A stretch of 64,000 nucleotides of DNA from Acidobacteriota bacterium (lineage in GTDB: Bacteria; Acidobacteriota; Vicinamibacteria; Vicinamibacterales; UBA2999): NCBI GenBank assembly GCA_021731165.1, contig JAKFXY010000004.1:1-64000 (forward strand). Reading direction: 5' to 3'. The first letter of the stretch is position 1. Each line of letters starts with the position of its first letter. Below the pieces are notes generated by a model, which was not told where the DNA came from, made no database searches, and saw only the letters and a program-made list of their open reading frames with translations. Positions 1 through 64,000 of this stretch are shown in pieces. Both the position numbers and the translations under genes were made by a program.

Positions 1-1956
1 TGGGAGACCTGCCAGCCGGCGTCGCAAGTCCTGCGCGATCTCGTCGCTCGTGCGAGTTCGTTCGTCGCGAGGCACGAGCCGAATGTTGATACTGCCGCGG
101 CTGCTCTGTCCCACGCCGCCGAAGCCGCCTCCGCCGCCACCACCGCCGCCGCTGGTGATGAGGGTCGTCGCCTCAGGCACGGCCTGCTTCACCATGTCCT
201 CGAGTTGGTACATCACCGCTTCCGTCCGTTCGATGCGGGTGCCGGTGGCAAGCTCCGCGTTCACGTTGACCTCGCCCTCGTCCGTCTGTGGAAGGAGCTC
301 CACGGGGATACGCGGATAGAGCAGTGCCGCGAGCACGACGAGCATGAAGGCGCCGCCGATGACCGTCGGACGATGGGCGAGCGCGACGTGAATCAGCCTC
401 CGGTAGCCCTCGTCCATCGCGTCGAGGAACGACTCGCTCGCCTTGTACAACAACCCGACAATTCCCTTGCGCGCCGCTTCTTCGGACGGCGTGTGGAGCC
501 ACCGCGAACAGAGCACGGGGACAATGGTGACCGCCACGAAGAGCGACATCGCGAGCGAGAACATGACGACGAAAGAGAGCTGGGTGAAGAGGATGCTCGA
601 CGTGCCGGACAGGAACAGGAGCGGGACAAAGACGGCGATGTGGGTCAGCGTCGAAGCCAGAATGGCCGACCAGACCTCCTCGCTGCCGTCGATAGCGGCC
701 GTCATGCGGTCCTTACCCATGTGCAGGTGCCGGTGGGTGTTCTCCAGCACCACGATCGCGGCGTCAACGATCATGCCGATGCCCAGGGCGAGGCCCCCGA
801 ACGTCATCGTGTTGAGGGTGAAGCCGCCAAAGTACAGCAGCGCGAACGTGCCGACCACCGACACTGGGATCGATGTGCAGACGATGAGCGTGGATCGGAA
901 GTCGCGCAGGAAGGCGAAGATGATCAGCACGACGAGGATGCCCCCGAGCAGCGCGTGCTCCTTCACGTTGTCGATCGCGCGCTCGATGAAAACGGACTGA
1001 TCGTTGGTGGCGAGCAGTCGGACGCCGGGGACCTCGCGATTCACCTTCGCAATCTCGTCCTTGATGCCCTGCGCAACCGCGACGGTGTTCTCTCCGACCT
1101 GCTTGCTGACGCTCATCCGCACCCCGGGCTTGCCGTTGATGCGGAGGAACTGGCGCCGGTCCTCGGTCGAGTCCACCACGTCAGCGATGTCCCTGAGGTA
1201 CACAGGCACGCCGGCGCGAGTGAGTACCACGAGATTGCGGATGTCGTCGAGGCTCGTGAACTGGCCCTGGCTCCGGACCAGATAGGTCGCGTCGCCCTGA
1301 TCCACCTCGCCGAGCGGCAGGTTCTCGTTTTCCTGGCGGAGGGTCTGGACGACGCGGTCCACGGAGAGATTGAGCGCCGTGATTTTTTCCCTCGAGAGCT
1401 CGATGTGGATTTGTCGGCGGAGGCCGCCGTTCACGTTCACCGCGGCGACGCCTGGGACGCGCTCGAGCCTGGGCGACAATTCGTTCTGCGCGAGCTCACG
1501 GAGCGTGACCGGGTCGAAGTCGCCCTCGACGGCGAGGTCGATGATGGGCAGCGCGTTCGAGTCGGCCTTGAAGATCGTCGCGGGGTCGGCGTTCTCCGGC
1601 AGTCGTCCCCGTACGCGGTCAAGACGCGTGCGTACGTCGTCCACCGCCTCGCTCATATCCGTGCCCCAGATGAAACTGAGCCGAACGATGGTGCGTCCCT
1701 CAGCCGAGGTCGAGTTCACCTGCTGGAGGCCCGCGACTGCGCTGACGGCCTGCTCGATTGGCCGGGTGACGAGCTCCTCCATCTCGAGTGGGCCGACGCC
1801 CGCGTAGTTCACGCTGACGGTAATGGTCGGTTGCTGGATCTCGGGCATCAGGTCGACCGGCAGTCGCGTGAGCGACAGCGCGCCGAGCAGCACGATGACC
1901 GCGCTCAGCATGAACATCGTGACTGGCCGCTCAATGGCGAAACGAGGAATGCTCAT
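1..1956 (-). CDS. RND (HAE1/AcrB-type) efflux transporter permease, partial (3' end outside window)
   Basis: My reverse translation from ATG at 1956 gives MSIPRFAIERPVTMFMLSAVIVLLGALSLTRLPVDLMPEIQQPTITVSV..., typical RND inner-membrane pump. Not in the ORF track because it runs off the window edge. Confidence 0.93.
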   Translation of the reverse strand, partial: MSIPRFAIERPVTMFMLSAVIVLLGALSLTRLPVDLMPEIQQPTITVSVNYAGVGPLEMEELVTRPIEQAVSAVAGLQQVNSTSAEGRTIVRLSFIWGTDMSEAVDDVRTRLDRVRGRLPENADPATIFKADSNALPIIDLAVEGDFDPVTLRELAQNELSPRLERVPGVAAVNVNGGLRRQIHIELSREKITALNLSVDRVVQTLRQENENLPLGEVDQGDATYLVRSQGQFTSLDDIRNLVVLTRAGVPVYLRDIADVVDSTEDRRQFLRINGKPGVRMSVSKQVGENTVAVAQGIKDEIAKVNREVPGVRLLATNDQSVFIERAIDNVKEHALLGGILVVLIIFAFLRDFRSTLIVCTSIPVSVVGTFALLYFGGFTLNTMTFGGLALGIGMIVDAAIVVLENTHRHLHMGKDRMTAAIDGSEEVWSAILASTLTHIAVFVPLLFLSGTSSILFTQLSFVVMFSLAMSLFVAVTIVPVLCSRWLHTPSEEAARKGIVGLLYKASESFLDAMDEGYRRLIHVALAHRPTVIGGAFMLVVLAALLYPRIPVELLPQTDEGEVNVNAELATGTRIERTEAVMYQLEDMVKQAVPEATTLITSGGGGGGGGGFGGVGQSSRGSINIRLVPRDERTRTSDEIAQDLRRRLAGLP

Positions 1957-1995
1957 GACCGTTCTCTCAATGTGCTGAAGTGCGTCAACGGTAGG

Positions 1996-3462
1996 CTATT
2001 GGACAGCGGCATCGCCGCGGCGTCCACCGCCACCCCCAATACGGCGCGTACCATCGCCCCGACTGCCAAGTCCGCCGCCGCGACGGCCTTCCATCGCCCC
2101 CTGGATCGCCGCGCCGATGCTCGGTTCCACGGCTGAGGCCGCCGTACTGGGCACGGCGCCGCCCTGGCCGGGCACGGCGCCTTGGGGCTGAGCCGCATCG
2201 TTCCTGGGCAAGGCTCCTTCTTCGCCGGACCGCCCGCCGCGACGCCCCTCGCCACGCCCTCGGGCACCGGCCAGCACGAAGCGAGCCCCGTCGGTCATCG
2301 ACGCGGCGCCCGTCGTGATCACGACGTCGCCCTCGTTGATGCCTTCGAGTATTTCGACGCGCGTGTCTTCCTCGATGCCGACGCGGACGGCGCGGAAGGT
2401 TGCCGTGGTGTTCTCGCCGGCAAGGTAGACACCGCGGCGTCCGTTGATGTCCACCACCGCGTTGGCCGGCACCACGAGTGCGTCTCTGCGGCTGCCCGTC
2501 GTGATCTGGACGCGTGCATACATGCCGGGCTTGAGCCGGAAGTCTCCGTTGGGGATTTCGACCTCGATGGCCGCCGTACGCGTCGTCGGGTCGAGCACCG
2601 GTGCGATGCGCGCTATGCGACCCGTAAAGGTTTCACCAGGGAAAGCGTCGACGTTGACCACGGCGACATCGCCGGTCTTGACCTGCTTCAGATCCTTTTC
2701 GATAACATTGACGACGAGCCTCACGCGTCTGATATCGACGACGTCGACGACCGGAGCGTTGTTGCCGACGAACGCGCCGGGATCCACCGCGCGCCTTGCC
2801 ACGAAGCCATCCACCGGAGAGGTGATCACCGTATTGGCGAGCGTAATGCGCAGCTCGTCCAGACGCGCCTGCGACTGCTGGTTCTGCGCGCGGGAGAGAT
2901 CCAGCTGCGCCAGCGCTGCCTGATAACGGGCCTCGTTGTCATCGAGGGTCTGCTTCGGGAGGAGCTGTCGCTGGAAGAGGCTGCGTGAGCGCTCGACGTT
3001 GGTCAGCGCGAGGGAAAGGTCGGCGTCGCGCTGGCGGATCGTGGCGCTGGCCACCTGGAACGCGGCCTCTGCCTGCTTGACCTGTTCCTGGATCTCCTGG
3101 TCCTCGATCTTGCCCACGCGTTGTCCGCGGTTGACGTGGTCGCCAAGCCGCACATAAACATCCTGGAGACGGCCGGCCGTCTTCGGGACAACCGCGACGG
3201 TGGCATCGCCCACGAGGTTGCCGACAACGATGAGTTGCTGCGCCAGTGGCATTCGGTGAGCCGCCGCGGTTTCAACTGTCATCGGCCCGGTGGCGCCGAA
3301 CCGGCCACCTCCGCGACGTCCGCCGGCCGGGGCTCCGGCGCCCGCGGGGGGCTGCTGCGCGTCGGCGGCCTGAGGAGTCTGTCGGGGGATGAGGCCTGAA
3401 TAGAAAGCGCCGCCGGCAAGGGCGGCGACGATGATGACTGCGATGACAACCTGCTTGTTCAT
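1996..3462 (-). CDS. RND efflux periplasmic adaptor (membrane fusion protein, MFP/HlyD-like)
   Basis: Start set at internal MNKQVVIAVIIVAALAGG; barrel-sandwich/lipoyl motifs (VYVRLGDHVNRGQRVGKIED, ITSPVDGFVARRAVDPGAFV); adjacent to the RND pump. Confidence 0.92.
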   Translation of the reverse strand: MNKQVVIAVIIVAALAGGAFYSGLIPRQTPQAADAQQPPAGAGAPAGGRRGGGRFGATGPMTVETAAAHRMPLAQQLIVVGNLVGDATVAVVPKTAGRLQDVYVRLGDHVNRGQRVGKIEDQEIQEQVKQAEAAFQVASATIRQRDADLSLALTNVERSRSLFQRQLLPKQTLDDNEARYQAALAQLDLSRAQNQQSQARLDELRITLANTVITSPVDGFVARRAVDPGAFVGNNAPVVDVVDIRRVRLVVNVIEKDLKQVKTGDVAVVNVDAFPGETFTGRIARIAPVLDPTTRTAAIEVEIPNGDFRLKPGMYARVQITTGSRRDALVVPANAVVDINGRRGVYLAGENTTATFRAVRVGIEEDTRVEILEGINEGDVVITTGAASMTDGARFVLAGARGRGEGRRGGRSGEEGALPRNDAAQPQGAVPGQGGAVPSTAASAVEPSIGAAIQGAMEGRRGGGLGSRGDGTRRIGGGGGRRGDAAVQ

Positions 3463-3508
3463 GAAGGCTTCCGAGTACCGATCCGCTCCGATATGAATAG
3501 GGAGACGC

Positions 3509-5203
3509 CTAGTTTCCAGCCGCGTTGATGGTGGTGATTCCAGCGCCTCTGGCCGCGGGGGCTTCCTGGGCGCGCTGGTAATCGACGAGGGCGCGACGAT
3601 AATCCAGCAGCGCACGCAGCTCGGAATTCTGTGCCGTGGACAGGTCTCGCTGGGCCTGGACCACGAAGAAATTGGTCGAGAGGCCGACCTCGAATCGGCT
3701 CTGCTCGGCTTCGAGACGCGTCTGCGCAAGTGAACGTGCCGCCGTCGAGGCGTCGTACCGCTTCAGACCGTTCTCGACCTGCAGTGCCGCGTTGGTGACG
3801 TCGGTCGCCACCTGGAGCTCGAGCGCCCGCAGTTGCGCGGCCGACTGGTTGCGCTGGACCCGCGCCCGTGCGTACGCCGCGTCGGCGGCGCTACCGCCAA
3901 GTGGATAGCTCACACTCAGGCTGAGGTTCCAGTTCGGATAGTCCCGGCCCGTGAGCGCGCGGAATGCATCCGCGTATCCGCCGGGAATGGTGTCGATGAC
4001 GGGCGCGTTGACACCTCCCCCGGCTGCGCGCCGGAACTGCGTGCCGCCGAGACCCTGCGCGCCGTAGATTCCGGTGAGATCGACAGCTGGCAGGGTCTGA
4101 TTCTTCATGAATCGGAGCGTGACGTCGTTGCCCTCGACCGTACGCCTGGCCTGATCGAGGTCTGTTCGCGCGTCGAGTGCCTTTCGCACCGCCGCCTCCA
4201 CGTTGAGTGGCTCGGGGGCGAACGTGGGCCGATCAATGGGGTTGAGCGACGCGCGCCACAGCGGGTCATCGGTGCCGTTGACGATGAGGCGCTTGAGGGC
4301 GAGCTCGGCCGTCCGCCAGGTTGCTTCCGCTTGGGCGACCGCTTGTCGGCGCGTGGCCGCCTCCGCCTCGGCCTGCACGACGTCGAGCGGAGCCATCGTG
4401 CCAACCTCCACCCGTGCGCGATTGTCTTGGACCAGCTTTTCCGCCAGGTCCAGCGAGCCACCAGCCACCTCTGCCGCTTGGATGGCGTAGAGCAGCTCCC
4501 AGTAGGCATTACGTACGTTGGCCAGAGTCGTGGCAACCGTACCGCGCAACTGAATCTCCGAGATATCGCGGTTCAGCGCCGTGACACGCAGCTGCTGCCT
4601 GTTGCTGTCGATGCGCAATCCTCGCAACAGCGGCTGCACGGCCACGATGCTGAAAGAGTTCTGGAAGCTGGGGTTGTAGTTGACCAGATTGTTCGTCGTG
4701 ATCTGCTTGCTGTTGTTGAAGGAGAAGCCGAGGTTCGCGCCGGTCGAGCGCAACGTCTGGCTGAGACCGGTGTTATAGGTCGTGGTGTCGAGATCGACGA
4801 TCGTGCCGCCGTTCAACGTGCTCGTCGGCGGCGTGAGCCGCGACTGCTTGCCGATGGTCGAGACAGCGGTCGGCCGATACACCGCTTCCAGCCGTGCGAT
4901 CTGCAGATCAAACGTCTGGGGATTGAGTCGCTCAACGGCAAGTTCGAGGTTGCGCTCGAGTGCGCGGGCGGTGGCATCGTCCAGCGAGAGGCCAACCGTC
5001 GCCTGAACGGTCTCGGGTGCCGCCGGCTGAGTCTGGTCGGCAGCGCTGCCTGGGCGAGCCAGTTCGAACCGCTGCGCCGCGGCGCGGGCGATGCCTTCGA
5101 GGCGCGCCTGCTCGGAGGCCTGTTGTCCCAGCGCTGGCGATGTGAGGAAGACCACCCAGATGGCAAGAGCTGATCCGGGAACGAAGACGGAATGTTTCTT
5201 CAT
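3509..5203 (-). CDS. TolC family outer membrane efflux protein
   Basis: Start at MKKHSVFVPGSALAIWVVFLTSPALG (signal peptide); long coiled-coil OEP repeats; in an operon with MFP and RND genes. Confidence 0.9.
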   Translation of the reverse strand: MKKHSVFVPGSALAIWVVFLTSPALGQQASEQARLEGIARAAAQRFELARPGSAADQTQPAAPETVQATVGLSLDDATARALERNLELAVERLNPQTFDLQIARLEAVYRPTAVSTIGKQSRLTPPTSTLNGGTIVDLDTTTYNTGLSQTLRSTGANLGFSFNNSKQITTNNLVNYNPSFQNSFSIVAVQPLLRGLRIDSNRQQLRVTALNRDISEIQLRGTVATTLANVRNAYWELLYAIQAAEVAGGSLDLAEKLVQDNRARVEVGTMAPLDVVQAEAEAATRRQAVAQAEATWRTAELALKRLIVNGTDDPLWRASLNPIDRPTFAPEPLNVEAAVRKALDARTDLDQARRTVEGNDVTLRFMKNQTLPAVDLTGIYGAQGLGGTQFRRAAGGGVNAPVIDTIPGGYADAFRALTGRDYPNWNLSLSVSYPLGGSAADAAYARARVQRNQSAAQLRALELQVATDVTNAALQVENGLKRYDASTAARSLAQTRLEAEQSRFEVGLSTNFFVVQAQRDLSTAQNSELRALLDYRRALVDYQRAQEAPAARGAGITTINAAGN

Positions 5204-5222
5204 GCGTGTTCGCGAGAATGGC

Positions 5223-5702
5223 CTACGGGCGGCGGCTTGGAGCTCCGCCACGCCGGCTGCGTTCGCGCTCACGCTGGCGGGCCTGGGTGAGCGCGGTGAA
5301 CTTTGCCCACTGATCCGCGGTCAGGCTTCGGCGCATCTTGAGCAGCATGGCGACGCGCGCCTTGTTCATCTCGGCCCGGGCGTCTTCGAGGGTGTTCACC
5401 TGTTGCATGACCGTGGCGTCGTCGCCGCTATCCACCAGGCGATCGAACTCCAGTTGGGCCTTTTCGACCGCGTCCGTCCTCGCGCGCAGGGTTGGGAGTG
5501 ACTTCTGGAAGATCTCCTCAAGGCGGGTGCTCTGTTCCTGCGTGAGTCCCAGTTCCCGCCGAAAGGTATCGTCCTGCCACCACTTGAAGCCCTGCGCTGA
5601 GACGGGAAGTGCCGCGCAGAGTGCACAGAAAACGAGGGCCAGAAGGGTGGTCGTCCGGACTTTCATCATTTTTGACGTTTTCATCGCGTGCCTACGTGAC
5701 AA
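5223..5702 (-). CDS. Spy/CpxP-like (LTXXQ-type) periplasmic protein
   Basis: Signal peptide, then helical ...FRRELGLTQEQSTRLEEIFQ...LTADQWAKFTALTQARQRERER. Confidence 0.65.
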   Translation of the reverse strand: MSRRHAMKTSKMMKVRTTTLLALVFCALCAALPVSAQGFKWWQDDTFRRELGLTQEQSTRLEEIFQKSLPTLRARTDAVEKAQLEFDRLVDSGDDATVMQQVNTLEDARAEMNKARVAMLLKMRRSLTADQWAKFTALTQARQRERERSRRGGAPSRRP

Positions 5703-5800
5703 TACGCCCGGCGAGCAGAACGTGTTTAGTCCTCTTGCTGCAGAGACATACGAGTGACCACGTCGAGCTGAACCATACAGGTAAGTCCTGTCATCACCAT

Positions 5801-6976
5801 CTAAGGATTGGCCAGTTCGTCCAGCCGGCGAATCACCTCACCGACCAGGTTGTCGGGCGTCGAGGCACCGGAGGTCAGGCCAATCGTGACAGGCCCCTCG
5901 TCAGGCAGCCAGTTCCACGCCGTTACCTCGTGCTTTTCGCCAACCGGCTGGTGGCGAATCTCCCTCGCGGACACCAGCGACTCGGGTTCGGCGATATGAA
6001 ACGTCGGCCGCTCGGCAGCGCAGATTCGCGCCAGGTTGTAGGTATTGCTGCTGTTGTAGCCGCCGATGACCAGCATCACGTCGATTCGCTGCTCAGCCAG
6101 GAGGGCAACGACGGCATCCTGCCGGTCCTGAGTGGCACTGCAGATCGTATCGAAGGTGCGGAACTGGGTGGAAAGGGCCGCCTCGCCATAGCGGTCGGCA
6201 ATCGCGGCGCGGAACATCTCTCCGATCTCGAGAGACTCCGTGCTGAGCATGGTCGTCTGGTTGGCACAGCCGATCCGCTCCAGGTCGCGATCCGGGTCGA
6301 ATCCCGGCGACGCGGCGTGCGCGAATGTGGACAGGAAGGTCTCCCGGTCCCCGTTGCCCCTGATGTAGTCGCAGACGAGCCCTGCACCCTCGCGATCGAG
6401 CACGATCAGGTAATGGCCGCCGCCCTTCAACGCTTGTGATGCCGTCGCCTGCGTCTCCTCGTGCCAGTGCTTGCCGTGAATCACGGAGGTGAGGCCGCTT
6501 TCGGCATAGCGCGTGACGTTCTTCCAGACGTTCAACACCGAGCCGCATGTCGTGTCCACTAATGTGCAACCGCGCTCAGACAGTCGCTCGAGCAGCGCGA
6601 CCGGCACGCCGAAGGCCGGGAGGATGACCACCTCGGCCGGGGTCAACGTATCGAGAGACTCGCCGGGATCGGAGAGAAACCGGATGCCTTGGGCGCGAAG
6701 CTGGTCGTTGACGTGCGGGTTGTGGATGATCTCGCCTGTGAGAACGACCGAGCGGTCGGGAAAGCGCCTGCGTGCCTGGTACGCGTAGTCCACGGCTCGG
6801 TCTACCCCGTAGCAGAAGCCGAACTCGCGGGCCAGATGGACTTCGAGCCGTCCTGACACGAAGCGGTAGTCGTGGCTCTTGACCGTGTCCACCAGTTCGC
6901 TGTGGTAGCTCTCTGCGAGCACGTGCTCGACCTCGCGCTTGAGGTCGAGACCCTTACGGAATATCAGGGGGGGCAA
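5801..6976 (-). CDS. ispH: 4-hydroxy-3-methylbut-2-enyl diphosphate reductase (long, cyanobacterial/plant-type IspH)
   Basis: FGFCYGVDRAV, GEIIHNPHVN, VDTTCGSVLNVWK, HGKHWHEETQAT, TICSATQDRQ, GGYNSSNTYNLA motifs; about 390 aa. Confidence 0.92.
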   Translation of the reverse strand: MPPLIFRKGLDLKREVEHVLAESYHSELVDTVKSHDYRFVSGRLEVHLAREFGFCYGVDRAVDYAYQARRRFPDRSVVLTGEIIHNPHVNDQLRAQGIRFLSDPGESLDTLTPAEVVILPAFGVPVALLERLSERGCTLVDTTCGSVLNVWKNVTRYAESGLTSVIHGKHWHEETQATASQALKGGGHYLIVLDREGAGLVCDYIRGNGDRETFLSTFAHAASPGFDPDRDLERIGCANQTTMLSTESLEIGEMFRAAIADRYGEAALSTQFRTFDTICSATQDRQDAVVALLAEQRIDVMLVIGGYNSSNTYNLARICAAERPTFHIAEPESLVSAREIRHQPVGEKHEVTAWNWLPDEGPVTIGLTSGASTPDNLVGEVIRRLDELANP

Positions 6977-7021
6977 CGCGATCTATGGTAGCAGCCCTGG
7001 CCTGCCGCCGCACGGAGCGGA

Positions 7022-7600
7022 CTAGCGCGATTCCCAGGCGTGTGGCGTGAGGTCGTCGAGGGGCCGGAGCGCCGGCCCGCCACGGCCATCGAGGGCGACT
7101 TCGATGTGGCTGAGGAGCTCTTCGTCGGACATTACCGCTGTAACGGTGCTGAGCGTTCCCGACGTCGCGGCCGGACGCGCGGACTGCGTCGAGGCGGCGT
7201 AGGGGGACGGTTCCTGCGGTCCAAGGCGTCCGGCCACAAGGCCAACGACCAGCCCGGCAACCGCGGCAGCGGCGATCCACCGGCTGGCCGGATGAATCCC
7301 GCCCACCGGTTCCTCAGTTGGCCGGCTGCCAGGGAACGAGATGACGCGTGCCCGACGCCCATCCTGCTGGATGCGTTGGTCGATGCGGACTTGCTGCTTC
7401 GCAAGGCGTTCGGCGGGAAAGGCGGCATCGGCGTCTTCCGTCGCAGCCTGAGTGACTTCACCAAGCATGTGGGCGAGACCTGAGCGCCGCGCTTCGCAGG
7501 CCGGACATGCCCCGAGATGCTGCTGTTCGGCGCTCGATGGCCCCTCGGCGAGGCTCATCTCCACGAGGCGATCGTCCGACAGATGGCTCTGTTTCATCAC
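7022..7600 (-). CDS. Putative anti-sigma factor with zinc-finger-like N-terminus and one TM helix
   Basis: HLGACPACEARRSG motif, single TM (IAAAAVAGLVVGLVAG); directly downstream of an ECF sigma factor. Confidence 0.7.
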   Translation of the reverse strand: MMKQSHLSDDRLVEMSLAEGPSSAEQQHLGACPACEARRSGLAHMLGEVTQAATEDADAAFPAERLAKQQVRIDQRIQQDGRRARVISFPGSRPTEEPVGGIHPASRWIAAAAVAGLVVGLVAGRLGPQEPSPYAASTQSARPAATSGTLSTVTAVMSDEELLSHIEVALDGRGGPALRPLDDLTPHAWESR

Positions 7601-7624
7601 TGTCTCGTCAGCAGCGCGCGTTGG

Positions 7625-8278
7625 CTAGCGCCGCTCCAAGAGCCCCCGCAGCTTGCGGACGGCCCGGAACAAGTGAACCCGAACTGTTGCCTCTCTGAGG
7701 CCGAGCGCCTGGCTGACCTCGCGAGTGCTCTGGCCTGCGATATGGCAAAACGTGAACACCGCGCGCTGCCGATCCGGTAGTCGCTGCACCGCGGCAGCAA
7801 TCTCCTGCGCCCGTTCTCTCGAAACCAGCCGTTCTTCTGGCGACTGATCGGGCGCGATTGGATCTTGGGGCCAGACGTCCGGCTGCGACGACGGGGAGAC
7901 GACCCAACGGAGTCGCCGAGCCCTCGCTTTCCTGAGGTCGAGACAGCCATTTACGAGAACGCGCGTGAACCATACTTCGAACGGCAGGTCTTCCCGGTAG
8001 CTCGTAATGTGCGTGAACACCTTCACGAAGGCGTCCTGCACCGCCTCATCGGCGTCGTGCGCATTGCGCAAGTAGTGACATGCAATCCGGATGGCGCGGC
8101 GTTGCTGGTGGGCCACCAGCTCGGCGAATCGCTCCCGCGCGGTCTCACGGTCGCCCGAAATCACCAGGGCTTTGATCGCGCCCGCGAGCTCAGAATCCTT
8201 CGACAGGGCCGTCCGTGGAGCCGGCGTGGCAGCCGTTCCTACGGAGGACGCGAGTAGTGAAGGCATTCTGTTCATCAT
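7625..8278 (-). CDS. ECF-type RNA polymerase sigma-70 factor
   Basis: Region 2 (AHDADEAVQDAFVKVF) and region 4 (LPDRQRAVFTFCHIAGQSTREVSQALGLREATVRVHLFRAVRKLR). Confidence 0.9.
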   Translation of the reverse strand: MMNRMPSLLASSVGTAATPAPRTALSKDSELAGAIKALVISGDRETARERFAELVAHQQRRAIRIACHYLRNAHDADEAVQDAFVKVFTHITSYREDLPFEVWFTRVLVNGCLDLRKARARRLRWVVSPSSQPDVWPQDPIAPDQSPEERLVSRERAQEIAAAVQRLPDRQRAVFTFCHIAGQSTREVSQALGLREATVRVHLFRAVRKLRGLLERR

Positions 8279-8342
8279 CTACGGCCAGCCTGGCGGAACG
8301 TTTACTGGTTGACTATAGCTTCCTTTGCCTCCAGAGACCGGG

Positions 8343-8372
8343 TTGACTTGATTTGGACACGCCCGGTACGAT
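8343..8372 (+). promoter_or_regulatory. Candidate sigma70 promoter upstream of pckA
   Basis: TTGACT-N18-TACGAT by eye, about 90 bp upstream of the pckA start. Confidence 0.3.
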
Positions 8373-8459
8373 CGCCCTCTCTTGAGTACGGTTAACCAAC
8401 GGATAGTCTTCTACCAGCACCGGGGCGGCCGGGGCTGTCGCTACGGCACCTTATGAGTC

Positions 8460-10058
8460 ATGCGCACTCAGGTTGAGCCGGTGCGCGGCCTCGAGGCGCA
8501 TGGCATTCTGAGGCCAGGCCCGGTGCACTGGAACCTGAGTCCGGCCGAGCTGTACGAGGTGGCGATTCGCCGCGGCGAGGGGCTCCTTGCCGCGCAGGGC
8601 CCGCTGGTTTGCCAAACCGGCTCACACACGGGCCGGTCGCCCAACGACAAGTTCATCGTGCGGGAGCCTTCCAGCGAGGCGCGCATCCATTGGGGCGCCC
8701 ACAACAAGCCGCTAGAAGAGGCGCAGTTCGAGTTGCTCCATCTCGAGATGATGAAGTTTCTCGAGGAGAAGGAACTCTTCGTTCTCGACGCGTGGGCTGG
8801 GGCGGATCCGGCCTACCGCCTCCCGATACGGATCATCAATGAGCGCGCCTGGCACAATCTGTTTGCCAGAAACATGTTCCTCGAGGAAACGGACCACGCC
8901 AGGCTGTCTGGCCACGCCCCCGAGTTCACGATCATCGATGTACCGACCTTCAAGGCGGATCCCGCGCGGCACGGGACACGGTCGGACACCTTTGTGCTCA
9001 TGCACTTCGGCCGGAAGGTCGTTCTCATCGGCGGCACCAACTATGCCGGTGAAATCAAGAAGTCGGTTTTCACCGTCCTCAATTACCAGCTTCCACTGAA
9101 AACCGTGCTGCCGATGCACTGTTCGGCCAATGTCGGCAAGGGCGGGGATACGGCGCTGTTCTTTGGCCTGTCGGGTACCGGCAAGACGACGCTCTCGAGC
9201 GATCCGGAGCGGGGATTGGTCGGTGACGATGAGCACGGCTGGAGCGATCGCGGAGTCTTCAACTTCGAAGGCGGCTGTTACGCGAAGATGATCAAGCTGT
9301 CGGAAGCGGCCGAGCCGAAGATCTACGCCACCACCCGTCGCTTTGGGACGATCCTCGAGAACGTCGTCATCGAATCCGGCACGCGCGAGCTCAGACTTGA
9401 CGACGCATCACTGACGGAGAACACGAGAGGCTCGTACCCGATCAGTTTCATCGACAACGCGATTCCTTCTGGACAGGCCGGACATCCGGTGAACATCGTG
9501 ATGTTGACCGCCGATGCGTACGGCGTGTTGCCACCGATTGCGCGACTGACACCAGACGGTGCGATGTACCACTTCCTGTCAGGTTACACGGCGCGGGTGG
9601 CTGGCACCGAGCGCGGGGTGACTGAACCCAAGGCGGCATTCAGCACCTGCTTTGGTGCTCCGTTCCTCCCGTTGAGCCCGAACGTGTATGCCACGATGCT
9701 TGGCGAGAGGATCGCCAGGCACCAGACCCGCGTGTGGCTCGTCAACACCGGTTGGACGGGCGGGCCGTACGGCGTCGGCAGTCGCATGAAGATCGCACAT
9801 ACTCGCGCGATGATTACGGCGGCGCTCAGCGGCCAGCTCGACACGGTCCAGTATCAGAGGCATCCGATTTTCAACGTGGACGTGCCACTGGCGTGCCCTG
9901 GCGTGCCGGACGGCGTGCTCGATTCGCGCGGCACCTGGCCTGACGTGGCGCGGTACGACGAACAGGCGAGGATGCTCGCCGGCATGTTCGCCGAGAACTT
10001 CAAGGCATTTGAGAAGGACGTGCCCGAGTCGGTGAAGGTGGCGGGGCCTCGCGTCTGA
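8460..10058 (+). CDS. pckA: Phosphoenolpyruvate carboxykinase (ATP)
   Basis: QTGSHTGRSPNDKFIV, FGLSGTGKTTLSSDPERGLVGDDEHGW, GGTNYAGEIKKSVF motifs. Confidence 0.97.
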   Translation: MRTQVEPVRGLEAHGILRPGPVHWNLSPAELYEVAIRRGEGLLAAQGPLVCQTGSHTGRSPNDKFIVREPSSEARIHWGAHNKPLEEAQFELLHLEMMKFLEEKELFVLDAWAGADPAYRLPIRIINERAWHNLFARNMFLEETDHARLSGHAPEFTIIDVPTFKADPARHGTRSDTFVLMHFGRKVVLIGGTNYAGEIKKSVFTVLNYQLPLKTVLPMHCSANVGKGGDTALFFGLSGTGKTTLSSDPERGLVGDDEHGWSDRGVFNFEGGCYAKMIKLSEAAEPKIYATTRRFGTILENVVIESGTRELRLDDASLTENTRGSYPISFIDNAIPSGQAGHPVNIVMLTADAYGVLPPIARLTPDGAMYHFLSGYTARVAGTERGVTEPKAAFSTCFGAPFLPLSPNVYATMLGERIARHQTRVWLVNTGWTGGPYGVGSRMKIAHTRAMITAALSGQLDTVQYQRHPIFNVDVPLACPGVPDGVLDSRGTWPDVARYDEQARMLAGMFAENFKAFEKDVPESVKVAGPRV

Positions 10059-10059
10059 C

Positions 10060-11499
10060 ATGAAGTTTGATGCGGTTGTCGGACTGGAAATTCACGCTCA
10101 GCTTCACACGCGGACGAAGGCGTTTTGTGGTTGCAGTACGTCATTCGGCAGCCCGGCGAACTCCCAGGTGTGCCCTGTCTGTCTCGGGCTTCCAGGTGCG
10201 CTGCCTGTCCTGAACAGTCATGCGGTCGACCTCGCCATCAAGGCAGCTCTCGCGCTCGAGTGTGACGTGCAGCCGGAGTCGATCTTCGCGCGGAAGAACT
10301 ACTTTTACCCAGACCTCCCCAAGGGCTACCAGATCTCTCAGTACGAGAAGCCCCTGGCGCTGGGCGGTGGTCTGGACATCGACGCCGGTGGTGGCAAGCG
10401 CGTCGCCCTGACGCGCATTCACATGGAGGAGGATGCCGGGAAGTCGTTGCACGAAGGCTTCCCGGATTCCAACCAACGCACGTACCTCGACTTCAACCGC
10501 AGCGGCGTGCCGCTCATCGAGATCGTGTCGGAGCCGGACATGCGCTCGGCGGCTGAAGCGTCAGAGTTCTTCACGCGCCTGCGCGATATCTTGGTGTGGG
10601 TCGGCGTCAATGACGGCAACATGGAGGAGGGCAGTCTCCGTTGCGACGCCAATGTTTCGGTGCGTCCTCTTGGCGAGTCCGCCCTCGGCACGAAGGTCGA
10701 GGTCAAGAACCTCAACTCGTTCCGTTACTTGCGCGACGCGATCGATTACGAAATCGATCGGCAGGCGGACCTCATTGAGCGCGGTGGCCGCGTCGTCCAG
10801 GAGACCCGCCTGTGGGATTCCACAGGTGGGCGCACCCTCTCCATGCGGAGCAAGGAGGAGGCACACGACTATCGCTACTTTCCGGAGCCTGACTTGCCGG
10901 CGCTCATGGTGAGCGAGGCCCGCGTCGAGGCTGTGCGCCGGACGATGCCAGAACTGCCCGAGGCGAGGCGGCGCCGCTTTGTCGCGGCCTACGCGCTGCC
11001 CGAGTACGATGCCGGTGTCTTGACGCAGTCGGCGGCCCTTGCGGACTACTTCGAGGTGGTGGCCACGATGGCCAGGAACCCGAAAGCGGCGAGCAACTGG
11101 ATCATGGGCGAGCTCTTGCGGGCGATGAAGGACCGCGGGACGGCGATGGTCGAGGTTCCGCTCACGCCTGCATTGCTCGCTGGCCTGATCGTGTTGATTG
11201 ACGACGGCACCATCAGTGGGTCGATTGCCAAAGAGGTCTTTGCCAAGATGCTCGACTCGGGCCGACCCGCGGCCGATATCGTAAAGGCCGAAGGCCTTGC
11301 CCAAAATTCTGATGAAGGAGCCCTCGTGGCGATCGTGCAGGGCGTTATCGCGGCCAATGCCGAGGCGGTGGCGCAGTTCCGCGCGGGTAGCGCCAAGACT
11401 TTCGGCTTTCTCGTCGGCCAGGTGATGAAGGGGAGCGGCGGGAAAGCGAATCCGGCTCTCGCCAATCGATTGCTGAAGCGCGAACTCGATCGCGGCTGA
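10060..11499 (+). CDS. gatB: Asp-tRNA(Asn)/Glu-tRNA(Gln) amidotransferase subunit B
   Basis: VGLEIHAQLHTRTKAFCGCS, YFYPDLPKGYQISQYEKP, MEEGSLRCDANVSVRP. Confidence 0.97.
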   Translation: MKFDAVVGLEIHAQLHTRTKAFCGCSTSFGSPANSQVCPVCLGLPGALPVLNSHAVDLAIKAALALECDVQPESIFARKNYFYPDLPKGYQISQYEKPLALGGGLDIDAGGGKRVALTRIHMEEDAGKSLHEGFPDSNQRTYLDFNRSGVPLIEIVSEPDMRSAAEASEFFTRLRDILVWVGVNDGNMEEGSLRCDANVSVRPLGESALGTKVEVKNLNSFRYLRDAIDYEIDRQADLIERGGRVVQETRLWDSTGGRTLSMRSKEEAHDYRYFPEPDLPALMVSEARVEAVRRTMPELPEARRRRFVAAYALPEYDAGVLTQSAALADYFEVVATMARNPKAASNWIMGELLRAMKDRGTAMVEVPLTPALLAGLIVLIDDGTISGSIAKEVFAKMLDSGRPAADIVKAEGLAQNSDEGALVAIVQGVIAANAEAVAQFRAGSAKTFGFLVGQVMKGSGGKANPALANRLLKRELDRG

Positions 11500-11506
11500 A
11501 GTCGCC

Positions 11507-13888
11507 ATGCCAGCACTGGTGTACTGCCTGGCGGCCGCGGCGTGCACCTGGCCTCTGATTCTGCATCCCGCCTCGCTTCTCGGCGCTCCGGTCGGTCCTG
11601 GTGATCCCTTTCTCTACCTCTGGACCCTGGGTTGGGGAATGCGGGCGGTGTTGACCGATCCGGTCTCGCTCGTCACCGGCCAGGTATTCGATGCCAACAT
11701 CTTCCATCCGGCAGCGGGCACGCTTGCGTATTCCGATCACTTGTTGATGCAGAGCCTCGTGCTCGCGCCGCTGTACGCGGTCACCGACGACGTGGTGCTT
11801 TGCTACAACGTGCTCCTCCTGGCATCGCTCGTGGCGAGTGCGCTTGCGATGCACCTATTCGTCAGCCGCGTCGTGGGTACGACTGGCGGCGCATACCTGG
11901 CTGGGCTCGCATGGGGGTTTGGATCCTATCGATTCGCCCATCTCATCCACGTGCAATTGCAGGCGCTCTACTTTCTGCCGCTGGCATTTCTCGCGCTGCA
12001 CCAACTGATCGCCACGCGGCGTCGGCGTGATGCGGTTGCGTTGGGAGTGTTGGCCGGGATGCAGGCGATCGCGTCCGTGTACTACGCAGTCATAGGCGGG
12101 GTGGCGCTCGTGACGTGTGCCGTGGCGCTCGTGTTCGTGTCGAGCCGCGGGGGACGCGGTCAGCGTGTCGCGCGCCTCGCTCTCGCGGCGGTCGTGGCGG
12201 GCGTACTCGTACTACCGGTCGGGGTCGTGTACTGGCGAGTGCAGCAGGAGGAGGGATTCGGACGAAATCTGTATCAGGCCAGCCAGGGCGCCGCGTTCGT
12301 GGACAGCTACCTGCAGGCGCCGTCCGGGAACGTGCTGTACGGCCGCACGGGTCTCCTGCGCCGAACTGAAGGAGCGTCCAACACGTCTCCGCCACACACA
12401 GGACCCGAACGCGAGCTGTTTCCCGGTTTCGTTGTGATCGCGCTCGGGCTGGCCGGCGTCTGGCTCGGGTGGAGGAGTGATGCGCGCGCGCTGGTTTCGG
12501 CGATGGTCTTGGTCACGGTTGTGGGATTCGTCCTCTCCCTCGGCCCGGACGGCGTGCGCACCTTCTATGCGACGCTCCACCGTTACGTATTCGGCTTTCA
12601 GGCCATTCGAGCCCCGGCGCGGTTTTCCGTCCTCGTGATATTTGGCCTTGCGACCCTTGCGGCGATCGGGTGGCGCGAACTGTCGCAGCGCGGTCGCCAG
12701 CCGTGCCATCGGTCGATTCCGAGATTCGTTGCACCGCTGCTGCTCGGATGCGCGGCGCTTGAATGGGCTCACGTTCCTGTGGCGCTCGCGGAGGCCCCGC
12801 CGCGACGGACGGAGGTGGGCCAATGGCTGCGGCAGGCGCCTGGAGTGGGCGCGGTCGCAGTCCTGCCTCTCGGCTTCGACGCTGAAAACACTCCGGCCAT
12901 GGTTCAGTCGCTCGAGCATCGACGCCCGCTCGTGAATGGCTACAGCGGCCAGCGGCCAGCGTTCTATCTACCCTTCGTCGATACTCTGAGCACGTTCCCG
13001 TCGGAGGAATCGCTCCTGGCGCTTCACAGGAGCGCGGTGCGCTACATCGTCACGCCCTCGGTGGTGCCGCGCCCGCCGGATGGCACGCCGTGGCCGCTCG
13101 TGCCCCGCGCGGAGTTCGCGCGCGGCACGATTTACGAACTTGTGTGGACGTCGGAGATTGAAGAGCGGTTCGGTCGTCTGGCGCGGGTGCCACCTCCGCC
13201 CGTCGGACGCATCCCGTTCGTGATCGGTGAGAAGGCCCAGTACACCGTGTCCTGGGACGGAGGTGGTGTGAATCTCCCGGCCGGCGAGATCGTCATTGCG
13301 GTTGAGCCACCACAGTATCGGCTGGTCGTCACAGCCGCTACCGCATCGTGGGTATCGCGGTTTTTCGAGGCCAACGACTCGTTCGTCACGACGACCGATG
13401 CGCAGCTGCTTCCGCAGGTGCACGAGCGGGTTCAGAACGAGGGCTCGCGTCATGTCGTACGCACATTCGTATACGATTGGCCCGCCAGTCTGGTGAAGAT
13501 GGGTCGGTCGATGGAGGAAGCGCGGGGCGCCACGGCGGTTGGCCTGCCCTTGTCGGCGTACGCAAGGGATGCGATTGCGGCAGCGTTCTACGTGCGAACG
13601 TTGGCGCTTGACTCCGGTGCGCGCTATCAGATTCCCATCAACGAGGCGGGGCGGAGCCTCATGTTGGAGGTGCGGGTCGGGGGTCGTGAGCGGATTGCGA
13701 TACAAGGGGAGCGCATCGAGGCGATTCGTCTCGATCCACTCGTGAGGCAGCAGGTCGAGCGCCGGCGTCCGGTGGTGGCCACGATGTGGTTGAGCGCCGA
13801 CGATCGGCGGGTCCCGGTCGCGGCGGAGTTCTCCGCGGGGTTCGGCCATGTGCGGGTAGAGCTCCACAGTTATCATGGTGGTCCGTGA
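11507..13888 (+). CDS. Polytopic GT-C-like membrane protein with C-terminal DUF3108-like domain
   Basis: Many N-terminal TM helices with a GDPFLYLW loop; C-terminal IPFVIGEKAQYTVSWDGG...AFYVRTLALDSGARYQIPI...VGGRERIAIQGERIEAIRLDP...WLSADDRRVPVAAE resembles DUF3108. Confidence 0.75.
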   Translation: MPALVYCLAAAACTWPLILHPASLLGAPVGPGDPFLYLWTLGWGMRAVLTDPVSLVTGQVFDANIFHPAAGTLAYSDHLLMQSLVLAPLYAVTDDVVLCYNVLLLASLVASALAMHLFVSRVVGTTGGAYLAGLAWGFGSYRFAHLIHVQLQALYFLPLAFLALHQLIATRRRRDAVALGVLAGMQAIASVYYAVIGGVALVTCAVALVFVSSRGGRGQRVARLALAAVVAGVLVLPVGVVYWRVQQEEGFGRNLYQASQGAAFVDSYLQAPSGNVLYGRTGLLRRTEGASNTSPPHTGPERELFPGFVVIALGLAGVWLGWRSDARALVSAMVLVTVVGFVLSLGPDGVRTFYATLHRYVFGFQAIRAPARFSVLVIFGLATLAAIGWRELSQRGRQPCHRSIPRFVAPLLLGCAALEWAHVPVALAEAPPRRTEVGQWLRQAPGVGAVAVLPLGFDAENTPAMVQSLEHRRPLVNGYSGQRPAFYLPFVDTLSTFPSEESLLALHRSAVRYIVTPSVVPRPPDGTPWPLVPRAEFARGTIYELVWTSEIEERFGRLARVPPPPVGRIPFVIGEKAQYTVSWDGGGVNLPAGEIVIAVEPPQYRLVVTAATASWVSRFFEANDSFVTTTDAQLLPQVHERVQNEGSRHVVRTFVYDWPASLVKMGRSMEEARGATAVGLPLSAYARDAIAAAFYVRTLALDSGARYQIPINEAGRSLMLEVRVGGRERIAIQGERIEAIRLDPLVRQQVERRRPVVATMWLSADDRRVPVAAEFSAGFGHVRVELHSYHGGP

Positions 13889-14544
13889 TAGAAATTCACC
13901 ATCTGTCCAAACTGTACAGCCGCGGCCTGTACGCGCTGCGCGATCTCTCGCTGACCGTGGACAAAGGCGAGTTCGTGTTTCTCACCGGACCGAGCGGTGC
14001 TGGCAAGTCCACGTTGCTGCGCCTCCTGCTGATGCAGGAGCGGCCGAGCGAAGGAGAGGTCATCGTCAACAGGTACAACCTGTCGAAGCTGACCCGGGGC
14101 GAGATCCAGGAGTATCGCCGTGGCCTCGGATTCGTGTTCCAGGATTTCAAGCTGATCGCCGCGCGCACGGTGCTGGAAAACATTTCGTTCGTGTCCGAGG
14201 TCCTCGGCGTGTCGGCCGCCCAGCGGCGCAGGCGGGCATTCCAGGTCCTGAAATGGGTCGGACTCCAGCACCGCATGAATGCATATCCGCGCGACCTCTC
14301 CGGCGGGGAGCAGCAGCGTATCGCGATTGCGCGCGCGCTCGTCAACGATCCGTTCCTCGTGCTCGCCGATGAGCCCACTGGAAATCTCGATCCGGATCTG
14401 TCGCTCGAGATCATGAATCTGCTCCGCGAGGTGAATGCGGGTGGAACCACGGTGCTCGTGGCTACACACGACCGTGAGCTCATCCGCTTGGTCGGTCGGC
14501 GGACCATCAGTCTCGACCAGGGTCGTGTTGTCGAGGTCGCATGA
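13885..14544 (+). CDS. ftsE: Cell division ATP-binding protein FtsE
   Basis: GTG start overlapping the previous stop (GTGA); VIEIHHLSKLYSRGLYALRDLSLTVDKGEFVFLTGPSGAGKST, LSGGEQQRIAIARAL, LADEPTGNLDP; followed by ftsX. Confidence 0.92.
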   Translation: MIEIHHLSKLYSRGLYALRDLSLTVDKGEFVFLTGPSGAGKSTLLRLLLMQERPSEGEVIVNRYNLSKLTRGEIQEYRRGLGFVFQDFKLIAARTVLENISFVSEVLGVSAAQRRRRAFQVLKWVGLQHRMNAYPRDLSGGEQQRIAIARALVNDPFLVLADEPTGNLDPDLSLEIMNLLREVNAGGTTVLVATHDRELIRLVGRRTISLDQGRVVEVA

Positions 14545-15428
14545 AGACGTTGTCCTACGCGTGCCGGGAAGCGTGGTTGAGCCTGTGGCGCAGCCGCGCG
14601 TCGGGCAGTCTCGCGGTCGCGGCGATTGCCCTGGCGATGCTGGTTCTCGGGGCGTTGCTGGTGGTTACCTCCAACCTCGAACGCATCATGGCGCATTGGA
14701 CGACCGCATCGGAGTTCTCGGTCTATCTCAGGGACGACGCGACTTCTGAACAGCGTGGGGCGATTGAGGCAGTCATCGACGGGAGTGGCGTCGCGGCTGG
14801 GCGCGACTATGTGTCCAAGGCGGAAGCGCTCGCGCGTTTCCGTCGGGAGTTCGCCGACCTGGCGACGGTGGCCAGCAGCGTCGAGGACAACCCGTTTCCC
14901 GCGTCCATCGAGGTCAGGGTCAAGGTGGAAGCGGAGCGCGAGGGACGGGCGGACCCCATCGTCCAGCGCATCGGCGGACTACCGGGCGTTGCCGACGTGC
15001 AATACGACCGAGAGTGGCTCATCCGACTTGCGGCAGGTCTCACGGCCGTGCGGCGTGCGGGATTGGCGATGGCGATGCTCATGGCGCTCGCGGCGGCGGT
15101 GACGGTCTCGAGCGTGGTCCGGCTCGGGCTCTACAACCGGCGTGACGAGCTCGAAGTGATGCAGTTGGTGGGCTCGCCGCTGTCCTTTCTCCGGGGCCCG
15201 TTTGTCGCGGAGGGGGTGATGCAGGGCGGACTGGGCGCCCTCCTGGCAATCATTGCCCTCTGGATGGGTTTCCGCGTTGCCTCAGGGTGGTGGGGTAGCG
15301 ACCTTGCGGTGTTGCTTGATGGAGAGTCGGTGCGATTCCTGCCGCTGTCACTGTGTGCGGCGCTGCTGGGTGGGGGTATGGTGGTTGGGGCAGCCGGCGG
15401 ATTCGCGGCCTCGCGCCATGCCGTCTGA
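14541..15428 (+). CDS. ftsX: Cell division permease FtsX
   Basis: ATGA overlap with ftsE; FtsX-like topology, SEFSVYLRDDATSEQ... extracellular domain, LYNRRDELEVMQLVGSPLSFLRGPF. Confidence 0.9.
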   Translation: MKTLSYACREAWLSLWRSRASGSLAVAAIALAMLVLGALLVVTSNLERIMAHWTTASEFSVYLRDDATSEQRGAIEAVIDGSGVAAGRDYVSKAEALARFRREFADLATVASSVEDNPFPASIEVRVKVEAEREGRADPIVQRIGGLPGVADVQYDREWLIRLAAGLTAVRRAGLAMAMLMALAAAVTVSSVVRLGLYNRRDELEVMQLVGSPLSFLRGPFVAEGVMQGGLGALLAIIALWMGFRVASGWWGSDLAVLLDGESVRFLPLSLCAALLGGGMVVGAAGGFAASRHAV

Positions 15429-15465
15429 GGGGGTTCCGCCCCTCCGTTGACAGACGCGCTGAGGC

Positions 15466-15804
15466 ATGTCTACACTGAAGTCACATCCCAGTATGTCCGC
15501 GTCGAGGAACCGGCTGTCTCGCTTCCTGACCGATTCACGTCCTCAGGGCGGTCCTGTGTTGGACTGTCGTTCCAGTTTCTACCGCGAAGAGTTTGCCAAG
15601 TGCCAGCGATGCCTTGACCAACAGCGCGAATTCTACTCAGAGGGTGCCATCAGCGACGTCGAGCAGGCCCTCACCAAGGTGATGTCCCAGCTCGATCGGC
15701 TCTGCACCAACGCTGACGCCGACAAGGTAGTCGGACGCCTCCTCCGCCAATTCGATGTGGTGACGGGTCTGTTCGCCTGGTCCGATCGCACACGAGTCCA
15801 CTGA
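15466..15804 (+). CDS. Hypothetical protein, about 110 aa, with CxxC
   Basis: Codon usage looks coding (GC-rich third positions); YREEFAKCQRCLDQQREFYSEGAISDVEQAL; no recognised family. Confidence 0.45.
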   Translation: MSTLKSHPSMSASRNRLSRFLTDSRPQGGPVLDCRSSFYREEFAKCQRCLDQQREFYSEGAISDVEQALTKVMSQLDRLCTNADADKVVGRLLRQFDVVTGLFAWSDRTRVH

Positions 15805-15948
15805 CGCCATCTGCCATTCGCCTGGACCTGCATCAGGTCTTCGGCGCCGCGCTCCACACCGCGCACGACTGCTGCACGATCTTCGCTCATGCATGTGCTC
15901 TTCAGAGGCCACCATCCACCATCTGCCACCGACCATCCAGTAAGCGAC

Positions 15949-18237
15949 ATGCTTTCACGCGACGAACTCCTACGACTAATCACGGACACGGTTCATCACC
16001 CTGCCACCGCCCGAGAGCTCGCGCAGACCCTGCGGATTTCCCGCGAGGAGCGAGCGACCTTCAAGCGGCTCCTGAAGTCCCTTGTCGCTGCCGGCGATCT
16101 GCTGCAGATTCGCGGAAACCGCTTTGGGCTTCCGGAGAAGATGGATCTCGTCGTGGGGCGACTCAGCACCAATCCCGCCGGTTTTGGATTCGTCGTGCCT
16201 GAGGATGCGCGGCCGGGCGAACGCAAGGACATCTTCATTCCCGCGCTGCATCTGGTGGAGGCGATGCACGGCGACCGGGTCGTGGCCCGCGTGGAGCGAC
16301 AGACGGAGAAGGGCCTTGAAGGGCGAATCATCCGCATTCTGGAGCGGAGCCAGCAACTCGTCGTGGGCCGATTCGAGTCCGACGAAGCCGGCCTTGGCTT
16401 CGTTGTCCCGTTCGACCGGCGAATCGTCACCGACGTGCACGTGCCAACCGGCCAGTGGCAGGCCGTGGAACCTGGCGAGATGGTCGTCGTGGAGATTACT
16501 CGCTGGCCGACCGCCACGCGGGGACCGGTTGGCCGGGTCGTCGAGGTGCTGGGTCGCATCGACGAGCCGGGTGTCGATACGCAAATCATCATACGCAAGT
16601 ACGGCATTCCCGACTCGCATTCCAAGGAGGCCGTCGCGGAAGCGCGCCGCATCGGCGGCGAAGTGCGTGAGCGCGACCTGAAGGGACGCACGGACTTCCG
16701 TTCCGTCACGACGGTGACAATCGACGGCGAGCACGCGCGCGATTTCGACGACGCGATCACGATCGAGCGTCTGGGGAATGGCCACTTCTGGCTCGGCGTC
16801 CATATCGCAGATGTGGCGCACTACGTCAGAGAGGGAAGTGCACTCGACGAGGAGGCGTACGAACGAGGTACGTCGGTGTACTTCACCGAGCGTGCGGTAC
16901 ACATGTTTCCGTCGGAACTGGCGACCGGCCTCTGCAGCCTGAACCCCCGGGTCGATCGCCTCGTGCAGTCGTGCCTGATGGAAGTCGATGCGCGCGGCAC
17001 GGTGGTCAGGTACGAGGTGCACGACGGAGTGATTAACAGCGATGAACGGATGACCTATACGGCCGTCGATGCCATCCTGACTTCGCATGACGAGGCGATG
17101 ACGGCACGGTACCGGAAGCTGGTGCCGATGTTCGAGCTGATGGGCGAATTGTTCGAAGTCCTGCACGATCGCCGCCGGCGCCGGGGCTCCATCGACTTCG
17201 ACCTGCCAGAGGCGCAGGTCATCCTGTCCGAAGAGGGACAGATTCAGAATATCGTGGCGACTGAACGCAACATCGCGCACCGGCTCATCGAGGAGTTCAT
17301 GCTTCTGGCGAACGAAACCGTGGCTGCCCATCTCGTGCACCACGACGTTCCTTCACTCCACCGCGTGCACGAAGCCCCTGATCCCAAGAAGGTCGCAGAT
17401 TTCGAGGCTTTCATCACGACGCTCGGGTACAGCCTGGCGACGTCGGAGCAGACCGTCCGGCCGAAACACTTCCAGAGGCTGATCGACCGCATGCGCGGAA
17501 CGCCCGAAGAGCGGCCAATCGCGGCGCTGATGCTCAGGACCATGCAGAAGGCGCGGTACGACGCCGCCAGCCTAGGCCATTTCGGCCTTGCCGCGGAGGC
17601 CTATACCCACTTTACGTCACCGATCCGCCGCTACCCGGATCTCGTGGTGCACCGCGTGTTGCGCGAGTCTCGCCACGCGGCGATGAGCGAGGCGCGTCGG
17701 GAAGAGCTTGATGAGGAGCTTCCGGAGGTTGCGCGCCGCACGTCGGAGATGGAGCGGCGCGCCGACGATGCGGAACGCGAGCTCCTGCAATGGAAAAAGG
17801 TCCGATTCATGACGGACAGGGTGGGTGACGAGTACGTTGGGTTCATCACCGGAGTGGCGCCGTTCGGACTCTTTGTCGAACTGGTGGAGCACTATGTCGA
17901 AGGCCTCGTGCACATCGCGAGTATGGCCGACGACTACTACCGGTTCATCGAGCAGCAGCACGTGCTCCGGGGAGAGAACACGAAGAAGGTCTACAGGCTT
18001 GGGGACAAGGTGCGTGTACAGGTCGTCCGGGTGGACATGGAGCGCAGGCAAATCGAACTCGGGCTCGCGGAGATTCTCGAACAGGTGCGGCGCGAGGAGC
18101 GGCCCCGGGGAGTCGTGCGCAGCGCGGTGCGGTCGAAGTCGGACAAGCGGCGAGCAGGTCGTTCAGGTCGCCGGGAACGGGAGGCCGCCCGGACCGGAGG
18201 CTCTCCGAAGAAACCCCGACGGGGCAGGGGACGGTAG
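15949..18237 (+). CDS. rnr: Ribonuclease R (RNase II/R family, C-terminal S1 and basic tail)
   Basis: DFDDAITIERLGNGHFWLGVHIADVAHYV, YTHFTSPIRRYPDLVVHRVL, S1 domain; start taken at MLSRDELLRLITD. Confidence 0.95.
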   Translation: MLSRDELLRLITDTVHHPATARELAQTLRISREERATFKRLLKSLVAAGDLLQIRGNRFGLPEKMDLVVGRLSTNPAGFGFVVPEDARPGERKDIFIPALHLVEAMHGDRVVARVERQTEKGLEGRIIRILERSQQLVVGRFESDEAGLGFVVPFDRRIVTDVHVPTGQWQAVEPGEMVVVEITRWPTATRGPVGRVVEVLGRIDEPGVDTQIIIRKYGIPDSHSKEAVAEARRIGGEVRERDLKGRTDFRSVTTVTIDGEHARDFDDAITIERLGNGHFWLGVHIADVAHYVREGSALDEEAYERGTSVYFTERAVHMFPSELATGLCSLNPRVDRLVQSCLMEVDARGTVVRYEVHDGVINSDERMTYTAVDAILTSHDEAMTARYRKLVPMFELMGELFEVLHDRRRRRGSIDFDLPEAQVILSEEGQIQNIVATERNIAHRLIEEFMLLANETVAAHLVHHDVPSLHRVHEAPDPKKVADFEAFITTLGYSLATSEQTVRPKHFQRLIDRMRGTPEERPIAALMLRTMQKARYDAASLGHFGLAAEAYTHFTSPIRRYPDLVVHRVLRESRHAAMSEARREELDEELPEVARRTSEMERRADDAERELLQWKKVRFMTDRVGDEYVGFITGVAPFGLFVELVEHYVEGLVHIASMADDYYRFIEQQHVLRGENTKKVYRLGDKVRVQVVRVDMERRQIELGLAEILEQVRREERPRGVVRSAVRSKSDKRRAGRSGRREREAARTGGSPKKPRRGRGR

Positions 18238-18238
18238 C

Positions 18239-18418
18239 CTAGGCGTCAGCTCCGGTTTTCCGTCTCTCGGCGTCCTTGCCGTCGTCTCTCGTCGAGTCCT
18301 TGAAGTTCCGAATCCCCTTGCCGATGCCTCGGCCAATCTCAGGCAGGCGGTTCGCCCCGAAGATCAGGATGATGATCGCCAGGATGATCAGAAGCTCCGG
18401 GATGCCGATGCGGCCCAT
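18239..18418 (-). CDS. tatA: Twin-arginine translocase subunit TatA/TatE (59 aa)
   Basis: My translation: [59 protein letters not shown], with the [21 protein letters not shown] hallmark. Missing from the ORF track, which appears cut at 60 aa. Confidence 0.93.
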
Positions 18419-18532
18419 ATTTCACCTTTGCGTGCACACGTTGCGGGGAACAGGTTACGAGGAGAACGTCGGCGATTGTACCATGCCGGGCAATCCGGAG
18501 CGCCCGGTGTGGAACCTGGACCCGAGTTTTAC

Positions 18533-19426
18533 ATGAAACACTGGATCGTTGCCGTGGGAACGGCGTGGGGGTCTGGTATCGCTCTGGTCTTGCCAGGCGC
18601 ATGCCTCGTGGCGCAGGAAGCGGTGGCGCAGTTCTCCTCGCAGGTCCAACTCGTCGAGGTGTACGCCACCGTCACCGACGAGAGGGGACAACTCGTGACC
18701 GGCCTGCACCAGAGCGATTTCGAGATCTTTGAAGACGGGGTGCTGCAGCACGTCAGTACGTTCGTTGCTGACGAGTTCCCGTTGACAGTGGTCCTCGGGA
18801 TGGATCGGAGCTGGAGCATGGCGGGCGAACCCCTACGTCGCGCGAAGGCGGCGTCCATAGCGTTTCTGCGCGCGTTGAAGCCAAATGACCGGTCGATGAT
18901 TCTGGCGATCTCCAACGAGACGGAAATCATTGCCCCGCTGTCGATGGATCGCCTTTCGCAAACCCGGGCCGTCGAGGCCCTGGATCCGTGGAGTACCACG
19001 GCGTTATACGACTCCATCATCGTGGCGCTTGACCATCTCGAGTCTGAGCCTGGTCGCCGAGCGATCGTGATTTTTTCGGATGGCGTCGATCGCTACAGCA
19101 GCGCAAGCGCGGCTCAGGTCGCCGAGCGTGCGCGGCGGAGCGACGCGCTGGTCTATCCCATTACCTTCGGAAAGACTCGCTCGCCATTCTTGGCCGAGTT
19201 GGCGGCGCTGACGGGCGGAAGGCCGTTCCTCCTGCGCGATTCGAGGGAGCTGGAAAGGACCCTGACCACGATTGCTCGTGAGCTGCGGTACCAGTATCTC
19301 CTTGGCTACACGCCTTCGAATCCAATTCGATCGGGACGCCTGGAGCGGCGAACGATTCGTGTGGCGTTGACCGACATGAGGTCGGGCATCCGCGTTCGGG
19401 CCAGGGACGGATACACAACCGAATGA
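18533..19426 (+). CDS. VWFA-related domain protein (Acidobacteria-type)
   Basis: Start at MKHWIVAVGTAWGSG; VYATVTDERGQLVTGLHQSDFEIFEDG, VVLGMDRSWSM (DxSxS-like), VIFSDGVDRYSSAS, YLLGYTPSNP. Confidence 0.85.
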   Translation: MKHWIVAVGTAWGSGIALVLPGACLVAQEAVAQFSSQVQLVEVYATVTDERGQLVTGLHQSDFEIFEDGVLQHVSTFVADEFPLTVVLGMDRSWSMAGEPLRRAKAASIAFLRALKPNDRSMILAISNETEIIAPLSMDRLSQTRAVEALDPWSTTALYDSIIVALDHLESEPGRRAIVIFSDGVDRYSSASAAQVAERARRSDALVYPITFGKTRSPFLAELAALTGGRPFLLRDSRELERTLTTIARELRYQYLLGYTPSNPIRSGRLERRTIRVALTDMRSGIRVRARDGYTTE

Positions 19427-19460
19427 GGCACAATGCGAAATGCCCAATGCACGACGCCCG

Positions 19461-19976
19461 ATGCCACATGACCATCCGCTGATTCTGGGACTATTCGACG
19501 ACTCCGCGTCCGCGGCCGCGGCCGCGCGGGGGTTGAGGGCCCTCGGTGTGCCGCGTGAGGGTGTTTCCATCGTGGCTCGCAGCCATGACGAAGAAGGTGA
19601 GCTGGCCAAGGCGTCCGGATCGTCTCCGGGCTCGGAAATCGAGGATTCCCGCACGGCATCGAGGCTCGGAGAGCTCGGTGCCCATCTGATTGCCGCCGTG
19701 GCGATCGTGCTTCCCGGGATTGGGCCCATTGTTGCCGACGGTCCGCTTGCAGCCGGACTCGGCGAGGCGGCTGGTCATCTGGCCGGGGGAGTGGCACGGA
19801 CGCTCGAACGGGCCGGTCTGCCTGCCGAAACCGCCGCCGAGTGGGAGAGTCGAATTCATGACGGTGCCGTATTGACCGGCGCGCATGTCACCGCCGCCCA
19901 AGCCTCGGCTGCGAAGGATGTGCTCGCTCGATCTGGAGCGGTTCGAGTGGTGGAGGGGCACTGGCGTGATGCGTGA
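19461..19976 (+). CDS. Hypothetical protein resembling general-stress (YflT/DUF1269-like) proteins
   Basis: LILGLFDDSASAAAAARGLRALGVPREGVSIVAR..., hydrophobic Gly/Ala-rich centre. Confidence 0.5.
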   Translation: MPHDHPLILGLFDDSASAAAAARGLRALGVPREGVSIVARSHDEEGELAKASGSSPGSEIEDSRTASRLGELGAHLIAAVAIVLPGIGPIVADGPLAAGLGEAAGHLAGGVARTLERAGLPAETAAEWESRIHDGAVLTGAHVTAAQASAAKDVLARSGAVRVVEGHWRDA

Positions 19977-20112
19977 TTCAGTCATGAGGCCTGGCCCTTG
20001 GGGAGGCCAGCGTGGCGACGGAGGCGTCCTACCGAAGACAATTGACTGAAGCGCTCGCCGATTGCCGAGGCACTCCTTTTGCAGTTGCGGTGTTTGAACC
20101 TGCTCGGGGAGA

Positions 20113-21018
20113 ATGAGCCGAGTCCCTGCTGCCGCAACCATGCCGATTCCTAGTCAGCAGAACACGCCCAATCAGGCGCCTTCCACCGACCATGTGAGCC
20201 TTCGTCTCACGGGCTCGCCGGCTGGGGGCCCCTCGTCGCATCTCGAAAAGCAGAAGGCGCGGATGGGCGGGGCGCTCGGCACGTCCATCCTTGCGCACGC
20301 GGCGTTCTTGCTCCTCTTCATCGTCTTCATCCGGCTGGTCCCCGAACCTGTACGCAATGCCATCCTGCCTGATTCCCTGCCGGACAACATCGTCTGGCTG
20401 GCACGGCCCGGACCTGGCGGCGGTGGCGGTGGTGGGAACAAGATGCCAGACCCGCCCAAGAAGGCAGAACTCCCCGGCAAGGCAAAGGTCTCGGTCCCTG
20501 CGATCAAGGAGCCGGAGCCAACCCCTAAGGTCGATGAGCCGCCCGTTGAGGTTCCGCTCTCGATTCCCGCCCAAGTCCAGGCGGCGGATACCACGCCGTC
20601 GCCTGGTGTACTTGATTCGTCGAATCAGCAGACCGAGTCAACAGGCAGCGGCACGGGCACGGGAGCGGGTCCAGGACAGGGCTCTGGCCTGGGGCCTGGC
20701 ACGGGCGGTGGCACCGGAGGCGGCGCGTTCCGGCCTGGCAACGGGGTCGAGGTGCCACGGCTTATCCGCCAGGTGAAGCCGAGCTATACCTCTGAGGCGA
20801 TGCGTGCCAAGGTGCAAGGCGTGGTGCAGCTGGAGTGCGTCGTGGAGACGGACGGTACAGTGGGGAGCTGTGGCGTCCAGAAGTCCTTGGACCAGGCATT
20901 TGGCCTCGACCAGGAGGCCATCCGGGCGGCGCGCCAATGGCGGTTCCAACCTGGTACTCGTTTTGGCGAACCGGTGAGAGTCCTGGTCATTATCGAACTG
21001 ACGTTCACGCTTCGCTGA
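20113..21018 (+). CDS. TonB family energy-transducer-like protein
   Basis: One N-terminal TM, Pro/Gly-rich linker, C-terminal PRLIRQVKPSYTSEAMRAKVQGVVQLECVVETDGTV...ARQWRFQPGTRFGEPVRVLVIIELTFTLR. Confidence 0.88.
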   Translation: MSRVPAAATMPIPSQQNTPNQAPSTDHVSLRLTGSPAGGPSSHLEKQKARMGGALGTSILAHAAFLLLFIVFIRLVPEPVRNAILPDSLPDNIVWLARPGPGGGGGGGNKMPDPPKKAELPGKAKVSVPAIKEPEPTPKVDEPPVEVPLSIPAQVQAADTTPSPGVLDSSNQQTESTGSGTGTGAGPGQGSGLGPGTGGGTGGGAFRPGNGVEVPRLIRQVKPSYTSEAMRAKVQGVVQLECVVETDGTVGSCGVQKSLDQAFGLDQEAIRAARQWRFQPGTRFGEPVRVLVIIELTFTLR

Positions 21019-21080
21019 CGCGGACCGTCAAGGTTTTTCGGGCTGCCTTGTCCCCGGCCTCTCCATGTACGTCCCACACG

Positions 21081-21112
21081 AAAAAGCCCGGTGAACCGAA
21101 GTCCACCGGGCT
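21081..21112 (-). terminator. Rho-independent terminator downstream of groEL
   Basis: Minus strand: AGCCCGGTG-GACTTCGGTT-CACCGGGCT-TTTTC, a perfect 9-bp stem followed by a T run. Confidence 0.8.
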
Positions 21113-21141
21113 GAAGAGCGTCGAACGCGTCGAAACGAATT

Positions 21142-23086
<1,945 letters not shown>

Positions 23087-23173
23087 CTCTTTCGACTCCA
23101 GATGTCCTTGTGTGGTGGCGGGGCCGTCTGGCCCCAGCAGAAACCGTGAAACCGCGGTTGCGCCCTCTGCGAG

Positions 23174-23200
23174 TTGGCACTCACCGTAGTCAACTGCCAA
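23174..23200 (-). promoter_or_regulatory. CIRCE-like inverted repeat (HrcA operator candidate)
   Basis: Minus strand TTGGCAGTT-GACTACGGT-GAGTGCCAA; the right arm matches 8/9 of CIRCE GAGTGCTAA; N9 spacer. Confidence 0.65.
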
Positions 23201-23229
23201 TTCTAGTGGGCGAAGGAAATGAGTGTCAA
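23200..23229 (-). promoter_or_regulatory. Sigma70-type promoter for groESL
   Basis: Minus strand TTGACA-N18-TAGAAT, immediately upstream of the CIRCE-like repeat. Confidence 0.7.
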
Positions 23230-23259
23230 GCTGGGCAGCGGCAGCAGCGCGCGAGCCCG

Positions 23260-23463
23260 CTATCGCCGCAGCCGGTACTCGGCGATCTTTCGGCTGAGGG
23301 TGTTTCGGTGCATGCCGAGGAGCTCGGCGGCCCTGCAGAGGTTTCCCTCCGCCTTGAGCAGGACATGGGCAATGAAGCGCTTCTCGAACTCCCGCTGGGC
23401 GTCGTCGTAGCGAATGCCCTTGGTCACCATCTCGTCAACGAGGTGCTCGAGTTGTTCACGCAT
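23260..23463 (-). CDS. Mini Fis-type (HTH_8) DNA-binding protein, 67 aa
   Basis: EGNLCRAAELLGMHRNTLSRKIAEYRLRR Fis-type HTH; ATGA overlap with purC. Confidence 0.8.
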   Translation of the reverse strand: MREQLEHLVDEMVTKGIRYDDAQREFEKRFIAHVLLKAEGNLCRAAELLGMHRNTLSRKIAEYRLRR

Positions 23464-24383
23464 CAGGCCAGGCCTCGATTCCCGAGGTTGAGCTCCTCGC
23501 CGGTCAGCCGGCGGTAGGCCTCGAGGTACTTCTCGCGGGTCCGATGTATGACAGTCTCGGGCAGCGTGGGGACGGGGGGCTGCTTGTTCCAGCGGATCTG
23601 CTCGAGGTAGTCGCGGACGAACTGCTTGTCGAAGCTGGCCTGGGCGCGTCCTGGCGCGTACTGGTCGGCGGGCCAGTAGCGTGAAGAGTCGGGTGTCATG
23701 ACCTCGTCGATGAGGATGATCGTTCCGTCAGGAGTCAGACCGAACTCAAACTTCGTGTCGGCGAGAATGATCCCCCGCGATTCCGCATGGGCCGCGCCGA
23801 ACGCATAGAGGGAGAGCGTCAGATCCCGCAGCGTGCTGATGAGCGTTGTTCCCGCTACGCGACCAGCCTCTTCCTCGCTGATGTTCATGTCGTGGCCGCT
23901 GGCGGCCTTGGTGGCCGGGGTGAAAATCGGATGGGGCAGCCGATCGGACTCCTTGAGTCCAGGCGGCAGCGCGATACCGCACACGGTCCCTGTTGCCTGG
24001 TAGTCCTTCCATCCGGAACCCGAGAGGTACCCTCGCGCCACGCATTCCACTGGTACCGGACTCGTCTTTCGGACCAGCATCGAACGACCGCTCAGTATGG
24101 CCTCGTGATCGCGGAAGGGTGAGGGGTACTGCCCTACATCTGTCGTAATCAAGTGGTTGGCGACGATGTGCGTGGTTTGCCTGAACCAGAAGGTCGAGAG
24201 CTGCGTGAGGACCAGCCCCTTGTCCGGAATGCCCGAGCCGAGAATGTAGTCGAAGGCGGAGATACGATCGGTCGCAACCATGACGAGGGCGTTACCCGCG
24301 TCATAGATGTCGCGGACTTTCCCCCTGAAATTCGGAGGCAGCCCGTCGAGCCGAGTATCAATAAGCGGTGTGGTGAGAGGCAC
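23463..24383 (-). CDS. purC: Phosphoribosylaminoimidazole-succinocarboxamide synthase
   Basis: LPPNFRGKVRDIYDAGNALVMVATDRISAFDYILGSGIPDKG, VARGYLSGSGWKDYQATGTVCGI; GTG start at VPLTTPLIDTRL. Confidence 0.94.
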   Translation of the reverse strand: MPLTTPLIDTRLDGLPPNFRGKVRDIYDAGNALVMVATDRISAFDYILGSGIPDKGLVLTQLSTFWFRQTTHIVANHLITTDVGQYPSPFRDHEAILSGRSMLVRKTSPVPVECVARGYLSGSGWKDYQATGTVCGIALPPGLKESDRLPHPIFTPATKAASGHDMNISEEEAGRVAGTTLISTLRDLTLSLYAFGAAHAESRGIILADTKFEFGLTPDGTIILIDEVMTPDSSRYWPADQYAPGRAQASFDKQFVRDYLEQIRWNKQPPVPTLPETVIHRTREKYLEAYRRLTGEELNLGNRGLA

Positions 24384-24397
24384 GGAAGGGAACGCGC

Positions 24398-24426
24398 ATC
24401 CTACCGGGATTGCGATTGTGCCGCAA
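24398..24426 (-). promoter_or_regulatory. Candidate sigma70 promoter for purC
   Basis: Minus strand TTGCGG-N17-TAGGAT, just upstream of the proposed GTG start. Confidence 0.4.
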
Positions 24427-24499
24427 CCGTACGCAACAGCGCTGGCAGTCGCCTTGGTGGAGCCTGATATATTGTAGGTTCCTCCTGACACTGCCTTTC

Positions 24500-25570
24500 G
24501 TGCGTAATCACATCCGTACGGCGCTTATCTCGGTTCTGGCGATCGCCCTGCTTGGGTGGTTTCTCAGTCACGCGAACATCGCTGCCGTTTGGAAAGCGAT
24601 GCGCGGCGCGCGGCCTGAACTGATTATCGCGGCGCTCGCCTTGGTCGTCGTGACGTACTGGTGGCGCGTGGTGCGCTGGCAGTATCTGCTCGGGCCGCTG
24701 GGGCCCACGCGATTCAGCACCGCGCTCCGGACGACCATCATCGGGTTCGCAGCTTCGTTCTTGCTGCCGGCGCGTGCTGGTGACGTCCTTCGGCCGTACT
24801 TGCTCGCGCGGCAGGAAGGATTGAGCGCGATGGCGACATTCGCGACGATCGTCGTGGAGCGGGTGCTGGACCTGATAGCGGTGCTCGCGCTGCTGGCATT
24901 TTTCGTCTGGGGGAGCGGTGGCGCCACGTTGCCACCAGCGTTGCTCCGGCCAATTCAAATCTCGGCGGCGGTCGCTGGTCTTGCCGCGGTCGTCCTGATG
25001 GTCCTGATGTTCGTGCTTGCTTCACATCCCGAACGAGTTGGCCGGATTGTCTTCGGGCTGAACCGCGTGCTGCCGCATCGTGTCGCACACGCGATGGCCG
25101 GGTTCGCCCGGACCTTCGCCGAGGGGCTGGCGGTGGCGCGAACACCCCGCCCACTCGTGATGGCGCTGCTGTGGTCGTTCCCGCTCTGGATTGCGATTGC
25201 ATTTGAAGCGTGGCTCGTGACCAGGGCGTTTGACATCAACATGTCCTTTGGAGGCAGCTTCCTGCTGCAGGCGCTCCTCGTGATTGGCGTGGCGGTACCC
25301 ACGCCTGGCGCGGTCGGTGGCTTCCATGAGGCGTACCGGGTCGGGGTCACGACGTTCTTCGGCGCGTCGGACGATACGGCCGTTGGCGCCGCGATCGTGC
25401 TGCACGCGGTGTCGTTCGTGCCGGTGGCGATTGTCGGCAGCGTGCTCATGGCTCGCGAGGGTCTCAGCCTCAGGCGCTTGCGCGGGCTGGCGGGCGAAGC
25501 GCATCAGGCGGAAACACTGCAGGAGACAGAGAGCGATGAAGTGCCCATTCTGCGGCCATCTGGGCGATAA
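24500..25570 (+). CDS. Lysylphosphatidylglycerol synthase TM-region/YbhN-like (UPF0104) membrane protein
   Basis: [56 protein letters not shown]...[12 protein letters not shown]. Confidence 0.85.
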
Positions 25571-25994
25571 GGTCGTCGATTCCCGCGAAAGCAAGGAAGG
25601 CGAGGTTATCCGAAGGCGCCGCGAATGCCTCGACTGCGGCCGGCGCTTCACGAGCTACGAGCGGATCGACGAGATCCCGTACATGGTCATCAAGAAGGGT
25701 GGCACCCGCGAGCGCTTCGAACGGCAAAAGCTGATCTCCGGCCTGCTCAAGGCGTGTGAGAAGCGTCCGGTCAGCGTCGCGGCGCTCGAGGCGGTGGCCG
25801 ACAAGATCGAATCCACGCTGCAGGAGCGTTCGGAGAAGGAAATGAGCACCGAGGAAGTCGGGGCGCTCGTGATGGACGAACTGAAGCGGCTGGACAAGGT
25901 GGCCTACGTCCGCTTCGCTTCCGTGTACCGCCAGTTCCGCGACATCGGGGAGTTCATGAGCGAGCTCAAGGATCTGCTGAACACCAAGGAATAG
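25536..25994 (+). CDS. nrdR: Transcriptional repressor NrdR (Zn-ribbon + ATP-cone)
   Basis: [45 protein letters not shown]...[16 protein letters not shown]. Confidence 0.97.
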
Positions 25995-26000
25995 ATCGCT

Positions 26001-28301
26001 GTGACGCTGCGTCAGGCTTCATCGCCCCCGCCGCCGGCGCCCACGCGGAATGCCGCGCCTCAAAGCCGCACACCATTCCGCGACAACACAGCGCTTCTCG
26101 TGGGCGGAATTATCGTACTGCTCGGGCTGCTCGCCGGTCTCCTGGTGCTGGCCAGCCGCTCTTCCACCCTGGCCCCGGCATTTCTCACCGAGTTCGTCCT
26201 CTACGCGCTGTCGGCGACGAATCTCACGTTTCTCGTGGCGCTTGTCTTCGTTCTGGCGCGCAATATCGTCAAGTTGGTCGTGGAGCGGCGGCGGGCACTG
26301 CCATTTTCGCGGTTTCGCGGGAAACTGGTCGCCCTCCTGATCGGGATGACGCTTATCCCGGCCATGCTGGTGCTGATCGTTGGAGGCCAGCTCATCAGAA
26401 ATAGCGTCGATCGGTGGTTCAACGCACCGATGGACGAGGTGCTCTCATCCGCCAGCGCAATAGCGGGGGACTACTACCAGGAGCGCCAGCGGCTGGTCAC
26501 TGCCGAGGCGCAGAAATTGGCGCGGTCTCTCGCGGCCTACGAACTCTCGGACGGCTCCATGGCGATCCGTAATGTGATCGAGTCGGACGTCGCGCAGCAA
26601 CGCGCGACGCTTGTCGAGGTCTTCCGAGTGGAGAGTGCTCGAGCGACCATCTCGGACTCGGCTTCAGGGGTCGCGCGGCCCGTGCTGCCCGTGGCGAGCG
26701 CGTCGGCTCCCACCCTTCCGGCCGGTTACCAGCCGCAGTCCGGACAGCAACTCGCGGCGCGAGCCGCGGCGGCCGCGGTTGAGACACGGACGGTGGAGCA
26801 GATTCCGGGTGGCGGCGAAATCGTGCGCAGCGCGGTACCCATCCGCGCCGGGTCGAACGGGCCCATTCGTGGGGTCGTGATCGCGAGTGAGTATTTGACC
26901 GGCCAGTTCGCCACCCGTTCGCGCCGCATCACGCAGGCATACGAGGACTACCAGCAACTACGCGTGCTGAAGCAGCCGCTGACCGGTGTCTATCTCTCGT
27001 TCTTCCTGATGCTGACGCTGATGATTCTGGTTGGCTCGACCTGGATGGGACTCTATCTGGCGAAGCGCATCACGCGCCCCGTGCAGATGCTCGCCGTGGC
27101 GGCCAAGGAGATCGGCGCCGGCCACCTGGAACACCGCGTCGTCCCAGAGACGACCGACGAGTTCGGCTCGCTCATTGAAGCGTTCAACAGCATGGCCGGC
27201 GAGCTCGCCGCCAGCCGACGCCGTCTCGAGCGCTCGGCCGTCGATCTCGAGCGGAAACACCGGGACGTGGAAGGTCGTCGACAGTATGTTGAAACCATCC
27301 TCGACCGTATCGCGACCGGCGTCGTCTCCATTGACGGCGCGGGGCGCATTCGGACGGCGAACTCGGCCGCGGTGCGACTCCTCGGGATCGATCCGGGAGT
27401 TTCCGGGCTCCCGGCGGCAATCGTATTCGGCGGTCCTGATCTGAAGCCGCTTGGGGCGCTGGTGGACGAGGCGTCGAGAACCCGTGAAAACTCGCGCCCG
27501 CAGGACGTGACGATTTCGCGAGAGGGCCGTGACTGGCACCTAGCCGTCGTGGCCACCCCGCTCGAACGGGATGATGGCGGCGCCGAGGGGCTTGTGATTG
27601 TCTTCGATGACGTGACGCCGTTGATCCGCGCGCAGAGAGTGGCCGCGTGGCGCGAGGTCGCGCGGCGGCTCGCCCACGAGATCAAGAACCCCTTGACCCC
27701 GATTCAGCTTTCCGCCGAGCGCATGCGCCGCCACTTTTCCTCGGCGCCAGAGCCGACGCGCGTATTGGTGGACGAGTGTACGACCACCATCGTGGGCGAA
27801 GTTGAGTCGCTCAAGGAGTTGGTGGACGAGTTTTCGCAGTATGCCCGCATGCCAGCGCCGAAGTCGGCGCCTACGGATTTGCATGCGCTCCTCGGGGACG
27901 CCCTCGGTCTGTACAAGGGGATCTTCACGGATGTGGAGATCATCACCCGGTTCGCCGCGTCTGTGCCCGGGGTATCCGTCGATCCCGAGCAGATTCGCCG
28001 GGTCATCATCAACCTCGTGGACAATGCGATCGAGGCGATGGATCAGCGCGGGACGATCGAAATCGAGACGCAATTCGACGCGGCCAAGGATGTCGTACGG
28101 ATTGTTGTCGCCGATAATGGTCCGGGCATCCCCGCTGCCGAACGCGACAAGCTGTATCTCCCGTATTACTCGACGAAGCGGCGCGGCAGCGGCCTCGGCC
28201 TGGCCATCGTCCGCCGCATCGTCGTGGAACACGGCGGGCGGATCACCGTCACGGACAACACACCGCACGGCACGAGGTTCGCCATTGAACTGCCCGCATA
28301 G
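26001..28301 (+). CDS. NtrY-like sensor histidine kinase (TM, HAMP, PAS, HisKA, HATPase)
   Basis: HAMP region, REVARRLAHEIKNPLTPIQLSAERMRR, VVADNGPGIPAAERDKLYLPYYSTKRRGSGLGLAIVRRIV. Confidence 0.93.
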   Translation: MTLRQASSPPPPAPTRNAAPQSRTPFRDNTALLVGGIIVLLGLLAGLLVLASRSSTLAPAFLTEFVLYALSATNLTFLVALVFVLARNIVKLVVERRRALPFSRFRGKLVALLIGMTLIPAMLVLIVGGQLIRNSVDRWFNAPMDEVLSSASAIAGDYYQERQRLVTAEAQKLARSLAAYELSDGSMAIRNVIESDVAQQRATLVEVFRVESARATISDSASGVARPVLPVASASAPTLPAGYQPQSGQQLAARAAAAAVETRTVEQIPGGGEIVRSAVPIRAGSNGPIRGVVIASEYLTGQFATRSRRITQAYEDYQQLRVLKQPLTGVYLSFFLMLTLMILVGSTWMGLYLAKRITRPVQMLAVAAKEIGAGHLEHRVVPETTDEFGSLIEAFNSMAGELAASRRRLERSAVDLERKHRDVEGRRQYVETILDRIATGVVSIDGAGRIRTANSAAVRLLGIDPGVSGLPAAIVFGGPDLKPLGALVDEASRTRENSRPQDVTISREGRDWHLAVVATPLERDDGGAEGLVIVFDDVTPLIRAQRVAAWREVARRLAHEIKNPLTPIQLSAERMRRHFSSAPEPTRVLVDECTTTIVGEVESLKELVDEFSQYARMPAPKSAPTDLHALLGDALGLYKGIFTDVEIITRFAASVPGVSVDPEQIRRVIINLVDNAIEAMDQRGTIEIETQFDAAKDVVRIVVADNGPGIPAAERDKLYLPYYSTKRRGSGLGLAIVRRIVVEHGGRITVTDNTPHGTRFAIELPA

Positions 28302-28315
28302 CCGGCTGAGACCAG

Positions 28316-28390
28316 CCACGGAGGGACGGAGGCACGGAGATCCGTCCTTCGGCGTCAATGCCCGGACTCCGTGTCTCCGTGTCTCCGTGG
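28316..28390. repeat. Imperfect inverted repeat built from tandem ACACGGAG 8-mers
   Basis: Left arm CCACGGAGGGACGGAGGCACGGAG; right arm CTCCGTGTCTCCGTGTCTCCGTGG; 21/24 paired positions by eye, 27-nt loop. Confidence 0.75.
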
Positions 28391-28403
28391 CCCGTAAGAG
28401 CAC

Positions 28404-29795
28404 ATGCCATCCCTTCTGATCGTAGACGACGAACCTGGCGTTCGGAGCGCACTCGGCGGCGTGTTTCGCGACGAGGGCTACGACGTGGACGCCGTGGAGA
28501 GCGGTGAGGCGTGCCTCGAGCGGCTGACACGGCAGGTGTACGACGTGATCGTGCTGGATATCTGGCTGCCTGGGATGGACGGGCTCGCAACGCTGGCTCG
28601 GATGCGCGAGCGGCAGGTCGATGCGCAGGTCGTGATGATCTCGGGACACGGCAACATCGAGTCGGCCGTACGGGCCATCAAGATGGGGGCGTTCGATTTC
28701 GTGGAGAAGCCGCTGTCCCTCGAAAAGACCGTGCTCGTGGTGCGCAACGCGATGCGGCAGAGGCGGCTCGAAGCGGAGAACCAGGCTCTTCGCGCGCGCG
28801 TGGACGCCCAGTACACGATGGTGGGCGAGAGCTACCTGATGGCTCAGCTCCGCGAGCAGGTCGCGATGGCGGCGCCCACAAACGGGCGCGTGCTCATCTT
28901 CGGAGAGAACGGAACCGGCAAGGAGCTCGTGGCGCGGAACATTCATCTGCTGAGCCGTCGCCGCGCCGGGCCGTTCGTCGAAGTGAACTGTGCCGCCATT
29001 CCAGAGGAGCTGATCGAGAGCGAGTTGTTCGGTCATGTCCGTGGGGCATTCACCGGCGCGGTGTCGGACAGGCGCGGGAAGTTCGAGGCCGCGCATGGCG
29101 GTACGATCTTCCTGGATGAGATCGGCGACATGAGCCTCAAGACGCAGGCCAAGGTGCTGCGCGTCCTGCAGGAGCAGGTCATGGACGCCGTCGGGGGATC
29201 GGCGCGTATCAAGGTGGACGCGCGAGTGTTGGCGGCGACGAACAAGGACCTGCCCGTGGAGATCCGTGCGGGGCGGTTCCGCGAGGATCTCTACTTCCGG
29301 CTGAACGTGGTGCCGATCTTCGTGCCCCCGCTCCGGGATCGCCAGGAGGACATCCTTGTGCTGGCCGATCACTTCATGGCGATGCTCGCGCGCGAGTACG
29401 GCCGGCGTCCGAAATCCTTCGACCCGGATGCGGTGTCGGCGCTGCGGCGATACCCGTGGCCGGGCAACGTCCGCGAACTGAGGAATCTGGTCGAGCGGTT
29501 GATGATCATGGTGCCTGGCGATCGGATCGCCGGACGCGATCTGACGTTCCTCGATCAGGGGATGGTGGGAGGAATGGACACCGCCGCGCGGCCCATGCCC
29601 GCGAGCTCGACGTCGCTGCATGATGCGCGCGACCAGTTCGAGCGCGACTACATCCTGCGCGCGCTGGCGGTCCAGCAGGGAAACATCTCGCGTACGGCGG
29701 ACATGCTTGGCATCGAGCGCAGCAACCTCTACCGAAAGATGCGCGGCTTTGGCATTGCGCCGCCACGCCGGATCGACGACGACGAGAACGCGTGA
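28404..29795 (+). CDS. NtrC/NtrX-family sigma54-dependent response regulator
   Basis: REC domain (MPSLLIVDDEPGVRSALGG), AAA+ GENGTGKELVARNIH, GAFTGAVSDRRGKFE, Fis-type C-terminal HTH. Confidence 0.95.
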   Translation: MPSLLIVDDEPGVRSALGGVFRDEGYDVDAVESGEACLERLTRQVYDVIVLDIWLPGMDGLATLARMRERQVDAQVVMISGHGNIESAVRAIKMGAFDFVEKPLSLEKTVLVVRNAMRQRRLEAENQALRARVDAQYTMVGESYLMAQLREQVAMAAPTNGRVLIFGENGTGKELVARNIHLLSRRRAGPFVEVNCAAIPEELIESELFGHVRGAFTGAVSDRRGKFEAAHGGTIFLDEIGDMSLKTQAKVLRVLQEQVMDAVGGSARIKVDARVLAATNKDLPVEIRAGRFREDLYFRLNVVPIFVPPLRDRQEDILVLADHFMAMLAREYGRRPKSFDPDAVSALRRYPWPGNVRELRNLVERLMIMVPGDRIAGRDLTFLDQGMVGGMDTAARPMPASSTSLHDARDQFERDYILRALAVQQGNISRTADMLGIERSNLYRKMRGFGIAPPRRIDDDENA

Positions 29796-30033
29796 GCCGC
29801 GCCGTCAATTCACGACACAGGCCGCACCTGGTGCTGTACTATGAGCACGCGTCGGGCCATAGGCACCGCGTCCGTCGTCCAGCATGGCCGCCAACCTCCA
29901 TCAAGCAGACATGACAACCTGTTGCGAGCCCTTCGTCCGCGAGGCGCCCGCGAGGCCTACGATTCCTCATGATCGCTCAGGGTCCGAGGTCGGGGTCTCA
30001 GCGAGCGTCGTCGGCGGCGGGTCCGCCTGAGTC

Positions 30034-30750
30034 ATGGCGGTTCTCGCGAATGGCCCTTCCGCCGACACGTTTGAATTTGAAGCCCTGCGGTACGCGCGGA
30101 ACTATCGGCACGCGCTGCGCGCGGAGTTCGCTTCCTCCTTGCGGGGCCGGATAGTAGAGGTTGGTGCCGGTATCGGCCAGATGACCGAACTGCTGGTCCA
30201 AGCGCCAGGCACAGGCGGAGTGCTGGCCGTTGAGCCGGACCCTGGATACTGCGAACAGTTCCGTCGGCGTCTGCCGGACCAGCCGCTGATACAGGGGACC
30301 GTGGCCGATCTCCCGCGGGATTCGCGCGGAGACTGCGTGGTCAGCATCAACGTGCTCGAACATATTGCCGACGACGAGCGCGAGCTGAGCGAGTACGCGC
30401 GTCTGCTGCGCCACGACTCCGGGGTGTTGTGTCTTTTTGTGCCGGCACGCCCGGAGATCTACGCGCCCATTGAAGAGGGCTTTGGACACTTTCGCCGCTA
30501 CCGCCGACATGAACTGCGCGAAAAGCTCGAGCGCGCGGGTTTCGAGGTCGTCCGCCTTCACTACTTCAACGTGTTCGGGTATTTTGCCTGGTGGTTCAAC
30601 TTCTGCTTCTTGCGCAGGCGTCACTTCGATGTCGCCGCGGTTCGGTTCTTCGACTCGGCTATTTTTCCCACCGTACACGCGTTGGAATCGAGAGTCGTTC
30701 GTCCGCCGTTCGGCCAAAGCCTGCTGGCCATCGCGAGGAGCGTCCGGTAA
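30034..30750 (+). CDS. Class I SAM-dependent methyltransferase
   Basis: GRIVEVGAGIGQMTELLVQ...VVSINVLEHIADDERELSEYARLLRHDSGVLCLFVPA. Confidence 0.85.
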   Translation: MAVLANGPSADTFEFEALRYARNYRHALRAEFASSLRGRIVEVGAGIGQMTELLVQAPGTGGVLAVEPDPGYCEQFRRRLPDQPLIQGTVADLPRDSRGDCVVSINVLEHIADDERELSEYARLLRHDSGVLCLFVPARPEIYAPIEEGFGHFRRYRRHELREKLERAGFEVVRLHYFNVFGYFAWWFNFCFLRRRHFDVAAVRFFDSAIFPTVHALESRVVRPPFGQSLLAIARSVR

Positions 30751-30872
30751 GGCCGGTGCGCTCGGCGGACTGCTCCCTGCCGATGTGCTGCGTCGTCTCT
30801 GCAGCCGCGCTCGAGAAGCGCGGCGAAGCAAGAGGCCCTTCGAGGCGTTCGCCGCGCCCGGCCGTGTAGCCG

Positions 30873-33197
30873 ATGGACAGAGGCGTCGACTATGATTGGG
30901 CCACGCGTTACAGGCTCCTATCGACGCCCCGCTCGCAGTGTCTGGCGAGTTTCCTCCTTTACGCGGTGCTCACCGCACTCATGGGCCGCGAGGTGCTGGC
31001 GAATCTGTCTACAGCGGTGGCCAATGATGCGGGCGACCCGTTGCTGACCGCGGCGATTCTCCACTGGAACGCCCACCATATTCCATGGACGGAGGCATGG
31101 TGGCAGCTTCCGATTTTCTACCCGACGCGCGACACGCTGGCGTTTTCCGAGCATCTGCTCGGCCTGAGTGCAATGGCGGCGCCGATCGACTGGGTGACCG
31201 GCAATGCGCTGGTCACCTATAACCTGATTACGCTGCTCACGTTTCCGCTCAGCGGCGCGGCGATGTACCTTCTCGTCTACAGGCTGACCCGCAGTGCGCC
31301 GGGTGCGCTCATCGCCGGTTTGGCGTTCGGCTTCGCGCCGTTCCGAATCTCGCAGCTTCCACACATCCAGATGCTCGCGGCGTTCTGGGCTCCTCTGGCG
31401 CTGCTTGGCCTGCACGCGTTCCTCGAGTCGCGAAAGGCTCGTTGGCTCGTGTTGTACGGCGCGGCGTGGACGCTGCAATCGATGGCCAACGGTTATGCGC
31501 TCGTATTCTTTTCCGTCCTCATTGGTTTCTGGGTGCTCTGGTTTGCTGTCGCACAGCGGCGGTGGCGCGATCTCGGACTGATCGCCGTCGCCACTCTCGT
31601 GGCCGCTATCCCGCTTGTGCCGATCCTGTACACCTACGTCGCAGTTCACGATCGCCACGGTTTCGTGCGGGGCCTCGACGAGATCCGGACGTTCAGCGCG
31701 GATGTCGCGGCTGTCCTCTGCGCGCCGCCGGCGCTGACGTTCTGGGGCTGGATTCGTGTGGCGTGCCGGGCGGAAGGAGAGCTGTTTCCTGGAGTCGGGC
31801 TGTTTGCGTTGAGCGCCGCGGCGCTGATTGGTGTTCTCGGCTTCCGGCAGGCGATGGCGGTGCCACGTTCGCCGAGGGCTGTCACATTCATTCGCCGGCT
31901 GCTGCTGGTTGGCGCCGGGGTGAATGCGGCGGTGATTCTGTCGGTCGTCGTCGGCGGGCCGTGGAGCATGGACTGGGGATGGTTCCACGCGTCGGCAGCC
32001 TCGATTCGCAAGCCGACGCTGTCAACCCTCGCAGGCCTCTTCGGCGCCCTGATCCTGGCGCCCGGAGCGTGGGCCGCGGTGAAGCGCGCATCGCCAAACG
32101 GCTTCTACTTGTTTGCGGCACTCGTAGCGTGGCTGCTGGCGCTCGGTCCAACCATCACGCTGATGGGAGAGCCGACGGGCTTCACAGGTCCCTTTGCCTG
32201 GCTCCTGGCGCTCCCAGGGGCTGAGGGACTGCGCGTGCCGGCACGCTTCTGGCTCGTGAGCGCTATCTCACTCTCGGTTGCCGCCGGGCTGTTCGTCGCA
32301 GATGCGCTGGCCCGACGCTCGCGTGCCGTCATGGCGACGGCGCTGATCCTGATCGGCAGTGTCGTGGCAGCCGATGGCTGGGCGACGATCGGCGTACAGC
32401 CTGTGCCGCCTTCGGCGCCTGATCCCACGGTGCTCGAGGGCCAGGTCGTGATGGAGCTTCCTGTCGCCACCTATCGCGACATCGCCGCGCAATGGCGGGC
32501 CATTACTGGAGGGTGGACGGCGGTCAACGGGTACAGTGGATTCGGGCCGAGTTACTACCTCGCGCTGGTCAATGCGGGACGCTTCGAGGAAGACACCTCG
32601 TTCATCCCCTTCCAGCGCGACCACGAGCTGCACGTCATTGTGCCGAGGGACGAGCTGCGTATGATTGCCCTGGTGGAGCGTCAGCCTGGCGTCGTCAAGA
32701 CGGCTGAAAATACCTGGGCCCTGCAGTACCGTCTGCCGAAGCGGTCATCCGCGGCGTTTGTGGAGCCTGGACCGGCGGTGCCGATTGCCGGGACGGAATC
32801 CGGCTGCAACGCGGGGGCGATAGGGCTGGCGTTCGACCGTGACGAGACAACGCGTTGGGTGTGCCCTCCGATTGGCGTCAGCCAGGAGCTCACGATCGAT
32901 CTCGGCGAGGCGACGACCATCGGCGCCTTCGTCCAGGGAATGGGGAACTTTTGGTGGGAGGCCCCACGGGCTTTGACGATCGACACGTCACTCGACACGC
33001 AGACATGGCAGGAAGCCTGGAAGGGCAGTGTACTCGCGCAGGTGATTGAAGGTGGGATGCGTGACCCGAGGTCGCTTCGTATCATCGTGCCGTTCCAATC
33101 CCGTGAAGCGCGATACCTGAGGGTTCGGATTCAGGAAGCGGACCCGGGATTCTATTGGACGATCGCCGAAGCCGAAGTGCGGCGGCCGGCGCCCTGA
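30873..33197 (+). CDS. Polytopic GT-C-like membrane protein with C-terminal discoidin-like (F5/8 type C) domain
   Basis: N-terminus paralogous to the 11507-13888 product (AFSEHLL, YNLITLLTFPLSG, GLAFGFAPFRISQLPHIQ); C-terminus GLAFDRDETTRWVCPPIGVSQELTIDLGEATTIGAFVQGMG...RYLRVRIQEADPGFYWTIAEAEV. Confidence 0.75.
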   Translation: MDRGVDYDWATRYRLLSTPRSQCLASFLLYAVLTALMGREVLANLSTAVANDAGDPLLTAAILHWNAHHIPWTEAWWQLPIFYPTRDTLAFSEHLLGLSAMAAPIDWVTGNALVTYNLITLLTFPLSGAAMYLLVYRLTRSAPGALIAGLAFGFAPFRISQLPHIQMLAAFWAPLALLGLHAFLESRKARWLVLYGAAWTLQSMANGYALVFFSVLIGFWVLWFAVAQRRWRDLGLIAVATLVAAIPLVPILYTYVAVHDRHGFVRGLDEIRTFSADVAAVLCAPPALTFWGWIRVACRAEGELFPGVGLFALSAAALIGVLGFRQAMAVPRSPRAVTFIRRLLLVGAGVNAAVILSVVVGGPWSMDWGWFHASAASIRKPTLSTLAGLFGALILAPGAWAAVKRASPNGFYLFAALVAWLLALGPTITLMGEPTGFTGPFAWLLALPGAEGLRVPARFWLVSAISLSVAAGLFVADALARRSRAVMATALILIGSVVAADGWATIGVQPVPPSAPDPTVLEGQVVMELPVATYRDIAAQWRAITGGWTAVNGYSGFGPSYYLALVNAGRFEEDTSFIPFQRDHELHVIVPRDELRMIALVERQPGVVKTAENTWALQYRLPKRSSAAFVEPGPAVPIAGTESGCNAGAIGLAFDRDETTRWVCPPIGVSQELTIDLGEATTIGAFVQGMGNFWWEAPRALTIDTSLDTQTWQEAWKGSVLAQVIEGGMRDPRSLRIIVPFQSREARYLRVRIQEADPGFYWTIAEAEVRRPAP

Positions 33198-33224
33198 CCG
33201 CGCCCGCGGGGGGGTGAGGATGGG

Positions 33225-34244
33225 CTACGCGAGCCGGCCCGTCTCGGCCTCGAGTAACGACCAGCACCTCGCGCCGAGCGTGTTTTTCCATGCGGCGTAG
33301 ACGCCGGACAGTTGCGCGCGAAACGGCGCGGAGTCCACATCATTGAACGCCAGGCCATGGCCCGCCATGGTGCCCCGCGCGGCCGTATTGGCTTTTTCCT
33401 GGTCCAGGCGCTGAAGGCGGACTGCCTTGGTCGCCTGACGCTCGATGACCGCCCTGATATCGAGCGGAATACGATTCCACGCCGCCTGGTTCGCGAGCAG
33501 GTTGAACCCGGACCACATGTGGTTGGTCATGCTCACGTACTTCATGACTTCGTAGTGCCTGAAAAGGTCCATGTAGGCGAGGGGATTCTCCTGGGCATCG
33601 ACGGTGCCGGCTTTGAGCGCGGCGTAGATGCCACTGCTGTTGACGGTGACGGGTTCGGCTCCAAAGGCACGGATGATGTCGTCGAACATCTTGCCGTCGG
33701 GCACACGCACCTTGAGGCCAGCGAGATCAGCGGGAACCCGGATCGGCCGCGTCCGGCCGGCGATCTGCCGCATTCCGTTGTCGAATGTGCCAACCGCGAA
33801 GCCGACAATGCCCTTGGCCGCCATTTCCCCGCGAAGATACGTTCCGAGCGGGCCGTCGATTGCCGTGTGGGCGTGGGCCGCGGAACGGAACGCGAACGGG
33901 ACCTGCTGCACGTTTGCGGCCGGTACGACGTTGCCAAGGATGCCGCCCATCAGCGTGAAGAACTCAATCTCGCCTGAGACGAGCATCTGCAGCACGGCCG
34001 GGTCGCTGCCGGGGTTCTTGTTGTTCTCGGGGAAGACCTGTGTCTCGACGCGTCCTCCGGTCTCTTCGCGGATGGCCGCCCACATCTCTATCATCCGCTG
34101 GTGCAGCGGGCTCGCAGCGGTCTGGTTGTGGTACTGGGAGAACCGAAAATCGGGTGTGCGCTGACCGCGTGCGAGGATCGTCATCGATCCGATCGTGGCT
34201 GCGGTGAGAAACGACCGGCGACTCAACTCCCGTGCATGCGTCAT
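33225..34244 (-). CDS. TRAP transporter substrate-binding protein (DctP/SiaP family) with Tat-type signal
   Basis: ELSRRSFLTAATIGSMTILARG signal; FRFSQYHNQTAASPLHQRM, GGRVETQVFPENN, LKVRVPDGKMFDDIIRAFGAEPVTVNSSGIYAALKAGTVDAQENPL. Confidence 0.9.
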   Translation of the reverse strand: MTHARELSRRSFLTAATIGSMTILARGQRTPDFRFSQYHNQTAASPLHQRMIEMWAAIREETGGRVETQVFPENNKNPGSDPAVLQMLVSGEIEFFTLMGGILGNVVPAANVQQVPFAFRSAAHAHTAIDGPLGTYLRGEMAAKGIVGFAVGTFDNGMRQIAGRTRPIRVPADLAGLKVRVPDGKMFDDIIRAFGAEPVTVNSSGIYAALKAGTVDAQENPLAYMDLFRHYEVMKYVSMTNHMWSGFNLLANQAAWNRIPLDIRAVIERQATKAVRLQRLDQEKANTAARGTMAGHGLAFNDVDSAPFRAQLSGVYAAWKNTLGARCWSLLEAETGRLA

Positions 34245-34272
34245 GATGTGCTCCTCGCGGACTCGGGATACT

Positions 34273-35175
34273 TTACATCGGCCGCTGCCTGAGCCTCTCC
34301 TCGAGCAGCTGGGTGCTGTCAAAAGCCGCGAGCTGCAATGCCTGTACGGTGGTTCCCGCCAACGCGGCGGCGGGAACCAGTCCGACGACTTCACTCTCCA
34401 GTACGGCGACTCCACGCGTGGCTGCTTCCCGCGCGACCGCCTCGAACACCTGGCGCATGGACGTCTCCCTGTAATTGGTGAGGTTCATCGAGACCTGCAC
34501 GATGCCGCGGCTCTTGAGCGCAACGCCGATCGCTTTCACGAAGGGAAGGCCTCCGCCGCTGTGGCGCACGACGGCGGCGATTGCCTTGGCGATGTCGAGG
34601 CGATCGGTGGCCAGGTTGATGTTATAGGCGATGAGCAGCCCGCGGGCGCCGATTGCCACGGCGCCGGCGCTCGGGTGCGGAGACGGGGGACCGTAGTCGG
34701 GCTGCCAGTCGGGGGACGCCATCTTCGTGGCCAACCCTTCGAATTGGCCACGGCGGATGTCCTCGAGGCGGCGACGCGAAGATCCGGACGCGGCTTCTTC
34801 GTACAGGAATACCGGCAGCTGGAATCGGCGCGCCACTTCGGAGGCTGCTTCTTTGGCCAGCGCCACGCAGTCGGCCATCGTCGCACCCTCGAGGGGCACG
34901 AATGGAACCACGTCGACCGCGCCGATGCGAGGATGCTCCCCGGTGTGCGTTCGCAGGTCGATCGCCGCGATCGCCACCTCGAAGAGTGCAAGCACCGCCT
35001 CCTTCAGCGCGGCGGCTTCGCCCACCATGGTCAGCACCGAGCGGTTGTGCGACGGATCGGACGACACGTCGAGCAATCGAACCCCCACGACGCCTCGGAC
35101 CGCTAGCGCGATGCGTTCGACGACCTCGGGACGTCGTCCCTCGCTGACGTTAGGCACGGATTCAATTAGGGCCAT
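34273..35175 (-). CDS. ftcD: Glutamate formimidoyltransferase
   Basis: MALIESVPNVSEGRRPEVVERIA...DPSHNRSVLTMVGE...THTGEHPRIGAVDVVPFVPL. Confidence 0.92.
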   Translation of the reverse strand: MALIESVPNVSEGRRPEVVERIALAVRGVVGVRLLDVSSDPSHNRSVLTMVGEAAALKEAVLALFEVAIAAIDLRTHTGEHPRIGAVDVVPFVPLEGATMADCVALAKEAASEVARRFQLPVFLYEEAASGSSRRRLEDIRRGQFEGLATKMASPDWQPDYGPPSPHPSAGAVAIGARGLLIAYNINLATDRLDIAKAIAAVVRHSGGGLPFVKAIGVALKSRGIVQVSMNLTNYRETSMRQVFEAVAREAATRGVAVLESEVVGLVPAAALAGTTVQALQLAAFDSTQLLEERLRQRPM

Positions 35176-35293
35176 CGGCTGTTTGTACCACGACCACCCC
35201 TCCAGACCGGCGGGTGCCGCCGGGCGCAATTCGTTGACCCCAAGAGGAGGTTGCTCGATAATCGCTGCACCGATACCGCCGACCAAGTCACCA

Positions 35294-36112
35294 ATGTCCG
35301 AACCGCTGCGCACCGATTCCGTCCAGGCGCCGGGTCCTTCCGGCGCCGCCGATCGTGCCGCTCGCGTTGAGCAGTTTCTGCTCTCCGGCCTCGACTGCTA
35401 TTTCGCCGGCCAGTACGAACAAGCCATCAATGTCTGGACGCGCGTGGTGTTTCTCGATCGAGGGCATGGCCGCGCTCGTGCGTATATCGCGCGCGCCCGC
35501 GCGGCGATGGCTGAGCGGCAGCGGGAATCCGAGGAGGTACTTCACAGAGGCGTCGCGGCGTACGACGAGGGCGACATCGCCGCCGCCCGCGACTTGCTGA
35601 CCAAGGCGGTCGAGGATGGGGGGACGGCGGACGAGGCCATGGTGTTCCTCGAGCGGCTGAATCGCGTGACGGCTGTTCGCTCTGTTCGGGAGACCGCCCC
35701 GCTGCCGTCGAACCGTCCGCCGGGCGCGCCTGAGAAGCTGGCTCGGCGCCAGCGCCCGTCGATCTTGCTGTGGTTCATCGCGGCTATTGTCGTCGGCGGA
35801 GTCGCGTTGGGGGCGGCACCGGTGCTCTCGTGGCTGATGGATTTCCCAGCCGCTGCGGGTGCGCCCGGGCTGCAGGAGGCCAAGCCGGAGCCGTTGCCGA
35901 TTGTCCGGACGTCCGATGCCTTGCTGGCCCGCGCCCGCGCCCTTCACGCTGGTGGGCATCTCCGAGATGCACTGGGCTTGCTCGATCGCATCGACATCGG
36001 CGATCCGATTCGAGGGGAAGCCGACCGAGTACGCGCCGACATTCAACGCGATCTACTTGCCACGGCGACGCCGCAGCCGCTCGTGCCACCTAGGGGGGAG
36101 CCCGGTCGATGA
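35294..36112 (+). CDS. TPR-like protein with one TM helix, hypothetical
   Basis: LDCYFAGQYEQAINVWTRVVFLDRGHGRARAYIARARAAMAERQRESEE; TM ILLWFIAAIVVGGVALGAAPV. Confidence 0.7.
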   Translation: MSEPLRTDSVQAPGPSGAADRAARVEQFLLSGLDCYFAGQYEQAINVWTRVVFLDRGHGRARAYIARARAAMAERQRESEEVLHRGVAAYDEGDIAAARDLLTKAVEDGGTADEAMVFLERLNRVTAVRSVRETAPLPSNRPPGAPEKLARRQRPSILLWFIAAIVVGGVALGAAPVLSWLMDFPAAAGAPGLQEAKPEPLPIVRTSDALLARARALHAGGHLRDALGLLDRIDIGDPIRGEADRVRADIQRDLLATATPQPLVPPRGEPGR

Positions 36113-37185
36113 AGTGTCCCAAGTGTGACTACCTGGGATTTGAAACTGGTGACCGGTGCAAGAATTGCGGCTATAACTTCTCGCTCATCCCCCCCCACGC
36201 GCCACCATCGTCGGACCCGACGACACTGCCGGAACCTGATGTGTTCCTGCAGGATCTCGACAGACCTGAAGGGATCGGGTCAGGCACCGAGGTCTGGCTT
36301 GATCGCGTGGACGAGACGCTCCCGCCCATAGACATCGGCGCTATTCAACCGCATTCGGATGTGGCCGTCCTTCCGGACCTGTCGATGTTGTCTCCAACAT
36401 CCGGGGCGCCTGCGATGGTGAGGCCGGGGACGTCGCGCCGCGAGATTGGAAGTGCCGGGCCCACCCGCGCCGAGCGCCTGACGGCGCACCAGACGCCCGT
36501 AGTCGCGTTGCCCCTCTTCGGGCAAGGTTCTGAGGGGGATCAGGAGCCTCTGATCAAGGTGCCGCGCGCTCCACGCCCGCCGCTGTCGGTTCGCCGTACG
36601 CCCGATACGCCGCGGCTCCGCGCCGTGGCGAAGCCACAGTTGCCGAGGTCGCAACCCCGGCACGAATCGGAACCCGAACCATCCTTTCCTGAGCTGGCGA
36701 TCACCCCGGCGGATGGCGAACCACCGGCGATGGAGAGTCCAGCTTCTCGCGGGTTGGCGCTGGGTGCAGGGACAGTGGAACCGGGCTCCGCGGCTCGCCG
36801 ACTCGCTGCGGCCGCGATCGACGTCGCCATTCTGCTGATGATCGATGCGGCGGTCGTTTACTTCACTCTGCGCATGGCGGCACTCACGACCGGAGACTGG
36901 GCTCTGTTGCCCAGACTCCCGCTGGCGACGTTTCTCGTGCTGATCGCGCTCGCGTACCTCTGCGCTTTTACCGCCATCGGAGGCCAGACCATCGGCAAGA
37001 TGGCCGTTCGCATTCGAGTCGTCACAGACGGCGAACCGGTTCCGGCCGCTGGACAGGCGGTACGGCGGACGCTCGCGGCGGTCCTCACGGCGGCGACGTG
37101 CGGCCTCGGCTATCTGCCGGGGCTCTTCGGCGATCGCCGTGCGCTTCACGACCGCCTGGCACGCACCCGCGTCGTGTCGGCCTGA
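36109..37185 (+). CDS. RDD family membrane protein with N-terminal zinc ribbon
   Basis: MKCPKCDYLGFETGDRCKNCGYNF; RDD region AARRLAAAAIDVAILLMIDAAVVYF...GGQTIGKMAVRIRVV; ATGA overlap with the upstream gene. Confidence 0.85.
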   Translation: MKCPKCDYLGFETGDRCKNCGYNFSLIPPHAPPSSDPTTLPEPDVFLQDLDRPEGIGSGTEVWLDRVDETLPPIDIGAIQPHSDVAVLPDLSMLSPTSGAPAMVRPGTSRREIGSAGPTRAERLTAHQTPVVALPLFGQGSEGDQEPLIKVPRAPRPPLSVRRTPDTPRLRAVAKPQLPRSQPRHESEPEPSFPELAITPADGEPPAMESPASRGLALGAGTVEPGSAARRLAAAAIDVAILLMIDAAVVYFTLRMAALTTGDWALLPRLPLATFLVLIALAYLCAFTAIGGQTIGKMAVRIRVVTDGEPVPAAGQAVRRTLAAVLTAATCGLGYLPGLFGDRRALHDRLARTRVVSA

Positions 37186-37207
37186 CTCGGCATCCCGGCA
37201 CACCGTC

Positions 37208-37672
37208 ATGAATCGAATCGGGCTGTTCATCGCCACGTGCGGGTACATTGGTTACGTACCGGTTGCGCCGGGGACCTTCGGCTCGGCAGCAGGTCTTGCC
37301 GTCTTCTATGCCGTCAGGGCCACCGGATCGGTGGAAGCGGAACTCGCCTTGATTGGCCTGCTCTTCGCGCTCGGCATCTGGAGCAGCAACGTGGCCGAAC
37401 GTCACTTCGGCGGTGTCGACCCCGGTCCGATCGTGCTGGATGAAGTCGTCGGCATGCTCATCACGCTCGCCCTGCTCCCGGTCAATGCCTACGGCGCCCT
37501 GACGGGTTTCGTGCTGTTCCGCATCCTCGACGTGTTCAAACCTTGGCCGGCAGGCCGGTTCGAGCGTCTGCCTGGCGGCCTGGGCGTCATGGCGGATGAC
37601 GGGATGGCCGCCCTCTACGGCAATCTTGTCATGCGCGCGCTCGTCGCCTTCTTTCCAGGCTGGCTCGCATGA
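37208..37672 (+). CDS. pgpA: Phosphatidylglycerophosphatase A
   Basis: GYIGYVPVAPGTFGSAAGL, GPIVLDEVVGMLITL, FRILDVFKPWPAGRFERLPGGLGVMADDGMAALYGN. Confidence 0.93.
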   Translation: MNRIGLFIATCGYIGYVPVAPGTFGSAAGLAVFYAVRATGSVEAELALIGLLFALGIWSSNVAERHFGGVDPGPIVLDEVVGMLITLALLPVNAYGALTGFVLFRILDVFKPWPAGRFERLPGGLGVMADDGMAALYGNLVMRALVAFFPGWLA

Positions 37673-38931
37673 GGCCGCTCTCGCGAGCGGCCATTCTTGC
37701 CGTCGGCAGCGAGCTGCTCACCCCGTTTCGCACGGACACCAACTCGCTGCACATCACGGCGCAGCTCAACCGGCTGGGCGTGGACGTGATGTTCAAGAGT
37801 GTCGTGGGCGACGATCGAGATGAGCTCCTGCATGCCGTCCGGGCGGCGCTCGATCGTGTGGATCTCCTGGTCTGCTGTGGCGGTCTTGGGCCTACCGACG
37901 ATGACGTCACGCGTGATGTCGTAGCGAAAGCGCTCGGGCGAGACGTGCGCGAGGACCTTGGCATGACCGAGCGCATTCGAGCGCGGTACGTGGCGCGGGG
38001 CTTCGCGATGCCGATGCCGGAGATCAATCGGCGGCAAGCGATGGTGCCGACTGGTGCGCGCGTGATCGAGAATAGGTATGGGAGCGCTCCTGGCTTATGG
38101 CTGGAGGAGGGAGACCGCGTCGTGCTCCTGCTGCCAGGTCCTCCAGGGGAGCTCGGGCCGATGCTGGCAGCCGTGGTGGACAGCCTGCTCATGGAGCGTG
38201 TGTCCGGAACGGCGATCGTACGTCGCAGCATCAAGATGACGGGACGGATCGAATCACGGACCGAGGAGCAACTTCGGCCGTTGTACACGGAGTGGAGCTC
38301 GGCCGCCGTGCCTGTCTCTGCGACGATCCTGGCGGCGCTCGGACAGATCGAGCTGCACCTGTCCGCCCGCGGCCCTGCGGCCGCGGCATCCGAGGCGGCG
38401 CTGTCGGCCGCCGTTCGGCAAGTGGTCGCCGTGCTCGGCGGTGACGTGTTCAGCACGGAGGGGCACGAACTCGAAAGAGTGCTGGGTGATCTGCTCGTGG
38501 CGCGAGCACTGCGCATCGCGGTGGCCGAGTCCTGCACAGGGGGACTCATTGCGTCACGACTCACCGACGTCCCCGGCAGTTCCCGGTATCTCGAGCGCGG
38601 TGTGGTGGCATACAGCAACGAAGCGAAGACCGAGTTGCTCGGCGTGAACGCCGACATCATCGCGGAGCACGGTGCGGTGAGCGAGCCGGTGGCGCTCGCC
38701 ATGGCCAATGGCATCCGGTCCCGCGCCCGCGTTGATGTCGGTGTTGGTGTGACGGGCATCGCGGGGCCAGACGGCGGGACACCAGAGAAGCCGGTGGGCA
38801 CCGTTGTCGTGGCGGCCGCGACGGCAGACTGGAGCCGCTCGCGCGTGTTCCACTTTGCCGGGGATCGGGCGCAGGTGAAGTTCCAGGCGTCCCAAGCCGC
38901 GCTCGACATGGTCCGTCGTATGCTGTCGTAG
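37669..38931 (+). CDS. cinA: CinA family competence/damage-inducible protein (NMN amidohydrolase-like C-terminus)
   Basis: AILAVGSELLTPFRTDTNSLHITAQLNRLGVDVMFKSVVGDD..., C-terminal AESCTGGLIASRLTDVPGSSRYLERGVVAYSNEAKTELLGV. Confidence 0.95.
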   Translation: MRPLSRAAILAVGSELLTPFRTDTNSLHITAQLNRLGVDVMFKSVVGDDRDELLHAVRAALDRVDLLVCCGGLGPTDDDVTRDVVAKALGRDVREDLGMTERIRARYVARGFAMPMPEINRRQAMVPTGARVIENRYGSAPGLWLEEGDRVVLLLPGPPGELGPMLAAVVDSLLMERVSGTAIVRRSIKMTGRIESRTEEQLRPLYTEWSSAAVPVSATILAALGQIELHLSARGPAAAASEAALSAAVRQVVAVLGGDVFSTEGHELERVLGDLLVARALRIAVAESCTGGLIASRLTDVPGSSRYLERGVVAYSNEAKTELLGVNADIIAEHGAVSEPVALAMANGIRSRARVDVGVGVTGIAGPDGGTPEKPVGTVVVAAATADWSRSRVFHFAGDRAQVKFQASQAALDMVRRMLS

Positions 38932-38937
38932 AGGCGA

Positions 38938-39531
38938 ATTCTGGAAGAGACCCTCGCTGTCACGCTCGCCTATGTCGTCGGTTCCGTACCGTTTGCCTTC
39001 TTGCTGGCTCGGCGTCGCGGTGTCGATCTGCGCAGTGCGGGCAGTGGCAATATCGGGGCGACGAATGTGCTTCGGACAGCCGGTGTCAGAAGTGCCGTGG
39101 TCGCGATGTGCCTGGACGCTCTGAAAGGACTGTTGGCTGTACTCGTGGCCCAGCGATTGACGTCGGGGCCGGCGACACCCGTGGCCGCGGGATTGGCGTC
39201 GGTCATCGGCCATATCTATCCCGTATGGCTGGGGTTCCGTGGTGGGAAGGGAGTCGCCACGGCGGCAGGCGTCTTTGCCGTCTTGGCCCCGACTGCGCTG
39301 GCGGTCGCCAGTGCCGTGTTTGTCGCGGGCGTATGGACCACCCGTTACATCTCAGCGGGGTCCGTGGCTGGCGCCACCGCGCTTGCGGTGACTGCCGCGG
39401 CCAGCGGCGCGGAGCCGGCCGTGGTGGTCGGTTCCATTGTCGCGGCGCTCATCATCGTCCATCGCCACCGCGCGAACCTTGCACGGCTTCTCTCCGGCAC
39501 GGAGCGCCGGGTAGGGCAGCGGCTGTTCTAG
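38938..39531 (+). CDS. plsY: Glycerol-3-phosphate acyltransferase PlsY, with non-canonical start (ATT 38938 or CTG 38941)
   Basis: ILEETLAVTLAYVVGSVPFAFLLARRRGVDLRSAGSGNIGATNVLRTAG...GHIYPVWLGFRGGKGVATAAGV. The ORF track start at 39001 would delete TM1. Confidence 0.9.
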   Translation: MLEETLAVTLAYVVGSVPFAFLLARRRGVDLRSAGSGNIGATNVLRTAGVRSAVVAMCLDALKGLLAVLVAQRLTSGPATPVAAGLASVIGHIYPVWLGFRGGKGVATAAGVFAVLAPTALAVASAVFVAGVWTTRYISAGSVAGATALAVTAAASGAEPAVVVGSIVAALIIVHRHRANLARLLSGTERRVGQRLF

Positions 39532-39566
39532 GCGTGCCATGAAGGGGCGCCCTGCTGGAGGTCGTT

Positions 39567-40562
39567 ATTCGTAAGGTCGCCGTACTTGGTTCGGGAGGCT
39601 GGGGTACCGCGCTCGCCGTGCACCTCGCGCGAACCGGCCATGACGCCGTGCTTTGGGGAAGGGATCCCGTCCTGGTCGCCGACATGCGTGCCCGGCGGGC
39701 GAATGCCGTGTACCTGCCGGGCATCACGTTTCCCGATCGGCTGCGCGTGACGGCGGACATGGTCGAGGCGACGAACGGTACTGAGATTCTCGTATCCGCC
39801 GTCCCGTCGCACGGTACGCGTGGCGTGCTGAGGAGCGCGGCGCCGTACGTTCGTCCTGGCACGGTCGTCGTGAGCGCCACCAAGGGGCTCGAGCAGGACA
39901 CGCTGTACCGGGTATCCGAAATTATCGAACAGGAACTCGGGGGCGTGCGGATTGGAGTGCTCTCCGGTCCGAGCTTCGCGCTAGAGATGGCGCGCGAGCT
40001 GCCGACGGCCGTGTCGATTGCCTCAACTGACGCCGGCGTCGTCGAGATTGTGCAGGAGGATTTCCGCGCGCCATCGTTTCGTCTCTATGGCACGACTGAC
40101 GTCGTTGGCGTCGAGATCGGAGGCGCGCTGAAGAACGTAATTGCCATTGCCGCCGGCGTCACCGAGGGCCTTGGACTCGGACATAACGCGCTGGCCGGTC
40201 TCATCACGCGTGGACTCGCCGAGATCGCGCGCCTGGCGTTCGCGGCCGGGGCTCAGCGTGAAACATTGGCCGGACTGACCGGGCTTGGCGACCTCGTGCT
40301 GACCTGCACGGGGTCACTCAGTCGAAACCGGCACGTTGGTGTCGAGTTGGCGCGCGGCCGTTCGCTGCGAGACATCCTTGCGGGGATGAAGATGGTGGCA
40401 GAGGGCGTGAGGACCACGGATGCCGCGCTGGCCCTCGGCGCCAGGCACGGCGTGGAACTGCCCATTACCGGTCAAGTGGCGGAATTGCTCGCAGGTCGAA
40501 AGGACGCCAGGACGGCGCTGTACGATTTGATGCTGCGGCCGCAGCGTGCCGAAGTTGGGTAG
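39567..40562 (+). CDS. gpsA: Glycerol-3-phosphate dehydrogenase (NAD(P)+), with apparent ATT start
   Basis: (M)RKVAVLGSGGWGTALAVHLARTGHDAVLWGRDP; GGAGGT SD-like sequence 4 nt before ATT. The ORF track start at 39618 removes the Rossmann GxGxxG. Confidence 0.92.
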   Translation: MRKVAVLGSGGWGTALAVHLARTGHDAVLWGRDPVLVADMRARRANAVYLPGITFPDRLRVTADMVEATNGTEILVSAVPSHGTRGVLRSAAPYVRPGTVVVSATKGLEQDTLYRVSEIIEQELGGVRIGVLSGPSFALEMARELPTAVSIASTDAGVVEIVQEDFRAPSFRLYGTTDVVGVEIGGALKNVIAIAAGVTEGLGLGHNALAGLITRGLAEIARLAFAAGAQRETLAGLTGLGDLVLTCTGSLSRNRHVGVELARGRSLRDILAGMKMVAEGVRTTDAALALGARHGVELPITGQVAELLAGRKDARTALYDLMLRPQRAEVG

Positions 40563-40624
40563 CGAATGCAGGTGGTGAATGGTCCTGGCAAGAGGCCGGC
40601 GTTTCGGGATCTGGGGTTTGGGAA

Positions 40625-41548
40625 TTGAGTGTTCTGGATCGACTTCGTAACAGCCTGAACCGCACGAAGCAGCAGATCGTCGGCCGGTTTGAAAGCCTCA
40701 TCCATCAAGCGGACTCCGAAGAGCGCCGGAGCAGACCGGTTGACGTCGATACGATTGAGGCGCTCGAGGAGCTGCTGCTTTCGGCTGATATCGGCGTTGC
40801 CGCAACGAGACAGATTGTCACTGCCGTTCAGGGCCGGGCGCGGACGGGTGAGAGCCTGCGCGAATTGGTGCAATCAGAGATCCGCCGGATCTTTGATGCC
40901 GTCGAGACACGCCCCGCCGTGACCCTTCACCCGAATGTCACGCTCATTGTCGGTGTGAACGGAACCGGGAAGACGACGACGATTGGGAAACTCGCGAATC
41001 TGCTGAAGAAGTCGGGACAACGTCCCCTCGTCTGCGCGGCGGACACGTTTCGCGCGGCGGCTGTCGAGCAACTCGAGATCTGGGCGACGCGCGCCAACGT
41101 TGAGATCGTGCGGGCGAAGGACGGTGCCGACCCGGCTGCCGTGGTGTTCGAGGCCATTCAGACTGGGAAGGCGAAAGGCTGTGACCCGATTCTGGTGGAC
41201 ACCGCCGGCCGGTTGCACAACCGCGTGAATCTGATGAACGAGCTCGACAAGATCCGCCGCGTGGCAGCCAAGGCCATGGAAGGAGCGCCGCACGATGTTC
41301 TCCTCGTCCTGGACGCCACGGTCGGCCAGAACGGCGTCCAGCAGGCGCGTGAGTTCACGAACGTAGCCGGCGTGACCGGCATCGTTCTGACAAAGCTAGA
41401 CGGCACTGCAAAGGGCGGGGTCGCGGTAGCCATCGCGCACGATCTCAAGCTGCCAATCCGCTATGTCGGTGTGGGCGAGGGAATCGACGACCTTATCCCA
41501 TTCTCCGCCGCTGACTACGTGGACGCGCTCTTCGAGGAGAAGGGGTAG
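40625..41548 (+). CDS. ftsY: Signal recognition particle receptor FtsY
   Basis: VGVNGTGKTTTIGKLANLLKKSGQRPLVCAADTFRAAAVEQLEIWATR...DTAGRLHNRVNLMNEL; TTG start. Confidence 0.96.
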   Translation: MSVLDRLRNSLNRTKQQIVGRFESLIHQADSEERRSRPVDVDTIEALEELLLSADIGVAATRQIVTAVQGRARTGESLRELVQSEIRRIFDAVETRPAVTLHPNVTLIVGVNGTGKTTTIGKLANLLKKSGQRPLVCAADTFRAAAVEQLEIWATRANVEIVRAKDGADPAAVVFEAIQTGKAKGCDPILVDTAGRLHNRVNLMNELDKIRRVAAKAMEGAPHDVLLVLDATVGQNGVQQAREFTNVAGVTGIVLTKLDGTAKGGVAVAIAHDLKLPIRYVGVGEGIDDLIPFSAADYVDALFEEKG

Positions 41549-41552
41549 CGCC

Positions 41553-42641
41553 GTGGGCGACGATGCGCGGTGGATGCGGCGTGCGCTGCTCCATGCGCGG
41601 CGTGGCCTTGGCAGGACGACGCCCAACCCCGTGGTTGGCGCGTGCATCGTGACGGCCGAGGGCGTGGTGGTTGCTGATGGCACGCATGAGCGGGCAGGGG
41701 CCGCGCATGCCGAGATCAATGCACTGACCAGGGCCGGAGAGCAGGCGCGCGGCGCCACTATGTACTGCACTCTCGAGCCCTGTGCCCATGTCGGGCGCAC
41801 GGGTCCCTGCGCGGATCGCATTATCGCCGCCGGCATCCGTCGCGTGGTCGCGGCGATGGAGGATCCGTTCGAGCTGGTCAGTGGGCGCGGATTCGCGGCA
41901 CTCCGCGACGGTGGTGTCGAAGTGGTTGTTGGTGTCGAGCGAGCCGCGGCCACGCGTCTGAATCTTCCGTTCATGACGTCTGTCCTGAAGGAGCGCCCCT
42001 TTGTCATCCTGAAGGCGGCAACGACGCTGGACGGACGGATCACCGCTGCGCGTGGGCGTCGTACGCCGCTCACGTCCGTGCCGGCCCTGCGGCATGCCCA
42101 CTACGTACGGGCCCAAGTGGACGCCATCGCGGTAGGGTCGGAGACGGTCCTGGTGGATGATCCGCTGCTCACGGCGCGCGAGGTTTACCGAGAACGCCCG
42201 TTGACGCGGGTGATATTCGACCGTCGCCTTCGGACGGCGCCATCGGCCCGCCTCCTTTCCACCCTCGCCACCGGACCGGTGATAATAGTCACGTCCCCCG
42301 AAGCCGCACGGGCACAGGGGGGGCGCCGCAGCGCGCTCGAGCACGCGGGGGCCACGATACTGCTGGTCGGCGAGCGGAGCATCGGGAGCGCTCTGCGGAA
42401 GCTCGTCGGGTTTGGCATTCAGAGCGTGGTTCTTGAAGGGGGCGCGGGCGTGCACGGTGCGGCGTGGGACGAAGGCGTAGTGGACGCGGTCCACCTCTAC
42501 GTGGCGCCACTCACCGCGGGGCCCGCAGGCGTTCCATTCTTGGAGGGTCGGTCATTTTCAACTTCGGCGCTCGCGGATCTGTCGGTGACGCCGCTCGGTC
42601 CCGACGTACTGTTTGAAGGATATGTTCACGGGCCTCATTGA
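41553..42641 (+). CDS. ribD: Bifunctional riboflavin deaminase/reductase
   Basis: WMRRALLHARRGLGRTTPNPVVGACIV, AGAAHAEINAL, YCTLEPCAHVGRTGPCADRI. Confidence 0.95.
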   Translation: MGDDARWMRRALLHARRGLGRTTPNPVVGACIVTAEGVVVADGTHERAGAAHAEINALTRAGEQARGATMYCTLEPCAHVGRTGPCADRIIAAGIRRVVAAMEDPFELVSGRGFAALRDGGVEVVVGVERAAATRLNLPFMTSVLKERPFVILKAATTLDGRITAARGRRTPLTSVPALRHAHYVRAQVDAIAVGSETVLVDDPLLTAREVYRERPLTRVIFDRRLRTAPSARLLSTLATGPVIIVTSPEAARAQGGRRSALEHAGATILLVGERSIGSALRKLVGFGIQSVVLEGGAGVHGAAWDEGVVDAVHLYVAPLTAGPAGVPFLEGRSFSTSALADLSVTPLGPDVLFEGYVHGPH

Positions 42642-43221
42642 AACCGTCGGCCGCGTCAGCGGATTGAAGGCCATGGCGGCTGGACTCGAGCTTCGAGTGC
42701 GGACAGAGCTTGCCGCCGATCTGTTGCCCGGTGACAGCCTTGCGGTCAACGGTGTATGTCTGACGGCTACCGTTGCGCGGGATGGCGAGGTCCATGCCGA
42801 CGTCGGGCCGGAGACGGCGCGCATCACGACGCTGGGGGCGCTGCAGCTGGGTCAATCGGTGAACCTGGAACGGCCGATGCGTAGCGATGGCCGTTTTGGG
42901 GGTCATTTCGTGCAGGGCCACGTGGATGCGACCGGGCGGATCGAGAAGATCCGCGATGACGGCGACTCCCAGTGGGTGACAATCGGGCTTCATCCCTCGC
43001 TGGCTCCTTACGTGATTCAGAAAGGCTCCATCGCGGTGGACGGCATCAGCCTGACTGTCGCGGAGTTGGGTCACTCGCAGTTCGACGTGATGGTCGTGCC
43101 GTTCACCTGGACGCACACGAACCTGGCGACGCTTCACGTGGGCGATCGCGTCAACCTCGAGGCCGACATGGTTGGCAAATATGTGGCGCGGGCCGCAGAG
43201 CTCGCGATTCGGACGACGTGA
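42622..43221 (+). CDS. ribE: Riboflavin synthase alpha chain
   Basis: MFTGLIETVGRVSGLKAM, SLAVNGVCLTATV, GGHFVQGHVDATGRIEKI repeats. Confidence 0.95.
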   Translation: MFTGLIETVGRVSGLKAMAAGLELRVRTELAADLLPGDSLAVNGVCLTATVARDGEVHADVGPETARITTLGALQLGQSVNLERPMRSDGRFGGHFVQGHVDATGRIEKIRDDGDSQWVTIGLHPSLAPYVIQKGSIAVDGISLTVAELGHSQFDVMVVPFTWTHTNLATLHVGDRVNLEADMVGKYVARAAELAIRTT

Positions 43222-44489
43222 TGAATGACGACATGAAGAGAGCTCCGCGCGGTCGCATTCGCATTGCCAAAGGCGCCCGCAGAAAGGGACCCTTCGCCAC
43301 CATCGACGAGGCCGCCGCGGCGATTCGCGCGGGCCGGATGATCATCGTGGTGGACGATGAGGACCGCGAAAACGAGGGCGATCTCACCATGGCGGCGTCA
43401 GTCGTCACGCCCGAGGCGATCAATTTCATGGCCCGGCATGGTCGCGGCCTGATCTGCCTGGCAATGATGCAGGAGCGGCTCGAGCAGCTCGACATTCCGC
43501 TCGAGGCGAGCGACAGCGTCTCGCGACGCGACACTGCCTTCTGCGTGTCGATCGACGCGCGTGATGGGACGAGCACCGGCATCTCGGCTGCGGATCGGGC
43601 AAGAACCGTGAAGGTGGCGATTGCACCGGGAACGACGCCGCGCGACTTGGAGCGGCCCGGGCACGTATTTCCGCTCAGGGCTCGTCCGGGTGGCGTGCTG
43701 GTGCGCGCGGGCCACACCGAAGCCGCCGTGGACCTGGCGCGGATCGCAGGACTCGATCCAGCGGGAGTGATCTGCGAAATCATGAACGACGATGGGACGA
43801 TGGCGCGGGTGCCGGAGCTCACGAAGTTCGCGAAGAAGCACGGTCTGCTCATGATTACGATTGCGGCGCTCATCGAGCACCGCATGCGAACGGAGCGCCT
43901 CGTGGTTCGCGTCGCCACCGCAGATCTCCCCACCGAATATGGCGCCTTCAGGATCCACGCGTACCAGAATCAGCTGAACAGCGAGCAGCACGTGGCGCTC
44001 GTGTGTGGTGACATCGGCGACGGCAGGAACGTACTGGTTCGCGTGCATTCCAGTTGTCTCACCGGCGACGTGCTTCACTCGGCGCGGTGTGACTGCGGTG
44101 CGCAACTCGACGCCGCGATGGGCCGGATTGCCGAAGAAGGGCGGGGTGTGTTGCTGTACCTGAACCAGGAAGGGCGCGGGATTGGCCTGGCCAATAAGAT
44201 CAGGGCGTACGAGCTTCAGGATCAGGGGTTCGACACCGTCGAGGCGAACGAACGGCTGGGATTCAAGCCGGACCAGCGTGACTACGGGATCGGGGCGCAG
44301 ATTTTGGGCGATATCGGAGTCAAAACGATGCGATTGCTCACGAATAATCCCCGGAAGTTCGTTGGACTGCATGGGTACGGGCTGGCGGTGTCGGATGTCG
44401 TGCCGCTCGAGATCCCGGCTGGAGAGCACACCCGCCGGTACCTGAAGACCAAGAAGGACAAGATGGGCCACAAGCTGTCCGGGGTGTAG
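43221..44489 (+). CDS. ribBA: Bifunctional DHBP synthase/GTP cyclohydrolase II
   Basis: IIVVDDEDRENEGDLTMAA, GHTEAAVDLARIAGLDPAGVICEIMNDDG, VHSSCLTGDVLHSARCDCGAQLDAAM, LLYLNQEGRGIGLANKIRAY. Confidence 0.95.
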   Translation: MNDDMKRAPRGRIRIAKGARRKGPFATIDEAAAAIRAGRMIIVVDDEDRENEGDLTMAASVVTPEAINFMARHGRGLICLAMMQERLEQLDIPLEASDSVSRRDTAFCVSIDARDGTSTGISAADRARTVKVAIAPGTTPRDLERPGHVFPLRARPGGVLVRAGHTEAAVDLARIAGLDPAGVICEIMNDDGTMARVPELTKFAKKHGLLMITIAALIEHRMRTERLVVRVATADLPTEYGAFRIHAYQNQLNSEQHVALVCGDIGDGRNVLVRVHSSCLTGDVLHSARCDCGAQLDAAMGRIAEEGRGVLLYLNQEGRGIGLANKIRAYELQDQGFDTVEANERLGFKPDQRDYGIGAQILGDIGVKTMRLLTNNPRKFVGLHGYGLAVSDVVPLEIPAGEHTRRYLKTKKDKMGHKLSGV

Positions 44490-44585
44490 ACCAGCCGGTC
44501 AAACTCGCCTAAGATAACGGTTTGCGGCCGTTGGGTTTAGCCCCGTAGTGGGGGTATGCCTTGCACGGGTCGCCGGCCGTCCCCA

Positions 44586-46025
44586 ATGTTCGACTCGCTC
44601 AGCACCCGCATCCAGGGCGTTTTCCAGTCGCTTCGCGGCGAAGTGCGGCTGACGGAGGCGCAGGTCGAGGGGGCGCTTGGCGAGATTCGGCTGGCGCTGC
44701 TCGAAGCCGACGTCAACTTCAAGGTCGTCAAGGCGTTCGTGGACAAGGTCCGCGACCGGGCGATGGATCAGGAGGTCTTGCGCAGCCTGACGCCGGGCCA
44801 GCACGTCACCAAGATCGTCCGTGACGAGCTGCTTGCGCTCTTCGGGGAGTCGGAGGGTGGTCTGCGGAAGGTCGCCCCTAAGCCACGGGTGGTGATGCTC
44901 CTCGGACTGCAGGGATCCGGCAAGACCACGACGTCGGGCAAGCTGGCGCTGTGGTTGAAGCGGCAGGGCCGACACCCGATGATGGTGTCCACGGACGTGC
45001 GACGGCCGGCCGCGATCGCGCAGTTGTCGGTGCTGGCGGAACAGGCCGGTGTTCGAGTGCATGCGCCGGAGTCCATGGATCCGGTATCGCGTGCCAGGGG
45101 CGCACTGGCTGAGGCGAAAGCCACCGGGCTCGATACCGTCATCGTCGATACAGCGGGGCGCCTGCACATTGACGATGACCTGATGGACGAGCTGCAGGCG
45201 ATCAAGGAAGCCGTGCAGCCGACGGACCTGCTGTACGTCGCCGATGCGATGACAGGGCAGGATGCCATCAAGAGCGCGGGCGAGTTCAACCGCCGCATCG
45301 GTGTGACCGGCGTGGTGCTGACCAAGCTCGACGGCGATGCGCGTGGCGGCGCGGCGCTCTCGGTGGTCTCTGTAGTCGGTGTGCCGATCGCCTTTGTCGG
45401 TAGTGGCGAGCGGCTCGAGGATCTCGAGCTGTTCCATCCCGACCGGATCGTGTCGCGGATGCTCGGCATGGGCGACGTGCTGTCGCTCATCGAGAAGGCC
45501 GAGCAGGCGATTGATCAGGACGAGGCGCAGCGGCTGGAGGAGAAGCTGCGGAAGAACCAGTTCACGCTGGACGACTTCCGCACTCAATTGAAAGCGATCC
45601 GGAAAATGGGGCCGCTCGAGAGCATCCTTGGGATGATCCCGGGGATGGGCAACCTGAAGCAGGTCGCCGACAACAAACCGGACGAGAAGCAGATGGGCCG
45701 GGTGGAAGCGATCATCGGGTCGATGACACCAGGCGAGCGCCGCGACGAGTCGATGATTGGCGGCAGCCGTCGCAAGCGAATTGCGATGGGAAGCGGCACC
45801 TCGGTTGAGGAAGTGAACCGTCTCCTCAAGCAGTTCCGCGAGATGAAGCGCGTCTTGCAGATGATGGGACAGGGTGGGATACCGGGCCTGGGGATGGGCA
45901 AGGGCATGCCTCAGGTGCCGATTGGTGGCCTTCGACAGGGCTCCGGCCACGGCGGCGACGGATTCGGGATGCCGGGTAAAAAGCGAAAGAAGGGCGGGCC
46001 CTGGGGCCTGATCAAAACGAGGTAG
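44586..46025 (+). CDS. ffh: Signal recognition particle protein Ffh
   Basis: MFDSLSTRIQGVFQSLRGEVRLTEAQVEGALGEIRLALLEADVNFKVVKAF, GLQGSGKTTTSGKLA, C-terminal Met-rich M domain. Confidence 0.97.
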   Translation: MFDSLSTRIQGVFQSLRGEVRLTEAQVEGALGEIRLALLEADVNFKVVKAFVDKVRDRAMDQEVLRSLTPGQHVTKIVRDELLALFGESEGGLRKVAPKPRVVMLLGLQGSGKTTTSGKLALWLKRQGRHPMMVSTDVRRPAAIAQLSVLAEQAGVRVHAPESMDPVSRARGALAEAKATGLDTVIVDTAGRLHIDDDLMDELQAIKEAVQPTDLLYVADAMTGQDAIKSAGEFNRRIGVTGVVLTKLDGDARGGAALSVVSVVGVPIAFVGSGERLEDLELFHPDRIVSRMLGMGDVLSLIEKAEQAIDQDEAQRLEEKLRKNQFTLDDFRTQLKAIRKMGPLESILGMIPGMGNLKQVADNKPDEKQMGRVEAIIGSMTPGERRDESMIGGSRRKRIAMGSGTSVEEVNRLLKQFREMKRVLQMMGQGGIPGLGMGKGMPQVPIGGLRQGSGHGGDGFGMPGKKRKKGGPWGLIKTR

Positions 46026-46027
46026 AG

Positions 46028-46312
46028 ATGCTGTCGATTCGTATGACGCGCGTGGGCTCAAAGAAGAAGCCCTATTTTCGGGTCGTGGTGGCCGAGGCTC
46101 GGTCGGCAATCCAGAGTGACGTGATTGAGAATCTGGGTACGTATGACCCACGCGCCAAGCCGGCGCAGGTGGCCATCAACAAGGAACGTGTTGAGCACTG
46201 GCTCAGGGTTGGTGCGAGGCCATCGGATTCGGTGCGCACGCTGCTCGCAAAGTACCTGACACGCGACCTGTCGAAGGTCGAAACGCCTGTCGCGGAAACC
46301 GGCGTCGCGTAG
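46028..46312 (+). CDS. rpsP: 30S ribosomal protein S16
   Basis: MLSIRMTRVGSKKKPYFRVVVAEARSAIQSDVIENLGTYDPRAKP. Confidence 0.96.
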   Translation: MLSIRMTRVGSKKKPYFRVVVAEARSAIQSDVIENLGTYDPRAKPAQVAINKERVEHWLRVGARPSDSVRTLLAKYLTRDLSKVETPVAETGVA

Positions 46313-46579
46313 ATGGCGGCGCCGGACGACGCGAGGTCGGGGAGCCCTCTGCGCGAAGTGGTCGAAGTGATTGCGCGCGCCCTGGTGGATAAGCCCGATT
46401 CGGTGAGAGTGACCGAGACGGAGCGTCGAGGAATGACTGTACTGGAGCTCACGACCGCACCAGGCGACATGGGCAAGGTGATTGGGCGCCAGGGACGCAC
46501 GGCAGCGGCGCTGCGGACGCTGGTGGCGCTGGCGGCGGAGCAGCACGGCGCGCGCGTGCACCTGGACATCAGGGATTGA
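46313..46579 (+). CDS. khpA: KH domain RNA-binding protein (KhpA/YlqC family)
   Basis: GDMGKVIGRQGRTAAALRTLVALAAEQHGARVHLDIRD; standard rpsP-khpA-rimM-trmD order. Confidence 0.88.
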   Translation: MAAPDDARSGSPLREVVEVIARALVDKPDSVRVTETERRGMTVLELTTAPGDMGKVIGRQGRTAAALRTLVALAAEQHGARVHLDIRD

Positions 46580-46683
46580 AGGTGGGGCGAACCCCGCCGG
46601 GTTCGTCAGGTGATTCGAGCGTATCGACGGACGGGGGGCATTCCGAGCTTCTCGGCGGATGAGAGAGCTCTCTCCACTGAACG

Positions 46684-47226
46684 ATGACGAGCTGGGACGA
46701 CATGGTGCTGGTCGGGCGGGTCGCTCGGCCTCACGGCCTGAAGGGGCACGTTGCCATCAATCCTGAAACCGACTTCGTCGAAGATCGGTTTGCGCCAGGT
46801 TCGACGATGTGGACGAGATCCGCGGCGGGTGAGGAAGCGCTGACGATCGGCGCTTCGAGAGTCCAGGCGGGAAGACCGATCGTGGCCTTCGAAGGCTTCG
46901 CACGGATCGAGGACGTGGAGCGGTTGGCGGGCCAGGAACTTCGGGTGCCAGAAGGGACGCTTCGGGCGCTGGGGCCTGGGAGGTATTACGAGCATCAGCT
47001 CGCGGGTTGCGCGGTGACCACGGTGGCCGGTGAGGAGATTGGGACGGTGGTGCGCGTCGAGGGAGGCTCCGGCGGCAGTCGCCTGATCGTCAACGGCCCG
47101 CGCGGTGAGATCCAGGTCCCGCTGGCGGTTGAGATTTGTATCGGAATCGACGTCGAGCGGAAGCGGATCACGGTCGCGCCGCCGGACGGACTGCTCGAGC
47201 TGAACGAGATACGAAGTAAGCAGTAG
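46684..47226 (+). CDS. rimM: 16S rRNA processing protein RimM
   Basis: [24 protein letters not shown]...[24 protein letters not shown]. Confidence 0.93.
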
Positions 47227-47285
47227 GCGGTGAGGGCAGCGAAGGCGGCGACGTACACCCACGGCCTACTGACTGCGTACCTGCT

Positions 47286-48026
47286 ATGAAGTTCGACATC
47301 GTCACGATCTTTCCGCGGATGGTGGCGGCAGGCCTGACTGAGGGTGTGGTCAGCCGGGGCATCGAACGAAGACTGCTGGACATCGTCGTCCACGACCTGC
47401 GGACGTATACGAGCGATCGTCACCGCAGCGTGGATGATGTCCCGTACGGCGGCGGGCCGGGTATGGTCATGAAACCCGAGCCGCTGGTGCGCGCGGTGGA
47501 CGACATCCGGAAACGGCGCGGCGCGCCCGGGGCAATCGTCCTGCTCTCGCCGCAAGGGCGGCGGTTCACGCAGGTCGAGGCGCTTCGACTGGGGCGACTC
47601 GGGCACGTGGTCCTGCTCTGCGGGCGATATGAAGGGATGGACGAGCGGGTGCGGGCGCTGGTGGCCGCGGAGGAGCTGTCAGTCGGGGACTTCGTGGTCA
47701 GCGGGGGAGAGTTGCCCGCCCTGATGGTCGTGGACGCCGTGAGCCGCCTGGTGCCTGGTGTCGTGGGTGACGAGCTGTCGGTGGAGCAGGATTCCTTCTC
47801 CCGTGGGTTGCTGGACTACCCACACTACACACGCCCGGCCGAGTTCGGTGGGCTGCAGGTGCCGGACGTGCTGCTGTCGGGCCACCACGCCGAGGTGCTG
47901 CGATGGCGAAAGAGGACGGCGTTGGAGCGAACGCTGGCGAGGCGCCCGGAGTTGCTTGACGTGGCGGTGCTCGACGATGAGGAACGCACGCTGCTCGCGG
48001 AGATTCGGAAGGAAGCTAAGCCGTAG
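47286..48026 (+). CDS. trmD: tRNA (guanine37-N1)-methyltransferase
   Basis: [13 protein letters not shown]...[19 protein letters not shown]...[11 protein letters not shown]...[28 protein letters not shown]. Confidence 0.96.
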
Positions 48027-48040
48027 AGGCGGACCTCCGT

Positions 48041-48084
48041 CCCTCGACGTGCTCGGGATGACCCTGGGCGTGCCGAAGGGTCAG
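48041..48084. repeat. Imperfect palindromic interspersed-type repeat between trmD and rplS
   Basis: CCCTCGACGTGCTCGGG-ATGA-CCCTGGGCGTGCCGAAGGGTCA; both arms are variants of CCYTCGRCRYGCYCRGG in inverted orientation. Confidence 0.6.
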
Positions 48085-48109
48085 GTCGGCCTGAACAAGG
48101 AGACGGGAC

Positions 48110-48457
48110 ATGAGCGCGATAGTAGATCTGGTCGAGAGAGGGCAGCTTACCGAGAAGCCCGACATGAAGTCCGGCGACACGGTGCGGGTCCACGTGAAGA
48201 TCCGCGAGGGTGACAAGGAACGCGTCCAGATCTTCGAAGGCATCGTGATCGGCATGCATCGTGGCGGTGCGCGCGCGTCGTTCACGGTTCGGAAGGTGTC
48301 GTTCGGACAGGGCGTCGAGCGCATTTTTCCTCTGCACTCGCCGACAATTGCCAAGGTGGATGTGGTTCGGTCCTCCAGGGTGCGTCGCGCCAAGCTGTAC
48401 TTCCTGCGCGGACTGAAGGGCAAGGCCGCGAGGATGAAAGAGACGAAGCGGGCGTAA
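48110..48457 (+). CDS. rplS: 50S ribosomal protein L19
   Basis: [60 protein letters not shown]. Confidence 0.96.
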
Positions 48458-49078
48458 GTGAAGGTCCGTGCGAGGCGGACTCTCGAGAACACCCTTCGCC
48501 GATGGGGGTTCTACCGTATCGCGGGAGTGGACGAAGTGGGGCGCGGCTGCCTGGCCGGCCCCGTGGTGGCCGCTGCCGTCGTGCTCGATCCCGACAGGCA
48601 TGTTCCCGGCCTCTGTGATTCCAAGATGATTGCGGCCGCAGAGCGAGAGCGACTCTACGGCGCGATCACCCAGAAGGCCGTGAGCTGGTCCGTCGCGGCC
48701 GCGCAGCCGCTCGAGATTGATGACCTCAATATCCACCGCGCGTCATTGGAGGCCATGCGCCGCGCCGTGATGGCGCTCGTACCGCTTCCCGATCTGGTAC
48801 TGGTCGATGCCTTCCTCATCCCAGGCCTGAGCATGGCGCAACAGGGCGTGATTCACGGCGACCGCGTGTGCACCGCCATTGCGGCAGCCTCCATCGTGGC
48901 GAAGGTGACGCGTGACCGTGAGATGCTCGCGCACCACGTGGTGGATCCCCGTTACGGCTACGACAGGCACAAAGGCTATGCCACCAGTGAACACTTGGCG
49001 GCATTGGCGCGCCACGGCCGCAGCCCGCTGCACCGGCGCTCGTTCAGGCCGGTCTCGTGGATCGATACGATCAATTGA
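48458..49078 (+). CDS. rnhB: Ribonuclease HII
   Basis: YRIAGVDEVGRGCLAGPVVAAAVVLDP...SIVAKVTRDREMLAHHVVDPRYGYDRHKGYATSEH; GTG start. Confidence 0.94.
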   Translation: MKVRARRTLENTLRRWGFYRIAGVDEVGRGCLAGPVVAAAVVLDPDRHVPGLCDSKMIAAAERERLYGAITQKAVSWSVAAAQPLEIDDLNIHRASLEAMRRAVMALVPLPDLVLVDAFLIPGLSMAQQGVIHGDRVCTAIAAASIVAKVTRDREMLAHHVVDPRYGYDRHKGYATSEHLAALARHGRSPLHRRSFRPVSWIDTIN

Positions 49079-49133
49079 CGCCCGTGCCAGCGAATCGAGA
49101 CGCGATGCGCGTCCACGGTGGAGGTGACGGTTC

Positions 49134-49406
49134 GTGAGGCGCCTGTTGCTCACGGCGCTCTTCTTCGAGGTCGGCGCAGCGCTCATCGTCGTGCCCTGGT
49201 CCGCGTTCTGGGATCGCAACTACTTTGCGCAAGCTTTGCCGTCGGTGCATGCATTCATCACCAGCAACTTCGTGCGCGGTGCTGTCTCCGGGCTCGGCCT
49301 ACTCAATATCATCGCCGGCGTACGGGAGCTCGTCTCCATGCTGATGGCGAGACATACGGTGCCGCCTCGCCCAACCTCCCCAGTCCCATTCGTTCCGGAA
49401 GACTGA
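49134..49406 (+). CDS. Small membrane protein, hypothetical
   Basis: Two predicted TM segments (LLLTALFFEVGAALIVVPWSAF; FVRGAVSGLGLLNIIAGVREL). Confidence 0.6.
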   Translation: MRRLLLTALFFEVGAALIVVPWSAFWDRNYFAQALPSVHAFITSNFVRGAVSGLGLLNIIAGVRELVSMLMARHTVPPRPTSPVPFVPED

Positions 49407-49410
49407 TCGC

Positions 49411-50046
49411 GTGGGTCCAGTCGTCTGCATGATCACGGATCGACAGAGGCATGGTACCGGGTGGGAAAGCACGCTCGTGAATCGAGTTCGTGCCGCTGCG
49501 CTTGCTGGAGTGCATTTGGTACAGGTGCGAGAGCGGGATCTCGATGCCGCGAGCTTGACTCGGCTCGTGACAGCGTGCGTCGAATCGGTCCGGGGTACGG
49601 AAACACGGATCGTTGTCAACGATCGCCTTGACGTGGCCTTGGCGGCAGGTGCGCACGGCGTTCACCTCAGGGGGGATTCGATGCCCGCCGAACGGGTGCG
49701 CAGGGTGGCCGGGCGCCCATTTCTGATCGGCCGATCGGTTCACGACCGCGACGAGGCCATTCGCGTCACGGAAGGATCCGAGCTGGACTACCTGGTGTTT
49801 GGGACGGTGTTTGACAGTCGCTCGAAGTCCGGATCCGCTCCCGCGGGCCTGGACAGACTCTCCGCCGTAACTGCCGCGACCCGGGTGCCGGTCCTGGCGG
49901 TGGGTGGTATGACCGTTGAGCGGTTTGCCAGCGTGGTCGAGGCGGGGGCGGCCGGTGGTGCGGCAATCGGGCTGTTTGCCGATGCTTCAGCGGATTCGCT
50001 TGTGGAGCGGATCCTCGCGCTTGTGAAGTCGGCGAGATACTCCTAA
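49411..50046 (+). CDS. thiE: Thiamine-phosphate synthase
   Basis: GVHLVQVRERDLDAASLTRLV...IVVNDRLDVALAAGAHGVHLRGDSMPAERVR...GRSVHDRDEA; GTG start. Confidence 0.92.
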   Translation: MGPVVCMITDRQRHGTGWESTLVNRVRAAALAGVHLVQVRERDLDAASLTRLVTACVESVRGTETRIVVNDRLDVALAAGAHGVHLRGDSMPAERVRRVAGRPFLIGRSVHDRDEAIRVTEGSELDYLVFGTVFDSRSKSGSAPAGLDRLSAVTAATRVPVLAVGGMTVERFASVVEAGAAGGAAIGLFADASADSLVERILALVKSARYS

Positions 50047-50047
50047 C

Positions 50048-50464
50048 ATGAGGCCTCGGATGGCAGCCGTCGAACGTCCCGACCTGGATTTCGGCGCGCG
50101 CATGAAGCGGGCCCGAGAGGCCCGCGGTGTGTCATTGCGCCAGATCGCCGAGGCGACGAAGCTGTCGATCAGCGCGCTCGAGGCGCTCGAACGCGACGAC
50201 ATCTCGCGCCTCCCCGGTGGCATCTTCTCGCGTGCGTTCGTCCGATCGTATGCCGTTGAAGTCGGCATGGATCCCGAGCGGGCTGTCCGGGATTTCATCG
50301 CGCGGTTCCCACATGACTCCGTCACACAGGGGAGCCCCCACGTGCCGCCGGTATTCGACGGCGATGCCGACAATCGGCGTCGGCGCGCCGGCGTCATCGC
50401 CATGGTACTGGTGCTCATCGTGCTGGCAGGGGCCGGGATTCTCTACGTCGTGTCTCTCCGATAG
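50048..50464 (+). CDS. RodZ-like HTH protein with C-terminal TM helix
   Basis: FGARMKRAREARGVSLRQIAEATKLSISALEALERDDISRLPGGIFSRAFVRSYAVEVGMDPE; TM at the C-terminus. Confidence 0.85.
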   Translation: MRPRMAAVERPDLDFGARMKRAREARGVSLRQIAEATKLSISALEALERDDISRLPGGIFSRAFVRSYAVEVGMDPERAVRDFIARFPHDSVTQGSPHVPPVFDGDADNRRRRAGVIAMVLVLIVLAGAGILYVVSLR

Positions 50465-50484
50465 CCTTCCCAATCCAGGTTTCG

Positions 50485-51270
50485 ATGGAGTCTGACTTCC
50501 GCACACCATTGCTCGAGTGTTTCCGCCAGGGTGACGCACCACGGGACGTTCGACTGCTCGCCGCGCAGGGTGGCCTTGCGCCGCGTGCGCACGAGCAACT
50601 CGGGCTGCTCATGATTCTCGTTGCCGATACGGATGAGGAGATCGCGCGTGCGGCGGAAGCGACGCTCCAGGCGATTGCGCCGGGGTCGATTGAGGGTGTG
50701 CTGGCTGGCTCGAACGTTCCCGCCGAGATGCGCGCCTTCTTCGAGGCGCGTGGGGTGACGCCGGCCGAGGCGCCTGCGACTGAGATCGAGGTGCCGCTGC
50801 TTGACACCGGCGGACCGACGGAGCCGGAGGCCGCAGAGGGGACCATCGATGGCGGCGCGGTGCGTCCAGGGATGACGGAGAAGATCGCGGCGATGAACGT
50901 ACCCGAGCGACTGAAGCTCGCGATGAAAGGCACGAGGGAGGAGAGGGCGGTGCTCATCCGCGATCCCAACAGGATGGTCGCCGCCGCGGTCCTGAGCAGC
51001 CCGAAGCTGAGCGAATCCGAGGTCACGAGCATTGCCCGGATGGGGAATGTGTCCGAGGAGATCCTGCGAATCATCGGCCACACGCGTGCGTGGATAAAGA
51101 ACTACTCGACGTGTTTGGCGCTGGTGAAGAACTCGAAGACACCGCTGGCGCTCTCGATGAACCTGCTCTCGCGGCTGAATGAGAAGGACTTGCGGATGCT
51201 CTCCATCGACCGCAACGTGCCAGATACGCTGCGCATTACCGCGCGCAAGAAGATCACCGTCAACAAGTAG
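50485..51270 (+). CDS. Conserved hypothetical, helical repeat-like protein
   Basis: RLKLAMKGTREERAVLIRDPNRMVAAAVLSSPKLSESEVTSIARMGNVSEEILRIIG...LRMLSIDRNVPDTLRITARKK. Confidence 0.75.
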   Translation: MESDFRTPLLECFRQGDAPRDVRLLAAQGGLAPRAHEQLGLLMILVADTDEEIARAAEATLQAIAPGSIEGVLAGSNVPAEMRAFFEARGVTPAEAPATEIEVPLLDTGGPTEPEAAEGTIDGGAVRPGMTEKIAAMNVPERLKLAMKGTREERAVLIRDPNRMVAAAVLSSPKLSESEVTSIARMGNVSEEILRIIGHTRAWIKNYSTCLALVKNSKTPLALSMNLLSRLNEKDLRMLSIDRNVPDTLRITARKKITVNK

Positions 51271-51294
51271 CCGTCGCCTGTGGGGAACGGCTCC

Positions 51295-51588
51295 TCATCG
51301 TGGCGTCTTCGTTGCCCTTCCCTTCACCTGTGACCCTTTACCTGTGACGCGGCCCTTCTGCCATTCCCGGTTCATCTCGGCAAGGCCCTCCATGTAGACG
51401 TGGGCTTTCGCCCGCTCTTCCTCGAGGGAGAGAGACTTGAGCAGCTCGAGGGCGTGCGCGAAGTCGTGGTCGAAGGTCTTCCTCGTCGTGGCGAAGTAAA
51501 TCTTGCGGATCTCCGCGAGGGCGGCCTTGGCGTCAGGGGGGGGCTGCGTGAGTGAGCTCAGCGCCACGAAGCCAACGTGTTTACTCAC
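51295..51588 (-). CDS. Small helical hypothetical protein downstream of the GHMP kinase
   Basis: GTG start overlaps the kinase stop (GTGAGTAA); ALAEIRKIYFATTRKTFDHDFAHALELLKSLSLEEERAKAHVYMEGLAEMNREWQKG. Confidence 0.6.
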   Translation of the reverse strand: MSKHVGFVALSSLTQPPPDAKAALAEIRKIYFATTRKTFDHDFAHALELLKSLSLEEERAKAHVYMEGLAEMNREWQKGRVTGKGSQVKGRATKTPR

Positions 51589-52570
51589 GCGTGAGCCCGT
51601 GGCGCTCAATATGGTAGTCGAGGACTCGCGCGCCGCCCGCTTCCAGTGCCGCGCGAATGGCATCCCGCTTTGCGGGAGGTCCATAGCAGAAGAGGCATCC
51701 ACCGCCGCCTGCGCCGCAAACCTTGGCTGCGGTGGCACCAACAGCGGTTGCTCGCGCGATGAGCCCCTCGATCACTGGTGTCGTGACCCCCGGGGCCAGC
51801 TGTTTGCGGTTGTTCCACTCGGCGGCAATCGAGCGGCCCACCGCATCCCAGTCGCCGCGCGCCAGGGCATCGCGCATGGTGGCCGCTGTGTCCCGGATGC
51901 GCTCGAAGCAGTCAAATATGTGGCGGTCGCCGTCGATGTGCTTCTTCGTGATCTCCCAGTTGTTCGTCCCGGAATTCCGAGGCTCACCCGTGTAGCACAA
52001 GACGATGCGCTGCTCGAGTGCTGCGGCGTCCACGTCGAGCGCCACGCGACGGACGCCGTCCACCTCGAGCTCGAGTGCGGCAATACCTCCGTAGAGTGCC
52101 GGCCGGTAGTCCTGCAGTCCGGTCGGCACGTTGATCGCTTGGGATTCGACGTTCATCGCCACTTGGAGCAACGCCTCGGGCTCATAGTGTATTCGCCGCC
52201 AGTCGGCCAGCGCCGCGCAGACAGCCACGCTCAAGGCCGAGGAACCGGCGATCCCTGCGCCGGCAGGCGACTCGCTCGAAGTCGTCAGGGTGATCCCGCG
52301 CGCCTCGAAGAAATGCGCCAGGAGGGACAGCAGCCGCAGCTCCTTCCGATCCCGCAACTCTCGCCAGTCGTCGGCTTCCACTGCCACGCCGGTGTCCTGT
52401 GATCGAATGACGATGCGGGTGTCGTCGCGGACATCGATGCGGGCCTTGGCCCGCAGGCTGATGGCGGCATTGAGCGTCTGCGCACCCGGATGGAACAAGT
52501 AGAGCGGCCAGATGTCGATCGTGCCGCCGGCGAGGTCAATGCGGGTCGGCGCGGAAGTGACGATGGGCAC
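51581..52570 (-). CDS. GHMP sugar kinase (D-glycero-D-manno-heptose-7-phosphate kinase-like)
   Basis: VPIVTSAPTRIDLAGGTIDIWPLYLFHPGAQTLNAAI, SSESPAGAGIAGSSALSVAVCAAL, KVCGAGGGGCLFCY. Confidence 0.88.
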   Translation of the reverse strand: MPIVTSAPTRIDLAGGTIDIWPLYLFHPGAQTLNAAISLRAKARIDVRDDTRIVIRSQDTGVAVEADDWRELRDRKELRLLSLLAHFFEARGITLTTSSESPAGAGIAGSSALSVAVCAALADWRRIHYEPEALLQVAMNVESQAINVPTGLQDYRPALYGGIAALELEVDGVRRVALDVDAAALEQRIVLCYTGEPRNSGTNNWEITKKHIDGDRHIFDCFERIRDTAATMRDALARGDWDAVGRSIAAEWNNRKQLAPGVTTPVIEGLIARATAVGATAAKVCGAGGGGCLFCYGPPAKRDAIRAALEAGGARVLDYHIERHGLTRE

Positions 52571-52576
52571 GAGGAG

Positions 52577-52582
52577 ATTATA
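52577..52582 (-). promoter_or_regulatory. Perfect -10 box (TATAAT) for the GHMP kinase gene, leaderless spacing
   Basis: Minus strand TATAAT-CTCCTC-GTG start; no SD. Confidence 0.55.
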
Positions 52583-52629
52583 TGGAACCTCGGACGCGAC
52601 AACGACAAGGCCCTTGAAACGGCACGCTC

Positions 52630-52635
52630 TATAAT
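52630..52635 (+). promoter_or_regulatory. Perfect -10 box (TATAAT) for nagZ, leaderless spacing
   Basis: TATAAT-GTCCGCT-GTG (52643); no SD. Confidence 0.5.
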
Positions 52636-53728
52636 GTCCGCTGTGTCCCTTCGTCGTGAGATCGGCCAGCTCCTCATCGGCAGCCTGCCTGGCACGACCA
52701 TTCCTCCCGAAGCGCGATCGCTGGCGCGTGAGTTTCAGCTCGGCGGCGTCATCCTCTTCTCGCGCAACATCGAGGTGCCGGAGCAGGTGGCCGAGCTCGC
52801 GCACGACGTGCAGTCGCTCGCGTCGGGGCTGCCGTTGTGGGTGAGTGTCGATCAGGAAGGGGGGCGGGTAGCGCGGCTTCGCGCGCCGTTCACGGTGTGG
52901 CCGCCGATGGGGGTGCTCGGACGCAGCGGCGACCCGGCGCTCGCTGAACGCTTCGCACGCGCCTTGGCCGCTGAGCTGAAGGCGGTCGGCATTACCCTCG
53001 ACTACGCCCCGGTCCTCGATATCCACACCAACCCAAGGAATCCGATCATCGGCGATCGTGCTCTGTCGGACCAGGCGCAGATGGTGGCGACGCTCGGTGC
53101 CGCCATCGTGCGCGGCCTGCAGGAGAGCGGCGTGGCCGCCTGCGGCAAGCATTTCCCCGGGCATGGCGATACATCGGTAGACTCGCACCTCGACCTCCCG
53201 CTCGTCGAGCATCCTCCCGATCGAATTCGGCGCGTCGAGTTCGTCCCGTTCCGCGAGGCGATCCGCCAGGAAGTGGCCTTTATCATGACGGCCCACGTCC
53301 TGGTCCCGTCGCTCGATGAGGAGAGGCCTGCCACGCTTTCTCCGCGTATCGTCCGGGCCCTGCTCCGGGAGGAGCTCGGCTACGACGGCGTCATCCTGAG
53401 CGACGACCTCGAGATGAAGGCCATCGCAAAGACATACACGGTGCCCGAGGCCGCCGTCGAGGCGATTGGCGCCGGTTGCGACGGGATTCTGATCTGCAGT
53501 GGCGACCTCGACGTGCAGGCCGCGATGCTCGAAGCGCTGGTGCATGCGGTCGAGGATGGCGCGATTCCCTTCAAGCGCGTGGAAGATGCGCTGACGCGGC
53601 AGCGCCGGGCCAAGGAACGGTTTCTCACGACGCTCGCCACGGCGCCTCCGCGCGCCGCCGCGCTGCGCGAGGTGATCGGCTGCGATCAACACCGGCGCAT
53701 TGCCGAGGAGATGGGGCGGTTTCTGTGA
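52634..53728 (+). CDS. nagZ: Beta-N-acetylhexosaminidase (glycoside hydrolase family 3)
   Basis: GVILFSRNIEVPEQVAEL, SVDQEGGRVARLRAPFTVWPPM, VAACGKHFPGHGDTSVDSHLDLP. True start may be GTG 52643. Confidence 0.94.
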   Translation: MSAVSLRREIGQLLIGSLPGTTIPPEARSLAREFQLGGVILFSRNIEVPEQVAELAHDVQSLASGLPLWVSVDQEGGRVARLRAPFTVWPPMGVLGRSGDPALAERFARALAAELKAVGITLDYAPVLDIHTNPRNPIIGDRALSDQAQMVATLGAAIVRGLQESGVAACGKHFPGHGDTSVDSHLDLPLVEHPPDRIRRVEFVPFREAIRQEVAFIMTAHVLVPSLDEERPATLSPRIVRALLREELGYDGVILSDDLEMKAIAKTYTVPEAAVEAIGAGCDGILICSGDLDVQAAMLEALVHAVEDGAIPFKRVEDALTRQRRAKERFLTTLATAPPRAAALREVIGCDQHRRIAEEMGRFL

Positions 53729-54654
53729 TGAAGCCCCGTGCCCTCAAGCCAGGCGATCGGATTGCGGTCGTGTCGCCGGCCAGCCCGTTCTCACGCGAGG
53801 CGTTCGAGAAGGGGGTCGGGGAGCTGCGCACGCTTGGCTATGTGCCGGTCTATCACGACTCGGTCTTCGATCGTGCGCTCGGTGGGATGACGTCCGGGCC
53901 AGCGGAGTTGCGCGCTGCCGCTTTCGTCCGTGCCTGGTCGGATCCCTCGATCGCGGCGCTCATCGCGGTTCGAGGCGGACACGGGAGCGTGCACATGCTG
54001 CCGCACTTGGAGGGATGGGATCCGCGCCAGAACCCGAAGCTCTTCATCGGGTACAGCGATAACACGTCCATTCTTGCATGGCTCACGACGCAATGCGGGA
54101 TCACCGCCTTGCACGGCCCGATGCTCGACGGCCGGCTCGCGCGGGGCACCGATGGGTACGACCGTACTTCTTTCTCCAGGCTGATTCAGGGCAGCGGTGC
54201 AGGACTCGTCATGGCGCCCGAGGGGCTCTCCGTCGTGAGCGACGGGGAGGCGTCTGGCCCTCTTCACGGTGGCACGCTGACCCTGCTCGCCGCCTCGATG
54301 GGCACGCCCTACGCGTTCGCCCCTCCGGATGGCAGCGTGCTCTTCCTCGAAGACGTCAACGAGCGGCCGTACAAGATCGACCGCCTTCTGATGCAGCTTC
54401 GACTCGCCGGTGTCGTCGGACGTGCACGCGCCATCGTCTTTGGCGAAATGCGCGGTTGCGACGAGCCAGGCGGAGAGCTGAAGCTTCGCGACCTGCTACC
54501 CGAGCTGCTCGAGGACTTCGAAGGTCCGGTGCTGTTCGGTTTCCCCTCAGGGCACACGACTGGGCCGTGTTGGTCTCTTCCGTTCGGGGTGCGGGTGACG
54601 GTGAAGACGTCTCCGGCGCCGTCGGTGGCGATCGAGGAATCACCTGTTGAATAG
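53728..54654 (+). CDS. ldcA: LD-carboxypeptidase (peptidase S66)
   Basis: LKPGDRIAVVSPASPF...AALIAVRGGHGSVHMLPHL...KLFIGYSDNTSILAWL...HGPML; TGATG overlap with nagZ. Confidence 0.9.
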   Translation: MKPRALKPGDRIAVVSPASPFSREAFEKGVGELRTLGYVPVYHDSVFDRALGGMTSGPAELRAAAFVRAWSDPSIAALIAVRGGHGSVHMLPHLEGWDPRQNPKLFIGYSDNTSILAWLTTQCGITALHGPMLDGRLARGTDGYDRTSFSRLIQGSGAGLVMAPEGLSVVSDGEASGPLHGGTLTLLAASMGTPYAFAPPDGSVLFLEDVNERPYKIDRLLMQLRLAGVVGRARAIVFGEMRGCDEPGGELKLRDLLPELLEDFEGPVLFGFPSGHTTGPCWSLPFGVRVTVKTSPAPSVAIEESPVE

Positions 54655-56101
54655 GAATCAGCGGATCTATCTGATCGGAATCTGCGGCACCGCGATGGCC
54701 ACGCTGGCGGCCCTTCTCAAGCGGCGGGGGTGCGAGGTGCGCGGCTCCGATCAGAATGTCTATCCGCCGATGAGCGACTTCCTCGCGGCCGAGGGCATTG
54801 GGGCGATATCAGGCTACGCGGCCGAGCACATCACGAGCGACATCGACCTCGTCGTCGTTGGCAACGCCATCTCGCGTGGAAATCCTGAGCTCGAGGCCGT
54901 GCTCGAGCGGAAGGTCCGTTACTGCTCGTTGCCGGAGGCGGTGCGCGATCATTTTCTGTGGGGCGCGCGATCGATCGTTATAGCCGGCACGCACGGCAAG
55001 ACCACGACCACGTCGCTGGCCGGGTGGCTGCTCACACACGCCCACATGGATCCCACCGTGCTGGTGGGGGGGATCGCGCTCAACTTCGGGGAGCACGGGT
55101 CGAGTTATCGCGTCGGCGGTGGACGCGACTTCGTGATTGAAGGCGACGAGTACGACAGCGCGTTCTTCGACAAGACCGCCAAGTTTCTCAAGTATCTGCC
55201 GGACGTGGCCGTGATCAACAACATCGAGTTCGATCACGCCGATATCTATCCGGATCTCGACGCCGTGCGGTTGGCGTTCCGCCGGCTGGTGAATCTGGTG
55301 CCGCGCAGCGGTCTGCTCCTCCTCGGCGCCGACAGCCCGCATGCGGCGACGCTGCGGCCCAACGCGGTCAGCCCGGTCGAGACGTTCGGGTTCTCTGAGG
55401 GTGCGGACTGGCGGGCCGATGACCTCGAGCCTGTCGATGGAATGACCCGGTTCCAGGTGCGCCGCGGTGGCGAGTTGTTCGGGCTGTTTGAATCGCCGCT
55501 CCTCGGCGCTCACAATGTGCGCAACGCTCTGGCGGCGATCGCGGTAGGGAGCTTTGTCGGCGTGGGGGCCTCGGAGCTCGCGGCCGGTCTCCGCGCGTTT
55601 CGAGGCATCAAGCGCAGGCTGGAAATCGTCGGCGTCGCAGGAGGCGTGACGGTGCTGGACGATTTCGCGCACCATCCGACCGCGGTCCACGAGACACTGG
55701 CGGCACTGCGAATCGGTTACCCCTCTCGCCGGATCTGGGCGGTATTCGAGCCGCGCTCTGCTTCGTCGTGCAGACGCGTCTTTCAGGACGATTTCGCGCG
55801 GGCATTCGTGGACGCGGATGAGGTCGTGATCGCCGGCCTGTTTCGTTCGTCGTTGCCCGAGTCGGAGCGGCTCTCGGTCGAGCAGCTCGTGACGGACATC
55901 GAGACGAGCGGCCGGCGCGCACGCCACATCCCCGAGGTCAGCGACATCGTCAGCACGATCGTCGCGGAGCGGCGAGATGGCGACATCGTCGTGCTGATGT
56001 CGAATGGCGGCTTCGGCGGGATCCACGGAAAGCTCCTGCAGGCGCTGGCCGTGTCGGCCCCTGGCGCCGACCCCGGTTCCAAAATCGGAATGGCGCGGTG
56101 A
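54647..56101 (+). CDS. mpl: UDP-N-acetylmuramate:L-alanyl-gamma-D-glutamyl-meso-diaminopimelate ligase
   Basis: IYLIGICGTAMATLAALLKRRGCEVRGSDQNVYPPMSDFLAAEGI, GTHGKTTTTSLAGWLL, EGDEYDSAFFDKTAKFLKY, DDFAHHPTAVHETL. Confidence 0.94.
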   Translation: MNRNQRIYLIGICGTAMATLAALLKRRGCEVRGSDQNVYPPMSDFLAAEGIGAISGYAAEHITSDIDLVVVGNAISRGNPELEAVLERKVRYCSLPEAVRDHFLWGARSIVIAGTHGKTTTTSLAGWLLTHAHMDPTVLVGGIALNFGEHGSSYRVGGGRDFVIEGDEYDSAFFDKTAKFLKYLPDVAVINNIEFDHADIYPDLDAVRLAFRRLVNLVPRSGLLLLGADSPHAATLRPNAVSPVETFGFSEGADWRADDLEPVDGMTRFQVRRGGELFGLFESPLLGAHNVRNALAAIAVGSFVGVGASELAAGLRAFRGIKRRLEIVGVAGGVTVLDDFAHHPTAVHETLAALRIGYPSRRIWAVFEPRSASSCRRVFQDDFARAFVDADEVVIAGLFRSSLPESERLSVEQLVTDIETSGRRARHIPEVSDIVSTIVAERRDGDIVVLMSNGGFGGIHGKLLQALAVSAPGADPGSKIGMAR

Positions 56102-57786
56102 GCGCCAGTCTCCGAACGTCCGCACCGATAATTCTGGACGCCGGTGACTCTGCACTGGTCATGGAGTTGGGTGAGACGATCGACGAGCAGGTGAACGCGC
56201 GTGCAGTGGCGGCAGCTGCGTGGCTGCGTGAGGCGCATCTTTCCGGCGTTCGGGATGTCGTGCCGACCTACGCGGCCGTAGCCGTCTTCTTCGATCCACT
56301 TACAACGGATGCTGAGGCTGTACGGCAGGCCATGGTGCGCGCCCGCGAAGCATCTCCGTGCGAGGCTGATGGGCCGATCATCGAGATACCGGTGGCATAC
56401 GGGGGTGAGGCAGGCCCTGATCTTGTGGAGGTGGCGCGGTGGGCCGGGATGAGCCCGGACGAGGTGATCGAGCGACACGCGTCGAGGACGTATCGTGTGT
56501 TCATGCTCGGGTTCCTTCCTGGATTCGCGTACATGGGCACCGTGGAGGAGGCCATTGCCGCGCCCCGGCTGGCGACGCCGCGGGTGCGCGTGCCGGCGGG
56601 ATCCGTAGGCATTGCCGGAGGCCAGACCGGTATTTACTCTACGGAGTCGCCGGGCGGCTGGCAGATCATTGGACGCACTCCTGTGAGCGTCTTCGATGCG
56701 ATCCGGACCCCCGCGTCGATGTTCGCGCCAGGTGATCGCGTGAGGTTCGTGTCCGCAGGTGCCGCACCGGCGGTTCGCCAGGAGGCGCCCGACGAAGACG
56801 TGCGCAACGCCATCGCCGGGCGGCCGTTTGCCGGCCGTCCAGAGATGGCGGGCCGCCGCTCCATTACCGTCGTCAGGCCCGGGCTCTTCACCACGATCCA
56901 GGATGGCGGCCGCTGGGGTTACCAGGCCCAGGGCGTCCCCGTGGCTGGTCCGATGGATCCCGTCGCGCACCGTGTCGCGAATGCGCTCGTCGGTAACCCG
57001 GCTGACGCTGCCACCCTTGAGGCCACGATCCTCGGGCCTGAATTGCGACTTGAGACCGAGGCGATGCTGGGTGTCGCTGGAGCGGATCTGGGCGTGACGC
57101 TCGACGGTGCGCAGTTGCCGCCGGGCCACGCCGCGCGCGGTGCGGCTGGCAGCGTCCTGCGGTTCAGCCGGCGCGTTCATGGCACGCGTGCGTATGTGGC
57201 GTTCGACGGAGGTGTGGACGTGCCGCCCATACTCGGCAGCCGTGCTACGTACGTACCAAGCGGGCTGGGTGGGATCGACGGGCGCGCACTCAAGGTCGGC
57301 GACGTGCTGCCACTGCGAAGCGCGGACCGGAGTCCCGCCGGAAGTCAGGATCGGGGTCTGACCTCAGTGATGGATCGGCTCAAGGCCGGCGGGGCCCGTG
57401 TGCGAGTAATCGCCGGGCCGCAGAGCAGCTTCTTCGAGCCGGGGACGCTGGAATCGCTCCAGCGCTCGCGGTTCACGATTTCGCCGCAGTCCGATCGCAT
57501 GGGATACCGGCTGACCGGTGCGCGGATTCCGCGCGCCTCGCGCGAGATGATCTCCGGCGCGACATTCACCGGGGCGCTGCAGGTTCCTGCCTCTGGCGAC
57601 CCGATTCTGCTCATGGCAGACCGCCAGGTCACGGGCGGATATCCGCAGATTGCCGTCGTGATCACCGCCGATCTTCCAGTGGTTGGTCAGCTTGCCCCTG
57701 GCGACTGGGTCGAGTTCGAGATATGCACTCGCGCGGAAGCCATAGCCGCCCTTGCGGAACAGGAGCAGTGCTTGGTTCGTGGCTGA
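56098..57786 (+). CDS. Fused 5-oxoprolinase subunits PxpB-PxpC (KipI-KipA/allophanate hydrolase-like)
   Basis: N-terminal PxpB/KipI: MLGFLPGFAYMGTV, GGQTGIYSTESPGGWQIIGRTP; C-terminal PxpC/KipA: RPGLFTTIQDGGRWGYQAQGVPVAGPMDPVAHRVANALVGN, GGYPQIAVVITADLPVVGQLAPGD. Confidence 0.92.
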   Translation: MSASLRTSAPIILDAGDSALVMELGETIDEQVNARAVAAAAWLREAHLSGVRDVVPTYAAVAVFFDPLTTDAEAVRQAMVRAREASPCEADGPIIEIPVAYGGEAGPDLVEVARWAGMSPDEVIERHASRTYRVFMLGFLPGFAYMGTVEEAIAAPRLATPRVRVPAGSVGIAGGQTGIYSTESPGGWQIIGRTPVSVFDAIRTPASMFAPGDRVRFVSAGAAPAVRQEAPDEDVRNAIAGRPFAGRPEMAGRRSITVVRPGLFTTIQDGGRWGYQAQGVPVAGPMDPVAHRVANALVGNPADAATLEATILGPELRLETEAMLGVAGADLGVTLDGAQLPPGHAARGAAGSVLRFSRRVHGTRAYVAFDGGVDVPPILGSRATYVPSGLGGIDGRALKVGDVLPLRSADRSPAGSQDRGLTSVMDRLKAGGARVRVIAGPQSSFFEPGTLESLQRSRFTISPQSDRMGYRLTGARIPRASREMISGATFTGALQVPASGDPILLMADRQVTGGYPQIAVVITADLPVVGQLAPGDWVEFEICTRAEAIAALAEQEQCLVRG

Positions 57787-58870
57787 GCCACTCGTGCCGA
57801 CTGGGCAGGTCGACTTGAGGCCGCTGACGACTCTTGGGGTCGGCGGGCGGGCGCGCTGGTATGTCAGGGCCAGTTCCGTGGAGGAGGTCGCGACGGCGTA
57901 CGCCTGGGCGCAGGACCGCAACCTGGAGGTGTTCGTGCTGGGGGGCGGGAGCAACCTCGTGGTGGCTGACGAGGGGTGGCCGGGCCTTGTCCTCCATGTG
58001 GGAATCAACGGTGCGACATTCTGGGGCGACGGGACCGACACCTTCGTCACGGCGGGCGCGGGAGGCACCTGGGATGATCTGGTCTTGGCCGTCGTGTCGC
58101 GTGGCCTTGCTGGAGTCGAGTGCTTGTCGGGCATTCCGGGCACTGTCGGGGCAACGCCGCTGCAGAACGTCGGGGCGTACGGCCAGGAGGTGGCTGGAGT
58201 GATCGATTCTGTGACGGCATTCGATCGCGCCACCGGCGAGACGCTGAGGATCCCGTCGGACGAGTGTGGGTTTGGCTACCGAATGAGCCGCTTCAAGGGA
58301 CGCGACGCCGGCCGGTTCGTGGTGTGTCATGTGACGCTCCGTGTTCGTCCCGGGTTCCCCACGGTGACGTACCCCGATCTCGTCGATTACGTGGAGCGAC
58401 ATGCGATCATGTCGCCCGGGGTCGGCGATGTTCGCGACGCGGTAATCGCAATCCGGCGCCGGAAGGGCATGGTCCTCGATGCGGCCGATCCGGATACCCG
58501 CAGCGTCGGGTCCTTCTTCGTGAACCCGGTAATCAAGGACGAGGTCTACCATCGGATTGCCGCCGGTGGAGGGATACCGTCGTTTGCTGCAGGAGCCGGG
58601 TTCGTGAAGATTTCCGCGGCATGGCTCATCGAACGTGCCGGCTTCGGGCGCGGGTTCGGAGCTGGTGGGGCGGCGCTCTCCACGAAGCACCCGCTGGCGA
58701 TTACCAATCGTGGCGGTGCCTCGGCGCGTGAGGTTGTTGCGCTCGCGGCGCGTATCAAGCACCAGGTGGCCGACCGCTTCGGTATCTGGCTTCGGCCGGA
58801 GCCGCTTTTCGTCGGCTTCGGGGATGACGCCGATGTGGCGTACTTGCAGGCGCACGACGCTGCTGGATGA
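57779..58870 (+). CDS. murB: UDP-N-acetylenolpyruvoylglucosamine reductase
   Basis: LRPLTTLGVGGRARWYV, FVLGGGSNLVVADEG, GIPGTVGATPLQNVGAYGQEV, GSFFVNPV. Confidence 0.95.
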   Translation: MAEPLVPTGQVDLRPLTTLGVGGRARWYVRASSVEEVATAYAWAQDRNLEVFVLGGGSNLVVADEGWPGLVLHVGINGATFWGDGTDTFVTAGAGGTWDDLVLAVVSRGLAGVECLSGIPGTVGATPLQNVGAYGQEVAGVIDSVTAFDRATGETLRIPSDECGFGYRMSRFKGRDAGRFVVCHVTLRVRPGFPTVTYPDLVDYVERHAIMSPGVGDVRDAVIAIRRRKGMVLDAADPDTRSVGSFFVNPVIKDEVYHRIAAGGGIPSFAAGAGFVKISAAWLIERAGFGRGFGAGGAALSTKHPLAITNRGGASAREVVALAARIKHQVADRFGIWLRPEPLFVGFGDDADVAYLQAHDAAG

Positions 58871-58886
58871 ATGCTACAGGAGATGA

Positions 58887-60146
58887 ATGTCAACACTGCT
58901 GATTGAGGGCGGCCATCGTCTCGAAGGACGAGTCGCGGTTGAGGGGAACAAGAACGCCGCGCTCCCCCTATTGGCGGCGTGCCTGCTGACGGAAGACGAG
59001 TGCGTGCTGACCAACGTACCGCGCATCGGCGACGTCGAGGTGATGGCGCGGCTGCTGCTCGATCTCGGTGCCGAAGTCGAAGGCATCGGCGGCACCACAC
59101 TCCGGATCCGAACGCCGAGGGTGACCGGGCACGTACCCGATCGCGCGCTGGTCGGCCGTCTTCGCGGTTCCGTACTGCTGCTCGGGCCGCTGCTCGCGCG
59201 GGCGGGGAAGGCGCGGCTCGCGCCGCCGGGCGGCGACTTTCCGGCGCGGCGTTCGATCTCCACGCACCTCGACGCGCTCTTCGCGCTGGGTGCGCGCGAG
59301 GTCGCGGGGCCGGACCACGCGGTTGAGGCACCGGCCGGGCTCACGGGCGCGTCGATGTATCTCTTCGAGGCGTCTGTCACCGGCACGGAGACCGCGCTCC
59401 TCGCGGCGGCCAGCGCCAGAGGTGTCACGGAGATCCGCCACGCCGCCACCGAGCCGCACGTCGTGGAGCTCTGCCAGTTCCTGACCAAGATGGGCGCCGG
59501 TGTCACGGGCATCGGCAGTTCGACGCTGCGCGTCGAGGGGACGTCACGCCTGCGCGGCGCGCAGCACCACATCAACGGGGACTACATCGAGGCCGGCAGC
59601 TGGGCGGTGGTTGGGGCGATCACCGGCGGAGAGATCGCCATTGAGGGGGCGCGAGAGGAAGACATCGAGGTTGTGGCCGCCGTACTGACGCGCATGAGGG
59701 TCGACTGCGGCATGCGCGACGGCGTCTTCGAGGTGAAGCCATCGAAGCCGAAGGCCATCAAGCGGATTACGACCGGACTGTGGCCGGCCTTCCCGAGCGA
59801 CTTGGTCAGCCTCGTGACTGTGCTGGCGACCCAGGCCGAAGGACGGACGCTGGTGCACGACTGGATGTACGAGCTTCGCCTGTTCGCACTCGAACAAATG
59901 AGCGGCATGGGCGCTGACATGTTCCTCGCCGACGCCCACCGCATCATCGTCACCGGGCGTACACCGCTGCGCGGCGGCCGCTTGCTCGATAGCCGCGATC
60001 TCCGCTCGGGGATGTCGCTGATTGCCGCCGGTCTCGCCGCGGATGGACAGACGCGCGTCACGCCGCTCGAGACCGTCGAACGCGGCTACTCGCAGCTGGT
60101 GGATCGCCTCCAGGCGCTTGGCGCGAAGGTTGCGAAGGTGGACTGA
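58887..60146 (+). CDS. murA: UDP-N-acetylglucosamine 1-carboxyvinyltransferase
   Basis: LLIEGGHRLEGRVAVEGNKNAALPLLAACLLTEDECVLTNVPRI..., GDYIEAGSWAVVGAITGG, FPSDLVSLVTVLATQAEG. Confidence 0.95.
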   Translation: MSTLLIEGGHRLEGRVAVEGNKNAALPLLAACLLTEDECVLTNVPRIGDVEVMARLLLDLGAEVEGIGGTTLRIRTPRVTGHVPDRALVGRLRGSVLLLGPLLARAGKARLAPPGGDFPARRSISTHLDALFALGAREVAGPDHAVEAPAGLTGASMYLFEASVTGTETALLAAASARGVTEIRHAATEPHVVELCQFLTKMGAGVTGIGSSTLRVEGTSRLRGAQHHINGDYIEAGSWAVVGAITGGEIAIEGAREEDIEVVAAVLTRMRVDCGMRDGVFEVKPSKPKAIKRITTGLWPAFPSDLVSLVTVLATQAEGRTLVHDWMYELRLFALEQMSGMGADMFLADAHRIIVTGRTPLRGGRLLDSRDLRSGMSLIAAGLAADGQTRVTPLETVERGYSQLVDRLQALGAKVAKVD

Positions 60147-60159
60147 TGGAGCCGCGGCT

Positions 60160-61962
60160 CTAGCGGGCCGGTGCGCCACCTGAGGGCGGCGGTACGACCG
60201 GAACAATCGGGGCAGCGCCAGGGCGCTGCGCTGGTGGTTGTTGCGCCTCAGGTGGGGTCGGCAGCTGCAAGGGAGGCTGGATCGGGAGGTCAATGACCGA
60301 CGCCGCTGGATCGGTCCCGACGCGGAACGGCCGCAGATCGGACTCCGAAAGGTCCAGCACGCGAATGATGTGCGGCGTCAGCGTGAGGACGATGTCGGTT
60401 TCCTGCGTTTCGCGCTTGGTGTGCGCGAAGAGCCTGCCGACAAACGGGATATCGCTCAAGCCGGGAATCCCCTGGACGACCTTTCGCTCGTCGTCACGAA
60501 TCAGGCCGGCGAGCAGGTTCGTCTCTCCGTCGCGCAGTCGGATCACCGTATTGATGGCGCGGTTGCCGAACGTGGGCAGCCCTCCGAACCCGGTGCCGGA
60601 GATGCTGCTGACTTCCACTCGTACCGCCAGCGACACCTCGTCGTCATGGTGGGTGCGCGGCGTGATGTCGATATTCACGCCGATGTTCTCGTAGTTGAAC
60701 GAAGTAATTGGCTGCTGGTTCACTCCGCCGGTGGCGATGGGGGAGAAGGTCGTGACCGGCACCGGTACGCGCTCGCCGAACCGCGCCTGCGAGGTCTGGC
60801 CCTCGGATGTCCGGAGCTGGGGGTTGGCCAGCGTTCGTGTGTTGCTGTCTGTCTTCAAGAGCCGGTAGAACAGGCCCGGCAGGTTCGTCATCAGGATGTC
60901 AGACTGCGCGAGGTTTCTGACGTCGCGTAGAGTGAGCCCTTCCGAGTTGGCATCGGCCGCACCGTTGATCCCAGGGGAGCCTGGCGAGGCGAGCTGGAGG
61001 CCGTACTCGCTGAGCCTCGTGCGGTCAACTTCCAACAGCTCAACATCGATGACGACCTCGGGCCGGGCCTTGTCGATCGCCGAGATGAGCTTGCCGGCGG
61101 CCGCGATGCGTTCAGGCGTGTCCTTGATCGAGATGGCGTTGGTGGCCGTCGTCGGCGCGATGCGTCGGCTGTCGATCACGATCCGGAGCAGGTCGATCGT
61201 CTCCTTGAGGTCGGCGTTGCTCAGATAGAACGTGCGGATGATCTCTTCCTCGTATTCGCGGCGCTTGGCGGGATTGTCGGGGATCACCGTAATCGTCCGC
61301 TGCGCCGTTACCTTATAGAAGTTCCTGGTCGCCTGCGAGATCGATGTCAGCGCCTCGTCCAGGGCGGCGTTTCGGAGGTCGATCGTCAGCGGTTCCTCGC
61401 GGAACGTCGGGTCGAAGACGATATTGACGTTTGCAAAGCGCGCGATCGCCGTATACACGTCGCGTGAACCCGCGCCGCGAAATATGAGCGACGAAGGGAG
61501 CCGCACATCAGCGGGCAGGTCCATGCCTGGAGGGCCCATGGTCCGGGAACGCTCGATGAGCGATTCGAGCCGTGTCTGGCCTTCGCGTGCGACAGCGACC
61601 TTGGCCCGCTGCTGATTGCGTACATCGCGGAGGAGCCCGTCAATATCGCCGCTGGCGGGGTTCAACTCCGACGCCACCTGCAGCTCAACGAGGGCCTCGT
61701 CCAGTTTTCCGGTTGATGCCAGGCGGCGTCCACGGGAGAAGTGATCCTGTGCGGCCCGCATCTTGGCGCGGTCGAGGGCCTGGCGCACTGCCCGGTTGTC
61801 GGGCTGCGCCTTGAGCACCTTGGTGTACTCGATGACGGCGCGGTCGTAGTCCTGGGCCTGCTCGGCGCGCTGGCCGGAACGGATCGCGCCGCCAGTGGCG
61901 CATCCGGCCAGGGTCAAGGCGAGCGCCGCCATGGGCGCAAATCGGCTAATTTGGTGTGCCAT
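60160..61962 (-). CDS. Secretin (GspD/PilQ family) lipoprotein with N-terminal TPR-like repeats
   Basis: Lipobox LTLAGCATGG; DYDRAVIEYTKVLKAQPDN repeats; secretin core NIVFDPTFREEPLTIDLRN, VPVPVTTFSPIATGG, VVQGIPGLSDIPFVGRLFAHTKRETQETDIVLTLTPHII. Confidence 0.9.
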   Translation of the reverse strand: MAHQISRFAPMAALALTLAGCATGGAIRSGQRAEQAQDYDRAVIEYTKVLKAQPDNRAVRQALDRAKMRAAQDHFSRGRRLASTGKLDEALVELQVASELNPASGDIDGLLRDVRNQQRAKVAVAREGQTRLESLIERSRTMGPPGMDLPADVRLPSSLIFRGAGSRDVYTAIARFANVNIVFDPTFREEPLTIDLRNAALDEALTSISQATRNFYKVTAQRTITVIPDNPAKRREYEEEIIRTFYLSNADLKETIDLLRIVIDSRRIAPTTATNAISIKDTPERIAAAGKLISAIDKARPEVVIDVELLEVDRTRLSEYGLQLASPGSPGINGAADANSEGLTLRDVRNLAQSDILMTNLPGLFYRLLKTDSNTRTLANPQLRTSEGQTSQARFGERVPVPVTTFSPIATGGVNQQPITSFNYENIGVNIDITPRTHHDDEVSLAVRVEVSSISGTGFGGLPTFGNRAINTVIRLRDGETNLLAGLIRDDERKVVQGIPGLSDIPFVGRLFAHTKRETQETDIVLTLTPHIIRVLDLSESDLRPFRVGTDPAASVIDLPIQPPLQLPTPPEAQQPPAQRPGAAPIVPVVPPPSGGAPAR

Positions 61963-62608
61963 CGGTGATGACGTCGACGCCGCGCGGAATACGAAACGCA
62001 AACTCCTTATCGGACAACCCCAGGTTTTCCTTCAGATTGGTGAAGATGAGGGTTGATTCGCCCCCCTGCCGGTCCCGCGTCGTCAGGGCGCGCCACGTGA
62101 GGGTGGCCGGGTCTACGGCAATCACGAGGTACTCGTACTGGGGTTCCTCCCGCCTCGGAATGAGCTTGAGAGCGAGGGTGCCGGGCACCGGCGATTCAAC
62201 GTACGACGCGGTAAAGTCGCGTCCGATGTCTCCCTTGCCAGCCAGGAAGAGGGCCGGCGTCGTAGCCTGATCCTCCGTGGGGACCGGGGTGACAATCACT
62301 TGTCTGTCGAGCGGGATGTACGAGTAGACCTTTACGCCGTCGGAGACGAACTCCTTCTTCTCCGGAGCCATGTAGATAAACCGCATCCTCCCGGGCTTCT
62401 TCACCGAGACCGTCCCCTGTTCCTTGGTCTGCGTACGGAGCGCCCCGCCGCGATAGGTGTGTACGAAATCGGCGGAGAAATCGCGTACCCCTTGGTACCG
62501 CTGCTGGAGCGAGCGGGCAAGCGCTTCGGCCGAGGGCCGGGTCTGCGCCGAAACGAGGCCACCGGAGAGAGCGAGGACCAAGGCGAAGAACGGCAGACGG
62601 CTCACCAT
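61946..62608 (-). CDS. lolA: Outer-membrane lipoprotein carrier protein LolA-like
   Basis: Signal peptide; LQQRYQGVRDFSADFVHTYRGG...GTVSVKKPGRMRFIYMAPEKKEFVSDGVKVYSYIPLDRQV. Confidence 0.88.
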   Translation of the reverse strand: MVSRLPFFALVLALSGGLVSAQTRPSAEALARSLQQRYQGVRDFSADFVHTYRGGALRTQTKEQGTVSVKKPGRMRFIYMAPEKKEFVSDGVKVYSYIPLDRQVIVTPVPTEDQATTPALFLAGKGDIGRDFTASYVESPVPGTLALKLIPRREEPQYEYLVIAVDPATLTWRALTTRDRQGGESTLIFTNLKENLGLSDKEFAFRIPRGVDVITDGTPN

Positions 62609-62653
62609 AGAACCATAGCACGCGAGTCATGGCCCGGACCCAGGCCTGAGCCC

Positions 62654-63940
62654 TCACATTCTGGCGCGTTTGCGTGCGACGAATGCCCGGACCTCATCCA
62701 CACCACGCGCATTCAGTACATGGCGCGGCTCAACCCAGCCGCGGCGTGCCGTGCCTGTGCCGAAGCCCATCTGCCGGCCCAGCCATTCCGCACGATGCGC
62801 GTCGCTGCTGACGGTGAGTGTGACTCCGGCCAGAGCGGCCAGACGGGCCACTGAGCCGTCCATGTCCAAGTGGCCGGGCGCACCGTCGATCTCCATCGCC
62901 GTCCCGGTGGAGACAGCCGCGTCGAACAGCCGCGCAAAGTCGAGATCGTAGCCGCTTGATCGCGCGGGCGAACGGTTGGCGGGATGGGTAATGACGTTCA
63001 CGAGCGGGTGATGCATGGCCCGGAGGTAACGCCCCGTCAGGCTCGCACCGTCCTGGCCGGCCTCGTCGTGGAGCGATGCCAGCACGATGTCGAGGTCTTG
63101 GAGCAGCGAATCATCAAAGTCGAGACTACCATCCGGCATGATGTCGACCTCGACGCCGTGCAGAATCTGGATACCCACCACGCGCAGTCGCAGCGACTCG
63201 ATTTCGGCTTTCTGCCGCGCCACATCCGCCACGGCGAGCGTACGTGACGCTGCGGCACGTTCGGAATGGTCCGTGATGGCCACGTACTCGTAGCCGAGCT
63301 GCTGGGCTGCGCCCACCATATCCTCGAGTGAATCTCGGCCGTCACTCCAACTGCTGTGCACGTGGAGGTCTCCCCGGATATCGCTCTCATAGACCAGACG
63401 GGGCAGCCGCTCCCGGAGCGCCGCGTCGATCTCATCAGTTCCATGGCGAAGCTCGGGAGGAATATGTGGCAGGCCAAGCAGCTCGTAGAAGTGGGCCTCC
63501 GTCCGGCACTCGACGACAGTCCTTCCGCGGAGGAGCGCGGGGGAATCGAACGCAAGTCCATGGTCCACGGCTTTTGCGCGTAGCAGGGCGAGGTGATCGT
63601 CTGCACCCGTGTGCCAAGCGAGGGCGCTGCCCGCGCTCTCAGGCGTTGCCAGGTGCAGGGTCAGAGCGCCGCGCTCGGTCGTGAGGCTGCGCGCGCGGGA
63701 TGACGTCGCCGAGGTGGTTGTCACGATCGATAACGTCGTGAACCCTTTCAGGACTTGTGCGTGCTTCGATTCCGGGGCGATGACGAGGAGGGCGACGTCT
63801 TCCAGCTCTGGAGCAAATCGTCGAAGACCGCCGACGTGGTGGAGCTCATCGAAGGGCAGCCCAGCGCGGCGAGCCTCACGCGCGACTGTCGATGCGAGGA
63901 GGTGCGCGCGTCCGAGGGAAATGCGTGAGGAGAAGGACAC
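62654..63940 (-). CDS. PolX-derived PHP domain protein (degenerate polymerase palm + PHP)
   Basis: PHP motifs DLHVHSSWSDGRDSLEDM, ITDHSE, HGVEVDI, LASLHD, NVITHP, SSDAHR; N-terminal region resembles the PolX palm domain but lacks catalytic Asp residues. Confidence 0.85.
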   Translation of the reverse strand: MSFSSRISLGRAHLLASTVAREARRAGLPFDELHHVGGLRRFAPELEDVALLVIAPESKHAQVLKGFTTLSIVTTTSATSSRARSLTTERGALTLHLATPESAGSALAWHTGADDHLALLRAKAVDHGLAFDSPALLRGRTVVECRTEAHFYELLGLPHIPPELRHGTDEIDAALRERLPRLVYESDIRGDLHVHSSWSDGRDSLEDMVGAAQQLGYEYVAITDHSERAAASRTLAVADVARQKAEIESLRLRVVGIQILHGVEVDIMPDGSLDFDDSLLQDLDIVLASLHDEAGQDGASLTGRYLRAMHHPLVNVITHPANRSPARSSGYDLDFARLFDAAVSTGTAMEIDGAPGHLDMDGSVARLAALAGVTLTVSSDAHRAEWLGRQMGFGTGTARRGWVEPRHVLNARGVDEVRAFVARKRARM

Positions 63941-64000
63941 GGCGCCACGATCTTATCCACGATGGGCAGGGAATTCACGGTCCCGTTTCAGCGATACTAG

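Follow-up and report, generated by a model that had tools for sequence, protein, structure and literature searches.

A polymerase-dead PolX-family protein with an intact PHP metal site, an altered PHP rim and no HhH region from an acidobacterium

The gene and its surroundings

Close to the end of the window, by which we mean the whole 64,000-nucleotide stretch of acidobacterial DNA analysed here, the reverse strand carries a PolX-family gene (62654..63940), identified from its open reading frame and by phmmer and NCBIfam matches, that starts at GTG and encodes a polymerase-dead, HhH-less protein of 428 residues. Residues 9-424 align with residues 160-572 of Thermus thermophilus PolX (phmmer, E 1.5e-69), and the top NCBIfam match is PolX itself (PRK08609), below the cut-off and only from model position 179. 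Pfam matched the thumb and the PHP domain; the same scan of the 428-residue protein returned neither an HhH nor a palm match. The reading frame is closed by an in-frame TAA (63953..63955, reverse strand) lying 12 bases upstream of the GTG start, and neither the list of open reading frames nor the sequence offers an alternative start ahead of the palm. The window copy is free of stops and frameshifts.

Past the end of the window, a VanZ-like ORF in divergent orientation begins roughly 100 bp from the start of the PolX-family gene and is followed by tRNA-Ala and pfkA (names read from the sequences), so that no space is left for a separate HhH gene. An HhH hidden upstream, in another frame or in a separate ORF is ruled out by the frame and the neighbouring genes. 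On the other side, 45 bp downstream and on the same strand, lies a LolA-like gene (61946..62608, reverse strand), named from its translation rather than from a profile scan, followed by a TPR/secretin-like gene that was also named from its translation; the adjacency of the PolX-like and LolA-like genes is kept across the order. The arrangement of PolX-like, LolA-like and TPR-secretin-like genes on one strand (60160-63940 in the window) is likewise kept in several families of the order; the three genes possibly form one transcription unit, in which an obvious functional link is absent. The source assembly is metagenome-like (161 contigs, 86.7% complete), as are most of the genomes used for comparison, which are metagenome assemblies. 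Relatives that carry a name are metagenome-assembled genomes of Acidobacteria and Vicinamibacteria, and the window probably stems from an acidobacterium of the latter class.

Lineage, palm and N-terminal region

Across 162 genomes of the order we distinguished two kinds of PolX, namely a canonical, full-length kind (A), with 35-41% identity to the window protein, and the window protein's own kind (B), with 44-63%. When 193 genomes of the class were searched at E < 1e-80, matches were found in 55, every one of them from the window's order; among the genomes searched, the dead B lineage is limited to its own acidobacterial order. Fifty-four B proteins were aligned, of which 17 belong to the window's family (18 genomes with fragments, 15 genera), and compared with 48 canonical sequences (kind A and other acidobacterial sequences). 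Not one of the 54 B proteins retains an intact palm triad, the residues at its three positions forming 26 different combinations, whereas D-D-D is found in 48/48 canonical proteins. B is monophyletic in all the trees built, by FastTree or with reduced IQ-TREE runs, at support values that range from weak to high, the labels on re-rooted trees being read with caution. In palm-containing trees B joins the main noncanonical PolX cluster, and in PHP-only trees this grouping depends on the omission of the actinobacterial PolX of L052. The trees do not support an origin of B as a duplicate of the canonical paralogue carried by the same genomes, A and B being sisters in none of them.

The palm domain of the window protein (residues 7-99; 63644..63922, reverse strand) is, on the basis of alignment, AF2 and Foldseek, predicted to be folded and catalytically dead, with a dN/dS of about 0.45. 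Alignment to T. thermophilus PolX places D48 (63797..63799) at D198, which is kept, A50 (63791..63793) at D200 and T94 (63659..63661) at D240, all on the reverse strand, so that two catalytic Asp residues are lost; the register of this D-A-T triad is anchored by the GDVTLL and VTLHV motifs of relatives. An AF2 model of the 428-residue protein, built from 13 sequences (pLDDT 93.9), matches the T. thermophilus PolX structure 3AUO at a TM of 0.90 and an rmsd of 2.1 A in a Foldseek superposition, from which a folded palm without its catalytic residues is predicted. The original prediction had read the triad as D-A-T in a protein of PolX ancestry: both claims are borne out, the first by the alignment, the relatives' register and the model, and the second by the phmmer match and the superposition.

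The thumb follows at residues 100-170 (63431..63643, reverse strand; Pfam PF14791, E 2.9e-12); what Pfam calls the thumb is called the fingers in the PolX literature. The motif of the dNTP pocket reads WHTGADDHL, as against YFTGSKAHN in canonical PolX. Neither domain has been shortened, since the palm comprises 93 and the thumb/fingers 72 residues, compared with 90-92 and 73 in canonical relatives. We have high confidence that the window protein cannot polymerise DNA. Polymerisation by way of the one Asp that is left, together with other acidic residues, could be entertained because the palm fold and the first Asp are kept, and polymerase activity was once reported for the D. radiodurans PolX, whose triad is A-E-E; however, the Deinococcus enzymes were later found to be inactive as polymerases (PMC9226535), in 7/17 members even the first Asp has given way to G, S, E or H, and both the dNTP pocket and the N-terminal domain are missing, which makes such an activity highly improbable.

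As to the N-terminus, the B frames of the window's family either meet a stop just ahead of the palm or lack a start codon for an N-terminal domain. The same architecture in 17 orthologues of one bacterial family, one of which is not assessable because it begins at the end of a contig, argues for more than chance. It also makes it hardly credible that a wrong start, a frameshift or an assembly error masks the N-terminus: the metagenome-like assembly in 161 contigs would invite such an artefact, but 16 further orthologues from many genera (including the one at the contig end) share the architecture, and the divergent gene starts only about 100 bp upstream. The absence of an upstream HhH domain, first deduced from the TAA at 63953-63955, has thus been confirmed by the frame, by Pfam and by the neighbouring genes.

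B proteins from the remaining families of the order extend further at the N-terminus. In a profile comparison by hhalign (probability 98.2%, E 4.5e-14) this extension proves homologous, along its length, to the 8-kDa/HhH region of canonical PolX. Its hairpins are gone, with GVGPKTV, for instance, turned into GAVTIEQL; Pfam HHH_8 is found in 0/35 of these longer proteins and HHH_5, weakly, in 4/35, as compared with HHH_8 at about 1e-20 in the canonical paralogues. The HhH-less group is nested inside the longer B proteins in the tree (support 0.994) and, therefore, the losses were likely staged, the palm dying and the HhH eroding first and the whole N-terminus disappearing later. Separately, the dead PolXs of family f15 (L060, L101, L104 and L108) appear to have shed the first N-terminal part on their own, and N-terminal loss may accordingly have occurred more than once.

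The PHP domain and its rim

The PHP domain (residues 190-428; 62657..63373, reverse strand; Pfam PF02811, E 2.4e-12) holds, by alignment, all nine metal ligands, namely H193, H195, D200, H225, E264, H291, H319, D380 and H382, in agreement with the complete metal-binding motifs noted at the outset. The nine ligands are likewise present in 54/54 B proteins, from many genera. In the HhH-less group, median pairwise dN/dS is 0.20 for the PHP domain, 0.30 for the thumb and 0.45 for the palm, compared with 0.29, 0.23 and 0.41 in the canonical paralogues; dS is near saturation in many pairs and these ratios are rough. Nevertheless, dN alone gives 0.23 for the PHP domain versus 0.52 for the palm in the HhH-less group, so that constraint has clearly shifted to the PHP domain and the palm is the least constrained domain of these proteins. 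The description of a PHP protein with a vestigial regulatory palm therefore survives in part: the palm is dead and the PHP domain intact, but a regulatory role is not borne out for a palm that is folded and yet the least constrained domain. The same data bear on whether the protein is a non-enzymatic remnant, either a structural or regulatory partner or a protein in decay. We regard this as very unlikely, although the palm is relaxed, catalysis by the palm is lost, the N-terminus is missing and some genomes of the family are devoid of any PolX, because the PHP domain evolves at a dN/dS of about 0.2, its ligands are invariant in many genera and the window copy is uninterrupted.

The rim of the PHP domain has changed. 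In Bacillus subtilis PolX, residues F440, R469, R474, N498, R503 and K545 guide DNA to the PHP site (Rodriguez et al., PMC6616362), and the efficiency of AP-endonuclease cleavage falls 480-fold in F440A and 1674-fold in R503A, with exonuclease efficiency reduced 32-fold and 20-fold, respectively (PMC6616362). At the position of F440 the window protein has A294 (63059..63061, reverse strand; alignment), and the dead clade (n=54) mostly Ala or Gly. At that of R503 it has H357 (62870..62872, reverse strand; alignment), a His found in 54/54 dead-clade sequences in place of the Arg of 48/48 canonical PolXs. N498 is replaced by Asp in 53/54 of the clade, a change that is also present in the active T. 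thermophilus PolX and is by itself uninformative. Among the HhH-less proteins, 16/17 no longer have R474; across the dead clade, on the other hand, R469 is mostly kept, and Arg occupies the position of K545. A differential-conservation search between the dead clade and the canonical proteins returned only four strictly switched sites (301, 322, 352 and 357), all of them in the PHP domain; among these, N322 (62975..62977, reverse strand) is Asn in 54/54 of the dead clade and Gly in 44/48 canonical sequences. The net charge of the PHP domain is slightly more negative in the dead clade.

These replacements were compared with a small panel, without Bacteroidetes, of seven dead PolXs (D. radiodurans, two from Bradyrhizobium, two from Mesorhizobium, Microvirga and Legionella) and two actinobacterial PolX-like proteins, all of which have R469, R474, N498, R503 and either F or L at 440. 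Within this panel the rewired rim is, as judged from the alignments, specific to the acidobacterial clade. With the rim rewired, the exonuclease function of PolX should not be transferred to these proteins unchecked; the plain reading of the protein as a PolX nuclease is weakened by sequence changes, in this lineage, at PHP positions on which DNA cleavage by B. subtilis PolX depends.

Known relatives, the canonical gene and proposed function

Polymerase-dead, PHP-active PolX proteins were established by Prostova et al. 2022 (PMC9226535), the only paper that our search of the open-access literature for PolX, Acidobacteria and the PHP domain found. In that work altered proteins amount to 27.5% of prokaryotic PolX, the 8-kDa domain is full length in 95.3% of all sequences, many but not all noncanonical PolXs have deletions in the palm and fingers, and proteins with a dead palm and an intact PHP domain are shown to be exonucleases (PMC9226535). 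The window protein shares with such noncanonical PolXs, for example that of D. radiodurans (2W9M; Foldseek TM 0.83-0.85, 31% identity), the altered triad, the altered dNTP pocket, the intact PHP ligands and the palm-thumb-PHP order. It differs from them in the complete absence of the 8-kDa/HhH region, eroded in sister families, in its unshortened palm and thumb, and in the replacement of F440 and R503 (and R474), which are kept by the D. radiodurans and rhizobial dead PolXs. Canonical PolX1 (T. thermophilus 3AU2/3AUO, B. subtilis) has in common with it 34-37% identity from the palm to the C-terminus, a TM of 0.90 and the nine PHP ligands, and is set apart by the window protein's dead triad, rewired PHP rim and lack of the 8-kDa/HhH region.

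A 2026 publication (PMC12926913) reported reduced PolX-like proteins in which the polymerase domain is missing. These actinobacterial proteins (PRK07945) are, as here, derived from PolX and reduced towards PHP, and the window protein matches the PRK07945 model with E 1.3e-51, below the cut-off, through PHP homology; however, they lack the whole polymerase region while preserving part of the N-terminus and the PHP rim residues, whereas the window protein keeps palm and thumb. PolX2 (PMC12926913), with an intact polymerase site and no PHP domain, is the reverse on both counts. Stand-alone PHP proteins of the E. coli YcdX type (1M65) share the PHP fold and the metal site (TM 0.82 by target length), but with only 24-26% identity, and the window protein, with its palm and thumb, is far closer to PolX. 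The combination of a dead palm and an active PHP domain is therefore of a kind already known; what is new is the order-restricted lineage, the switch in the PHP rim and the missing canonical gene.

A search of the whole window assembly (86.7% complete) turned up no PolX besides the dead protein; the full-length PolX that the original prediction had left to be looked for is also missing from its syntenic site. In relatives the canonical PolX gene is flanked by a GHMP-kinase-like gene and a short conserved ORF; in the window these two neighbours are 41 bp apart and the site is empty (51543..51584, reverse strand). The same site is empty in four more genomes of the family, G003, G007, G011 and G017. 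As G026 has kept the canonical gene and G011, from the same genus, has not, canonical PolX was probably lost more than once. The window's family includes genomes with the dead form only, the canonical form only, both or neither, and consequently partnership with the canonical form is not obligatory for the dead one.

Two further genomes of the comparison contain shortened canonical proteins. In G012 (L075:14082-15173), a deletion beyond motif I has removed most of the PHP domain from a canonical PolX with an intact D-D-D triad, which is accompanied by a dead, PHP-intact protein; the two would be complementary halves if this is not an assembly error. In G029 (L078:1240-2178), which has no dead type, a canonical PolX is decaying, with a palm deletion that takes the region of the third Asp and a PHP domain cut approximately as in G012. 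A division of labour between a polymerase-only canonical protein and a PHP-only dead one was rejected as a general explanation, as it is seen in G012 only and G029 has a decayed canonical gene without the dead form. Ku is present in 35/43 genomes of the family that were searched, but no Ku gene was found in the window genome (86.7% complete) or in G011, which has the dead PolX only, and an obligatory partnership in NHEJ was discarded. A role as backup for absent AP endonucleases was also discarded, Xth being present; a profile search for Nfo gave no match above the cut-off.

Conservation of the metal site, together with the constraint on the PHP domain, argues for a working metal-dependent phosphoesterase, its activity, metal and substrate being inferred; the altered rim and the loss of the domains that grip DNA point to a substrate that is changed or narrower. 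With a little better than even confidence, we thus read the window protein as a PHP metallo-phosphoesterase of altered specificity on an inert polymerase scaffold. According to this proposal, the protein has lost two of its three catalytic Asp residues, the dNTP pocket and, at the N-terminus, the entire 8-kDa/HhH region, and selection would have retained the PHP domain with its metal-dependent phosphoesterase site (Mn-dependent in PolX), while palm and thumb would stay folded as an inert scaffold or a docking surface. The DNA-guiding rim residues (F440, R503 and N498, as well as R474 in the window's family) would have been replaced early and then fixed. The protein would then most likely cut phosphoesters different from, or narrower in range than, those of PolX, for example a specialised 3' end or a nucleotide or nucleic-acid phosphoester, and a general role as 3'-5' exonuclease or AP endonuclease would be less likely.

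Some features speak against altered specificity. R469 and the basic residue at the position of K545 may preserve some of the DNA path, and the His at the position of R503 could still contact phosphate. The protein could then be an ordinary noncanonical PolX that merely lacks the HhH, acting as a Mn-dependent 3'-5' exonuclease or a repair nuclease that cleans 3' ends, like D. radiodurans PolX. This is a plausible alternative to which we give appreciable but lesser weight: the dead-palm, intact-PHP layout is that of the demonstrated exonucleases (PMC9226535), and all PHP ligands, R469 and the Arg at the K545 position are kept in a protein that resembles 2W9M in sequence and fold. On the other hand, F440, R503 and, in the window's family, R474, without any one of which B. 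subtilis PolX falls short of its full nuclease activity, are replaced although other dead PolXs keep them, the DNA-gripping HhH is lost and the PHP net charge is slightly more negative. A phosphoesterase of altered specificity remains our preferred reading, and we tentatively suggest, short of favouring it outright, that PolX has been dismantled in stages within one order and its PHP rim re-specified, giving rise to a new specificity on a fossil scaffold that has outlived canonical PolX in several genomes, among them that of the window.

The fixed switch at a residue required by B. subtilis PolX to cleave DNA provides a directly testable hypothesis on specificity. Annotation of these proteins as "DNA polymerase/3'-5' exonuclease PolX" may occur, and it would mislead inventories of DNA repair in Acidobacteriota. 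The B lineage provides a natural series of intermediates that links a complete repair polymerase with a protein that is almost PHP alone. It adds to the dead PolXs and the actinobacterial PolX-like proteins already known, and it shows which parts of PolX selection has kept, namely the PHP domain, and which it has discarded, the polymerase and the DNA-gripping HhH.
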